A DNA stretch of 45,747 bases from Fredinandcohnia onubensis (GTDB lineage Bacteria; Bacillota; Bacilli; Bacillales; Bacillaceae_L): assembly GCF_031181385.1 (NCBI RefSeq), contig NZ_JAPSKV010000020.1, positions 1 to 45,747 on the forward strand. Direction: 5' to 3'. The notes under the pieces were generated by a model. The model had not been told where the DNA came from and did not search any database. It saw nothing but the letters and a program-made list of their open reading frames with translations. Below, piece after piece: positions 1-45,747 of the stretch. The first letter of the stretch is position 1; each line of letters begins with the position of its first letter. Position numbers and translations under genes: made by a program.

Positions 1-11
1 CTTCATCATAG

Positions 12-127
12 TCTAGTGGCGATAGCGAAGAGGTCACACCCGTTCCCATACCGAACACGGAAGTTAAGCTCTTCAGCGCCGATGGTAGTTGGGGCATTGC
101 CCCTGTGAGAGTAGGACGTCGCTAGGC
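12..127 (+). rRNA. rrf: 5S ribosomal RNA
   Basis: The sequence contains the highly conserved Bacillus 5S core (GGTCACACCCGTTCCCAT, then CCGAACACGGAAGTTAAGC and GTGAGAGTAGGAC). The 5' TCTAGTGGCGA and 3' CGTCGCTAGGCT ends pair to form helix I, which sets the approximate boundaries. It is the last rRNA gene of an rRNA operon whose 16S and 23S genes would lie to the left of the window. Two tRNA genes follow. The ends could be off by one or two bases. Confidence 0.97.
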
Positions 128-283
128 TTAAATATTATTATCGCTGGGTGGAGCAACGAGCGTTGCATCATCGAAGTTACTGCGAGTTGTCCCGACGGAT
201 TAAGCTTCATGAATTAGCTTGCAGAGGAAGGGACAGTCAACAGCTAACTAAGCGCATAACAAAAACTATATATTTTCTATTAT

Positions 284-360
<77 letters not shown>

Positions 361-363
361 AAT

Positions 364-439
364 GGTCCCGTGGTGTAGCGGTTAACATGCCTGCCTGTCA
401 CGCAGGAGATCGCCGGTTCGATCCCGGTCGGGACCGCCA
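364..439 (+). tRNA. tRNA-Asp (anticodon GTC)
   Basis: A 76-nt cloverleaf with 7-bp acceptor stem GGTCCCG/CGGGACC, discriminator G and encoded CCA. The anticodon stem CCTGC/GCAGG encloses loop CTGTCAC with anticodon GTC, which reads GAC and GAT codons. The T arm contains GGTTCGATCC. It is the last gene of the rRNA-tRNA cluster and is followed by an intrinsic terminator. Confidence 0.97.
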
Positions 440-453
440 TTTATATATACACA

Positions 454-479
454 CGAAACTTTGTAGTTTCGTTTTTTTT
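454..479 (+). terminator. Intrinsic terminator of the rRNA-tRNA operon
   Basis: A 7-bp stem CGAAACT / AGTTTCG with a short loop is followed directly by a run of eight T. It lies 15 bases after tRNA-Asp and is well placed to end the rRNA/tRNA transcript. Confidence 0.85.
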
Positions 480-663
480 ATGGGAAAATTTAAATGTTTT
501 TGTTTTTGGATTAACCACAGTTAATAATGCTGTGTTTTTTTTGTATTTATTGAGTGAATATCTTATAACATTATTTATGTTTGATAAAATCTTATAATGG
601 AAAACCTAAACAAATAATATAGAGCTGCTTGCGGAAATTTTTCGTAACGCATTTAACGGAAGC

Positions 664-1140
664 TATGAAGTGGAAAGCTAGCAAAGAAAACGAATGAAAT
701 CCTCTTCATGAGGGTTATGAAAGGGAAAGCTAGCAAAAAAAACAAATGATAATCCTCTTCATAAGGGTTATGAAGGGGAAAGCGAGCAAAGAAAACGAAT
801 GAAATCCTCTTCATAATGGTTATGAAAGGGAACGCTAGCAAAGAATACTATCGAAATCCTCTTCATGAGAGATGAAGAACCGAACGCAGCAAGAATACTA
901 GTAAAAAGTCCTTCATAAAGCTGATGAAAGCCCGAACGTAGCGAAAACTCCAAAGCAAAGTCCTTCATCAATCTGATGAAAGCCCGAACGTAGCGAAAAC
1001 TCCAAAGCAAAGTCCTTCATCAAGCAAATGAAGGCCCGAAGACAGCAAGACCCCCAAAGCAAAGTCCTTCATCAAGCAAATGAAATCCCAAACCCAGCGT
1101 GACCCCCAATCAAAAGTCCTTCATCAGTATTATGAAGGAT
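664..1140. repeat. 52-bp tandem repeat array, about ten units, each with a small hairpin
   Basis: The stretch 480-1240 contains no credible gene. From 664 on, the motif (T/G/A)ATGAA recurs at 664, 716, 769, 821, 871, 923, 975, 1027, 1079 and 1131, a period of 50-53, mostly 52. Each unit pairs CTTCAT with a following ATGAAG or ATGAAA seven to eleven bases later, so each can form a small stem-loop. Left units share AAAGCTAGCAAAGAAAAC; right units share CCCGAACGTAGCGAAAACTC, so two subfamilies are visible. Minus-strand reading frames here are by-products of the repetition, since the period is not a multiple of three. Function is unknown. Confidence 0.9.
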
Positions 1141-1247
1141 CAACCCCAAAGTAACGATCCCCCACCTATCTCACTAAACTACCAATTTTTTTTCTTTTTT
1201 TGCTGATTTTGTTGAAATACGGTAAACTTATAATGATGTACTAAGGT

Positions 1248-1275
1248 CCTTAGGAGTTGTCCTAAGGCTTTTTTT
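1248..1275 (+). terminator. Strong hairpin with T-run just upstream of thiL
   Basis: A perfect 8-bp stem CCTTAGGA / TCCTAAGG with loop GTTG is followed by C and seven T. A TATAAT box lies at 1229-1234, just upstream, although no good -35 sits 16-18 bp before it. If that box is a real -10, the hairpin lies in the thiL leader and could act as an attenuator. Otherwise it simply stops read-through from the repeat region. The preceding CTAAGG (1241-1246) could compete for the 5' arm. Confidence 0.75.
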
Positions 1276-1322
1276 ACTACTTGTATTTTATAGTTTCTTT
1301 TGACTTTATAGGAGTGACGTTA

Positions 1323-2339
1323 ATGGCTTTGCAGGACGAGTTTCACTTTATTGACCAAATTAAACCAAAGCGTGTTGCCCAATCCGGACTAATTGCAGGT
1401 ATTGGTGATGATGCCGCGCTGTTTCGTCCAACACCAGGTATGGAACAAATCATCTGCATGGATACGATGGTAGAGGGTGTTCATTTTACTTCTCAAACAA
1501 TGGATCCTTTTCAAGTGGGTTATAAGGCATTGGCTGTTAACATTAGTGATATTGCAGCGATGGGTGGAATCCCTACCTACTATTTAGTTTCGATTGCAAT
1601 TCCAAAGGATTGGAAAGAAACAGATTTGTTATCGATTTATGAAGGTATGGCAATGCTAGCAGATAGGTACGATATGGATTTAATTGGAGGCGATACGGTT
1701 TCAATTGCTGAAACGTTAGTTATTACGGTGACTGTTCTAGGTGAAGTTGAGAAAGGTACCCATCTATTACGAAGCCATGCACAGCCAGGAGATATTGTTT
1801 TTGTTACGGGAACTTTAGGGGATTCTGCTGCTGGTTTGAATTTATTATTACATAATGGTAAGGATCATTCTTTTACTGAGACAGAGAAAGCACTAATCCA
1901 CAAACATCAGTATCCGAAACCGAGAGTGGAAATTGGTAGATTATTATCAACGTTACAAAGAGTTTCGTTGAATGATATTAGTGATGGTTTAGCAAGTGAA
2001 ACAAATGAGATTGCAAAAGCTAGTGGTGTCACTTTACTAATAGATGAACATAAAATCCCATTCAGTGAAGCCATTTTAAATCAATATAAAGACCGTGCTC
2101 TTGAGTTTGCGTTATATGGTGGAGAGGACTTTGAATTGATTGGAACTATGGCTCCATCAGATTGGGATATACTAGAGAAAAAAGCAAAAAAACATGGTTA
2201 TGCCCTTTCAATAATTGGGACTGTCTCGGAAGGTGGTCCTGCTGTATTTTTGAATCGAGGCGGGGAATCTCATAAGCTTGAGATGAAGGGGTATAATCAC
2301 TTTAACTCTATTCAGCAGAATCCCAACTCCGAGAAGTAG
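1323..2339 (+). CDS. thiL: Thiamine-monophosphate kinase ThiL
   Basis: ThiL phosphorylates thiamine monophosphate to thiamine diphosphate with ATP, the last step of cofactor synthesis, in the cytosol. The 338-aa product has the PurM/ThiL-family N-terminal glycine-acidic motif GIGDDAALF, the metal-binding segment MDTMVEGVHF, the ISDIAAMGG motif and the later SDGLASE and GGEDFEL motifs of the C-terminal half. I chose ATG 1323 because AGGAG lies 8 bases upstream; the frame stays open to a TTG at 1281, but that overlaps the hairpin region. It heads the cluster with tsaE-tsaB-rimI-tsaD, the B. subtilis order (ydiA-ydiB...), but is separated from tsaE by a repeat element. Confidence 0.95.
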   Translation: MALQDEFHFIDQIKPKRVAQSGLIAGIGDDAALFRPTPGMEQIICMDTMVEGVHFTSQTMDPFQVGYKALAVNISDIAAMGGIPTYYLVSIAIPKDWKETDLLSIYEGMAMLADRYDMDLIGGDTVSIAETLVITVTVLGEVEKGTHLLRSHAQPGDIVFVTGTLGDSAAGLNLLLHNGKDHSFTETEKALIHKHQYPKPRVEIGRLLSTLQRVSLNDISDGLASETNEIAKASGVTLLIDEHKIPFSEAILNQYKDRALEFALYGGEDFELIGTMAPSDWDILEKKAKKHGYALSIIGTVSEGGPAVFLNRGGESHKLEMKGYNHFNSIQQNPNSEK

Positions 2340-2379
2340 TATGTAAAAAGTGTACGATTTAGGCAGGGATTTAACTCAG

Positions 2380-2484
2380 CTGAATAAAGTTAAGGCCTCC
2401 GGCGGATGCCACGATTTTTCAAAGGAAATTTTTTGAGCTTGCTCAAAAAAAATCAGGCGCAAATACGCCAAGGCGCATTTGATG
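2380..2484. repeat. Dispersed hairpin element, copy 1 (thiL-tsaE gap)
   Basis: This segment, starting CTGAATAAAGTT and containing CCTCCGGCGGATGCCACG, is nearly identical to 5485-5589. It holds two hairpins: TGAGC-TT-GCTCA flanked by T and A runs, and CAAATACGCC / GGCGCATTTG. The first hairpin differs from copy 2 by a compensating pair change (T-A here, C-G there). It fills most of the gap between thiL and tsaE and ends a few bases before the tsaE ribosome binding site. It contains no plausible gene. Confidence 0.85.
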
Positions 2485-2500
2485 AAGTAAGGTGGAATAT

Positions 2501-2959
2501 ATGAAAAAATTTGAGTTTATTACGAATACACCTGATGAAACGGGGAGTTTTTCATATCGCTTGGCCGAAAAGCTTGGACCTGGTGATGTGTTAACTCTTG
2601 AGGGTGATTTAGGGGCAGGAAAAACAACGTTTACCAAAGGTCTTGCCAAAGGACTTGGCATTACTAGAACGGTAAACAGTCCAACCTTTACAATAATAAA
2701 GGAATACCAAGGGAGAATCCCGTTGTATCATATGGATGTGTATCGTTTGGAGCACAGTGATGAAGACCTTGGTTTTGATGAATATTTTGATGGCGAGGGT
2801 GTGACTGTTGTTGAATGGGCACATCTTATCGAAGACCGGTTGCCTAAGGAACGTCTCACCATTAGGATTGAACACCAAGGGGATACGAAACGTAAGATTA
2901 CGGTGATACCAATAGGGGAAAGGTATCAACATTTATGTGAGGAGTTATTTAGCGAATGA
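2501..2959 (+). CDS. tsaE: tRNA threonylcarbamoyladenosine biosynthesis ATPase TsaE
   Basis: TsaE is the ATPase that works with TsaB and TsaD in making t6A37, the universal modification of ANN-decoding tRNAs. The 152-aa product has the P-loop GDLGAGKT at residues 35-42, then NSPTFTIIKEY and the conserved MDVYRL and VVEWAHLIEDRLP segments of the family. Start ATG 2501 has AAGGTGG five bases upstream; a GTG at 2492 lies inside that site and is less likely. The stop overlaps the tsaB start by four bases, indicating translational coupling. Confidence 0.95.
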   Translation: MKKFEFITNTPDETGSFSYRLAEKLGPGDVLTLEGDLGAGKTTFTKGLAKGLGITRTVNSPTFTIIKEYQGRIPLYHMDVYRLEHSDEDLGFDEYFDGEGVTVVEWAHLIEDRLPKERLTIRIEHQGDTKRKITVIPIGERYQHLCEELFSE

Positions 2960-3648
2960 AAGTGTTAGCTATAGATACATCCAATTATGTATTGGGAGTT
3001 GCAATTGTGGATGAGGAGAAGGTAATTGGTGAGGTGATTACAAATCTGCCAAAAAACCATTCTGTCCGCGTAATGCCTACAATTGAGCAGTTAATGAAGG
3101 AATGTGGGATTAAGCCAAAGGAGCTTGAAAGAATCGTTGTCGCGATGGGCCCTGGTTCTTATACGGGTGTAAGAATTGGAGTAACGATCGCGAAAACACT
3201 CGCATGGTCATTGCAGATTCCTTTAGTGGGTGTTTCAAGTTTAGAAGTCGTGGCAGCCAATGGTCGGAATTTTAATGGATTCATTTCGCCATTGTTTGAT
3301 GCCAGACGTGGACAAGTGTATACAGGGCTTTATCAATATGAAGGAAACAGGCTAACCTGTGTTGAAGAAGATAAAATTATTTTATTAGCAGATTGGCTAG
3401 AAGTGCTTAAAAAGAGGGAGACGCCGGTTCTTTTTATCGGTAATGATCTAGTTATCCACAAGGAACAGATAGAAACAGATTTAGAGCAATTCGCATATGT
3501 TGCACCATATACAGATTGGAATCCGAGACCAAGTGAGTTGGCTGTATTAGGGATGGAGAAAGCGCCTGTAGATGTTCATACATTTGTGCCAAATTACATA
3601 CGTTTGGCAGAGGCGGAGGCGAATTGGTTAGGGAAGAGGCAGGGGTAA
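2956..3648 (+). CDS. tsaB: tRNA threonylcarbamoyladenosine biosynthesis protein TsaB
   Basis: TsaB is the non-catalytic ASKHA-fold partner of TsaD in the t6A complex. The 230-aa product begins MKVLAIDTSN, a typical phosphate-1 motif, and contains the conserved GPGSYTGVRIG segment and LFDARRGQVY. Length matches the family (about 230 aa). It overlaps tsaE by four bases (ATGA), with GAGGAG upstream, and is followed within three bases by rimI, so tsaE-tsaB-rimI-tsaD form one tight operon. Confidence 0.95.
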   Translation: MKVLAIDTSNYVLGVAIVDEEKVIGEVITNLPKNHSVRVMPTIEQLMKECGIKPKELERIVVAMGPGSYTGVRIGVTIAKTLAWSLQIPLVGVSSLEVVAANGRNFNGFISPLFDARRGQVYTGLYQYEGNRLTCVEEDKIILLADWLEVLKKRETPVLFIGNDLVIHKEQIETDLEQFAYVAPYTDWNPRPSELAVLGMEKAPVDVHTFVPNYIRLAEAEANWLGKRQG

Positions 3649-3650
3649 GA

Positions 3651-4118
3651 ATGGAAGAGATCATCAAACAACAAATTTTGTTTCGTTTCATGACGGTAGA
3701 CGATATTGATGGTGTGATGAAGGTTGAGACTTCAGCATTTACAGTACCTTGGAAGAGGGAAGCATTTTATAATGAGCTTGTTCATAATCAGTTTGCAAAA
3801 TATATTGTCATGACTGATAACGATCAAGTGATTGGATATTGTGGAATGTGGCTTATTTTGGATGAGGCCCATATTACCAATATTGCGGTTCTTCCTGAAT
3901 ACAGAGGGAGAAAGCTTGGGGAAGCTTTACTTATGCAGGCGAAGCTTTTAGCGATGCAGCACCAGGCTGCTACGATGACGCTTGAAGTAAGAGTGTCCAA
4001 TCATGTTGCTCAAAACCTCTATAAAAAATTAGGATTTAAGCCTGGTGGGATCCGAAAAAATTACTATACAGACAATAATGAAGACGCGTTAGTTATGTGG
4101 GTGAATTTAAATGAGTGA
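3651..4118 (+). CDS. rimI: Ribosomal-protein-alanine N-acetyltransferase RimI
   Basis: A GNAT-family acetyltransferase of 155 aa. RimI acetylates the N-terminal alanine of ribosomal protein S18 in E. coli; the substrate in bacilli is inferred. The acetyl-CoA loop is visible as [15 protein letters not shown], preceded by ITNIAV and followed by [19 protein letters not shown], the classic RimI signature. ATG 3651, with AGGGG five bases upstream, is preferred over TTG 3624, which lies inside tsaB. It overlaps tsaD by eight bases. Confidence 0.93.
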
Positions 4119-5127
4119 TAACCAAATAATCATGGGGATTGAAACGAGCTGTGATGAGACGGCTGTTTCAATTATACAAAATGGACGAGAAATTTTATCA
4201 AATGTTGTAGCATCTCAAATCGAAAGTCATAAACGCTTCGGCGGAGTCGTTCCAGAGATCGCATCAAGGCACCATGTTGAAGCTATTACACTGGTAATTG
4301 AAGAAGCTTTAAAGCAGGCTGAAAAGAGTTTTGAGGATATAGATGGTATTGCAGTGACGGAGGGCCCTGGTTTAGTAGGAGCATTGTTAATAGGTGTCAA
4401 CGCTGCAAAAGCGGTAGCTTTTGCCCACGATATTCCTCTATTAGGAGTCCACCATATAGCAGGTCATATTTATGCAAATCGATTGGTTGAGGAGCTGGAG
4501 TTTCCATTGTTGGCATTGGTTGTTTCTGGCGGACATACAGAGCTTGTCTACATGGAGGAGCATGCTTCTTTTAAAGTGATTGGGGAAACAAGGGATGATG
4601 CTGCTGGTGAGGCGTATGACAAGGTGGCTAGAACACTTAACCTTCCATACCCAGGCGGGCCTCACATTGATCGACTTGCACATGAGGGAACAGCAACGAT
4701 CGATTTACCGAGAGCTTGGCTAGAAGAGGATTCTTACGATTTTAGTTTTAGTGGTTTAAAATCAGCTGTTATTAACACACTTCATAATGCAGAGCAACGC
4801 GGGGAAATCATAGATCCGAAGAATCTAGCAGCAAGCTTTCAGGAAAGTGTGATCGATGTCTTAGTGACAAAGACATTGAAGGCAACTAAAGAATATAAGG
4901 TAAAACAGGTGTTACTAGCAGGTGGGGTTGCGGCAAATAAAGGGCTTCGTGCAGCTTTAGAGAATGCATTTTCAGATAAGCCAGAGGTTAAACTCATTAT
5001 TCCTCCACTTTCATTATGTACAGATAACGCTGCAATGATTGCTGCAGTTGGTAGTGTGTTATACGAAAAAGGGAAGCGTTCATCTTACGCATTGAATGCA
5101 AATCCTGGATTAGATATTGAAAGATAG
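4111..5127 (+). CDS. tsaD: tRNA N6-adenosine threonylcarbamoyltransferase TsaD
   Basis: TsaD (Gcp/YdiE) transfers the threonylcarbamoyl group from threonylcarbamoyl-AMP to A37 of tRNA, together with TsaB and TsaE. The 338-aa product has the ASKHA phosphate motif [13 protein letters not shown] at residues 8-20, the metal ligands HHIAGH (H115, H119 region), the SGGHTEL motif and the C-terminal CTDNAAMIA with the metal-binding aspartate. It starts at ATG 4111, overlapping rimI, and an intrinsic terminator follows the stop, so it ends the operon. Confidence 0.97.
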
Positions 5128-5128
5128 T

Positions 5129-5161
5129 AAAAAAGTCCTCTTTTAAAAAGGGGGCTTTTTT
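5129..5161 (+). terminator. Intrinsic terminator of the tsa operon
   Basis: Just after tsaD, AAAAAAGTCCTCTTTT pairs with AAAAGGGGGCTTTTTT (with a mismatch), ending in a run of six T. Its position immediately after the stop codon fits termination of the thiL/tsa transcript. Confidence 0.8.
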
Positions 5162-5297
5162 GTTGATAAATAATCCACAAAAACACAGGTTTTGTGGAAA
5201 ACTAGTAAAAAGTCTTGAAATAACTAATGTGCATTTGTGGACATTTTATGTGGATAAGTCTGTTGATAAGTGTGGATAATGTGGATAACGTGGATAA
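5161..5297. promoter_or_regulatory. DnaA-box cluster in the tsaD-ydiF gap
   Basis: Three perfect DnaA boxes (TGTGGATAA, reverse of TTATCCACA) lie at 5249-5257, 5271-5279 and 5280-5288. One-mismatch boxes lie at 5161, 5171 (opposite orientation), 5193, 5261 and 5289. The last three are contiguous 9-mers, and four sit within 37 bp. In B. subtilis a DnaA-binding cluster is known in the equivalent gcp-ydiF interval and takes part in titrating or regulating initiator DnaA. The same role here is inferred from position and box content. Confidence 0.85.
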
Positions 5298-5334
5298 CAT
5301 AGTGTATAACTATATTTTTTTGCAGTAAATGATC

Positions 5335-5373
5335 AAAAAATATCCCCATTCTAAAAATTATAGATGGGGATAT
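5335..5373 (-). terminator. Terminator for leftward ydiF transcription
   Basis: A perfect 10-bp stem ATATCCCCAT / ATGGGGATAT is followed on the minus strand by a run of six T. It lies about 220 bases past the ydiF stop, with the dispersed hairpin element in between. Confidence 0.7.
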
Positions 5374-5484
5374 CTTCATTTTATTGATAGGTGTAAAGTT
5401 CTAGACTTTATTCAGTTAAATTTACCCACTAAAAGAAGTTGGATACAGTAAGATTAATCAATTAAATTGCGGTTTTAATTTCGA

Positions 5485-5589
5485 CTGAATAAAGTTAGCC
5501 TCCGGCGGATGCCACGATTTTTCAATGGAAGTTTTTCGAGCTTGCTCGAAAAAAATCGGGCGCAAATACGCCAAGGCGTATTTGAATTA
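5485..5589. repeat. Dispersed hairpin element, copy 2 (3' of ydiF)
   Basis: This is the second copy of the element at 2380-2484, in the same orientation on the + strand. Its hairpins are perfect: CGAGC-TT-GCTCG extended by T/A runs (5532-5553), and CAAATACGCC / GGCGTATTTG (5563-5584). The T-run arms make the first hairpin terminator-like in both directions. A separate ACTTTATTCAG at 5405-5415 is an inverted copy of the element's left end. The element ends two bases from the ydiF stop. Confidence 0.85.
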
Positions 5590-5590
5590 G

Positions 5591-7525
5591 TTATCCACTA
5601 ATTTCGTGGAGAGACTCCCATTCCTCCATGAGAGTTTCAAGTTTCGTAGAGGCTTTTTCGTTTTCTTCATTAATTCGTTGAACTTCCTCATGGTTTTGAT
5701 AGACTTCTGGATCACAGAGAAGCTGTTCGTTTTCTTCGATTTTCTCTTCTATTGTGGAAATTTCCAACTCAATTTCTTCGATTCTACGTTTTCTTTGACG
5801 CTCAAGCTTCTTTAATTGTTTTTCTTGTTCATACGATGTTTTTTCTTGGACCACTTCACGTTTGATGTTCTTTGACTCTTGGGCTTCAAGTCTTGCAAGT
5901 TCCTCCATTTCAAACTTCTTTTCAAGGTGGTAATCATAATCACCCAAGTATTCTGTGAGTCCTTCACTGGATAACTCAAACACTTTTGTTGCAATGCGGT
6001 TGATAAAATATCGGTCATGGGAAACAAAAAGGATTGTCCCGGGATAATCGATTAAAGCATTTTCAAGTACTTCCTTGCTATCGAGGTCTAAGTGGTTGGT
6101 AGGCTCGTCAAGAATGAGAAAGTTTGATTTCTCCATCATTAGCTTCGATAGGGCAAGTCTTGCTTTCTCTCCACCACTTAAGGTTGAAACGGTTTTTAAC
6201 ACATCATCCCCTGAAAAGAGAAAGTTCCCAAGAACCGTACGGATTTCTTTTTCAGATTTAAGGGGGTATTCATCCCATAATTCATTTAATACCCGTTTGT
6301 TCGAGGTGAGGTCCGCCTGTTGTTGGTCATAATAACCGATGGTCACATGTGAACCAAAGCGAAATGTTCCATCTACGTTGTCGAGTTTTTCAATAATTGC
6401 TTTTAATAAGGTTGATTTCCCGATTCCGTTTGGACCCACTAATGCGATGCTATCTTCACGGTAAATATTAAAATTGATATTTTTAATAATCGGTTTGTCT
6501 TTTTCATACGAAACGGTGATATCTTTTGCACTTAGTACGTCATTTCCACTTTGTCTTTCAATTTCAAATCGGAAGGAAGCTGATTTTTCATCACCTAACG
6601 GCCTGTCCATTAGCTCCATTCTTTCAAGCTGCTTTCGTCTACTTTGGGCACGCTTGGTGGTTGAAGCCCGAACTAGGTTTTTGGCGATGAAATCTTTTAG
6701 TTTTTCGACTTCTTCCTGTTGTTTTTCATATTTTTTCAGCTCAAGCTCATAGTTTTCAGCCTTGAGTTTTAAATAGTTGCTATAGTTGCCGACATATCTC
6801 GTACTTGTGTGTCTTGAAATTTCATAGACTTGGTTGACCACTTTATCAAGGAAGTAACGATCATGGGATACGATTAACAGTGCACCAGGGTATCCTTGTA
6901 GATATTGTTCAAGCCACGTTAGCGTGCTGATATCAAGGTGGTTTGTTGGCTCGTCCAAGATTAACAAGTCAGGCTTGGTTAGTAGTAGTTTACAAAGGGC
7001 AAGGCGTGTTTTTTGACCACCGCTTAAGCTCGATATTTTGGTTTGGTAGTCTTCTTCTGTAAAATTAAAACCATGTAGAATTGATCGAATATCAGCTTCG
7101 TATTGATAGCCGCCCTTTTCCTTAAAATCAACCTGCAGCTGATCATATTCTTCGAGTAATTTCTGGTAATCAACCGGATTTTCAAAGAGGGATGGGTCTC
7201 CCATTTTAACCTCTAGGTTTCTGAGGTCTTTTTCAAGCTTTTGTAAGGATGCAAAAACAGTTAGCATTTCCTCCCAGATGGTGAGATTTGATTCAAGCCC
7301 TGTGTTTTGGGCGAGGTAATCAATGGTAACACTTTTCGGCTTGATAATTTCTCCGCCATCATGAGACATATAGCCGGCAATAATTTTTAAAAGCGTTGAT
7401 TTTCCAGCACCGTTTCGTCCAACGATAGCAATACGGTCACGAGTTTGTACTTCTAATTTTATATTCGATAAAATAAGATCAGCAGCAAAATATTTCTTGA
7501 GCTGATTAACTTGTAGTAAAATCAT
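5591..7525 (-). CDS. ydiF: ABC-F family ATP-binding protein YdiF
   Basis: A 644-aa soluble twin-ATPase of the ABC-F class, proteins that bind ribosomes and have no membrane domain. The first ATPase domain has Walker A GRNGAGKS (residues 36-43), signature LSGGQ and DEPTNHLD; the second has GPNGIGKS, LSGGE and another DEPTNHLD. Between them lies the charged linker typical of ABC-F, and the C-terminal ~80 residues form a Glu/Lys-rich coiled coil (from about residue 560). Length and the position next to tsaD match B. subtilis YdiF. Its cellular role (translation factor or resistance) cannot be told from sequence. Confidence 0.93.
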   Translation of the reverse strand: MILLQVNQLKKYFAADLILSNIKLEVQTRDRIAIVGRNGAGKSTLLKIIAGYMSHDGGEIIKPKSVTIDYLAQNTGLESNLTIWEEMLTVFASLQKLEKDLRNLEVKMGDPSLFENPVDYQKLLEEYDQLQVDFKEKGGYQYEADIRSILHGFNFTEEDYQTKISSLSGGQKTRLALCKLLLTKPDLLILDEPTNHLDISTLTWLEQYLQGYPGALLIVSHDRYFLDKVVNQVYEISRHTSTRYVGNYSNYLKLKAENYELELKKYEKQQEEVEKLKDFIAKNLVRASTTKRAQSRRKQLERMELMDRPLGDEKSASFRFEIERQSGNDVLSAKDITVSYEKDKPIIKNINFNIYREDSIALVGPNGIGKSTLLKAIIEKLDNVDGTFRFGSHVTIGYYDQQQADLTSNKRVLNELWDEYPLKSEKEIRTVLGNFLFSGDDVLKTVSTLSGGEKARLALSKLMMEKSNFLILDEPTNHLDLDSKEVLENALIDYPGTILFVSHDRYFINRIATKVFELSSEGLTEYLGDYDYHLEKKFEMEELARLEAQESKNIKREVVQEKTSYEQEKQLKKLERQRKRRIEEIELEISTIEEKIEENEQLLCDPEVYQNHEEVQRINEENEKASTKLETLMEEWESLHEISG

Positions 7526-7659
7526 GTTATTTCACCTCTTGTTTCTATCAACAGTGTATCTTATATTATCTAATTAGAGCAACTGCAATGATATTGTTCA
7601 CAGATGTATCAAAGACAGATGTGATAAAATAGTGTATAGTTTATGGGAGGGTTTGTTTT

Positions 7660-8142
7660 ATGTCATCATTTACCCATTTTAATGAGCAAGGTCGTGCCAA
7701 GATGGTCGACATTACGGAAAAGTCAGATACTGTCCGTACAGCAATTGCAAAATCAAGTATTACTGTAAATAAAATCATTTATGAGCAAATAATAAATAAT
7801 GAGGTTAGTAAGGGAGATGTCCTTGCTGTTTCTCAGGTTGCTGGAATTATGGCAGCTAAAAAGACGTCGGAGTTAATTCCGATGTGTCATCCATTGGCAT
7901 TAAAAGGCGTTGATATACGTTTTAGCTGGACGACCCAAGACGAATATGTTTTACATATCACGGTTTCAGTTAAAACAAAGGGCAGTACAGGTGTCGAAAT
8001 GGAAGCACTTACTGCTGCATCTGTTTGTGCGCTAACTGTGTACGATATGTGTAAAGCGGTTGATAAAGGAATGGTCATTGGACCAACTTATTTGGCTGAA
8101 AAAACGGGTGGAAAGAACGGAGATTTTAAAAGGGAGCTATAG
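7660..8142 (+). CDS. moaC: Cyclic pyranopterin monophosphate synthase MoaC
   Basis: MoaC converts the MoaA product to cyclic pyranopterin monophosphate, an early step in molybdenum cofactor synthesis. The 160-aa product shows the family blocks MVDITEK near the N-terminus, [10 protein letters not shown] in the middle and [19 protein letters not shown] followed by MCKAVDKGM, which carries the catalytic Asp/Lys region. GGGAGG lies upstream of ATG 7660. rex follows 28 bases later, as in B. subtilis. No other molybdopterin genes are in the window. Confidence 0.96.
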
Positions 8143-8170
8143 TTAGTTCCAGGTTAGTGGAGGAATTAAG

Positions 8171-8821
8171 GTGAATCTTGAACAATCAAAAATACCACAA
8201 GCAACTGCCAAAAGGCTGCCACTTTACTATCGATTTTTGAAAAATTTGCATGCCTCAGGAAAGCAGAGGGTTTCATCTGCAGAATTAAGTGATGCGGTTA
8301 AGGTTGATTCCGCCACAATTCGGAGAGATTTTTCTTATTTCGGAGCATTGGGAAAAAAAGGATATGGCTATAATGTCAATTATTTATTATCCTTTTTTAG
8401 TAAGACCCTAGATCAAGACGAGTTAACGAAGGTTACTCTAATCGGTGTAGGGAATTTAGGTACAGCATTTTTACATTATAATTTTTCGAAGAATAATAAT
8501 ACAAAAATTGAGCTTGCGTTTGATGTGGATTATAATAAGGTAGGTAGTAGTATTGGTGGAGTAAAGGTATGCCATCTTGATGACCTTGAAAAAGAATTGC
8601 CTGATGATGTAACAGTGGCCATTTTAACGGTGCCAGTTGGGGCAGCTCAGTCGATTACAGACCGCTTGGTCAATAAAGGGATCAAGGGTATTCTTAATTT
8701 TACCCCAGCAAGAATCAATGTGCCTGAACATATTCGGGTCCACCATATCGATTTGGCTGTAGAACTGCAAGCCCTTGTATATTTCTTAAAGCATTATTCA
8801 AATGATTCAATTGAAGAATAA
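8171..8821 (+). CDS. rex: Redox-sensing transcriptional repressor Rex
   Basis: Rex senses the NADH/NAD+ ratio and represses fermentation and respiration genes when NADH is low. The 216-aa protein has an N-terminal winged helix (about residues 10-75, including [20 protein letters not shown] and [14 protein letters not shown]) and a Rossmann domain starting [12 protein letters not shown]. Start GTG 8171 has GGAGG eight bases upstream. I looked for a Rex operator upstream of moaC and found no convincing palindrome. Confidence 0.96.
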
Positions 8822-8856
8822 AAATAGATCTTACAATTGCAGGGAGGTGACTTACA

Positions 8857-9048
8857 GTGGGAAGTCTTGGATTTGGTAGTATTTTATTGATTGTATTTGC
8901 AGCTTTATTAATCTTTGGACCGAAGAAGTTACCTCAACTAGGAAAAGCAGCAGGTAATACATTGCGTGAGTTTAAAAACGCAACAAAAGGTTTAGCAGAT
9001 GATGACGATGATGATGTTAAGAAGAATGAAACTCAAGATGTGAAGTAA
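8857..9048 (+). CDS. tatA: Twin-arginine translocase subunit TatA
   Basis: A 63-aa protein with the TatA/E layout: a short N-terminal membrane helix (ILLIVFAALLIFG), the hinge motif FGPKKLPQLGKAAG, an amphipathic helix, and an acidic tail containing six Asp in a row (DDDDDD). It forms the Tat pore together with TatC encoded eight bases downstream. Start is GTG 8857 with GGGAGGTGA upstream. By position it equals B. subtilis TatAy. TatB is not encoded here, as usual for Firmicutes two-component Tat systems. Confidence 0.95.
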   Translation: MGSLGFGSILLIVFAALLIFGPKKLPQLGKAAGNTLREFKNATKGLADDDDDDVKKNETQDVK

Positions 9049-9055
9049 TGATAGG

Positions 9056-9814
9056 ATGAGTCACATGAACGAAAAAGAAATGTCCGTCTATGATCATATT
9101 GGAGAGTTACGAAAACGACTGATCTACATAGTCGTTTTCTTCTTCATTGTTGCATTAGGAAGCTTTTTTCTCGCAGAGCCAGTTATACTTTATTTGCAAA
9201 ATGCAGAGGAAGCAAAAGAGCTGACAATGAATGCTTTCCGTATGACAGACCCAATTAAAATCTATATGCAATTTGCTTTTATCATTGCTCTTGTTATCTC
9301 ATCTCCTTTTCTACTTTATCAGCTTTGGGCCTTTATCAGTCCTGGCTTATATGAGAAGGAAAGAAAGGTAACCTTGAGTTATATTCCGCTTTCGGTAATC
9401 CTTTTTTTATTAGGAGTTTCTTTCTCCTACTTTATTTTGTTCCCGTTTGTAGTGAACTTTATGACAAGATTAGCGGTTCGCCTTGATATTAATCAGGTGA
9501 TAGGGATAAACGAATATTTTCAATTCCTTTTGCAATTGACTTTACCGTTTGGCTTTTTGTTTCAACTACCGGTTATTGTGATGTTTTTAACAAGATTGGG
9601 AATTGTAACACCCATGTTTTTATCACAAATTCGAAAGTACGCGTATTTTATTCTATTAGTCATCGGAGGTTTAATCACACCTCCTGAAATAATCTCGCAT
9701 TTAATGGTTACAGTACCATTGTTCGGATTATATGAAATCAGTATTCTCGTGTCAAAAAGTGCCTACAGGAAGGCGCTAAAAGCAGAAATGGAAGCGGCAA
9801 ATTCGATGGAGTAG
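9056..9814 (+). CDS. tatC: Sec-independent protein translocase subunit TatC
   Basis: TatC recognises twin-arginine signal peptides and forms the translocase core with TatA in the cytoplasmic membrane. The 252-aa product has six predicted membrane segments and the conserved ELRKRL near the N-terminus, SPGLYEKERK in the first large loop and LGIVTPMFL later. ATG 9056 is listed because the same N-terminal extension exists in B. subtilis TatCy. ATG 9065 has better spacing from the weak upstream AGG and is possible. Confidence 0.96.
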   Translation: MSHMNEKEMSVYDHIGELRKRLIYIVVFFFIVALGSFFLAEPVILYLQNAEEAKELTMNAFRMTDPIKIYMQFAFIIALVISSPFLLYQLWAFISPGLYEKERKVTLSYIPLSVILFLLGVSFSYFILFPFVVNFMTRLAVRLDINQVIGINEYFQFLLQLTLPFGFLFQLPVIVMFLTRLGIVTPMFLSQIRKYAYFILLVIGGLITPPEIISHLMVTVPLFGLYEISILVSKSAYRKALKAEMEAANSME

Positions 9815-9825
9815 AGAAGATGTCA

Positions 9826-9860
9826 TAAAAAAATAACCTCAGCTGTGAGGTTATTTTTTT
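9826..9860. terminator. Bidirectional terminator between tatC and ydiK
   Basis: A stem AATAACCTC / GAGGTTATT with a 6-nt loop is flanked by A and T runs on both sides, so it can end both the rightward tat transcript and the leftward ydiK-ydiL transcript. The ydiK stop codon lies inside its right arm. Confidence 0.88.
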
Positions 9861-10060
9861 GTTTTTGTGATCTTTTTTATTTTACCGTGCAGGACAAACA
9901 TTCGGATTGCCACACCAAAGTCGAAGGTTGCGACAAGTGCTAGAAGGATGGTAGAGAAATTCCAAACGGTCTCTGTCGCACTATTAATCGCAATATAGGT
10001 AAACAGAGTCCCCATTAACGCGTAAATGATGCCCATTACAAAAGGTGAAGTTCTTCGCAT
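9851..10060 (-). CDS. ydiK: Small membrane protein YdiK (DUF4305-like)
   Basis: A 69-aa protein with two membrane helices (about residues 8-27 and 36-56) and a Lys-rich C-terminus (KIKKITKTKK). Size, order (between tat and ydiL) and topology match B. subtilis YdiK of the DUF4305 family, whose function is unknown. It is separated by three bases from the upstream ydiL gene, so they are cotranscribed. The stop lies within the shared terminator hairpin. Confidence 0.8.
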   Translation of the reverse strand: MRRTSPFVMGIIYALMGTLFTYIAINSATETVWNFSTILLALVATFDFGVAIRMFVLHGKIKKITKTKK

Positions 10061-10063
10061 AAA

Positions 10064-10789
10064 TTAAAAGCCTCCAATAAATGTCTGTTGCAGCTTCTCG
10101 GCTTGCTTCATGATCCTTTCTATATCATCTGCAAAAATCGTTTGAACCACTACAACAAAAGTATTCATTGCAACATGTGCAAAGATCGGAACGATAATCC
10201 GTTTTGTCCGTACATAAAGGAATGCAAAGGTAAAGCCCATCGCTGTATAAATCAGAAGGTGCGTAAAGTCCATATGCACAACTGCAAAGATTAATGAACT
10301 AATCAAGGCAGAAATGAAAAAGTTAAATTTTTTATATAAGGATCCAAAAATAATTTGGCGAAAGATAATTTCCTCTAGGATTGGTCCAATAATGGAAACG
10401 ACGATTACAAGCAGTGGCAAGGATTTGACCAAGGCCATAATTTCTTGGGTGTTCTCAGAACCAGCCTCAATTCCAAGTAAATGAATCTCAATATTTGCTG
10501 CAATAACCTGAGCAGTCATTGCCATGAATATACCTGCAATTGCCCATCCAATCGCTTCCCCTTTTGAAGAACGATGAAGACTTTGATGTCTTTCCTTAAT
10601 ATCTTGTCTTAATAAAAATAAAACAATCGGAAGTGCCGCAACAAAACTAATAACAGTCCAAAGGGCAATAATCGTATTCGGGTGTAAATCATCTCCAATG
10701 CCTAATAGCAATAGAAGCGGGATACCTAAAATTCCAGAGAACTGCATGATAATGTAAGTTAAAATGACATACCAATAACGAGCTTTCAT
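10064..10789 (-). CDS. ydiL: CPBP-family intramembrane metalloprotease YdiL
   Basis: A 241-aa multi-span membrane protein with the CPBP (Abi, CAAX-protease-like) motifs: EEIIFRQIIFG (EExxxR), then FAVVHMDF with the second conserved histidine, then the C-terminal HVAMNT. The family includes putative prenyl-protein proteases and bacteriocin-immunity proteins; the substrate here is unknown. It starts at ATG 10789 with an AGGAG upstream and is divergently oriented from groES, the same arrangement as in B. subtilis. Confidence 0.9.
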   Translation of the reverse strand: MKARYWYVILTYIIMQFSGILGIPLLLLLGIGDDLHPNTIIALWTVISFVAALPIVLFLLRQDIKERHQSLHRSSKGEAIGWAIAGIFMAMTAQVIAANIEIHLLGIEAGSENTQEIMALVKSLPLLVIVVSIIGPILEEIIFRQIIFGSLYKKFNFFISALISSLIFAVVHMDFTHLLIYTAMGFTFAFLYVRTKRIIVPIFAHVAMNTFVVVVQTIFADDIERIMKQAEKLQQTFIGGF

Positions 10790-11019
10790 GAAAATCTCCT
10801 TTAGTAGTTGGAATAAATATCAAGTTTTTATACTTTTGTCCACTTTTTGTATTGTATCATATATTCACTTATATCCATTAGTATTATGCAAATCCAAATT
10901 TTCATCGAAAGAAATTAAATTGTTGGTTTATTTTTCCTATCAATAACATAGGATAGATAGGTGGGCCAAGTTTCGAATGATAAAATAGAATTTTTTTGCA
11001 AAATTCTATATCAAATGAC

Positions 11020-11048
11020 TTGCAAAATAGGTAGAGATTATTTAATAT
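11020..11048 (+). promoter_or_regulatory. Sigma-A promoter of groES-groEL
   Basis: A -35 TTGCAA (11020-11025) and a -10 TAATAT (11043-11048) are spaced by 17 bp. Transcription would begin at about 11055, at the edge of the CIRCE operator, so bound repressor would block initiation. The 230 bases between ydiL and this promoter show no gene. Confidence 0.85.
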
Positions 11049-11057
11049 ATAATTGTG

Positions 11058-11084
11058 TTAGCACTCAGGTGAGTCGAGTGCTAA
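11058..11084 (+). promoter_or_regulatory. CIRCE operator (HrcA binding site)
   Basis: A perfect CIRCE: TTAGCACTC, nine-base spacer, GAGTGCTAA. HrcA binds this element and represses groESL and dnaK operons; heat or misfolded protein titrates GroEL and releases repression. In the mRNA the element also forms a 9-bp hairpin in the 5' leader. Confidence 0.98.
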
Positions 11085-11132
11085 TAAGAAGACGAAACTA
11101 ATTATTTATATTATTTGAGGAGGTTGTTTCAC

Positions 11133-11417
11133 TTGTTAAAGCCATTAGGTGATCGCGTTGTTATTGAACTAGTTGAATCAGAGGAAAAAACTGCAAGCGG
11201 AATCGTATTACCGGATTCTGCAAAGGAAAAGCCTCAAGAAGGTAAAGTAGTTGCTGTAGGTACAGGTCGTGTATTAGACAGTGGTGAAAGAATAGCTTTA
11301 GAGGTTGCGGTTGGTGATCGCATTATCTTCTCAAAATATGCTGGTACTGAAGTGAAATATGAAGGTACTGAATACTTAGTATTACGCGAAAGCGACATTT
11401 TAGCTGTAATCGGTTAA
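11133..11417 (+). CDS. groES: Co-chaperonin GroES
   Basis: The 94-aa lid protein of the GroEL folding chamber. The sequence from LKPLGDRV through the mobile-loop region [19 protein letters not shown] to [10 protein letters not shown] is a near-standard Bacillus GroES. The true start is TTG 11133, with GAGGAGG nine bases upstream and the expected N-terminus [10 protein letters not shown] reading frame beginning at 11115 would include the ribosome binding site and is rejected. It is controlled by CIRCE and followed by groEL. Confidence 0.97.
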
Positions 11418-11451
11418 TAGACAAACAGCATTTTATATCATAGAATCTTAA

Positions 11452-13100
<1,649 letters not shown>

Positions 13101-13101
<1 letters not shown>

Positions 13102-13138
13102 AAAAGCCTATAAAACCCGTTTATATCAAGGTTTTATA
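13101..13138. terminator. groEL terminator remnant and probable left attachment region
   Basis: TATAAAACC (13109-13117) and GGTTTTATA (13130-13138) form a perfect 9-bp inverted repeat with a 12-base spacer. The left side continues outward as AAAAAAGCC, giving a T-run terminator for minus-strand transcription. The right side, where GGCTTTTTT would be needed to end groEL transcription, instead reads AGCTCATC. This is what one expects if phage integration cut a symmetrical groEL terminator at its right arm. The att role is inferred; attR lies outside the window. Confidence 0.5.
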
Positions 13139-13195
13139 AGCTCATCATCCGTATTAGGTGCCTAAAAGGTGCCGAAACCTAAGCTAAAGCAAAAA

Positions 13196-14386
13196 TTAGA
13201 GGCTTCTCATTAGTTGAGCAAACTTTTGAGAAGCTTCTTTTTTTCTGTCCTTTGTGATGTGTAAATAAACCTGTGTTGTCGTTTCGTCTTCTGTATGTCC
13301 TAAACGATCCATAATTTGAAGAAGTTCAACTCCAGCTTCTGCAAGTAAGGAAGTGTGCGTATGTCGTAATGAGTGCGGCGTTAATCGTTTTCCGATAGAA
13401 GGTGTCTTTTTTAATAAGCTTTCCATTCGGTTTTCCACAGTTTTAATAAAATGTGGATAACCGTAATAAGGTGGATTTAATCTGCCGAAAACAAAGTCTT
13501 TATCGTAATACTCCTTACCTACTTGTAATTTAATCTGTTTTTGTTTAATCTGATGTTTTTGTAGGGCTTGAATGACTTCCTCTTCTACATCTATTTTCCG
13601 AATAGATCCTTTTGTTTTTGGGGGGAGGAGTTTATACTTCTTTGTATTGTTAGTTGGATTATAGTACGTTTTAGTAATATTAATTGTGTTTTCTTTAAAG
13701 TCAATATCCTTCCATTTGAGAGCAAGCAGCTCACCAGCTCTAAGACCAGTCCAAGCCAGTGTCGTAAAAATTACATAATCGTCAATTTCACCTTTTTCTT
13801 TTGCTACATCTAAAAATAATTTTAACTCATGTTTTTCTAGGTATTTATCGACTATGCTTTGATTCTCAATATCTTCTACAGTTTGCTTATCTTTCGGAAT
13901 AAATGCATACTCGGTTGGATCTAAGAGTATTAAATCTTGTTCCATAGCCCTTTTGAAAATCATTCTACCTGTTCCATGAATGCCAGATATCGTATTGTGT
14001 GCTAATTTTTCCTTTTTCTTTAAGTCGTTTAGTGCATTTTGATACATTTTTTTGGTTATATCCTTTATTTTGTAAAGACCAAAATATCTGTTTAAGTGAC
14101 CAATCTCGTGATTTCTTACTCTAATCGTACTAATTTTTACATCAGTTTCACTATATACATCTAGCCACTCCTGGGCCATATCTTTAAATATAATATTGTT
14201 ATCCTCAAACGTTCTTGCTCCAGCAAGTCTTTCGAATTCCTTTAATGCGTCTTTAGCTTCTTTTTGTTTTAGAAAACCTTTTTTAACAATTCTTCGTCTT
14301 GAACCACTTTGAGGGTCAATTCCATTTTCTACAACATACATCCACCGCTCGCCTTTTTTTGTTTGGTATTTCTTTATATATGCCAT
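13196..14386 (-). CDS. int: Phage tyrosine integrase
   Basis: A 396-aa site-specific recombinase that inserts and excises the prophage. The N-terminus (1-60, YIKKYQTKKGERWMYVV) is the arm-type DNA-binding domain, then a SAM-like core-binding domain (about 65-165), then the catalytic domain. Catalytic residues seen are R216 (TGLRAGE), H338 and R341 (HSLRH), H364 (LGHTE) and the nucleophile Y374 (TQVYLH). ATG 14386 is preferred because GTG 14395 lies inside the AGGTG ribosome binding site. It is the leftmost prophage gene, facing groEL, next to the presumed att site. Confidence 0.95.
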   Translation of the reverse strand: MAYIKKYQTKKGERWMYVVENGIDPQSGSRRRIVKKGFLKQKEAKDALKEFERLAGARTFEDNNIIFKDMAQEWLDVYSETDVKISTIRVRNHEIGHLNRYFGLYKIKDITKKMYQNALNDLKKKEKLAHNTISGIHGTGRMIFKRAMEQDLILLDPTEYAFIPKDKQTVEDIENQSIVDKYLEKHELKLFLDVAKEKGEIDDYVIFTTLAWTGLRAGELLALKWKDIDFKENTINITKTYYNPTNNTKKYKLLPPKTKGSIRKIDVEEEVIQALQKHQIKQKQIKLQVGKEYYDKDFVFGRLNPPYYGYPHFIKTVENRMESLLKKTPSIGKRLTPHSLRHTHTSLLAEAGVELLQIMDRLGHTEDETTTQVYLHITKDRKKEASQKFAQLMRSL

Positions 14387-14470
14387 TGTTTTCACCTCAT
14401 CCTTTGAGTTTATATATCGTCTATGAAATGATCATTTTCTTGGCCAGTTGCTTCAAGGTACCTTCCCCTC

Positions 14471-14851
14471 TCATTCTATTAATAATGATAATGTCCTACG
14501 GTTGGGTAATAATTTCAATACATCTTCAATATCAGGTAGCATAATAATAAACTGTCTAACAAGATACGGATCCAAGCCATAACCTTGAATTCTTTGTCTT
14601 ACTCTTTTCATATTGATACCAAGTTTATTTGGAGAATCCACATTAACGATAAGATCTCCTAGGAAAATAGATGCGCTAATTATTGAGTCATCAAATGTGT
14701 CTCTATCGTAATATTCAAAGGGGGCAATGATATCAAAATAAAAAACATGCTTATCCCACTTTATTTCACCAGCACTAAATGTGAGTACGTAGAGGAATGG
14801 GACCTGTTGACCTTCATAATAATCATAGTAAACTCGTTGTTTAGCCATCAT
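14471..14851 (-). CDS. Phage protein of unknown function beside ImmA/IrrE gene
   Basis: A 126-aa protein I do not recognise. It is acidic to neutral, rich in aromatic residues (VYYDYYEGQQVPF at the start), with no membrane span or cysteine motif. The start ATG 14851 has AAGGAG seven bases upstream and overlaps the stop of the metallopeptidase gene by four bases, so the two are translationally coupled. Such a small gene paired with an ImmA-like gene suggests a partner in lysogeny control, but this is only context. Confidence 0.75.
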   Translation of the reverse strand: MMAKQRVYYDYYEGQQVPFLYVLTFSAGEIKWDKHVFYFDIIAPFEYYDRDTFDDSIISASIFLGDLIVNVDSPNKLGINMKRVRQRIQGYGLDPYLVRQFIIMLPDIEDVLKLLPNRRTLSLLIE

Positions 14852-15450
14852 GCTAATGCTCCTTCCTTTTTTCTAATTTGTTTATGAAGCTTATCTAAAA
14901 GAATTTTAGTTTCTCTCGAGTAATTTTCAGGATTTATTTTCGGATATTGAGCATCCATTATTTTTTTAAAAGCTTGATCTGATTTCGACAAATGCAGTTG
15001 GTTTCTAAAGTGAATAAGTCTTCTCTCGGCGAACGTCTCTGTAACCTTAAAGGTTTCTGCTATATATTCAACACCATCCCTTAAATTAAAAAAGTTGCTA
15101 ATTTCGTAGTTTAATAACATAAAGGTTGGGACACAAAAATGAAGAGCAAAGTTTTCAGCCTTCGATTCCTGGATATTTAGAAAATCATTATTCATAACGA
15201 GTTGATTTCCTTCTTGTCTTAGTAAATGACATAGTTCATGAGCGAAATCCTGCCATTGATTTTTCGAATCCAGCCTTTTGTCAATAATTATCTCATCCCT
15301 AAAGAGTCTGCTAGAGAAGTCTTGAAAACTTACTACAAGGCCTAGTCTTGCTGCTATGTCTAAAAAGTCCAGCTGGTGTGGATGATAAATATCTAATTTG
15401 TAGTAAAAGTCTTTAATCCAATCTTCTAATAATGTTGTTTGGTATTTCAT
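14848..15450 (-). CDS. ImmA/IrrE-family zinc metallopeptidase
   Basis: A 200-aa cytosolic protein with the HExxH zinc-binding motif at residues 71-75 (FAHELCHLL) and a downstream ESKAENFALHFCVP segment that supplies the third ligand (E95 or E99). Family members such as ImmA of ICEBs1 cleave the element's own Xre repressor to trigger induction. Here it lies directly downstream of the repressor gene in the same leftward operon, which fits that role. AGAGGTG precedes ATG 15450. Confidence 0.88.
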   Translation of the reverse strand: MKYQTTLLEDWIKDFYYKLDIYHPHQLDFLDIAARLGLVVSFQDFSSRLFRDEIIIDKRLDSKNQWQDFAHELCHLLRQEGNQLVMNNDFLNIQESKAENFALHFCVPTFMLLNYEISNFFNLRDGVEYIAETFKVTETFAERRLIHFRNQLHLSKSDQAFKKIMDAQYPKINPENYSRETKILLDKLHKQIRKKEGALA

Positions 15451-15557
15451 GAATTACACCTCTGTATCGAATGTATGTTCGGTTTTATGTTGAAAAGAAA
15501 AGCCTTAAAAAGGCCTATAATTTCTTCTTAAATTTTTGGGTTCTACCTTGAACTTAT

Positions 15558-15908
15558 TTACTCATTATCTCTTTGCTTGATGTATTCCCAGAATCTAATT
15601 AACTCCTCAATTTTCTCTTCAGGAGCATCTTGCAGATCCTTAAAAAAGATTTTTGTTTTTGGATCTAACAGTTCTTTCCACATTTCATTACTAGAGTTAG
15701 GGTTGTCTCTTCCAGTGATTATGTAATCAATCGATACATCGAAGAATTCAGAGAACTTTACTAGTGTCTCATAATCCGGTCTACGTTCACTTCTCTCGTA
15801 CATACCAATTGTACTCTCACTAAGACCAAACATTTTCCCAAATTCCTTTTGAGAATCTATTCCTTTGCTTTTTCTCAGTTTCCTTAAACGCTCGCCATAA
15901 GTGGCCAT
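15558..15908 (-). CDS. Xre/CI-like phage repressor
   Basis: A 116-aa protein with an N-terminal helix-turn-helix (about residues 5-60: ERLRKLRKSKGIDSQKEFGKM, then LSESTIGMYERSERRPDYETL) and an acidic C-terminal extension, with no LexA-like protease domain. It is divergently transcribed from the Cro-like gene across an operator array, the standard position for the lysogenic repressor. Inactivation by the adjacent ImmA-like peptidase is plausible. ATG 15908 with AGGTG seven bases upstream is preferred over GTG 15917 and ATG 15914. Confidence 0.9.
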   Translation of the reverse strand: MATYGERLRKLRKSKGIDSQKEFGKMFGLSESTIGMYERSERRPDYETLVKFSEFFDVSIDYIITGRDNPNSSNEMWKELLDPKTKIFFKDLQDAPEEKIEELIRFWEYIKQRDNE

Positions 15909-15930
15909 ATTCATCACCTAATTAGATATT

Positions 15931-16026
15931 AACACGAAATGTGTTAAAATAAATATTTTCGCACGAAATGTGTTGACAGCACAAAGTGTGTTGTTTATTA
16001 TATGAATATACACCACGAAATGTGCG
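15931..16026. promoter_or_regulatory. Lysogeny control operators O1-O4
   Basis: Four 15-bp pseudo-palindromes with half-sites NNCAC and GTGNN around a 5-bp centre, mostly GAAAT: O1 at 15931-15945 (AACACGAAATGTGTT), O2 at 15960-15974, O3 at 15978-15992 and O4 at 16012-16026. O2 overlaps the -35 of the rightward promoter, O3 fills its spacer, O4 lies just before the Cro-like gene and O1 lies next to the repressor start. The layout is that of a lambda-like switch; the binding proteins are inferred to be the two divergent Xre proteins. Confidence 0.88.
15973..16001 (+). promoter_or_regulatory. Rightward early promoter of the prophage
   Basis: Consensus -35 TTGACA (15973-15978) and -10 TATTAT (15996-16001) with exactly 17 bp between them. 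Operators O2 and O3 overlap the -35 and the spacer, so repressor binding would block RNA polymerase. It drives the Cro-like gene and presumably the early operon. I could not find an equally clear leftward promoter. Confidence 0.9.
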
Positions 16027-16041
16027 GGAGGAGGTGCGATT

Positions 16042-16278
16042 TTGGATAAACAACAAATAGGTAAAACTTTATTAAAGCTAAGAGGTGACATACCTCGAGA
16101 AAAGGTAGCTAATGATATCGGAATTAGCGTAAGTGCTTTACAGATGTACGAAAATGGTCAAAGAATACCACGTGACGAGATTAAAGTTCGTATCGCAAAC
16201 TATTATCAAAAAACAGTACAAGATATTTTTTTTACCATTCAACCGCACGTAATGTGCGGTAAAGTAAACACAGCTTAA
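16042..16278 (+). CDS. Cro-like Xre-family regulator
   Basis: A 78-aa single-domain helix-turn-helix protein (LLKLRGDIPREKVANDIGI, then SVSALQMYENGQRIPRDEI), first gene of the rightward early operon. By position it is the Cro counterpart that would favour lytic growth by blocking repressor synthesis. Start is TTG 16042 with an excellent GGGAGGAGG eight bases upstream. A fifth operator-like palindrome lies inside its 3' end. Confidence 0.9.
   Translation: MDKQQIGKTLLKLRGDIPREKVANDIGISVSALQMYENGQRIPRDEIKVRIANYYQKTVQDIFFTIQPHVMCGKVNTA
16242..16260. promoter_or_regulatory. Operator-like palindrome O5 inside the cro-like gene
   Basis: ACCGCAC / GTGCGGT is a perfect 7-bp inverted repeat around GTAAT, with the same CAC-N5-GTG core as O1-O4. 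It lies in the last codons of the Cro-like gene, about 225 bp from O4. It could allow looping or a roadblock to elongation, or pair as an mRNA hairpin. Confidence 0.65.
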
Positions 16279-16290
16279 GGAGGTGCCCCC

Positions 16291-16593
16291 ATGCCGCAAA
16301 CAGTTATTACATTTGATGAAATGGAAGCTAATCTCTTCAAATCACGAATGGAAGAGATGTTCCAAAGGGCTTATGAAAAAGGTGTGGAGGATGGAATGAA
16401 GCGGTTTTCATATCCTCCAGTATTAAAGAACGAACATCTTGCTGAAATACTACAAATTGCAATGTCAACTGTAATCAAAGTAACAAGCAATCCATCATTC
16501 CCAAGATTGCAGAACATCAAAGGACGTTACCCGAGAGACTTGGTGTTCGAATGGATTGAAGCAAATTCAACTTATTTAAAGAAGGTGATCTAA
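16291..16593 (+). CDS. Small phage DNA-binding-like protein
   Basis: A 100-aa protein. The C-terminal half (LKNEHLAEILQIAMSTVIK, then NPSFPRLQNIKGRYPRDLVFEWIEAN) resembles the winged helix-turn-helix of excisionases and MerR-like phage proteins, in which the helix pair is followed by a basic wing. It has AAGGAGG upstream and its stop overlaps the antirepressor start by one base. A role in excision or early regulation is possible but unproven. Confidence 0.75.
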   Translation: MPQTVITFDEMEANLFKSRMEEMFQRAYEKGVEDGMKRFSYPPVLKNEHLAEILQIAMSTVIKVTSNPSFPRLQNIKGRYPRDLVFEWIEANSTYLKKVI

Positions 16594-17354
16594 TGAATGA
16601 ACTACAAAGCTTATTCGACTTCCAAGGTCAGCAACTAAGAATGATTATCCATAATAATGAGCCCTACTTCGTTGCAAAAGATGTATGTGACATTCTAGAA
16701 TTATCAAACTCACGGATGGCTTTACAACGATTAGATGAAACAGAAAAGGGTGTAAGTATAATTGACACCCCTGGTGGAAGACAGTCAATGTCAATTATTA
16801 ATGAATCAGGTCTTTACGAATTAATCTTCGCCAGTAGAAAACTAGAAGCAAAGATGTTCAAAAAATGGGTGAAACAAGAAGTACTTCCATCCATAAGAAA
16901 GCATGGTGCGTACATGACACCGCAAACAATAGAACAAGTGTTAACAAGTCCCGACTTCTTGATCCAACTGGCTACCAACCTAAAGCAGGAACAAGAAGCT
17001 CGGAAACTTGCAGAAATGAAATTAGAAAAGCAACAACCATTAGTTCATTTCGCGGAAACTTGTATGGCTAGTGAAAAGGCACTTCTGGTAAGAGAAGTAG
17101 CAAAACTAGCAACAAAACAAGGGATTGTTATTGGAGAAAGAAGACTCTATCAAAAGTTAAGAGAGTGGAAGCTTATATTCACCAATAAAAATGAACCATA
17201 TCAAGAGTATCTAGAACGCGGTTACTTTGAAATAACCCAAGGCGTAAAAGAAAATGCTGGCGGTACTCATGCTTGGTTAACCATGAGAGTCACACCCAAA
17301 GGACAAGCCTACATATTTAATCGCCTAAAGAAAGAAAAATCATTAGTTTCATAA
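16593..17354 (+). CDS. ant: Phage antirepressor (BRO-N plus KilA-C domains)
   Basis: A 253-aa two-domain protein. Residues 1-105 form a BRO-N domain (NEPYFVAKDVCDILELSNSR, then GLYELIFASRKLEAKMFKKW and VLPSIRKHGAYM). Residues about 150-250 form the ANT/KilA-C domain (LVREVAKLA, GERRLYQKLREWKLI, THAWLTMRVTPKGQAYI). Such proteins bind DNA and can counter the prophage repressor. It is the third gene of the early operon, after the Cro-like and small helix-turn-helix genes. Confidence 0.92.
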   Translation: MNELQSLFDFQGQQLRMIIHNNEPYFVAKDVCDILELSNSRMALQRLDETEKGVSIIDTPGGRQSMSIINESGLYELIFASRKLEAKMFKKWVKQEVLPSIRKHGAYMTPQTIEQVLTSPDFLIQLATNLKQEQEARKLAEMKLEKQQPLVHFAETCMASEKALLVREVAKLATKQGIVIGERRLYQKLREWKLIFTNKNEPYQEYLERGYFEITQGVKENAGGTHAWLTMRVTPKGQAYIFNRLKKEKSLVS

Positions 17355-17414
17355 GTCCCACTATTAGATTAACAAAATATACCTATTCCAGTGGTAGAAG
17401 GGGGGTGCTTTAGA

Positions 17415-17942
17415 TTGAAAATTGGTAGAGCTAAAGGAGCGCTCAAAGAAGCTAGACATGAAGTGAAATTGACCCAATTACAATTATCATTTGACACATA
17501 TGATTCGCGAGAAAATATTTCGCATATGGAGAATGGTCGGCATAAGGTTCAACCGAATATATCTAGTTATTTTGCTAACGAACATAACAATCCATGGGTG
17601 GCTATGGAAGCTGCAGCTGAGTACATAAATTGGGGGCCATCTAAGTTGGATGGCGAAGCTGCTGACTTACATAGAACCAGTGTATTGCTGAAAACTCGCG
17701 AAGAATTAGAAGAGGCAATTAAGGCGTTAGATATTGCAGCAAAGAGATTATCGGTAATGCCAAAACAACTACAAGAGCATGATCTTCAAATAATAGAAAA
17801 GTCCATTGATGAGAGTATCGATGTTATTACAGCTTCAAATCATTATGTTGCAGTTCTATGTAAAGAGTATGGACTATCTTGGATGAGAATGTGGACTAAA
17901 CACAAATTGAAACTAGTTCAAAGGAGGTTTTTAAAAAAATGA
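17415..17942 (+). CDS. Helix-turn-helix phage regulatory protein
   Basis: A 175-aa protein. The N-terminal 60 residues (LKEARHEVKLTQLQLSFDTY, then SRENISHMENGRHKVQPNI) look like a divergent Xre-type helix-turn-helix. The rest is helical with a long amphipathic stretch (LLKTREELEEAIKALDIAAKRL). Start TTG 17415 lies about nine bases after AAGGGGGG; GTG 17391 lies upstream of that site and is less likely. Its stop overlaps the next tiny gene (ATGA). Confidence 0.72.
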   Translation: MKIGRAKGALKEARHEVKLTQLQLSFDTYDSRENISHMENGRHKVQPNISSYFANEHNNPWVAMEAAAEYINWGPSKLDGEAADLHRTSVLLKTREELEEAIKALDIAAKRLSVMPKQLQEHDLQIIEKSIDESIDVITASNHYVAVLCKEYGLSWMRMWTKHKLKLVQRRFLKK

Positions 17943-18049
17943 CAGATGTATTCTTAATGTTTTGTTTAACAGCATTTGGAATTGGGGTTGGGTATATGTG
18001 GGCCTCACTTGAAAGTACAGATAAAAAAGTACAAAAAAATAAACAGTAA
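17939..18049 (+). CDS. 36-aa single-span membrane peptide
   Basis: A short gene coupled to the previous one through an ATGA overlap, with AGGAGG about eleven bases upstream. The product MTDVFLMFCLTAFGIG... continues with a membrane helix to about residue 24 and ends in a Lys-rich tail (DKKVQKNKQ). Similar tiny membrane peptides are common in Bacillus phage early regions. Function is unknown; it could be a regulator of a membrane process or a toxin-like peptide. Confidence 0.65.
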   Translation: MTDVFLMFCLTAFGIGVGYMWASLESTDKKVQKNKQ

Positions 18050-18104
18050 GCTAAGCGGCTACTTAACTTACTGCTCGGAAACTTACAAAAGTTATTTTTA
18101 ATGT

Positions 18105-18219
18105 AACATGCAAATGCATGTTCGGCAAGGACTTGATTCCTGCCGTGATGATCGGGAATATATAAGGCCTTAACCTCCACCTTACCCCCCGTTCCTGGTC
18201 ATCACGGTGTGAATCACAC
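18105..18219 (+). other. Non-coding segment with consecutive stable stems (candidate structured RNA)
   Basis: The 230 bases between the tiny membrane gene and the zinc-ribbon gene have no credible frame but contain a chain of inverted repeats. A: AACATGCA / TGCATGTT (18105-18122). B: CGGCA...TGCCG plus GGA/TCC (18123-18145). C: 18143-18158 with 18192-18207, a 16-bp stem in which the two non-Watson-Crick positions are G-U, so it is continuous as RNA of the + strand. D: GTGTG / CACAC (18207-18219). B and C share three bases, allowing a switch or coaxial stack. No T-run follows. Confidence 0.55.
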
Positions 18220-18281
18220 TTCCCACCATTATTAAAGCTTATGTCAAAGAAGTACAAGTTATTCAGAAAAGAGGTGAAAAA

Positions 18282-18536
18282 ATGGCTGCAAGAAAGTGTT
18301 GGAAATGTAACCGAGTTTTTCATGTCCCTGAAGATGAACTATCAGAACACAGTTGCCCTAATGGATGCTATGACCACCAAGAAGACGATGTCCCAGGAGT
18401 TGATTTCTACGGTGACGAAATCGGAGAAGGTGACGAGTACATTGTAGATCATGATACTGGAGAGTTTGTTCACAAATTAAATTTAGAAAAGTACTTGGAA
18501 GAAGAAAAAGGTTTTAAGTTCTCAATTGCGGGATAA
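18282..18536 (+). CDS. YqaI-like phage protein with N-terminal zinc ribbon
   Basis: An 84-aa acidic protein. The N-terminus has CWKC and CPNGC cysteine pairs (residues about 6-9 and 25-29), a likely zinc ribbon. The C-terminal half (VDFYGDEIGEGDEYIVD, then LNLEKYLEEEKGFKF) resembles YqaI of the B. subtilis skin element, which lacks the zinc part. Function is unknown. GAGGTG precedes ATG 18282, and an intrinsic terminator follows the stop. Confidence 0.75.
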   Translation: MAARKCWKCNRVFHVPEDELSEHSCPNGCYDHQEDDVPGVDFYGDEIGEGDEYIVDHDTGEFVHKLNLEKYLEEEKGFKFSIAG

Positions 18537-18570
18537 AAAAAGACTCACTTGGCTGAGCGAGTCTTTTTAA
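18537..18570 (+). terminator. Intrinsic terminator after the YqaI-like gene
   Basis: AAAAAGACTC pairs with GAGTCTTTTT across a 12-nt loop, ending in a T-run. It separates the early regulatory genes from the recombination genes. It may be read through under antitermination, or a separate promoter lies in the AT-rich 75 bases before yqaJ; I see no consensus one. Confidence 0.85.
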
Positions 18571-18645
18571 AAAATGTGCTTATTTAATTTAATTAATTCA
18601 ATTGTACAGGATTTGTTCAATTTAATCAAATGGAGGTTTTATAAG

Positions 18646-19593
18646 ATGGCAAAAAACATGAATGCAATTCCTACAAGGGAAATGACTAATGCCGAATGGC
18701 TTGTGGAACGTACTAAAGGAATCGGCGGAAGTGATGTAGGTACAATTCTTGGTTTAAACAAGTACCGAACTGCATTTGAATTGTGGCTTGAAAAAACTGG
18801 ACAAGTAGAGCCGATTCAAGTTGATAACGAAGCAATTTATTGGGGCAACGAAATGGAAAATGTAGTCGCTAAAGAATTCGAAAAAAGAACCGGTAAAAAG
18901 GTTCGTCGTGCAAACTTTATGTTTTCACATCCTAATTATCCTTATCTAAGAGCGAATGTTGACCGTTTTGTAGTTGGTGAATCTTCAGTATTAGAGTGTA
19001 AAACTGCTTCTGCATATCTTGCAAAAGAGTGGGAAAGTGACGAAATACCAGATTCTTACCTTGTGCAAGTGCAGCACTACTTAGGTGTAACCGGAAGGGA
19101 AAAAGGATATATCGCAGTTCTTATCGGTGGTAATCGCTTTGTATGGAAGGAAATTGAACGTGATGAGGAATTAATCAAAATGATTTTTAATGCTACCAAG
19201 CATTTCTGGGAATACAACGTTGAACAAGGAATCCCACCAGAATTAGACGGATCCAGTGCAGCCGAGCAATATCTGAAAGAAAAATATGATCGAGCTGAGA
19301 AGGATAAAGAAATCGTTTTACCAGCTGAATATAAAAAACTACTCGAACAATACAAACAGATTAAATCGGACGAAAAACTGATTGCTACAGCTAAAAAAGA
19401 AGTTGAAAACAAAATAAAGTCATCTTTAGAAGATGCTGAAACAGGAATTGCTGGAGACTTCATTGTGACTTGGAAAAACCAAAGTCGGACAAGCGTTGAC
19501 TCTAAGGCATTAAAAGAAAAGTTTCCTGACATCCACAAAGAAGTTCTTAAAACATCTACTTTCCGAAAATTTGATGTCAAGGAGGCTAAATAA
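18646..19593 (+). CDS. YqaJ-family viral exonuclease
   Basis: A 315-aa phage recombination nuclease that degrades one strand at DNA ends to load the RecT annealing protein. The YqaJ/lambda-exonuclease motifs are GIGGSDVGTILGLNKYRTAFELW near residue 30, then VLECKTAS with the catalytic Glu and Lys, then VQVQHYLGVTG. Start ATG 18646 has GGAGG about nine bases upstream. It overlaps recT by one base, so both are made from one message, as in skin yqaJ-yqaK. Confidence 0.93.
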   Translation: MAKNMNAIPTREMTNAEWLVERTKGIGGSDVGTILGLNKYRTAFELWLEKTGQVEPIQVDNEAIYWGNEMENVVAKEFEKRTGKKVRRANFMFSHPNYPYLRANVDRFVVGESSVLECKTASAYLAKEWESDEIPDSYLVQVQHYLGVTGREKGYIAVLIGGNRFVWKEIERDEELIKMIFNATKHFWEYNVEQGIPPELDGSSAAEQYLKEKYDRAEKDKEIVLPAEYKKLLEQYKQIKSDEKLIATAKKEVENKIKSSLEDAETGIAGDFIVTWKNQSRTSVDSKALKEKFPDIHKEVLKTSTFRKFDVKEAK

Positions 19594-20465
19594 TGGCTAC
19601 TAACAATTCTTTGAAAAATCAATTGACAAACAAACAAGAAAACGCTCCACAACAGGTTTCTGCCAATTCACTAGGTTTAAAAGCATTATTAAATACACCT
19701 ACTATGCAAAAGAAGTTTGACCAGGTCCTTAACAAGAAAGCACCACAGTTTATGGCTTCACTTTTAAATCTTTATAATGGAGACCCAAATATTCAAGCAG
19801 CTGAGCCGATGAGTATTGTTTCAAGTGCGATGGTAGCTGCGAGTTTAGACTTACCCATTGATAAGAATTTAGGGTATGCGTGGATAGTTCCCTTCTATGA
19901 CAGTAAGAAAGGTTATAAGGTAGCACAATTTCAACTTGGTTATAAAGGGTACATTCAGCTAGCACTTCGTACAGGTCAATATAAAGCAATAAATGTAATC
20001 GAGGTCCGTGAAGGTGAACTAGTCAAATGGAATCGTCTCACAGAAGAATTAGAACTGGATTTAGATGCTGCAACAAGCGAGAAAGTGATTGGGTATTGTG
20101 GTTACTTCAAGCTAATTAATGGATTCGAAAAAACGGTCTACTGGACTAAGGATCAATTGGAGGAACATCGGATTAAATTTAACAAAGCCAAAGACAAAAA
20201 ATCACTAAATAATGTGTGGCGTTCTGACTATGATGCTATGGCCATGAAAACAGTCCTACGTAACATGCTAGGTAAGTGGGGTATCTTATCTATCGAAATG
20301 CAAAAGGCGCTTAATGAGGATGAAAACGAGCGTGAATTAAAGGATATTACTGACGAAGCTAATGTCGTTGACGAAAAAGAAGACCCAATGATTATTGATG
20401 TACAAGCTTCAGAAGAAATTGACGGGATGGTAAATGGTGAACAAGATGCGTTCCCATTCGAATGA
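19593..20465 (+). CDS. recT: RecT-family single-strand annealing recombinase
   Basis: A 290-aa protein that anneals complementary single strands exposed by the YqaJ nuclease. Family features: an N-terminal Gln/Asn-rich segment, the ALNTPTMQKKFDQVLNKKA region, SSAMVAASLDLPIDKNLGYAWIVPF, QLGYKGYIQLALRTGQYK and a long acidic C-terminal tail likely to contact other proteins. AGGAGG lies upstream within yqaJ. Length matches RecT/YqaK (about 280 aa). Confidence 0.95.
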   Translation: MATNNSLKNQLTNKQENAPQQVSANSLGLKALLNTPTMQKKFDQVLNKKAPQFMASLLNLYNGDPNIQAAEPMSIVSSAMVAASLDLPIDKNLGYAWIVPFYDSKKGYKVAQFQLGYKGYIQLALRTGQYKAINVIEVREGELVKWNRLTEELELDLDAATSEKVIGYCGYFKLINGFEKTVYWTKDQLEEHRIKFNKAKDKKSLNNVWRSDYDAMAMKTVLRNMLGKWGILSIEMQKALNEDENERELKDITDEANVVDEKEDPMIIDVQASEEIDGMVNGEQDAFPFE

Positions 20466-20640
20466 AAGTGAGGCTGATATTAGTATCCCCATTCCTCACT
20501 GTTATTTAAAAATGACAGAGGGACTTAATGAACGTGGGAAACTTTTCAAAGGCTATGTTCAAGGCTACATAAATAAAAGTTACCCAGAATTAGAAATTAA
20601 CAAAATTGAAGGCATGGAAGCAATCTGTAAAAGAAAGTAG
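20434..20640 (+). CDS. Small phage protein between recT and the replication initiator
   Basis: A 68-aa soluble protein whose first codons overlap the recT 3' end. The body (ADISIPIPHCYLKMTEGLNE, then GKLFKGYVQGYINKSYPELEI) reads like a conserved compact domain and fills the gap exactly. Starts at ATG 20434 or ATG 20446 are both possible; neither has a strong ribosome binding site, so it may depend on translation of recT. I do not recognise the family. Confidence 0.65.
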   Translation: MVNKMRSHSNESEADISIPIPHCYLKMTEGLNERGKLFKGYVQGYINKSYPELEINKIEGMEAICKRK

Positions 20641-20648
20641 GTGACCTT

Positions 20649-21497
20649 TTGAACTACATCAAAGAGTTAAACGCATTCTATGATTGGCTCGAAATAAATG
20701 AACTGTCTCCATCAGCAATTAACTTATGGTATGCATTGATGCACATAAATAATAAGGCTGCATGGGCAGAAACATTTACGGTGGCTGAATCGGTGTTATG
20801 TGTAAAAACAGGATTAACAGATAGAACTCTTCGAAAGGTCAGAAATGAACTCAAACAGAAAAACAGGATTGATTTTGTTTCTAGAAAAGGTGGAAGAGCA
20901 CCAATTTACAAGATAAATTCCTTCTTCTCAAATGAAGCTACGGAAATAAATTCCGCAGATAGTGCCGGGGGTAGTTCCGGAGGTCGTTCCGTAGGTAGTG
21001 CCGTAGGGGGTTCCGCATTAAATAAACTAAAAGAAACTAAACAAAACGAAACTAAAAATGAAGATGAAGAAGGCCAGCCTCCAAACCCATTTCGATTTTT
21101 TGAGGAAAACGGTTTTGGATTAATTAGCCCTTATATCTCAGAAAATATCAGTCAATGGATTGATGATTTATCTCCTGACTTGGTTATTGAATCTATGAAA
21201 ATAGCAATTGAACAAGGCGTTAGAACTTGGAAATATGTTGAATCAATCCTAAGAGATTGGTCTAAGAAGGGTTTAAAATCGGTCGAACAGGTGAAGGCTG
21301 ATCAGCTTGCTTATCGGGAAAGTAAGTCTCGAAAAGGAAATTCTTATTCAAGAAAGCCAGTTAGACAGGAACTAGTACCAGATTTTATGCAAAACAGAGA
21401 AGAGCCAGAAACCCAGCAGTCTGGACAAGATGTGGTGTCATTTGAAGAAAAGAAGCGGTTATTTGAGGAACGATTAAAACAACAGAAAAATGGGTGA
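20649..21497 (+). CDS. DnaD-domain phage replication initiation protein
   Basis: A 282-aa protein with the two-part layout of Firmicutes phage initiators: an N-terminal winged helix (about 10-95, LSPSAINLWYALMHINNKA... VRNELKQKNRIDFVSR) and a C-terminal DnaD/DnaB_2-like domain (about 145-225, NPFRFFEENGFGLISPYI... VESILRDWSKKG). The linker (SAGGSSGGRSVGSAVGGSA) is encoded by 12-bp DNA iterons that probably form the phage origin. Start TTG 20649 has AGGTGA just upstream. It equals YqaL of skin by type and position. Confidence 0.9.
   Translation: MNYIKELNAFYDWLEINELSPSAINLWYALMHINNKAAWAETFTVAESVLCVKTGLTDRTLRKVRNELKQKNRIDFVSRKGGRAPIYKINSFFSNEATEINSADSAGGSSGGRSVGSAVGGSALNKLKETKQNETKNEDEEGQPPNPFRFFEENGFGLISPYISENISQWIDDLSPDLVIESMKIAIEQGVRTWKYVESILRDWSKKGLKSVEQVKADQLAYRESKSRKGNSYSRKPVRQELVPDFMQNREEPETQQSGQDVVSFEEKKRLFEERLKQQKNG
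20951..21018. repeat. Six 12-bp iterons inside the initiator gene, probable phage replication origin
   Basis: CCG cores occur at 20953, 20965, 20977, 20989, 21001 and 21013, exactly every 12 bases, in the context GGTAGTTCCGGA / GGTCGTTCCGTA / GGTAGTGCCGTA. To the right lies an A-rich tract (21017-21060) with repeated AAACTAAA, a good candidate duplex-unwinding element. Iterons within the initiator gene followed by an AT-rich tract are the arrangement of the lambda O gene and of several lactococcal and Bacillus phages. Function is inferred. Confidence 0.75.
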
Positions 21498-21501
21498 TGA
21501 C

Positions 21502-21696
21502 ATGGATTTACAAGCAACACAGCTAACACAGGCAGTTGAACAAAGGAAGGATGAATTAAAGGCAGCATTGATGGGAATGGGCTATTTTAAAACGCCCGAT
21601 GGACTACAACTCTATGAGCTTACTTTATCAGAGTTAGAACAGATTTATGAAAACGTAAAGTGCCAATATTCCATTGGAATGACCGAAGGGAAATGA
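21502..21696 (+). CDS. Small FbpA-like phage protein
   Basis: A 64-aa protein. The segment RKDELKAALMGMGYFKTPDG followed by LQLYELTLSELEQIYENV matches the short motif of the Fur-regulated basic protein FbpA family, which also occurs in many Bacillus phages. A link to iron cannot be assumed here. ATG 21502 with GGTGAT about six bases upstream is preferred over ATG 21490, which overlaps the initiator gene. Confidence 0.65.
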   Translation: MDLQATQLTQAVEQRKDELKAALMGMGYFKTPDGLQLYELTLSELEQIYENVKCQYSIGMTEGK

Positions 21697-21923
21697 AGGA
21701 GCAAACTACAGTTCTCAAAGATTGGGACATACATTCTTTAGTCAAAAGGGTGCAGGAGCAAGAAAAGAGGGGCTTTGCATGTGTAGCCCCTATCAACTCA
21801 GTTAAAACAACAACGAAGCTCTTCAAGTACAGAAAAGCCAATTATCAAGCTTATAAAAAGGATTTTCAAGGTACGGAAGACCATGTTTTGCACATGGTGA
21901 AAATGAGAAGGACGGTGAGCTAG
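21693..21923 (+). CDS. Small phage protein of unknown function
   Basis: A 76-aa basic protein (KEQTTVLKDWDIHSLVKRV... TTKLFKYRKANYQAYKKDF). The start ATG 21693 overlaps the previous stop (ATGA) with AAGGGA just before it, so the two are coupled. GTG 21660 upstream lies wholly inside the previous gene. No motif recognised. Confidence 0.7.
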   Translation: MKEQTTVLKDWDIHSLVKRVQEQEKRGFACVAPINSVKTTTKLFKYRKANYQAYKKDFQGTEDHVLHMVKMRRTVS

Positions 21924-22097
21924 TTGTTTATGAATACAGCTAAAGAAGTGATGATTGATGAGCTGGTTAAGCGAGGGATTACCAATATTGATGGAGTGGA
22001 TCTATCCGCATGCAGTGATAGGGAGTTGTCTTATCAGCTGGCAATTGTAAAAGTTCGTGAAGTTGATACTACAAAAGCGGAAAACGCTTGTTTTTAG
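21924..22097 (+). CDS. 57-aa phage protein of unknown function
   Basis: The frame from TTG 21924 (or ATG 21930) encodes MFMNTAKEVMIDELVKRGIT followed by NIDGVDLSACSDRELSYQL and IVKVREVDTTKAENACF. It starts immediately after the previous stop with GGTGAG upstream and stops just before the AGGAGG of the next gene, so it fits the tight early operon. It is predicted to be a small helical soluble protein; no family recognised. Confidence 0.7.
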   Translation: MFMNTAKEVMIDELVKRGITNIDGVDLSACSDRELSYQLAIVKVREVDTTKAENACF

Positions 22098-22109
22098 GAG
22101 GTTGGGAGG

Positions 22110-22271
22110 ATGATTTGTCCAGTATGCAATCGTCATTTAAAAAGTAAAAAGAGCATTGAACGCGGTATAGGCCCTGTTTGTGCGAAGAAACAAAAAGAAC
22201 GTGAAAATGAACCGCCAAAAGGTCAGCTGCAATTCGTGGAAGAAACAGTCCTGGTGTTGAGGGAAGTTTGA
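22110..22271 (+). CDS. DUF6011-like small zinc-binding phage protein
   Basis: A 53-aa protein with CPVC near the N-terminus and a second cysteine in SIERGIGPVCAKK. This CxxC...GIGPxC pattern is typical of the DUF6011 group, small zinc-binding phage proteins of unknown function. AGGAGG lies about eight bases before ATG 22110. Its end overlaps the rusA start by four bases. Confidence 0.75.
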   Translation: MICPVCNRHLKSKKSIERGIGPVCAKKQKERENEPPKGQLQFVEETVLVLREV

Positions 22272-22735
22272 AAATAACAATTCCTGTGGTGCCGATGGGG
22301 GCCGTCAGAATGACCGGGCGGGGAAAATACATCAGGCCTAACGCCCAACGGTACCTCACTTATAAAAAACTAATTCAGATGCATGTTTTAAGCCAGGTAA
22401 AACGAAGGGAACTCTTAACGGGTCCATTAGCAGTAACTGTGTGTTTCACAATGCCGATTCCACAGAGTTGGAGCAAGAAAAAGAAACTCGCAGTTGTTGG
22501 TGAATGGCATTGCAAGAAGCCCGATATCGATAATCTGGTAAAAGGTCTTTTTGATTCCATGAACGGACTAGTTTGGACAGATGATAATCAAGTTGCTGTT
22601 GTTAAGTCATTTAAGATTTATGGGGAAGACCCGAAGATTGAAGTGCATGTAGAGGAATGCGACATAAAGGAGAGTTATACAAATATAAAAGTCCCAAGAC
22701 TAAATGACTTAAGTCAAATGCCCAAGAACTTTTAA
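22268..22735 (+). CDS. rusA: RusA-family Holliday junction resolvase
   Basis: A 155-aa endonuclease that cuts four-way DNA junctions made during phage recombination and replication, clearing branches before packaging. The RusA signature is clear: VPMGAVRMTGRGKYIRPNAQ near the N-terminus and KPDIDNLVKGLFDSMNGLVW followed by TDDNQV, which supplies the catalytic aspartates. Start is TTG 22268 with GAGGGA upstream. It is the last rightward gene before a leftward cassette. Confidence 0.92.
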   Translation: MKITIPVVPMGAVRMTGRGKYIRPNAQRYLTYKKLIQMHVLSQVKRRELLTGPLAVTVCFTMPIPQSWSKKKKLAVVGEWHCKKPDIDNLVKGLFDSMNGLVWTDDNQVAVVKSFKIYGEDPKIEVHVEECDIKESYTNIKVPRLNDLSQMPKNF

Positions 22736-22806
22736 TATAGTTAGAGTACTTGATTTTATAGAGAATTTCAATATTTTTGCAATTAAATAGTATAAAAGTA
22801 TTATTT

Positions 22807-22986
22807 TCACAAGTGTCGAGACTTAGAAATTATTGAATTTTCGATGCCTTCTGCTACTCCCTTAATTTCCTTTATATTTTTGCCTTCATTTTCTGTAGCT
22901 TGGCTAAAAAGGGTAAGAATTGATTGCGTATCATTCAAAAATTGTTCGAAAAGGTCTGGCATTTTCGTAGATTTAACTTCTTTCAA
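22807..22986 (-). CDS. 59-aa protein on the opposite strand (cassette gene 1)
   Basis: A leftward gene starting at TTG 22986 with an excellent GAGGAGG seven bases upstream. It encodes MKEVKSTKMPDLFEQFLNDT, then a helical stretch (QSILTLFSQATENEGKNIKE, IKGVAEGIENSI) without membrane segment. It lies downstream of the leftward CBO0543-like gene and runs against the early operon, marking a lysogenically expressed cassette. Its leader contains a 10-bp hairpin covering part of the ribosome binding site. Function unknown. Confidence 0.65.
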   Translation of the reverse strand: MKEVKSTKMPDLFEQFLNDTQSILTLFSQATENEGKNIKEIKGVAEGIENSIISKSRHL

Positions 22987-22996
22987 AGCGTGTCCT

Positions 22997-23039
22997 CCTC
23001 TACTTTAGCAATATGAACTTAATATTCACAAAGTAGAGG
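22997..23039 (-). promoter_or_regulatory. Leader hairpin overlapping the ribosome binding site of the 59-aa gene
   Basis: CCTCTACTTT and AAAGTAGAGG form a perfect 10-bp inverted repeat separated by 23 bases. In minus-strand RNA the 3' arm includes the GAGG half of the GAGGAGG ribosome binding site, so folding would reduce translation of the 59-aa protein. Confidence 0.6.
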
Positions 23040-23130
23040 TAGCATATACCCAAAAATTGAGGATCTTATCTGCAATAAGTGTTGTTAAGTCGCAATCCCA
23101 GAAAATGTCGAAACAAATTGATAGGATAGT

Positions 23131-23691
23131 TTATCTTCTCCTATCTGAGCGAAGTTTTTCAAACTTGTTTCTAGTACTTATGTAGTGTGCCAGTAAGAAA
23201 ATTACAAACTGTATTAGGAATGAATATAGGTGTTTCCATTTAACTGGGTCATATATCCCTATCCATTCGACTATGGGAAGAGCAATCATTGAAAAGAATC
23301 CAAAGATTAGAGCTTTTATAAAAGGGTTCATATTAGGTTTAATCTGTAATAGAAACATTACAGTTATGGGTAGAGTAAAAATGCTAAATGGTACGTAATT
23401 AGATACAATTGGCAAAATCTCATAATCATATTTCCACCAACCAAAAAATGTTCCAACGTAGTCTAATGTAGATGAAACTAACGCTACAAAAAGGCCAGCA
23501 TATTGTAATCGATCTGCACTTTCTTTGTCTCTATACTTAATCCATAGAATTAATGGGATAACTATTAGTAATATTCCGGCCCACCAACGTAAAGTGAATA
23601 GAGAGTGATCTGCCCAAGCTTTTAGAATTTGCTGATTTAGGTCTAAAGATTTCTTATAAAAATCAGAATAAATTGATGAAAAAATAAGCAT
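23131..23691 (-). CDS. CBO0543-like multi-span membrane protein (cassette gene 2)
   Basis: A 186-aa membrane protein with about five hydrophobic segments (WWAGILLIVIPLILWI, LFVALVSSTLDYVGTFF, VPFSIFTLPITVMFLL, LIFGFFSMIALPIVEWIG, SFLIQFVIFLLAHYI) and the WWKYDYEILP motif seen in the CBO0543 family of Bacillaceae and Clostridia. Function is unknown. In a prophage, a leftward membrane gene amid rightward early genes is typical of a moron expressed from the lysogen, for example for superinfection exclusion; that is inference. Start ATG 23691 with AGAGG upstream. Confidence 0.75.
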   Translation of the reverse strand: MLIFSSIYSDFYKKSLDLNQQILKAWADHSLFTLRWWAGILLIVIPLILWIKYRDKESADRLQYAGLFVALVSSTLDYVGTFFGWWKYDYEILPIVSNYVPFSIFTLPITVMFLLQIKPNMNPFIKALIFGFFSMIALPIVEWIGIYDPVKWKHLYSFLIQFVIFLLAHYISTRNKFEKLRSDRRR

Positions 23692-23807
23692 TTTATAACC
23701 TCTTGTTTTTTATAGAATGTTTATAATTTTTTCCAATGAGATAGGTTTTATACATTAATTAGGGAGATACAAAGTAGGAAGTGTTGAATAGAAACAAATT
23801 GCGAAGC

Positions 23808-23844
23808 AAAAAAAAAGACCACTACATCGAGTGTAATAGTCTTT
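23808..23844 (-). terminator. Terminator upstream of the leftward cassette
   Basis: AAAGAC...GTCTTT form an imperfect stem with an inner ACTACA/TGTAAT part, and on the minus strand a run of nine T follows. It would stop leftward transcription before the cassette, insulating it, and perhaps weakly stop rightward transcription. Confidence 0.6.
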
Positions 23845-23887
23845 AAATCATAACTGATATGAGTCATTTTAATTGTGATAAAAGGTT

Positions 23888-24020
23888 GGAATTCACCACT
23901 TTTCCAAGGTGATGAATTCCTGAAACGATGCTATCATGTCGTCGTAATAGCAATAACAGTATATTCAACAAAAGATAAAACGACATGGGTAAATGTTGAA
24001 TTTAAATAAATAATTTATTT
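23888..24020 (+). other. Structured leader before the xtrA-region operon
   Basis: The 362 bases between the cassette and 24054 hold no gene. This part contains GGAATTCA / TGAATTCC (23888-23895 with 23913-23920), then two interleaved 8-bp pairings: CATGTCGT (23935) with ACGACATG (23980), and ATTCAACA (23963) with TGTTGAAT (23994). That order is pseudoknot-like. A palindrome AAATAAAT / ATTTATTT follows at 24004-24020, then the ribosome binding site of the next gene. It could be a regulatory leader or an operator region. Confidence 0.5.
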
Positions 24021-24053
24021 CGCAATTCGAACAATTAGCGAAGGAGGGAAAGC

Positions 24054-24434
24054 ATGAATTATAAAGATTTAACTCAGTCTCAAAAAGCTCAATTAATGGA
24101 AATCGCAATAAAGTTCTTAATGTCCACAGTAGATGGATTTTGTGCAAATGAAGCAGATGCAAATAAACAAGAATATGCAACTAGGCTGTTGTTTCATCTT
24201 AAAGCGCATATTGATCACATGTTAGAAGCGGATAAGATCCGTGATAACTGTAGGAGCATTGAAGATAAAATTTCAGAATGGAAGCAGAAATTAGAACAAG
24301 CATCACAGTATGATATGTTTTTGGATTCTGATGCAGCTAAAGAAATGCTTGAGACAATTGAAAAACAGCAGAAGGAGATAGAACATTTAAAAACAGTTGA
24401 ACAAGCCTATGAAGCTTATAAATCAGCACATTAA
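24054..24434 (+). CDS. Phage protein of unknown function with coiled-coil tail
   Basis: A 126-aa acidic, mostly helical protein (SQKAQLMEIAIKFLMSTVDG, ... KISEWKQKLEQASQYDMF, then LETIEKQQKEIEHLKTVEQA). The last 45 residues show heptad-like charge patterning of a coiled coil. AAGGAGGG precedes ATG 24054. It is the first rightward gene after the structured leader. No family recognised. Confidence 0.75.
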   Translation: MNYKDLTQSQKAQLMEIAIKFLMSTVDGFCANEADANKQEYATRLLFHLKAHIDHMLEADKIRDNCRSIEDKISEWKQKLEQASQYDMFLDSDAAKEMLETIEKQQKEIEHLKTVEQAYEAYKSAH

Positions 24435-24492
24435 AAAAAGCCAGGATCTCTCCCGGCAAGCTCACTTTAATTATAACATGGGAGGGGTCTCT

Positions 24493-24693
24493 GTGAGGCT
24501 AAAAGATCTTGAAATAAACCCTACTAATCTCAAACTTGAAATTGATATAATGGAATATAATACTAGTTTTGCCGTTGTTGTGTGTGATGGAAAAGCAAGA
24601 CTTACAGAGCTCCCGGAACATGGAGAGACAAAGATAATTACACACCAGGGGAAAGTAAAGAGGGTTAAGTTTGATGAGGGGGAAGAGTTTTGA
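24493..24693 (+). CDS. xtrA: XtrA/YqaO-family phage protein
   Basis: A 66-aa protein ending in LTELPEHGETKIITHQGKVK followed by RVKFDEGEEF, which matches the XtrA (PBSX) / YqaO (skin) family of unknown function. GTG 24493 has GGAGGGG six bases upstream and gives the expected N-terminus MRLKDLEINP; an upstream frame extension overlaps the preceding gene. It lies upstream of the sigma-like Xpf gene as in PBSX. Confidence 0.82.
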   Translation: MRLKDLEINPTNLKLEIDIMEYNTSFAVVVCDGKARLTELPEHGETKIITHQGKVKRVKFDEGEEF

Positions 24694-25193
24694 TTGAATT
24701 TCTGAAGATGGTTATTGGTCCACTGACAGGATCATTCCTTGCAGGAATGGTAGCACTATTTGTGATGATGAGAAATCAAAAATACGATTCTATAAAGGAA
24801 AAAATAAAGGCAAAAGAAAATTTTACTAAGGCGTCAATTATATTTGAACACTCTATAATAAATATTATAAGAGCTCTTGAAGTAATAGATGCTACCCAAA
24901 GAAATAATATAGTATTTTTTCAAAAAAAAGATTTCTTTACAGTTAGTTATGAAATAATAAAAAAAAGCTTAAATGAATTAGAACATATTCCAAATGATTA
25001 CTTTAACTCAATTGGCTTTAAATATTATATTGAAGCAAGATCGACAATATCTTCATTTGAATCTGATTTTGGAAAGTTTTTAATTAACTTTACGGAAGAT
25101 AATCCAACAACATTTTTTTACACGATAAACCTAAAAAGTATGATTAATGAGTTAGAACAATTGCAAAAAGAAATGAAAAATATATCAATGTAA
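24690..25193 (+). CDS. Unknown membrane-anchored protein, AT-rich
   Basis: A 167-aa protein with one N-terminal membrane helix (about residues 6-28, VIGPLTGSFLAGMVALFVMM) followed by a basic segment and a long helical cytoplasmic part. It starts at TTG 24690, overlapping the xtrA stop, with GAGGGGGAAG upstream. The gene is visibly more A/T-rich than its neighbours, with several long A runs, suggesting a separately acquired accessory gene. No family recognised. Confidence 0.7.
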   Translation: MIEFLKMVIGPLTGSFLAGMVALFVMMRNQKYDSIKEKIKAKENFTKASIIFEHSIINIIRALEVIDATQRNNIVFFQKKDFFTVSYEIIKKSLNELEHIPNDYFNSIGFKYYIEARSTISSFESDFGKFLINFTEDNPTTFFYTINLKSMINELEQLQKEMKNISM

Positions 25194-25212
25194 AGTTCTA
25201 CCAGCCATCTGG

Positions 25213-25257
25213 AGGACACTGAACGACGCATTAAGCGTTTGTTTGGTGTCCTTTTTA
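25213..25257 (+). terminator. Intrinsic terminator after the AT-rich membrane gene
   Basis: AGGACAC pairs with GTGTCCT, with an inner CGC/GCG pairing in the loop, followed by five T. It lies 20 bases past the stop. Confidence 0.8.
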
Positions 25258-25280
25258 TTTTGTCAAAAAGGAGAATGTAC

Positions 25281-25481
25281 ATGAACCCTGGTTTAAGAGA
25301 ACAGTTGAAGCAGTGGAAAAAGAAAAATGGAATGCAGCAGAAGAATCCGCCAATTGTAGAGAGTCCGAAGAAGTCCCCACCTAAGATAAAGGACAAGCTT
25401 TCAGATTCTGATTTGCGGTATTTGATGGGTACAGGTAGAGCGACTTATAGAAGATTCCGAGGTTCATATAGACAACGATAG
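25281..25481 (+). CDS. Small basic phage protein upstream of the sigma-like gene
   Basis: A 66-aa strongly basic, proline-rich protein (MNPGLREQLKQWKKKNGMQQ, ... KKSPPKIKDKLSDSDLRYLM, then TYRRFRGSYRQR). It may bind nucleic acid. ATG 25281 has AAAGGAGA about eight bases upstream; ATG 25275 lies closer to that site and is less likely. It is followed eleven bases later by the Xpf-like gene. Function unknown. Confidence 0.72.
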   Translation: MNPGLREQLKQWKKKNGMQQKNPPIVESPKKSPPKIKDKLSDSDLRYLMGTGRATYRRFRGSYRQR

Positions 25482-25492
25482 GAGGAATTCAA

Positions 25493-25978
25493 ATGTCAAA
25501 TTGGGCAGATAAATTAATTCACGAATACATCGAGGGTAAGAAGGACTTAAATAGATTGAGAAAGAGGTTAGGAGACAATCCCACCGATCGTGTTGATAAG
25601 AGTTTAATTAACGGAATGGTTGACGATATGGACTTTGCTATCGAGTGGTTAGAGACCGGAAGACAACCAGGTCTGATGCGAGGGATTGATAAAAGAACTA
25701 TATATCAAAAACGCTCATTGGAAAGTATGGATATTATCCCGGATATTACGAGTCAAATAAATGAAGATGACAAACCATTATACATTCCGCCAGACCAAAA
25801 AAGAGTATTAATTAATATTCTCTCGTCATTTTCACTTAGGGAGCGACAGTGTTATATATTACATGCAGCTCAAGGAATGAGCATGCAAGAAATAGCTGAT
25901 GAGCTGGAATTAAAGAAGAGAACTGTCCAGCAATACATTGAACGGGCAAGAAAAAAAGTTGAACAAAGTGTTTCATGA
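25493..25978 (+). CDS. xpf: Xpf-like sigma factor, late gene activator
   Basis: A 161-aa protein with a C-terminal sigma-70 region 4 helix-turn-helix (about 105-158: LSSFSLRERQCYILHAAQGM, SMQEIADELELKKRTVQQYI). The N-terminal half has only weak similarity to sigma region 2. This is the layout of PBSX Xpf and related positive control factors that direct transcription of late genes. It lies just before the terminase genes, as expected. AGGAGG precedes ATG 25493. Confidence 0.85.
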   Translation: MSNWADKLIHEYIEGKKDLNRLRKRLGDNPTDRVDKSLINGMVDDMDFAIEWLETGRQPGLMRGIDKRTIYQKRSLESMDIIPDITSQINEDDKPLYIPPDQKRVLINILSSFSLRERQCYILHAAQGMSMQEIADELELKKRTVQQYIERARKKVEQSVS

Positions 25979-26004
25979 CGTACGCTTTGACGTACGCTGT
26001 TTTT
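25979..26004 (+). terminator. Terminator after the Xpf-like gene
   Basis: Two copies of CGTACG (25979-25984 and 25991-25996), each self-complementary, form a 6-bp stem with loop CTTTGA, followed by CTG and five T. GACGTACGCT is also a direct repeat here. Confidence 0.7.
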
Positions 26005-26074
26005 ATTATTGAAGAGATTTTGCAGGAAAATATCTCCTTTTGTCGAAATGAGTAGATGAGGGGGAGATGAGAAT

Positions 26075-26560
26075 ATGGATGAAAAGACACTTGTGCAGAT
26101 TTTACGGGCTTCAAATAAAATTAAATTGGAGCCACTAAAACAATGGAAATGTGATAAGTGTGGAGCTGTGATTGATGACGCTTCTAACGGTTGGTTAGAA
26201 TGGCTTAAGGTAATCAAAAGTGAAAAAGAGTATAAATTTCGGATAGTGCATCATGATGAAACATGCATGTATGATGACCGAGATATGTATAAAAATGGTT
26301 ATTTGACAAGAGATATGCATTTAGACCATTACTTAGGGCCAGATGGTTTGAATAATTTGTTAGAAATCATATTAAGACCAGGAGTAGAGCAACAAGAAGT
26401 AGCCAAAATCATTAGGAGATTGCATATACCTTTTTATGAACAATCATTATTGTACAGAGATGAGGCATATGCAGACGGATATTTCTCTAGTGACCCCGAT
26501 TACTATTGTAATGTAGAAGATAATTTAAGGCTAATCGAAAATTACTCTGATAATAACTAG
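26075..26560 (+). CDS. Unknown phage protein with Cys/His metal site
   Basis: A 161-aa acidic protein. WKCDKCGAVIDDASNGWLEW near residue 25 followed by FRIVHHDETCMYDD suggests a CxxC...H/C zinc site. The C-terminal half is rich in Tyr and Asp (ADGYFSSDPDYYCNVED). GGGGGAGATGAG precedes ATG 26075. It lies between the late activator and the terminase, flanked by terminators on both sides, so it is an independently inserted single gene. No family recognised. Confidence 0.72.
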   Translation: MDEKTLVQILRASNKIKLEPLKQWKCDKCGAVIDDASNGWLEWLKVIKSEKEYKFRIVHHDETCMYDDRDMYKNGYLTRDMHLDHYLGPDGLNNLLEIILRPGVEQQEVAKIIRRLHIPFYEQSLLYRDEAYADGYFSSDPDYYCNVEDNLRLIENYSDNN

Positions 26561-26583
26561 GCATCCTACGGGGTGCTTTTTAT
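26561..26583 (+). terminator. Intrinsic terminator with TACG tetraloop
   Basis: GCATCC / GGGTGC (one G-U) with loop TACG, followed by five T, directly after the zinc-site gene. Confidence 0.82.
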
Positions 26584-26634
26584 TTGTTAAGGATTTCCAA
26601 AAACATCCGATAAATTAAAAAGGGGGTGTTAATT

Positions 26635-26841
26635 ATGGAATTGGATTTAAGTTCTTTTGAACTATTATTAGAAGGTCTATTAGCCAATTTAGTATTAGTG
26701 TTGTTTCTTCCACTAATTATATCTTTAATTGTTGCTTTTATCTTAACGAAACTTAAAGTTCCAAAATTGTCGTCAGGTACTATAGCATGCCTTTTATTTA
26801 TATTTATGGCATATCAAATGTTTATAAGAATGGTTAATTAG
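26635..26841 (+). CDS. Small two-span membrane protein
   Basis: A 68-aa very hydrophobic protein with two membrane helices (about residues 12-38 and 47-64) separated by a short basic loop (TKLKVPKLSSG). ATG 26635 has AGGGGGTG about seven bases upstream; GTG 26626 lies within that site. It is flanked by terminators. Function is unknown; such proteins in phages may act in the cell envelope or in exclusion. Confidence 0.7.
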   Translation: MELDLSSFELLLEGLLANLVLVLFLPLIISLIVAFILTKLKVPKLSSGTIACLLFIFMAYQMFIRMVN

Positions 26842-26844
26842 TTG

Positions 26845-26871
26845 AAGTACTCATATTATGAGTGCTTTTTT
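26845..26871 (+). terminator. Intrinsic terminator upstream of terS
   Basis: AAGTACTCAT / ATGAGTGCTT (one G-U) with a 3-nt loop and a T-run to 26871. It lies 48 bases before terS, so the late operon promoter either lies between them or reads through this site. Confidence 0.82.
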
Positions 26872-26919
26872 ATTGTTCCAAAACAAACATAAATATCCGG
26901 GGGTGGCAGGTGATGTAGC

Positions 26920-27645
26920 ATGGTTGAAAAATATATCCTGGCTGAAAAAGATTATGTGAAAGGCATGAAATACAAAGACATTGCCGAAAAATACAGTGTC
27001 ACTATCAACACTGTTAAGTCATGGAAGACCCGTTATAAATGGTCTCGTGATGGTATGCATACAAAAGAAAAAGGTGTGCACACAAAAAAGCGTGGTGCAC
27101 CTAAAGGGAATATCAACGCAAAAGGTAATAGCGGTGGCGGTGCTCCTAAAGGAAATTCAAATGCAGAAACACATGGGTTCTTTTCGAAGTTCCTTCCTGA
27201 AGAGACGCTAGAAATCATGGAGAGCATGCAAGAAAGAACTGCAGCTGATTTGATTTATGATCAGATACAGATTCAGTATGCTGCAATCATCAGGGCTCAA
27301 CGTATTATGTTTGTCGAGAGCAAGGATGAAATAGTTAAGGAAATCAAGAAAGAAAAATCAATGTCTAGTGACAATATGGATGTTGAAGAGACCGAATGGG
27401 AAATTCAATTCGCCTGGGACCGTCACGCTACTTTCTTAAATGCTCAGTCCAGGGCGATGGGAGAATTAAGAAGTCTTATTAAACAGTTCAATGACCTAGC
27501 TCATGAAGATGACGAACGCAGATTGAAGCTTGAGCAGATGCAACTAAATATCGCTAAAACAAAAGCCGAAATCGACAACATGAACGATGACGAGACCGAC
27601 GATACAGTGAATATTGTAATCACCCGAAAAGGAGCGAGTGATTAA
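26920..27645 (+). CDS. terS: Terminase small subunit (XtmA/YqaS-like)
   Basis: A 241-aa protein that recognises phage DNA for packaging. The N-terminus has a helix-turn-helix ([35 protein letters not shown]) and then the Gly/Asn-rich [20 protein letters not shown] segment typical of PBSX-type small subunits, followed by a helical oligomerisation part. It overlaps terL by one base. AGGTGATG lies before ATG 26920. Confidence 0.92.
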
Positions 27646-28958
27646 TGAAAATTACCAAAGAAGTTAATCCGCGTTTTGAGGACTTTCTTTTTGACTGGAA
27701 TCAAAAGTTTCAGTTCCTAATGGGTGGTTATGGATCATCTAAGTCATACCACGTTGCACTAAAAATCATATTAAAGCTATTATCCGAAAAACGTAAGGCT
27801 CTTGTGATTCGTGAAGTTTACGATACGCACAAGGACAGTACGTTTTCTTTGTTCACGGAGATTATTGAGGATTTGGGCTTATTAGATGACTCTGGTCGTA
27901 AAAAGATTGCTAAAGGCAAGATACGACCAAAAGAAAGCCCCTATGAGTTAAGATTCTCAAATGGTTCTCGAATCATTTTCAAAGGGATGGACAAGCCAGC
28001 AAAGCTTAAGTCGATTAACAATGTCTCTCTTATATGGCTTGAAGAATGTTCTGAGGTCAAATATGAGGGTTTCAAAGAGTTACTTGGACGTTTACGTCAT
28101 CCAACATTAAAACTTCATATGATTCTTTCAACTAATCCTATTGGAGAAGACAATTGGACCTATTTGCATTTCTTTAAGGATGAAGAAAATGAACGATTTG
28201 TCCTCGATGATAACGATTTATATGAGCAGGGAACAGTTATTGTCGGAGAAACTTTTTATCACCATTCAACAGCTGATGATAATTTGTTTCTACCTCAAAG
28301 CTACATCGAGCAGCTGGATGAAATAAAAGAATATGATCCAGACTTGCACAGGGTAGCGCGTTTAGGTCGATATGGAGTGAATGGCATTCGAGTGCTGCCT
28401 CAATTCGAAGTAAAACCCCATAAAGAAGTTATGGAAGCTATTAACGATATAGATAAGCCTGTACTGAAAAATGGTTTGGACTTTGGATTTGTTGAATCTT
28501 ACAACGCATTTGTACGAATGGCTATTGATCATGAAAGGAAATACCTATATATCTTTGACCAGTATTACAAGCGAGGTTTAACAGATGTAGAGCTTGCAGA
28601 TGAATTAGAACCATACAAGAAGTTGATTATTAAAGCGGATAGTGCAGAGCCAAAAACCATTGCTTATTTCCGTCAAAGAAGATTTCGTGTTATAGGTGCC
28701 AAAAAAGGACCTGGTTCTAGATTGCAAAACACGAAAAAAATAAAACGTTTCAAGAAAATCATTTGTTCTGATGCTTGCCCAGATGTAATTAGGGAATTAA
28801 AAAACCTAACTTTCGCTAAGGACAAAAACGGAAAAATGATTGAGGATGAGTTCAACATTGACCCGCATACCTTTTCTGCCATTTGGTATGGTCTAGATGA
28901 TTATGAAGTAGCGTCACTAAAAGGTCATGGGGTTACAAGAAAGAAGGTGGTAACATGA
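27645..28958 (+). CDS. terL: Terminase large subunit, PBSX family (XtmB/YqaT-like)
   Basis: A 437-aa packaging motor: N-terminal ATPase and C-terminal RNase-H-like nuclease. Walker A is GGYGSSKS at residues 27-34, Walker B is [11 protein letters not shown] and the coupling motif LSTNP follows. Nuclease acidic motifs include GLDFGF and [10 protein letters not shown]. It overlaps the portal gene by four bases, the usual order for the packaging module. Confidence 0.95.
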
Positions 28959-30475
28959 TAAAATTTCTAGACTTAATTAGACAAAATGGAATTACTCCAG
29001 AACTGATTGCGAAAATCATTGATGAACATAAAAGTGATCATTCGCGAATGAAAAATCTATATGAGCGTTATAAAGTTTCAATTGCAGGTGTGCCCATTCT
29101 TTCTAGGAAACCAATCGAGTACGAAGACTTTGAAACAGGTACTATGAAACGAATCGACAATAAAGTAAACAACACGCTTAATAACTCATTTGATTCAGAT
29201 ATTGTTGATACAAAGGTGGGTTACCTTTTCGGTCATCCTATCACATATGAATTAGACGACAAAAGGGAGCCAGGAACCATTTCTACTGTTAAGCAGCTGA
29301 TTGACGACTTTAACCTTCGTAATCATGTTGAAGATGAAGATAGTGAATGGGGAAAGATGGCCACAATCTGTGGTTATGGTGCCCGATTAGCTTATGTTGA
29401 TAAAGAAGGTAATGAGCGAATAACGAATATAGATCCTTGGGAAGTTGTATTCATTACGTCTGGTAACATTCATGAGCCTGAATATGCTTTGAGGTATTAC
29501 GAAACCTACAACGGGCAAATAAAGGCTGAATTCTATGACGAGAAGTATATATATTTCTTCAGTACAAAGGACAGTTCAGCCTTCACATTAGACGAAAAGA
29601 AGCCTCATTTGTTCGAGGGATGCCCGTTATATGGACTAGCGAACAATAAAGAGTTAATGGGTGATGCTGAAAAGGTTCTTAATCTGATTGACGCTTATGA
29701 TCGTACTTTATCTGATGCCAGTAATGAGATTGAACAGTACCGATTAGCATACCTCATACTGAAAGGTCTTGGGGCTGATGAGGAGACACTCGAAAGGTTA
29801 AAACGAACCGGTATTCTTGAGCTATTTGATGAGAAGGACGATGTTAATTACCTAACAAAGGATATCAATGATGATTTGATTGAACATCACCTTGACCGAT
29901 TAGAAGAAAATATCCTAAGGTTTGCAAAGTCTGTTAACTTTAGTGATGAGGATTTCGCTGGAAATCTTTCAGGAGTCGCCATGAAGTTTAAAATCATGGC
30001 ATTGGAAAATAAGTGTATTACGATGGAACGCAAAATGACAGCTGCATTGAGACACCAGTTTAAGTTGCTATTCTCTACTTGGAATACACGAAATAAGGCA
30101 AAGAAAGATGATTATCTCAAGGTCTGGTTTGGCTTCAAGCGTAACCTTCCAGTAAATATACTTGAAGAATCACAAGTGGCTTCAAATCTACAAGGTCGTG
30201 TAAGTGAGAAAACAAGATTATCTGTACTTTCCTTCGTTGATGATGTTGATTTTGAAATCAATGAAATGGAGAAGGATGCAGATAAAGCATATGCCGGCTT
30301 AATTGGTTCTTTAGATGATGATGATTTAGAACAAGGGAAGAAAAAACAACAAAGTAGCAAATCTGACTCTGAATCCATTTGTAAAGTGTGTGGAGGTAGT
30401 GGAAAAGTTACCAGTGATAAGACAGGTGGTTTGATTCAATGTAAAACCTGCGGTGGATCCGGTGTGATTGGATAA
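28955..30475 (+). CDS. Portal protein, SPP1 gp6 family, with C-terminal zinc motif
   Basis: A 506-aa protein that forms the dodecameric ring through which DNA enters the head. The phage portal motif region [16 protein letters not shown], later [20 protein letters not shown] and the [15 protein letters not shown] segment fit the SPP1-type portal. Unusually, the last 33 residues carry CKVC (476-479) and CKTC (496-499), each followed by GGSG, a DnaJ-like CxxCxGxG zinc motif pair. Coupled to terL (four-base overlap) and to the next gene (one base). Confidence 0.93.
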
Positions 30476-31494
30476 TGACTTTAAACCAAAATGAGATTGA
30501 TAAGTATTTAGATGAGTTGATCACTAAGGCTGAGAGAGAAATAGATAAAATGTTTGCTAGACGTTTAAAAGAACTTCGTAAACAGCTTTCTCAAATTTAT
30601 TTAAAATATGCCGATGGTAAAGAACTTACTTACACTGATCTAAATAAATACAATCGCATGAAAAAGGAAATGAAGTTAATTGCCGAAGCCATTAACGAGG
30701 ATTTTCAGGAGCTTTTAAAAATTATTCAGGAGCTTATGGAAAACCAATACATTGAAAACTATCTGAGGTCAGCATACTTATATGAGTTTGAGGCACAAAC
30801 GACAATGGGATTTGGAATGCCCGCAATAAAAGCTGTGCAAATAGCCATTTTGAACAAAATACCTCAGTTAACCTTGCCAGTTGTTTTAGAAGGCCAGAGA
30901 AACGACTTAGTAAGGCAAATATCAATGGATATCTCACAAGGTTTGTTAGCTGGCGAAGGATATACAGATATTGCTGAGCGTATTCAAAAGAGTGTTGGTT
31001 TTGGTGCTGTTAAAGCAAGGCGAGTAGCAAGAACTGAAGGTCATAGAGCACAGGTTCAAGGTAGATTGGATAGTGCTGCCAAAGCTTCTAAACATGCAGA
31101 ACTAAAAAAGATGTGGGATGGAACGCTCGATTCCAGAACAAGAAAAGCTCATAGGAAACTAGATGGCACGGTTGTAGATTATGACGGTGTTTTTGTTTCG
31201 ATTGCTGGTGGTAAAGGTGTTGCTCCTGGACTGATGTTTTCGGCAGCTGATGACATTAATTGTAGGTGCTCAGTATTGTTCTTAGTGAATGGCAGAAAGC
31301 CGGAAGTAAGACGTGCTAGAAACGAAGAGGACCCTAATTACCAACGTAAACTTGCTCATAGGATGGATAAGTATATGGAGGATGGATTAACCGCTAAACA
31401 AGCCGAGAAAAAGGCCAAGAAAGAGGTTAGACCGCCTAGTCTTGTTATTCCATATACGACTTATGAAGGTTGGTACGAGAAACGAATTGCTTAA
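30475..31494 (+). CDS. Minor head / morphogenesis protein (SPP1 gp7, Mu F-like)
   Basis: A 339-aa protein. The C-terminal region (VARTEGHRAQVQGRLDSA, then KMWDGTLDSRTRKAHRKLDG and the DINCRCSVLF motif) is the Phage_Mu_F domain found in minor head proteins that travel with the portal. N-terminal 100 residues are helical and basic. It directly follows the portal, as in SPP1 genes 6-7. Confidence 0.9.
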   Translation: MTLNQNEIDKYLDELITKAEREIDKMFARRLKELRKQLSQIYLKYADGKELTYTDLNKYNRMKKEMKLIAEAINEDFQELLKIIQELMENQYIENYLRSAYLYEFEAQTTMGFGMPAIKAVQIAILNKIPQLTLPVVLEGQRNDLVRQISMDISQGLLAGEGYTDIAERIQKSVGFGAVKARRVARTEGHRAQVQGRLDSAAKASKHAELKKMWDGTLDSRTRKAHRKLDGTVVDYDGVFVSIAGGKGVAPGLMFSAADDINCRCSVLFLVNGRKPEVRRARNEEDPNYQRKLAHRMDKYMEDGLTAKQAEKKAKKEVRPPSLVIPYTTYEGWYEKRIA

Positions 31495-31505
31495 GGAGGG
31501 ACAAC

Positions 31506-31688
31506 GTGACAAAAGTTGCAGTAACAGTAGGTAATGATGGATACATGAAAATTGAAGCGAAAGGACATACAGAAAGCATTGTATGTGCATCTGTTTCGAC
31601 TCTTCTGCAGTCATCAGTGAGATTTCTGCAAGAGCTCTCAGAACAGTATCCAGAAGCATTGACAGTGAAAATTAAGGAACAAGAATAA
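31506..31688 (+). CDS. Prp-like cysteine protease, phage version
   Basis: A 60-aa protein from GTG 31506 with AAGGAGGG five bases upstream. AKGHTESIVCASVSTLLQSS followed by VRFLQELSE matches the Prp (YsxB) family, whose catalytic His and Cys sit in a GH...IVCA context. Prp cleaves the N-terminus of ribosomal protein L27 and, in staphylococcal phage 80alpha, capsid and scaffold proteins. Here the His-Cys distance is only six residues (H21, C27), shorter than the usual twelve. The neighbours, scaffold and capsid, share a possible cleavage motif. Confidence 0.72.
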   Translation: MTKVAVTVGNDGYMKIEAKGHTESIVCASVSTLLQSSVRFLQELSEQYPEALTVKIKEQE

Positions 31689-31692
31689 TTAG

Positions 31693-31722
31693 CGCCTAGC
31701 ATGAGAGTTGTTAGGCGTTTTG
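31693..31722 (+). terminator. Hairpin between protease and scaffold genes
   Basis: CGCCTA / TAGGCG with a 13-nt loop followed by TTTTGTT. It is a weak or partial terminator and may set the protein ratio between the packaging genes and the abundant scaffold and capsid genes. Confidence 0.6.
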
Positions 31723-31782
31723 TTATACTCAAAAACTTGAACATTAAGGCTCGTACTTGGTGGTCAATAGGAGGAATATAAG

Positions 31783-32421
31783 TTGAAACCATTTAAGAAA
31801 GTTAATTTAATACCGGTCAACATCAAGCAATTTGACGGAACAATCAACCTAGAAGCAGTCAAAAAATTTCTTACTGACAACAAAGACAATACAGAAGTGA
31901 AAGCGTACCTTGGAGAACTTTCAGCGCCCACAGTAGAGGGAGTTAAAGGGTTCCTTGATACAGAAGAAGGTAAAAAGTTATTACAACCAAGGCTAGATAG
32001 CTACTTCACCAAGGGACTTGAAACTTGGAAGCAAAATAACCTCGAAAAGTTAATCACAGAAGAGGTAAATAAACGTAATCCAAGTAAAACACCTGAACAA
32101 CTTGAATTAGAAAAGCTTCGAAAGGAAATTGAAGATGAGCGTAAAGCACGTAATCGTGAGGCATTGGTCAATAAAGCATTAAAGGTAGCGAAGGACAAGA
32201 ATCTACCAGATGGCATTATTGACTTCTTTATTGCTGAGGATGAAGACGGCACAACAGCTAACCTTACAAAACTTGAAGAAGAGTATACAAAAGCTGTACA
32301 AGCCGCAGTTGATGCAAAGTTTAAAGAAAATGGCCGTGACATTAATCAAGGTGGCGGTGGTTCTCTTGGAGGAGCAATAGATATTGGATCTCTTGCTAGT
32401 GAAGTAAATATTCGAAAATAA
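31783..32421 (+). CDS. Capsid scaffolding protein (DUF4355-like)
   Basis: A 212-aa protein, helical and rich in Glu/Lys, with a long central coiled coil (EQLELEKLRKEIEDERKARN) and a Gly-rich C-terminus, immediately before the capsid gene: the standard scaffold position and make-up. Residues 12-18 are VNIKQFD, the same seven residues found near the capsid N-terminus, suggesting a common processing site. Start TTG 31783 with AGGAGG about eight bases upstream. Confidence 0.85.
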   Translation: MKPFKKVNLIPVNIKQFDGTINLEAVKKFLTDNKDNTEVKAYLGELSAPTVEGVKGFLDTEEGKKLLQPRLDSYFTKGLETWKQNNLEKLITEEVNKRNPSKTPEQLELEKLRKEIEDERKARNREALVNKALKVAKDKNLPDGIIDFFIAEDEDGTTANLTKLEEEYTKAVQAAVDAKFKENGRDINQGGGGSLGGAIDIGSLASEVNIRK

Positions 32422-32436
32422 AGGAGAAGATGACAA

Positions 32437-33393
32437 GTGAAAAAATTAGAGTTACTTAAAGTTAATATCAAGCAGTTCGACTTCAACCCAGCGAACGTTA
32501 TGCTGCAGGATGCAGTAACAGGAGCAGTACCTAAGGAAGAAGGTACTCTTGTATTAAAAGAGTTTATGACTCAATCAGCTGTTACAAAACTTGCTAAATA
32601 TGAGGAAATGACAAAACCAGAAAAAGAGTTCACATACCTAGCTACCGGACCTGGAGCTTATTGGGTGGGTGAAGGTCAGAAAATCCAAACTTCTAAGGCT
32701 ACTTGGTTAACAGCTAAGATGGTATCAAAGAAACTAGGTGTAATCCTACCTGTATCAAAGGAATTTTTACGTTACTCTGTTAAGGATTTCTTTACTCAAA
32801 TGCGAGCTCCGATTTCCGAAGCTTTCGCAATTGCCTTTGACCAAGCTGCTTTATACGGAACAAGCTCTCCATTCGGTTCGGGTGTATCTGTGTTCGAAAA
32901 AGCTAATGCATCAGGTAATGTATTAGCCTATAACTCTATCGGTAATCTTTACGATGAATTAAATGGCGTGATGGCTTTCGTAGAAGATGCAGATAAAGAT
33001 GTTGATGGATTTACAACTACTCGTCGTTTCCGTCAAAAATTACGTGGAGCAAAGGATACTAACGGTCTTCCAATCTTTAACGATGCAACTGGTGGAGCAA
33101 CACAGCAGGCTTTAGGGTTACCTATCGGTTATGTTGATTCTAAATCTTGGGATTACACAAAAGCCCTGTTGTTAGCAGCTGATTGGGATATGACTCGTTA
33201 TGGCATCCCTCAAGGAATGGAATATAAGATTTCTGAGGATGCAACATTGACGACTGTACTTGGTGAAGATGGACAACCTATCAATCTATTCGAACGTGAC
33301 ATGTTCGCTTTACGTGTGACTCAACAAGTCGGATTCATGACATTATCAGATGATGCATTTGCTGCTTTAACACCTGAAGTAGTAGCACCTTAA
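32437..33393 (+). CDS. Major capsid protein, HK97 fold
   Basis: A 318-aa head shell protein. Blocks such as YLATGPGAYWVGEGQKIQTS, then SKKLGVILPVSKEFLRYS and APISEAFAIAFDQAALYGTS are typical of HK97-fold capsid proteins of Gram-positive phages. The first residues MKKLELLKVNIKQFDFNP resemble the N-terminal arm of L27 and share VNIKQFD with the scaffold. Start GTG 32437 with AAGGAG upstream. A terminator follows. Confidence 0.93.
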   Translation: MKKLELLKVNIKQFDFNPANVMLQDAVTGAVPKEEGTLVLKEFMTQSAVTKLAKYEEMTKPEKEFTYLATGPGAYWVGEGQKIQTSKATWLTAKMVSKKLGVILPVSKEFLRYSVKDFFTQMRAPISEAFAIAFDQAALYGTSSPFGSGVSVFEKANASGNVLAYNSIGNLYDELNGVMAFVEDADKDVDGFTTTRRFRQKLRGAKDTNGLPIFNDATGGATQQALGLPIGYVDSKSWDYTKALLLAADWDMTRYGIPQGMEYKISEDATLTTVLGEDGQPINLFERDMFALRVTQQVGFMTLSDDAFAALTPEVVAP

Positions 33394-33394
33394 T

Positions 33395-33421
33395 AAAAAA
33401 GGCGGCTTTTTAGCCGTCTTT
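33395..33421 (+). terminator. Terminator after the capsid gene
   Basis: GGCGGCT / AGCCGTC with a 4-nt loop (one G-U), flanked by A and T runs. Probably partial, reducing connector and tail expression relative to capsid. Confidence 0.8.
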
Positions 33422-33444
33422 GTTAATTTAAAGGAGGAATTGTT

Positions 33445-33726
33445 GTGGTTAAACAAATCAAGATTACTAATGGAAATAAAGAACTGATCGTATCAGAAAA
33501 AGCTTTTATTGTTGTGTATTCAGCACATGGTTTTACAAAGGTCAAAGATGTTGAGGGCACTGAACCGAATCAAAATGACGATGTAGATCTATTTACACTT
33601 TCCGAGGCTGAGCTTCAAAAAGTATTAAAGGACGATATCAAAGCATTCCTTGATAAAGAGGAGATTGAATACGATTCAAATGCGACTAAGGATGAATTAA
33701 TAAAAATCATTACTGGTGAGGAGTAA
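33445..33726 (+). CDS. Small phage head-region protein with HeH/LEM-like C-terminus
   Basis: A 93-aa protein. The N-terminal half is a small beta-rich part (IKITNGNKELIVSEKAFIVV); the C-terminal part (LQKVLKDDIKAFLDKEEIEY, DSNATKDELIKIITGEE) fits the helix-extension-helix (HeH/LEM-like) fold often found in phage head proteins. AAGGAGG precedes GTG 33445. The next gene has the same layout, so they may be duplicates. A head-decoration role is possible. Confidence 0.75.
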   Translation: MVKQIKITNGNKELIVSEKAFIVVYSAHGFTKVKDVEGTEPNQNDDVDLFTLSEAELQKVLKDDIKAFLDKEEIEYDSNATKDELIKIITGEE

Positions 33727-33730
33727 TCCT

Positions 33731-33991
33731 ATGAAGTTAGTAAAAGTGAAGAATTCTGACGGGAAGGTACTCATTGTCCAAGAAACCTTAGTTCCTAATG
33801 GCTTTCAGTATGTTGAGGACTACATTAAGAAGAAAGAAGAAAATAGTGCTGAATCAATAAAACTACCAGTCAGCAAACTTAACAGGATGAAGAAACAAGA
33901 GCTCCAAAAGATTCTCGATAAACAGGGTAAGCAGTACACAGAGAAACAGACAAAAGTTGACCTCATTAATTTAATCATTGGAGAAAAGTAG
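33731..33991 (+). CDS. Second small head-region protein with HeH/LEM-like C-terminus
   Basis: An 86-aa protein with the same plan as its neighbour: an N-terminal VKVKNSDGKVLIVQE strand pair and a C-terminal LQKILDKQGKQYTEKQTKVD followed by LINLIIGEK. ATG 33731 has GGTGAGGAG upstream; the frame extends to 33716 but inside the preceding gene. Probable ancient paralogue of the preceding gene; function unknown. Confidence 0.75.
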   Translation: MKLVKVKNSDGKVLIVQETLVPNGFQYVEDYIKKKEENSAESIKLPVSKLNRMKKQELQKILDKQGKQYTEKQTKVDLINLIIGEK

Positions 33992-33999
33992 GTGTCGCT

Positions 34000-34314
34000 A
34001 TGGAAATTAAAGTGGTCAAAGACATACTTGAAATCAAAACAACTCAGCATGATACTTATCTAACGGCTGTTATCCCTCTATTTGAGGAGAAAATCAAAGT
34101 AAGGGCCAATAATCGTTTTGCAAATGCTGACGGAATAGAAGTATTGCCATTAGACCTCCAACATACTTTAGCGAAGTGGATCCAGTACGATATGAATTCT
34201 AAACTAGGACTTGAAGCAAGAAGAATGGGGGAAGTGTCGTATAACTATGACAATGAAATGCCAGATTTTGTTCGTAGGGATATAGCGCATCATAGAAAGC
34301 TGAGGTTCATATGA
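34000..34314 (+). CDS. Head-tail connector protein (YqbG / SPP1 gp15-like)
   Basis: A 104-aa helical protein (VKDILEIKTTQHDTYLTAVI, FEEKIKVRANNRF..., LQHTLAKWIQYDMNSKLGL) typical of the gp15/gp6 connector family that adds a ring below the portal. It overlaps the head closure gene by four bases, and the order connector, closure, gp10, terminator fits siphophages. Confidence 0.85.
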   Translation: MEIKVVKDILEIKTTQHDTYLTAVIPLFEEKIKVRANNRFANADGIEVLPLDLQHTLAKWIQYDMNSKLGLEARRMGEVSYNYDNEMPDFVRRDIAHHRKLRFI

Positions 34315-34637
34315 CGGAATTCCCTCATACAATCACTTTCCAAGAATCACAGAAGGTCTCAGATGGTGGTGGCGGTCACACCTTAACCTGGCTAGATTTT
34401 AAATCAATTGATGCCTTTGTGTGTCCTGTCTCAGGTAAAGAGAGAATCATAGCGGAACAAGCCCAAAAACCAGTAGATTTCAGTATCTTTTATCCTTTTC
34501 AAGATGTGTTTAAACAAGGAATGAGGATAAAGTGGGTTGAACAAAATTTGCATGAAAGAATCCTGAATCCTAAAACCAAGCCAATCGACCAAGGTGGTCA
34601 AGGGGAAATCCTTTTGATTAAGTGTGAAGAAGTATGA
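34311..34637 (+). CDS. Phage head closure protein (SPP1 gp16-like)
   Basis: A 108-aa beta-rich protein (HTITFQESQKVSDGGGGHTL, then DAFVCPVSGKERIIAEQAQK and LLIKCEEV at the end) of the head-closure / head-tail joining family, which plugs the portal after packaging. Coupled by four-base overlaps to both neighbours. Confidence 0.86.
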   Translation: MTEFPHTITFQESQKVSDGGGGHTLTWLDFKSIDAFVCPVSGKERIIAEQAQKPVDFSIFYPFQDVFKQGMRIKWVEQNLHERILNPKTKPIDQGGQGEILLIKCEEV

Positions 34638-35056
34638 CGAAAATTTACGGAGGTCACAAACGCTTTGAGCTAGCAGTCGATAAGTTTGAAAAGTACATTG
34701 AACGAGAAGTAAAGCGTATTGTTGCGGAAACTGCAGAGATAATTGTAACTAATGCTAAATCTTTAGCACCGGTTGATGACGGAAGCCTGAAAGACTCTAT
34801 TGGAGTGACATATATGAGAGGTGGTCTTTCAGCTCTTGTTACTGTAGGGGCGCATTATGGCATATATGTAGAGTTTGGAACAGGTATTTATGCAGTCGAA
34901 GGAAATGGAAGAAAGGACCCTTGGGTGTACTGGTCGAAGAAATTGAAAAGATTTGTATATACCCGAGGTATGAAGGCACAGCCTTATTTTTTTCCTGCCC
35001 TTGATGTTGCTGAAAAACATTGGCATAAAGAATTTAAGAAATTGGGGTTGATGTGA
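34634..35056 (+). CDS. HK97 gp10-family tail completion protein
   Basis: A 140-aa protein with the gp10 pattern: helical N-terminus (VDKFEKYIEREVKRIVAETA), NAKSLAPVDDGSLKDSIGV, a glycine-rich ALVTVGAHYGIYVEFGTG segment and the C-terminal MKAQPYFFPALD. Family members join tail to head. It overlaps the closure gene and abuts the next gene. Confidence 0.9.
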   Translation: MTKIYGGHKRFELAVDKFEKYIEREVKRIVAETAEIIVTNAKSLAPVDDGSLKDSIGVTYMRGGLSALVTVGAHYGIYVEFGTGIYAVEGNGRKDPWVYWSKKLKRFVYTRGMKAQPYFFPALDVAEKHWHKEFKKLGLM

Positions 35057-35457
35057 TGTTAGAAACAGCCCTGTGGCCATTACAGCAAGCTATTTTTAGA
35101 CGATTAGATTCCGACACAGCTTTAAAAGCAAAGGTAACAGGTATATTAGACGATGTGGAAGAAGGACAAGTATTTCCTTATGTAACGATTGGAGAACCTA
35201 CGATCACACCTTTTGAAACAAAAACAACCCATGGTGAACAAGCTACAGTGGTTCTACATTGTTGGAGTCAATATGCTGGTAAAAAGGAAGCCTATGAGAT
35301 TCTTAATCTAATGCTTAAAGCTATGACAAATGCTCCTCTACAAGTTGAGGGGTTTTCTTTATTTAAGACACAACTTGAGCAAATGAATGTGATTATTGAT
35401 ATCGATGACGTAACAAAACACGGCATCATGCGACTGAGATTTTATATAAACAATTAG
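35056..35457 (+). CDS. Tail terminator / DUF3168 protein (SPP1 gp17-like)
   Basis: A 133-aa protein with the DUF3168 pattern: ALWPLQQAIFRRLDSDTALK near the start, VFPYVTIGEPT, then TVVLHCWSQYAGKKEAYEIL. It caps the tail tube at the head-proximal end. ATG 35056 is chosen; GTG 35053 is three bases upstream and equally possible. Confidence 0.87.
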   Translation: MLETALWPLQQAIFRRLDSDTALKAKVTGILDDVEEGQVFPYVTIGEPTITPFETKTTHGEQATVVLHCWSQYAGKKEAYEILNLMLKAMTNAPLQVEGFSLFKTQLEQMNVIIDIDDVTKHGIMRLRFYINN

Positions 35458-35468
35458 GAGGTTACAAC

Positions 35469-35963
35469 ATGCAATCAGGCAAGAAAACTATTTTGCTAGT
35501 TCAACCGATTGACGCGACAATAGGCACTGAAGGTCTTTTAGTTGCAAACCTTACTGAGAATAGTTACTCCATTGAAAATGAAATAATTGATGAAATGACA
35601 AAGATGGGGCGTATCGTTGAATATGGAGAGAATAGTGAATCGTTTGAATTAACAGCCTATGGAAAGAAAAATGACCCTGGACAAATGGCTATTCTCGATG
35701 CAATCAAGCAAAAGAAAAAGCTAAAAGTATGGGAAGTTGATTTAGATAAGAATGCAACTAATGGCTACGATGCAACTTTCGCTATCTGTGTTGTAGAAAG
35801 TGTTGAAACTTCGAGCCCTACTGATGGATTTAGAGAAGTAACTGCCACTTTACAAGTAGATGGTGCGTCTGTAGAAGGAGAATTAACGACTATTCCTGCA
35901 GGAGCAACACAAGCTCCATATGACTTTGAAACTCCTGGTGAAACAGGAGAACCAGTAGCTTAA
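35469..35963 (+). CDS. Major tail tube protein, TP901-1 family
   Basis: A 164-aa beta-rich protein (NLTENSYSIENEIIDEMTKM, ... SESFELTAYGKKNDPGQMAI, GFREVTATLQVDGASVEGEL) typical of the phage major tail protein family, polymerised in the tube. AGGAGG precedes ATG 35469, and a terminator follows the stop, consistent with high expression as an independent unit. Confidence 0.88.
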   Translation: MQSGKKTILLVQPIDATIGTEGLLVANLTENSYSIENEIIDEMTKMGRIVEYGENSESFELTAYGKKNDPGQMAILDAIKQKKKLKVWEVDLDKNATNGYDATFAICVVESVETSSPTDGFREVTATLQVDGASVEGELTTIPAGATQAPYDFETPGETGEPVA

Positions 35964-35971
35964 TAAATTCT

Positions 35972-35995
35972 AGGCACCTTATAGGGTGCCTTTAT
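35972..35995 (+). terminator. Terminator after the major tail protein
   Basis: AGGCACC / GGGTGCC with a 5-nt loop and a short T-run; probably partial. Confidence 0.8.
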
Positions 35996-36014
35996 TCATT
36001 CGGAGGGAATAAAC

Positions 36015-36503
36015 ATGGCAACATTAACGATTGACGGAAAACATTATGAAGCAAAAGCAAATTTCAAATTTGAAAGAGTTGCAGATAAGAAATACAAAGG
36101 TGAAAAGGGTGAATTGTCTGGATTAGAGCAAATTTATCAAGATTTAATGTCTTATAAGTCGAGTGCTCTTATTGCATTTTGGGACTGTGCTACTGCCCAT
36201 CTTGCTAAAGACAATCAACCTAGCGTAGAAAAGATTGAAGAAGCACTTTCAAATGTATTCGAAAACGATCCAGATGCAGCAGAACAACTTTTCAAGGATG
36301 CTTTCCAAACGGTGGATAACTCGGGTTTTTTCAGACTTCAACTTCGCGAATTCTGGAAGAATCTCGACTTGATCGACAAGTTAGCAAAGGACGAGCAAGA
36401 GAAGGAACAGGCTCAATTGGCGAAGAAAATGTACCTAGAAAAAAGAAAAGAGCTGAACCCATCGATTACGATTCCATCTTTACAGACAGCGCAAGATTCT
36501 TAA
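36015..36503 (+). CDS. Tail assembly chaperone, upstream part (G)
   Basis: A 162-aa acidic protein (TLTIDGKHYEAKANFKFERV, LEQIYQDLMSYKSSALIAFW, EEALSNVFENDPDAAEQLF) of the TP901-1-type tail chaperone family. Such genes lie between tail tube and tape measure and are made both alone and as a frameshift fusion with the next frame. The last 45 codons overlap an open -1 frame that continues into the downstream part. CGGAGGG precedes ATG 36015. Confidence 0.87.
   Translation: MATLTIDGKHYEAKANFKFERVADKKYKGEKGELSGLEQIYQDLMSYKSSALIAFWDCATAHLAKDNQPSVEKIEEALSNVFENDPDAAEQLFKDAFQTVDNSGFFRLQLREFWKNLDLIDKLAKDEQEKEQAQLAKKMYLEKRKELNPSITIPSLQTAQDS
36438..36450 (+). other. Candidate ribosomal slippage site for chaperone fusion
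   Basis: The A-rich run GAAAAAAGAAAAG lies about 55 bases before the upstream stop, inside the stretch where the -1 frame is already open. In the zero frame it reads GAA AAA AGA AAA, so it is not a canonical X XXY YYZ heptamer; a single-tRNA slip on A AAA is conceivable. The exact site is uncertain. Confidence 0.35.
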
Positions 36504-36520
36504 ATGTTTATGATGTTGAG

Positions 36521-36817
36521 TTGATTCTTTCCTGGACTCCAAGAGAGTATCGAGCCTTTATTAAAGGAGCTCAGCATAGGGAAATAGATGAGTATGAACG
36601 AATGGCCAGAAGTGCCATGTTTAATCGCTACGCAATGAATGCAAAACGAGCATCGGAGAGGAAAATGTTCGATGCAGAAAAAGCTAGAAAACGACTCAAT
36701 GAGGATAATGCGAATTGGAAAAATTCTCGAGACATGGATATGAAACGACTGCTTAAATTAAATGAAGCCTTTAAAGGTTTCACACCTCAATTCAGGAAGA
36801 AGGGAGGTTCAACATGA
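36521..36817 (+). CDS. Tail assembly chaperone, downstream part (T), probably frameshift product
   Basis: The frame gives WTPREYRAFIKGAQHREIDE followed by a Lys/Arg-rich helix, the typical second domain of siphophage tail chaperones. It lies in the -1 frame relative to the upstream part and is open well upstream of its first start-like codon (TTG 36521), encoding DSIFTDSARFLNVYDVELIL before it. There is no good ribosome binding site at 36521. Together this indicates expression mainly as a fusion by -1 frameshifting. Confidence 0.78.
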   Translation: MILSWTPREYRAFIKGAQHREIDEYERMARSAMFNRYAMNAKRASERKMFDAEKARKRLNEDNANWKNSRDMDMKRLLKLNEAFKGFTPQFRKKGGST

Positions 36818-39117
36818 GAGAGAAGTTAGAAGCTCTAGTTGGGGCTAAAATATCCGAATTCAGAAGGAAAATGGCAGAGGTAAAGAAGACAGTCCGGTCA
36901 ATTCCTAATGAAGTGTGGATTAATGTACGAGTGAATTACAAGAAAGCTCAACAGCGATTGGATAATATAGCTGATACCATACGAACCCTACAAACAGTAG
37001 GAGGGAATATGGTTCTCGGTTCGATGCTTGCGATGAGTCCAGCCATAGTTCCTATCCTTGCAGCAACTGTAGCAGGAATAGCTATGCTAGGTCCTATGAT
37101 GGGAGTGATGGCTGGATCTACTTTTGCCTTAGCAACTGCATTTGGTTTCGCGGGAGCTGCAGCACTCGCATTCGGGGGAGCTGCTATTCCAACGATATCA
37201 AAACTGTTTGATGAGAACGCAAAACTGACAGCTCAGCAAAAGGCAGCAAGAGCAGAAATGGAGAAAGTGAAGAGTACTTGGAGCGATATAACAAAAGAAC
37301 TTGAAAAACCTGTTCTTGAAGCTTTCTCGGAGTCTATGAGAATTGCTAATAAGGTACTGCAAATGTCTAAACCGCTATTCGAGAGTGCGGCGGTAGCAGC
37401 TAATAACTTATTGGACTCTCTAAACAAATCACTCGATTCTGCCCCAATTAAAGCTTTTTTCGATTATATGAATAAATCAGGTGGACCAATGCTTGAAACA
37501 CTTGGGAAGGCATTTGGAAACTTTACTCAAGGGTTCTTAAGCATGATGGTGGCCTTCGGACCATTAGCTGAAAACACAGCTCAGGGGTTCCTGAAGATGT
37601 CTCAAAATTTCGCTACATGGGCAGATGGATTGAAAAAGAGTGAGAAATTCCAAACATTTATTGCCTATGTACAGGAGAACATGCCAAAAGTGAGAGCTAT
37701 TTTCAGGGATGCTACTGCAGGCCTCGTTTATATGTTTGCTGCATTTGGACCATTATCTGCAGATATGATGACGGGTCTTCAGAATATGATGTCTCGATTC
37801 AAAGAGTGGGCTAGGACGCTTGGAGAGAATCAGCAATTCCAGAAATTTATCGGATACATCCGTGAAAACGGACCGAAAGTTTTAACCTTAATAGGAAATC
37901 TGACTCAGTTTTTGGTGAATCTAGGGATTGCACTAGCTCCGATGGGGTCTAAGATTCTGGATCTTGTTAATGGATTTGTATCATGGTTAAATACCATGAT
38001 GGAAACCCATCCTTGGTTCGGAAAAATGATAGGAGCAATAATTATTCTTACGGGTGTTTTTCAAGCATTATACCCACTAATAACTGTAGCCTGGACCATG
38101 TTCTCAGGTTTTGGACAGTTGGTAATAAAGCTATTCCCTCAACTCCTAACAGTTTTTAATATCTTCAAAACCAACCTGATTGTTGGTTATAGAATGATGG
38201 GCAGTTCAATAGTTACAATGGGTACAACACTATTAACGTTTAGCAAAAATATGAAATTATGGTCTGCTTTAATGATTGCTCAAGTTAGAATAACCGCAAC
38301 AAGATGGATTACTCAAATCGGTAGAATGATTGCGATGAATACCGTGTTTGCACTCAGATTTGCAGCAGATATTGCAAAAATGGTAGCTGGTTGGGCGCTT
38401 CTCGGTGTCAAAGCATTACTACATGCTGCGAAAGTAGCAGCTGCATGGTTTATCGCACTTGGTCCAGTAGGATGGGTAATCGCAACAATCGTCGGATTAG
38501 TAGCCTTAATCATTGCGAATTGGAGTAAAGTGAAATCCTGGACGTTGAATATCTGGAAGCAAATTGTGTCGTTTGTGGCGCAAAAGGCAGTTGAAATAGC
38601 AAGCAAAGTCAAGAATGGTCTTAATATGGCAGTTTCATTCCTTACTGGTTTAAAAAGCACCTTTTACAATGCTGGTAGGGGTCTTATCGAACAAATGATT
38701 AAAGGGATTACCGGAATGGTGAGTAAGGTGACTAGTGCAGTTAGCGGAATAGCTCAAAAAGTGCGTAATTTCTTACCTTTCTCGCCAGCAAAAATAGGGC
38801 CTTTATCGGATTTAAACAAATTAGATTTTGGTGGACCAATTAAAGATTCTATTAGGCGAGCATATAGAGGCGTTCAGAGTGCAATGACACGGTTACTTGC
38901 AATAGACTCTCCCGAAGTGCAATTTAATGCAGGAGTAAACACTAGTAGATTAGAATCAGAATTACAAAACCAAAAATACATGTTGAGTGAAAAAGCAGGC
39001 TCAGCAGGAATTACCCAAAATATTACTATTAATAGTTCTACTCCACTATCACCTAGTGAGATTTCTCGAAAACAATTGCAATCTAGCCGCCTGTTAGCTT
39101 TAGAATGGGGTGTATAA
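36814..39117 (+). CDS. Tail tape measure protein
   Basis: A 767-aa protein that sets tail length and probably helps DNA entry. It starts with a basic helical part, then Ala/Gly/Met-rich hydrophobic segments (about 65-125) and a second hydrophobic region (about 400-580). Residues 213-400 hold three imperfect repeats of about 64 residues. At the usual 0.15 nm per residue the tail would be roughly 115 nm (family rule, not measured). GGGAGG lies before ATG 36814, overlapping the chaperone stop. Confidence 0.93.
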   Translation: MREKLEALVGAKISEFRRKMAEVKKTVRSIPNEVWINVRVNYKKAQQRLDNIADTIRTLQTVGGNMVLGSMLAMSPAIVPILAATVAGIAMLGPMMGVMAGSTFALATAFGFAGAAALAFGGAAIPTISKLFDENAKLTAQQKAARAEMEKVKSTWSDITKELEKPVLEAFSESMRIANKVLQMSKPLFESAAVAANNLLDSLNKSLDSAPIKAFFDYMNKSGGPMLETLGKAFGNFTQGFLSMMVAFGPLAENTAQGFLKMSQNFATWADGLKKSEKFQTFIAYVQENMPKVRAIFRDATAGLVYMFAAFGPLSADMMTGLQNMMSRFKEWARTLGENQQFQKFIGYIRENGPKVLTLIGNLTQFLVNLGIALAPMGSKILDLVNGFVSWLNTMMETHPWFGKMIGAIIILTGVFQALYPLITVAWTMFSGFGQLVIKLFPQLLTVFNIFKTNLIVGYRMMGSSIVTMGTTLLTFSKNMKLWSALMIAQVRITATRWITQIGRMIAMNTVFALRFAADIAKMVAGWALLGVKALLHAAKVAAAWFIALGPVGWVIATIVGLVALIIANWSKVKSWTLNIWKQIVSFVAQKAVEIASKVKNGLNMAVSFLTGLKSTFYNAGRGLIEQMIKGITGMVSKVTSAVSGIAQKVRNFLPFSPAKIGPLSDLNKLDFGGPIKDSIRRAYRGVQSAMTRLLAIDSPEVQFNAGVNTSRLESELQNQKYMLSEKAGSAGITQNITINSSTPLSPSEISRKQLQSSRLLALEWGV

Positions 39118-39118
39118 C

Positions 39119-39979
39119 TTGGAGAGGATAACATATGTAAATAGCATGGGAGTCTCCCTTACATTTGAAGGGGATTCCCTCATTTCAATAAATGGTCTAG
39201 GTGATGTCGCATCAGAAAACCAACTTCAAAAAGCACCTTTTCAGGATGGTAGCACTTATATCGATTCCGTATTACAGGTAAGGCCTATAGATATTGAATT
39301 TATAATAAGAGCTGAGAACTATGGTGAGGTTGCCAAAAAAAGAAGTGAGGTAGCTGCGATTACTAACCCAAAGTTAGGCCTAGGCACTTTAAGGTATGAA
39401 AATGAATATTCGATTAAAGAAATTCAAGCACTAGTAGAGAATGTCCCGATCTTCCCGGATAAGAATAACAGAGCCTCAAAATGGCAAAAAGGTATTGTTA
39501 GTTTTATATGTCCTAATCCATACTGGCTAGACCAACAAAAGACTGAACAACTTGTCGTATGGGAAGGTGGATTAGAGTTTCCACTTGAACTCCCTACCTT
39601 CTTTGCTGAATTGTCGAATAACAAGTCGAAAATTCTAGTCAATAATGGGGATGTTGAAGCACCAATATTTATTACATTTAACGGCCCCGCAACTGCTCCG
39701 ATTCGGGTTAGTAATGTTACGACAGGAAAGTTTATACAAGTAAATCAAAATCTACAGTCTGGTGAGCGGCTTGAAATAAACACTTCATTTGGCCAAAAGA
39801 GGGTAACCAAAGTGCTAACTGATGGCACAAAGCAAAATGCCTTTTACTACATTAAGATTCCGGAAAGTAACTTTTTTGGACTTGATGTAGGGAACAATCT
39901 CATTGAATATTCGACGGGTGCTGATTATGAAAGTGCAGGGGTTACTATTTCTTGGAATGATAGATTCGTAGGGGTTTAG
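39119..39979 (+). CDS. Distal tail protein (Dit)
   Basis: A protein of about 286 aa with the siphophage tail-component pattern: ITYVNSMGVSLTFEGDSLIS at the start, VASENQLQKAPFQDGSTYID, then VRPIDIEFIIRAENYGEVAK and ISFICPNPYWLDQ-like VSFICPNPYWLDQ. Dit forms the hexameric hub at the tail tip. TTG 39119 with GGGGTG about seven bases upstream is preferred; GTG 39110 within that site is the alternative. Confidence 0.88.
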   Translation: MERITYVNSMGVSLTFEGDSLISINGLGDVASENQLQKAPFQDGSTYIDSVLQVRPIDIEFIIRAENYGEVAKKRSEVAAITNPKLGLGTLRYENEYSIKEIQALVENVPIFPDKNNRASKWQKGIVSFICPNPYWLDQQKTEQLVVWEGGLEFPLELPTFFAELSNNKSKILVNNGDVEAPIFITFNGPATAPIRVSNVTTGKFIQVNQNLQSGERLEINTSFGQKRVTKVLTDGTKQNAFYYIKIPESNFFGLDVGNNLIEYSTGADYESAGVTISWNDRFVGV

Positions 39980-39991
39980 GGAGGTGCAACC

Positions 39992-40624
39992 ATGGCAGAA
40001 GAATCAAGCTTTTTTAACAGTGTAAATGGTGACAGGAAGTACGATATGGAAGCTTTCGCCACCTATTTTAAACAGTTTTTAAGTAGCGGATTATATCATA
40101 AGAACAATGAACCATCTTTAAGAGTTACGCATCAAACAGGATTAACGACAAGTTTAGAGCCTGGAAGTGCATTTCTTGAAGGATTTATGTACCGAAATAC
40201 TGATAATCTGTTATTTACGCATGATGCACCTGATGCAACAAATCCTAGGATTGATAGGATAGTGTTGAGGTTAGATAGAAACATGAGTGCAAGGTGGGTC
40301 AGAGCATTTATTAAGAAAGGAACTCCAACTACTAACCCAGTTCCTCCTACATTGCAACGTGACGATTTGATTTACGAGATAAGTCTTGCACAAGCAAGAA
40401 TTAATCCAGGAGTGTTTAATATTGCATCAGTGATTGATGAACGATTTGATGAAAATGTAGCTGGACTTGTTTCATCTTTAATCACCATACCAACCAGTGA
40501 TTTTCATAGGCAATGGAATGAATGGTTCACTGGTATTCAAAATCAAATAGGGGCAAGGTTATTGTTTGGAAGTACTGAGCCATCAGGAGCGATTGCTGGT
40601 GATGTTTGGTTTAAAAACCTATAG
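39992..40624 (+). CDS. Baseplate / tail tip structural protein
   Basis: A 210-aa protein (FFNSVNGDRKYDMEAFATYF, then LEPGSAFLEGFMYRNTDNLL and RIDRIVLRLDRNMSARWVRA) resembling structural proteins encoded after Dit in many Bacillus and Listeria phages. The C-terminus GSTEPSGAIAGDVWFKNL is a fibre-linking motif also seen in later genes. GGGAGGTG precedes ATG 39992. Exact role not known. Confidence 0.75.
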   Translation: MAEESSFFNSVNGDRKYDMEAFATYFKQFLSSGLYHKNNEPSLRVTHQTGLTTSLEPGSAFLEGFMYRNTDNLLFTHDAPDATNPRIDRIVLRLDRNMSARWVRAFIKKGTPTTNPVPPTLQRDDLIYEISLAQARINPGVFNIASVIDERFDENVAGLVSSLITIPTSDFHRQWNEWFTGIQNQIGARLLFGSTEPSGAIAGDVWFKNL

Positions 40625-40636
40625 GAGGTGTAATAA

Positions 40637-41983
40637 ATGCAACCAGTTCGCATATTAACACCTTCTTTTCAATTTCTGGGAGAGATAGACGATTACGAAA
40701 GTCTACAATTTACAAGAAGATATCGAAGACCTGGAGAAATAGAGTTACACATCAATTTAAATAAGAATCTTACTGAAACCCTTGTTGAAGACAACTGGGT
40801 TTTTTTAACGTCTAAAAAAGTTGGGGTAATCAGACATCGTCAAATTGATCGTGATAATACCGAACAGTTAATGATTAAAGGTTACTCTTTGAAAGGCTTA
40901 CTAAATAGACGACTTACTGTCCCGCCACTAGGGCAAGCCTATGATGTTTCAAAAGGAAATGTTGAATCGGTATTAAAACATTATGTTCGACGAAATGCAG
41001 TGGAACCGATTGACCCCTCAAGGGTAATACCTAATCTGATAATTAATGCTGATTTATTTAGAGGGCCAGTCATTGAGTGGCAATCCAGATATAAAAACCT
41101 TGTAGATGAGCTCGAAGCAGTTTCATTTACATATGGTTTTGGATGGGACGTTTCATTAGATTTAGAAAATCAGAAATTAGTATTCGAAGTCTACGAGCCC
41201 AGAAACCTAACAACATCACAAAACGAACTACCACCTGTTATTTTTTCGGTTGATTTTGATAACGTCAAAAGCCAGGTCTTCACTGATAGCGCAATTGATT
41301 ATAAAAACACTGCATACGTTGGTGGACAAGGGGAGGGCATTGAGCGGTCATTTGTCGAGTTAGGAAACGCATCGGGGTTAGATCGTCACGAGACCTTTAT
41401 CGATGCTAGGGACGTTGAAGATGATTCGCAACTCACAACGCGTGGACAACAAAAACTTCAAGAGATGCAGAAATTAACAAGCTTCGAAACTGAAATACTG
41501 TCTTATGGACCTTTTATTTATGAACAAGATTGGGACTTAGGGGACATAGTCACTATTCAGGACACCAAGCTAGGCATTACTTTAGACACCCCTATTCCGG
41601 AGGTAAAGGAAATTTATGAGCCTAGTGGATTTAGGTTGGATGCTACTTTTGGCAATACAGTACCTACACTTATCGAAAAGATAAAAAAAGTTATGGACGC
41701 TCCAATGACAGAGAAGGCGTATATACCTACCAAAACGTCCGAATTGGAGAATGATGCTGGTTATATTACAAATGAGGATATACCACAAGCACAGACGTAT
41801 GTTCATGAACAAATCGCACCTGCAAATACATGGACGATCCTTCACAACTTAAATAAGATGCCGTCCATTACAGTTATTGACAGTGGGGGGAATGAAGTGA
41901 TTGGTGATAGAAAGTACGACTCTATGAACAAAGTGACTCTTACATTCACCACTGCATTTGCTGGTAAGGCGTTATTGAATTAA
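40637..41983 (+). CDS. Gp37-like tail hub protein (ReqiPepy6 family)
   Basis: A 448-aa protein. Residues 1-350 match the pattern of siphovirus ReqiPepy6 Gp37-like baseplate hub proteins (QFTRRYRRPGEIELHINLN, IKGYSLKGLLNRRL, TTRGQQKLQEMQ, DLGDIVTIQDTKLGI). The end adds a fibre-type module: TKTSELENDAGYITNEDIP and then a beta-rich ILHNLNKMPSITVIDSGGNE domain similar to the end of the next protein, suggesting a fused adhesin-like tail. AGGAGG precedes ATG 40637. Confidence 0.85.
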   Translation: MQPVRILTPSFQFLGEIDDYESLQFTRRYRRPGEIELHINLNKNLTETLVEDNWVFLTSKKVGVIRHRQIDRDNTEQLMIKGYSLKGLLNRRLTVPPLGQAYDVSKGNVESVLKHYVRRNAVEPIDPSRVIPNLIINADLFRGPVIEWQSRYKNLVDELEAVSFTYGFGWDVSLDLENQKLVFEVYEPRNLTTSQNELPPVIFSVDFDNVKSQVFTDSAIDYKNTAYVGGQGEGIERSFVELGNASGLDRHETFIDARDVEDDSQLTTRGQQKLQEMQKLTSFETEILSYGPFIYEQDWDLGDIVTIQDTKLGITLDTPIPEVKEIYEPSGFRLDATFGNTVPTLIEKIKKVMDAPMTEKAYIPTKTSELENDAGYITNEDIPQAQTYVHEQIAPANTWTILHNLNKMPSITVIDSGGNEVIGDRKYDSMNKVTLTFTTAFAGKALLN

Positions 41984-41995
41984 GGAGGTGGTAAT

Positions 41996-43873
41996 TTGAA
42001 GTTTTTAACGAATATAGACTTAGGAAAAAATGAATTACAAAATGCTAGAGTGCAAAACTTAGGAACTGCTCCCACAAATCCAGTACCAGGACAGATTTAT
42101 TTTAATACCACTGATAAAACTTATTATGGTTGGGACGGTTCCAACTGGATTGATTTAGGGGTCATTTTTAGTAATAAAGGCATACTTGATTCCATTACTG
42201 CAGCATTTACTACAGCACTAAAGTCTAAGTTGGATGGGATATCTACAGGTGCAAACAAAACAGAAAACAGTGCCGCTAACGGAAACATTAAAATAGATGG
42301 GGTGGAACAACAAGTTTATGTGCATCCAGCTGGTACTAACCCTCACAATACTACAAAAAGTGATGTGGGATTAGGGAATGTTGAGAATAAATCCTCAGCA
42401 ACCATCCGTAGCGAGATTACCAGTAAAAACGTAACAGATGGTCTCGGATTTACTCCGGTTAAAAATGGTGGCTCTACTCCTGAATTAAGAGCAGGAAATG
42501 AGACTGCAAGACCAACGGCTACTGGAAGTGGCATGGTTTATTTTGCAACGGACACAAAGAAAATTTGGAAAGATACAGCTACTGAAACATGGACACAGAT
42601 GGGTGGGCAAGATTCAATTGATTGGAGTGCTATTACTAACAAGCCAGGAACATTTACTCCACCGATTGCAAGCCAAACATCATTGGGAGGTATTAAGGTT
42701 GGTGCAAACTTGTCCATCACCGAGGATGGAGTCCTTAACGCAAATGACAATCCTGCAACGTTTATTCGCAAACAAGAGCGATTTGTAGTGGGCGTAGGAC
42801 AAACAGTATTCAACTTGACAAAAGGTACGTATAAACCAAATACAGGTGCAATTACGTGGTTCTTAAATGGCGACAAGCAGGATGATCGAGCATTAACTGA
42901 AACATCATCGACAAGTGTGGCATTACCTACAGGTCTACCGGAAGGCGGAGAAATACTATTTGAGTACTTTGAAGTTATAAGTATGAGCCCATTTCCATAT
43001 CATGCAAGTGAGCATCTATCAGATGGGGCAGATCCAATACCATTAGTAACCTCGACAGCTGATGGACTTGCGAGAAAAGAGGACAAGTCCAAGCTTGATG
43101 GAATTGAAGCAGGAGCAAATAAGTATGTTCACCCTTCTTCACATCCTGCAAGCATGATAACAGGACTTGCCACAGTAGCAACGAGTGGTAGTTACAACGA
43201 CTTAAGCAATAAACCATCACTTGGTACAGCAGCATCTAAAAACACTGGAACAGCTAATGGAAATGTCCCTATAATAGGCTCCGATGGAAAACTTGATGCA
43301 TCAATTATGCCAGCAATTGCCGTAACAGATACATTTGTTGTTAACTCTCAAACGGCCATGTTAGCTTTAATTGCCCAAACAGGTGATGTTTGTGTAAGAA
43401 CCGACTTAAATAAATCATTCATCCTTAAAGCTGTACCAGCTAGCACACTAGTAAACTGGCAAGAACTATTGACCCCTACTGATGTAGTTACATCTGTAGC
43501 AGGAAAAACAGGCGCTGTCACATTAACAAAAAATGATGTGGGGCTTAGTAATGTTGATAATGTTCAACAAGCGCCTAAAGCAGATTTTGATAACCATAAT
43601 GGTGATAATACAAGGCACATAACAAGCGGTGAACGAACTGCTTGGAACAACAAGACTGATAAATATGCAGTAAATATCGGGAATGGTACCGCAACTTCCT
43701 TTACTGTTACTCATAATCTCGGATCACAAGATATCACTGTAACTTTAAGAGAAAATGCTAGTCCATATAATGTTGTTTTTACAGATATTCAAATAACTGA
43801 TGCAAACAATATTAAGCTACTATTTGCGCAGGCACCATCACTAAATCAATATAAAGTAGTTATTGTGGGGTGA
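41996..43873 (+). CDS. Tail fibre / receptor-binding protein
   Basis: A 625-aa modular fibre. N-terminal LGKNELQNARVQNLGTAPTN attaches it; then come repeated trimeric-fibre motifs (KSDVGLGNVENKS, KNDVGLSNVDNVQQAPKADF, DKSKLDGIEAGANKYVHP) and WDGSNWIDLG- and TWTQMG-type modules, and finally a beta-rich tip (VTHNLGSQDITVTLRENASP). It probably contacts the host surface. Start TTG 41996 with AAGGAGG upstream. Confidence 0.9.
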   Translation: MKFLTNIDLGKNELQNARVQNLGTAPTNPVPGQIYFNTTDKTYYGWDGSNWIDLGVIFSNKGILDSITAAFTTALKSKLDGISTGANKTENSAANGNIKIDGVEQQVYVHPAGTNPHNTTKSDVGLGNVENKSSATIRSEITSKNVTDGLGFTPVKNGGSTPELRAGNETARPTATGSGMVYFATDTKKIWKDTATETWTQMGGQDSIDWSAITNKPGTFTPPIASQTSLGGIKVGANLSITEDGVLNANDNPATFIRKQERFVVGVGQTVFNLTKGTYKPNTGAITWFLNGDKQDDRALTETSSTSVALPTGLPEGGEILFEYFEVISMSPFPYHASEHLSDGADPIPLVTSTADGLARKEDKSKLDGIEAGANKYVHPSSHPASMITGLATVATSGSYNDLSNKPSLGTAASKNTGTANGNVPIIGSDGKLDASIMPAIAVTDTFVVNSQTAMLALIAQTGDVCVRTDLNKSFILKAVPASTLVNWQELLTPTDVVTSVAGKTGAVTLTKNDVGLSNVDNVQQAPKADFDNHNGDNTRHITSGERTAWNNKTDKYAVNIGNGTATSFTVTHNLGSQDITVTLRENASPYNVVFTDIQITDANNIKLLFAQAPSLNQYKVVIVG

Positions 43874-43880
43874 TGATTAA

Positions 43881-44054
43881 GTGAAGGTTTTGGGAATTGA
43901 ATTTAAAATAGGAAACTTTGACGTATGGCATAAAGGCAATCTTACTAAACTATCACAATTGGAAAATGATCTAGGTGCCAGTGTTAAGGTCACAACAAGT
44001 GCAACAGCTCCGTCAAGTCCAGCTACCGGAGATTATTGGTATAAGGAGGTTTAA
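43881..44054 (+). CDS. 57-aa fibre-linker protein
   Basis: A small gene from GTG 43881 with GGGGTGAT six bases upstream, ending just at the ribosome binding site of the next gene. The product (MKVLGIEFKIGNFDVWHKGN, LTKLSQLENDLGASVKVTTS, ATAPSSPATGDYWYKEV) combines the TKLSQLENDLG fibre motif and a GDYWYK end like other fibre modules here. Likely a small structural tail component. Confidence 0.72.
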   Translation: MKVLGIEFKIGNFDVWHKGNLTKLSQLENDLGASVKVTTSATAPSSPATGDYWYKEV

Positions 44055-44057
44055 TTT

Positions 44058-44399
44058 ATGGCTGATAAAAATATACAAATGACTCAACGTAATACCGCTA
44101 ACACCGGATGGGATAATCTATTTCCTATAACAAAGGCTGTTAATGTAAATGGAATTGCCTCAGGAAAACAATCAATTACGGGAAATGGCACTGTGTCCTT
44201 AAGTGCAAATATTACTTTCCCTAAAGCTTTTTCCGAACCTCCTACAATGGTTGGAAACGATTTGAAGGGTGCTTCTGCAAATGTTGGTTTCACTAACATT
44301 ACAACAACAGGTTGTACACTACATGCCTTTCGTGTAGCTGCAGGCTCGTTTACATCCGGTGGAGATTATGAATTCTCCTGGTTAGCAATTGGAAAATAA
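44058..44399 (+). CDS. Phage adhesin-like protein (H-type-lectin-like domain)
   Basis: A 113-aa beta-rich protein. The C-terminal 70 residues (FPKAFSEPPTMVGNDLKGAS, TTGCTLHAFRVAAGSFTSGG, DYEFSWLAIGK) have the H-type lectin pattern often found at fibre tips. It probably takes part in host binding. AAGGAGG precedes ATG 44058. Confidence 0.75.
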   Translation: MADKNIQMTQRNTANTGWDNLFPITKAVNVNGIASGKQSITGNGTVSLSANITFPKAFSEPPTMVGNDLKGASANVGFTNITTTGCTLHAFRVAAGSFTSGGDYEFSWLAIGK

Positions 44400-44410
44400 G
44401 GAGTGATTTG

Positions 44411-44776
44411 ATGATTACAGAACATATTGTAGAAGGTTCGAAGGCTACTAGTTTCCATGATTTTAGGATTACTACTAATGGGATGAATTTGATTGTGACT
44501 AACGGATCCTACTTCCGTGGGGGGAATGAAATATTTTCCGGAACTAATGATGCAATTATACAGATTCCCTCACCTTCTCAATTAACACATTATGAAATAT
44601 GGCTAACTGAAACAGGATTAGTAGCGTTAGAACGTACGGATACCCAGGTGTTTAATGTAGTAGAAAATCCGATTGACCGTTTGGCATGGTTTTCCGTTCC
44701 TGAAAATTGCACAAATCTTGAAAAGGGTGAAATTTATCTTGTAAAGGTGGTGTTACCTCATGCAGGTGACAATTAA
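44411..44776 (+). CDS. Tail-region protein of unknown function
   Basis: A 121-aa beta-rich protein (EGSKATSFHDFRITTNGMNL, VTNGSYFRGGNEIFSG, LTHYEIWLTETGLVALERTD). Location among fibre genes suggests a tail or receptor-binding accessory. ATG 44411 is preferred over TTG 44408, with AAGGAGTGA upstream. Its end overlaps the next gene by 17 bases. Confidence 0.75.
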   Translation: MITEHIVEGSKATSFHDFRITTNGMNLIVTNGSYFRGGNEIFSGTNDAIIQIPSPSQLTHYEIWLTETGLVALERTDTQVFNVVENPIDRLAWFSVPENCTNLEKGEIYLVKVVLPHAGDN

Positions 44777-44948
44777 GCAGGGCTTACCTATTGAGAAAGA
44801 TCCTGATTTAGTTAAAGAATTAGGTGAACAACTTGCTCAAGAGAAGATAAAAAATATGCAATTAAGTACACAGGTTAGTAATTTAGGACAACAACTTGCA
44901 ATGGTAAAGCTTGATGTCATGAAAATCAAAGGAGGGCAATCTTCATGA
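44760..44948 (+). CDS. Small coiled-coil protein before xkdX
   Basis: A 62-aa helical protein with heptad pattern (LVKELGEQLAQEKIKNMQLS, TQVSNLGQQLAMVKLDVMKI). Small coiled-coil genes of this kind often precede xkdX in Bacillus phages. The start overlaps the previous gene, and its stop overlaps the xkdX start by four bases. Confidence 0.72.
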   Translation: MQVTIKQGLPIEKDPDLVKELGEQLAQEKIKNMQLSTQVSNLGQQLAMVKLDVMKIKGGQSS

Positions 44949-45103
44949 AATCGCCAAATTATAGTTTTTGGAAAATGGCATTTGATTATAATTGGGTGGA
45001 TGCTGAGCTTCTCAAGGGAGCAGTTGTCACAGATTCTAATCCATATGGAGAAATAACAGTAGATGAATATCAAGAAATCACAGAAGAGCCATACGCAGCG
45101 TAG
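44945..45103 (+). CDS. xkdX: XkdX-family phage protein
   Basis: A 52-aa protein: MKSPNYSFWKMAFDYNWVDA, ELLKGAVVTDSNPYGEITVD, EYQEITEEPYAA. The FWKxAFDYxWVxxxxLxxAV... pattern and the ITxDEYxEIT end are diagnostic of the XkdX family, found near tail fibre and lysis genes; function unknown. AGGAGG precedes ATG 44945. Its last codons and stop are inside a terminator hairpin. Confidence 0.85.
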   Translation: MKSPNYSFWKMAFDYNWVDAELLKGAVVTDSNPYGEITVDEYQEITEEPYAA

Positions 45104-45115
45104 GCTTTTTTATTT
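45087..45115 (+). terminator. Terminator overlapping the xkdX stop codon
   Basis: AGCC-A-TACG, loop CAG, CGTA-GGCT, followed by six T. It ends the fibre genes before the lysis genes; the stop codon TAG is within its right arm. Confidence 0.85.
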
Positions 45116-45138
45116 TACCTTGAAAGGGTGAGAGAAGT

Positions 45139-45423
45139 TTGACAGTCGAACTAGGGGTTTTGATTGGAGTTTTGTCACTTATAATTGCATTCCAAACTTA
45201 TTCGTTAAACAAAGCTAAGTCCATCAAGTCAGATGGACAAGAGAGCGCGGAATTAAAGGCTGAACTTGGTTATATTCGTAAAGGTGTAGATGACATTCGA
45301 ATTGATTCAAAAGCTAATGAAAAAGCATTGAATCACTTAGGGGAACGCGTCACACGAGTTGAAGAATCAAGCAAACAAGCTCACAAAAGGCTTGATAATT
45401 TAGAGAGTAAGGGAGAGATATAG
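45139..45423 (+). CDS. XhlA-like lysis-associated membrane protein
   Basis: A 94-aa protein with an N-terminal membrane helix (LGVLIGVLSLIIAFQTY, about residues 5-21) and a long C-terminal coiled coil (IRIDSKANEKALNHLGERVT, RVEESSKQAHKRLDNLESKG). This arrangement resembles XhlA-type proteins that work with the holin in PBSX lysis, though their membrane helix is usually C-terminal, so the family link is tentative. Start TTG 45139 with AAAGGGTGAG upstream. Confidence 0.72.
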   Translation: MTVELGVLIGVLSLIIAFQTYSLNKAKSIKSDGQESAELKAELGYIRKGVDDIRIDSKANEKALNHLGERVTRVEESSKQAHKRLDNLESKGEI

Positions 45424-45424
45424 A

Positions 45425-45652
45425 ATGGATAAAGCAAGTGTTGGGCGTTTTTCATTTTTAGTCGTGGCAGTTATAAATGCCGTGTTGAATCTATTAGGAT
45501 ATCAAACTATTCCAGATGAGTTCGTTAATGATGTGGTCGCGGTTATTTCCGGGGCCTATTTTATTTATGCTGCTTGGAAGAACAACTATCTAAGTAAAAA
45601 AGGACAGCTGCAGAAGAAAGTGTTACAAGCTCAAGGGTTAGCAAAAAAGTAA
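45425..45652 (+). CDS. Phage holin (SPP1-type)
   Basis: A 75-aa protein with two membrane helices (RFSFLVVAVINAVLNLLGY and VVAVISGAYFIYAAW) and a Lys-rich C-terminus (YLSKKGQLQKKVLQAQGLAK). The motif NxxLxxxGxxxIPxxxVxxVV and AAWKNN matches the SPP1-family holins, which make membrane lesions that release the lysin. It starts one base after the previous stop. Confidence 0.88.
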   Translation: MDKASVGRFSFLVVAVINAVLNLLGYQTIPDEFVNDVVAVISGAYFIYAAWKNNYLSKKGQLQKKVLQAQGLAKK

Positions 45653-45723
45653 TCAATTAAATACGAATTCGTACCAAAAACCAAACAAATTCATAAACTG
45701 ATGAAAAAGGAGATTGATCCATA

Positions 45724-45747
45724 ATGAACTGGATACAGGATGCAGGT
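45724..45747 (+). CDS. Probable endolysin, only first eight codons in window
   Basis: ATG 45724 follows AAAAAGGAG by about twelve bases and encodes MNWIQDAG before the window ends. Its position after the holin makes a cell-wall lysin the likely product, but the sequence shown is too short to identify the type. Confidence 0.5.

Follow-up and report, generated by a model that had tools for sequence, protein, structure and literature searches.

The locus described here raises the question of whether a phage can supply its own Prp-type protease together with the peptides on which that protease would act. It is established that host Prp cuts both the capsid and the scaffold protein of phage 80alpha, and in the papers cited here Prp-dependent capsid processing is a matter of a phage borrowing a host enzyme (PMC9405229, PMC5744158; here and below both are cited for parts of their text). 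The window, by which we mean the whole stretch of 45,747 nucleotides that was analysed, is one entire contig of a 4.26 Mb genome in 39 contigs and carries a prophage head module with the order terminases, portal, minor head protein, mini-Prp, scaffold, major capsid protein (MCP) and tail genes (Table 1). The original prediction held that a Prp-like protease and a motif common to scaffold and MCP form a self-contained unit for capsid maturation. We consider it quite probable that the prophage bears such a unit, in the form of a mobile cassette in which a mini-Prp cleaves an N-terminal tag on scaffold and MCP after Phe. The genes, the tags, their co-occurrence and the active-site alignment are observed directly, and from them we infer cleavage.

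Table 1. Coordinates of the mini-Prp, its neighbours and the tags in the window
Feature	Position	Strand	Basis or remark
Minor head / head-morphogenesis protein	30475..31494	+	phrog_115, 5.9e-51; directly 5' of mini-Prp
Ribosome-binding site AAGGAGG of mini-Prp gene	31493..31499	+	sequence
Mini-Prp, 60 aa, GTG start	31506..31688	+	PF04327, phrog_4478; conserved in 17-row alignment
Gly20-His21, aligned with SaPrp Gly21-His22	31563..31568	+	alignments; invariant in 17/17
Cys27, aligned with catalytic Cys34 of SaPrp	31584..31586	+	alignments; invariant in 17/17
Ser31, aligned with SaPrp Ser38, same Cys+4 spacing	31596..31598	+	alignments; invariant in 17/17
Terminator-like hairpin, protease/scaffold intergenic	31691..31719	+	5 such sites in window vs 2.4 in shuffles
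Head scaffolding protein, TTG start	31783..32421	+	PF14265 'Capsid assembly scaffolding protein Gp46', phrog_172
Scaffold tag VNIKQF'D, residues 12-18	31816..31836	+	tag in mini-Prp-bearing homologues only; cut site predicted
MCP, HK97 family, GTG start	32437..33393	+	PF05065, phrog_10
MCP tag VNIKQF'D, residues 9-15	32461..32481	+	same co-occurrence basis; cut site predicted

The half-length Prp and the shared peptide

The Prp-like gene that had been placed directly upstream of the scaffold gene is borne out by a match to PF04327 over the cut-off (28.9 bits; cut-off 27), which covers model positions 2-57 of 90 only. The protein also matches phrog_4478 'peptidase' (4e-05), and its matches to the NCBIfam Prp models lie far under their cut-offs. 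Host Prp (YsxB, C108, PF04327; SaPrp 4PEO, 7KLD, 7JVS) and the mini-Prp share the active-site signature GH...CA..S, and the residue predicted to be the catalytic cysteine aligns with that of SaPrp. The alignment of Gly, His, Cys and Ser also holds when full-length Prps are included; across the mini-Prps the active-site Gly, His and Cys are kept and the Ser nearly always. The protein is about half the length of a Prp, which had not been remarked in the original prediction. Whereas host Prp has about 105 residues, a bbabbab fold, a gene between those for L21 and L27, a need for Asp31 and a contact with P3 Gln, the mini-Prp has 60 residues, one modelled helix, a gene in the head module, no Asp31 and a tag with K at P3 and D at P1'. 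Six residues of loop L2 are gone in the window protein and Ser takes the place of Asp31, which is essential in SaPrp; across the 17-row mini-Prp alignment this place is held by Ser, Arg or Pro. The bbabbab fold is likewise absent, the modelled protein having two strands, one helix and a tail, and when aligned with full-length Prps the mini-Prps lack the central part of the fold. The half-fold is a model prediction; the best structure models for this lineage and for a second lineage described below have a pLDDT of 91.3 each, with Prps as the top structural rows. The window protein is thus a half-length Prp variant and not a canonical Prp.

A pseudogene or frameshifted Prp is ruled out by the conservation of the short form in 17 rows, by its pN/pS and by the terminator-like hairpin after the gene. 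Median pN/pS is 0.24 for the Bacillus-group mini-Prp genes (66 pairs, 12 genes) and 0.32 for those of the second, Kromp-type lineage (136 pairs, 17 genes). The RNA fold of 31686-31785, which spans the intergenic hairpin, has a z of -2.84, and a further terminator-like hairpin lies directly 3' of the MCP gene (33398-33421). The minor head gene also matches phrog_595 'head maturation protease' (8.6e-34). Of 17 genomes of the family 1 had a mini-Prp, and of 396 genomes of the order 3 had one, the genome studied here being counted in both.

The peptide VNIKQFD is present in scaffold and MCP at the residues that had been given for it. Between the two 21-mers there are four differences, at bases 3, 6, 15 and 18, all of them silent third positions, as had been stated; on their own, over two such short stretches, silent differences would be weak evidence for the selection on the peptide that was read from them. 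The match itself is far beyond chance. None of 5000 shuffles equalled the ungapped similarity of the two N-termini, taken over the first 40 residues past the start, and of the 210 pairings of 21 window genes this one comes top, with a score of 52 against 33 for the runner-up. Elsewhere in the window, across six frames, [NDK][ILV]xQF has four matches, none of them N-terminal: three are internal to longer genes and the fourth is in another frame. The proposed likeness to the L27 Prp site holds at P6, P4 and P1, but the tag is not identical to the L27 site; the host genome has its own full-length Prp beside a long L27 with the site LDLQFF'A. The tag departs from the host Prp site at P3, P2 and P1', a point that had been overlooked, and at the positions of the 80alpha-type site MLxx(D/N)LQ(F/L)F'A it has I at P4, K at P3, Q at P2 and D at P1'. 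Gene conversion or recent duplication of the tag is unlikely, as the scaffold and MCP tags differ within many loci (e.g., VDIKQFD and VNIHQFD in L006).

Co-occurrence of mini-Prp and tag

Searches of viral and genome contigs gave 17 distinct mini-Prp head modules, the window included, and an extra search gave one repeat and one cut contig. We refer to these as the Bacillus group after their contig labels (Bacillus, Cytobacillus, Lysinibacillus, Psychrobacillus; L014 is labelled Chryseobacterium). Scaffold and MCP alike are tagged in all 17, which thus share with 80alpha a common N-terminal motif on the two proteins. The 34 tags have the consensus [VLI]-N-I-K-Q-F'D/E/A, with V/L/I/A at P6, N at P5 (32/34), I/L at P4, K (25/34) and Q (2/34) at P3, Q at P2 (32/34), F at P1, and D (21), E (6), A (3) or others at P1'; the 34-tag pattern fixes P5 to N/D/K, P4 to I/L and P1 to F, and the patterns were written after inspection of the data.

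Loci were also picked regardless of mini-Prp, through a scaffold search (80 of 146 matches taken in), an MCP search, a PF14265 search of 396 genomes (45 with a match; 48 matches in all, 30 of which yielded loci) and a search with a second MCP family. Among the matches listed, the scaffold/MCP-homology loci with a mini-Prp have the tag on both proteins in 15 of 15 distinct rows, window included. In the rows without a mini-Prp, again among the matches listed, a VNIKQFD-type tag is found in none of 83 distinct scaffolds (69 without tag, 14 host-type) and none of 64 distinct MCPs (51 without tag, 13 host-type). The host-type site in these rows is the classic host-Prp site NLQFF'A, and the tagless homologues start at about the expected end of the tag (e.g., MNLEEIKKYL). 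Because the seeds of the scaffold and MCP searches contained tag peptides, tagged loci without a mini-Prp should have been easily found.

Many of the rows are closely related, so that the fair count is at the level of clusters. The MCP tree comprises 138 of the 177 gathered loci, those with a near-complete MCP of the PF05065-type family, in 42 clusters at 95%; among the matches listed, the MCP tag is present in 13 of 13 clusters with a mini-Prp versus 0 of 29 without (20 without tag, 9 host-type). On the best MCP tree the mini-Prp state changed seven times, with well supported branches forcing four of the changes, and the tag went with it. In independent pairs on supported branches the tag follows the mini-Prp in four of four cases, which at p 0.125 is short of significance alone; the strength of the link is that of the whole pattern and not of the four pairs. 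The counts leave out L018 and L019 (Prps between L21- and L27-like genes, Brevinematales), L020 (which resembled a chance match) and L216 (whose contig stops before the scaffold). They also leave out a divergent 60-aa mini-Prp (L032:3989-4171; PF04327, 27.5 bits) on a viral contig in which no head module was recognised.

The second MCP family, phrog_544, includes two mini-Prp loci, with the tags NIKQFD/NIKQFA and NIKLFA/NIQQFA. All nine of its members without a mini-Prp (L206-L214) bear a site of host type, for instance NLQFFA, on one or both of scaffold and MCP; they are not all independent, some being near-identical and the N-termini of L208 and L210 identical. A single tag place is therefore occupied by the host site where the mini-Prp is absent and by an altered site where it is present. 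In L206, a 107-aa ORF 5' of the scaffold gene (1864-2184) starts LKMKLDIQHFAEP, a host-Prp-like tag on a third protein.

Full-length phage Prps also exist, and are entered in databases as 'peptidase' (BL3, phiFL3A, Oenococcus phages); phrog_4478 covers BL3 gp6 and L145 as well as the window mini-Prp. In the three examined, Brochothrix phage BL3 (gp6), Enterococcus phiFL3A (gp45) and Latilactobacillus phage TMW 1.1447 P1, the full-length Prps accompany host-type tags on scaffold and MCP. These phages resemble the window in having a head-module Prp and tagged scaffold and MCP, but their Prps are full length and keep the GxDI[VI]CA loop, their tags have the host-type P3 Gln, and the gene overlaps or follows that of the portal. 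Both P3 Gln and Asp31 are kept in seven full-length cases, namely the genome's own Prp/L27, L145, L146, BL3, phiFL3A, TMW 1.1447 P1 and L297. In L219, L220, L221, L145, L146 and L297 the phage head module has a full-length Prp gene together with NLQxFA-like tags on scaffold, MCP or both; the annotation of the Prp, if given, is peptidase, ribosomal protein or hypothetical protein.

A second mini-Prp lineage has a different tag. Gene 6 of Streptomyces phage Kromp, located between scaffold and MCP, encodes a 62-aa mini-Prp, and the Kromp tags are WFQLTRHD and WFRLDRHD, the lineage tag common to scaffold and MCP being FxLxRH'D. The similarity of the Kromp scaffold and MCP N-termini was reached in 0 of 5000 shuffles and is the top of 55 gene pairs. 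A search of 78 residues around the domain start in 75 Kromp-type viral contigs gave the tag in both genes in 62, and in the MCP in all 71 contigs in which an MCP was found. Within these 78 residues no scaffold tag was found in 3 of the 75 (L275, L276, L289); in a separate listing L276 scaffold shows FNLHRHD, and FRLDRHD is given for L294, in which the 78-residue search had no scaffold match. In L225 and L226 the MCP N-terminus apparently has two successive copies of the tag (WFRLDRHD ... WFDLGRHD). Gene 4 of Kromp (L218:2160-3176) is annotated as a capsid maturation protease (phrog_1522 'head maturation protease') and remains another candidate for capsid processing in this phage.

Proposed processing and its alternatives

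After translation, the mini-Prp would bind the tag through hydrophobic residues at P6 and P4 and Phe at P1, and would cut past this Phe using Cys27 and His21. The predicted cut is after F17 in the scaffold, between 31833 and 31834, and after F14 in the MCP, between 32478 and 32479, and would give both proteins N-termini like those of naturally tagless homologues. Because its sheet is only half of that in Prp, the mini-Prp is probably active as a homodimer, two copies together restoring the complete Prp fold. In SaPrp the dimer interface receives two Leu residues of the substrate, L4 and L6 (P6 and P4 in our numbering); its P1 Phe is stacked against His22, and its P3 Gln forms bonds with two residues of the mobile loop, Gly29 and Asp31 (PMC9405229). 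Host Prp likewise cuts N-terminal tags after Phe (PMC9405229), and the mini-Prp tags match its contact positions, keeping hydrophobic P6 and P4 and an aromatic residue or His at P1. P3 Gln is missing in 32 of 34 Bacillus-group and 151 of 151 Kromp-type tags (137 tags without seven refetched contigs), and Asp31 is missing in the mini-Prps. This paired loss is the strongest indication that the enzyme and the tag form a matched set, and it suggests that host Prp may cut the phage tag poorly and that the mini-Prp may spare L27. The tag would have drifted from the host L27 site as the active-site loop became shorter and lost Asp31, which should leave the mini-Prp system insulated, at least in part, from host Prp and L27.

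The alternative that survives best, although we regard it as unlikely, is that the mini-Prp does not cut but is a tag-binding chaperone or assembly adaptor, the tag serving to coordinate the folding of scaffold and capsid. In 80alpha, tag cleavage is dispensable and phage with an uncleavable tag is viable, but the scaffold must start with an intact tag, a tagless scaffold forms no capsids, and a common chaperone has been proposed (PMC5744158); the absence from the mini-Prp of Asp31 and of half the Prp fold would also suit a binding protein. A pure binder needs no Cys, however, and the 17 Bacillus-group mini-Prps show no variation at Gly, His, Cys or Ser, nor do the 46 Kromp-type ones at Gly, His or Cys. 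A cut at F'D would, moreover, give N-termini near those of the tagless homologues.

It is much less probable again that the cutting is left to host Prp, as in 80alpha, and that the mini-Prp acts on that enzyme as a decoy, inhibitor or regulator. The host genome does have a full-length Prp and a long L27, and some homologous phages without a mini-Prp bear host-type sites; yet the tags that accompany a mini-Prp depart from the host site at P3, P2 or P1'. Kromp, the one member of its lineage whose host is known, infects a host in Actinomycetota, a phylum not named among those with Prp in the part of PMC9405229 cited here and covered in our controls by one genome outside Streptomyces, that of Corynebacterium glutamicum, which had no PF04327 match. 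The E. coli control also had no Prp match. Finally, the shared peptide as a structural or targeting signal (e.g., a docking peptide) inherited with the module, the mini-Prp merely hitch-hiking, would fit genes that are all neighbours and could move together, but is hardly credible given that scaffold and MCP homologues are common without a mini-Prp and then lack a VNIKQFD-type tag, that the tag follows the seven state changes on the MCP tree, and that two lineages have different tags.

We therefore favour the self-contained unit of protease and tag, with its putative cleavage, which is supported by the strict co-occurrence, by the second lineage with its other tag and by the match at P6, P4 and P1. 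A broader proposition seems to us evenly balanced between true and false: half-Prps of about 60 aa would be a widespread phage class of tag-specific capsid proteases, possibly among the smallest known, acting as homodimers with two symmetric sites, whose two lineages (Bacillus-group and Kromp-type actinobacterial phages) co-diversified with their tags (VNIKQF'D and FxLxRH'D) and allow host-Prp-free processing even in hosts that lack Prp.

Known systems and implications

Phage 80alpha is like the window in the equal position of its tag on scaffold and MCP, and in a scaffold Pfam family named for Gp46; unlike the window, it has no phage protease, and its sites are of host type, NLQFF'A / NLQHF'A (PMC9405229, PMC5744158). 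The Prp of Thermotoga maritima (1S12) has, like the mini-Prp, a short His-Cys loop, together with a C-terminal helix and tail to which the mini-Prp tail corresponds, but it is a full-length host protein from a species without the long L27 (PMC9405229). The capsid-processing peptidase of phage Cp-1, the other clan CR enzyme, is likened here by description only: it is a cysteine protease that strips about 40 N-terminal capsid residues (PMC9405229). For a Shewanella phage, Prp is discussed following the predicted protease ORF22, with no mention of capsid tags in the part of that paper cited (PMC10846135).

A literature search, which was not exhaustive, gave no recognised description of a phage-encoded Prp with scaffold and capsid tags, and we do not claim absence from print. 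What was known is host Prp in 80alpha and full-length phage Prps; what we claim is that a half-size Prp and its co-varying tag form a self-contained capsid-processing unit. Many phages appear to bring a minimal dedicated Prp plus their own tag, and at least Kromp infects a host of a phylum not named as having Prp in the cited part of PMC9405229. The mini-Prp systems are natural matched protease-tag pairs that bear on the purpose of the tag and on site choice by Prp, P3 Gln and Asp31 being lost together, and on the minimal size of a sequence-specific protease.

With regard to the prophage itself, an integrase gene (phrog_1; 13196-14395, - strand) adjoins a groEL gene (phrog_5725; 11473-13101, + strand), and the prophage may be integrated beside groEL.
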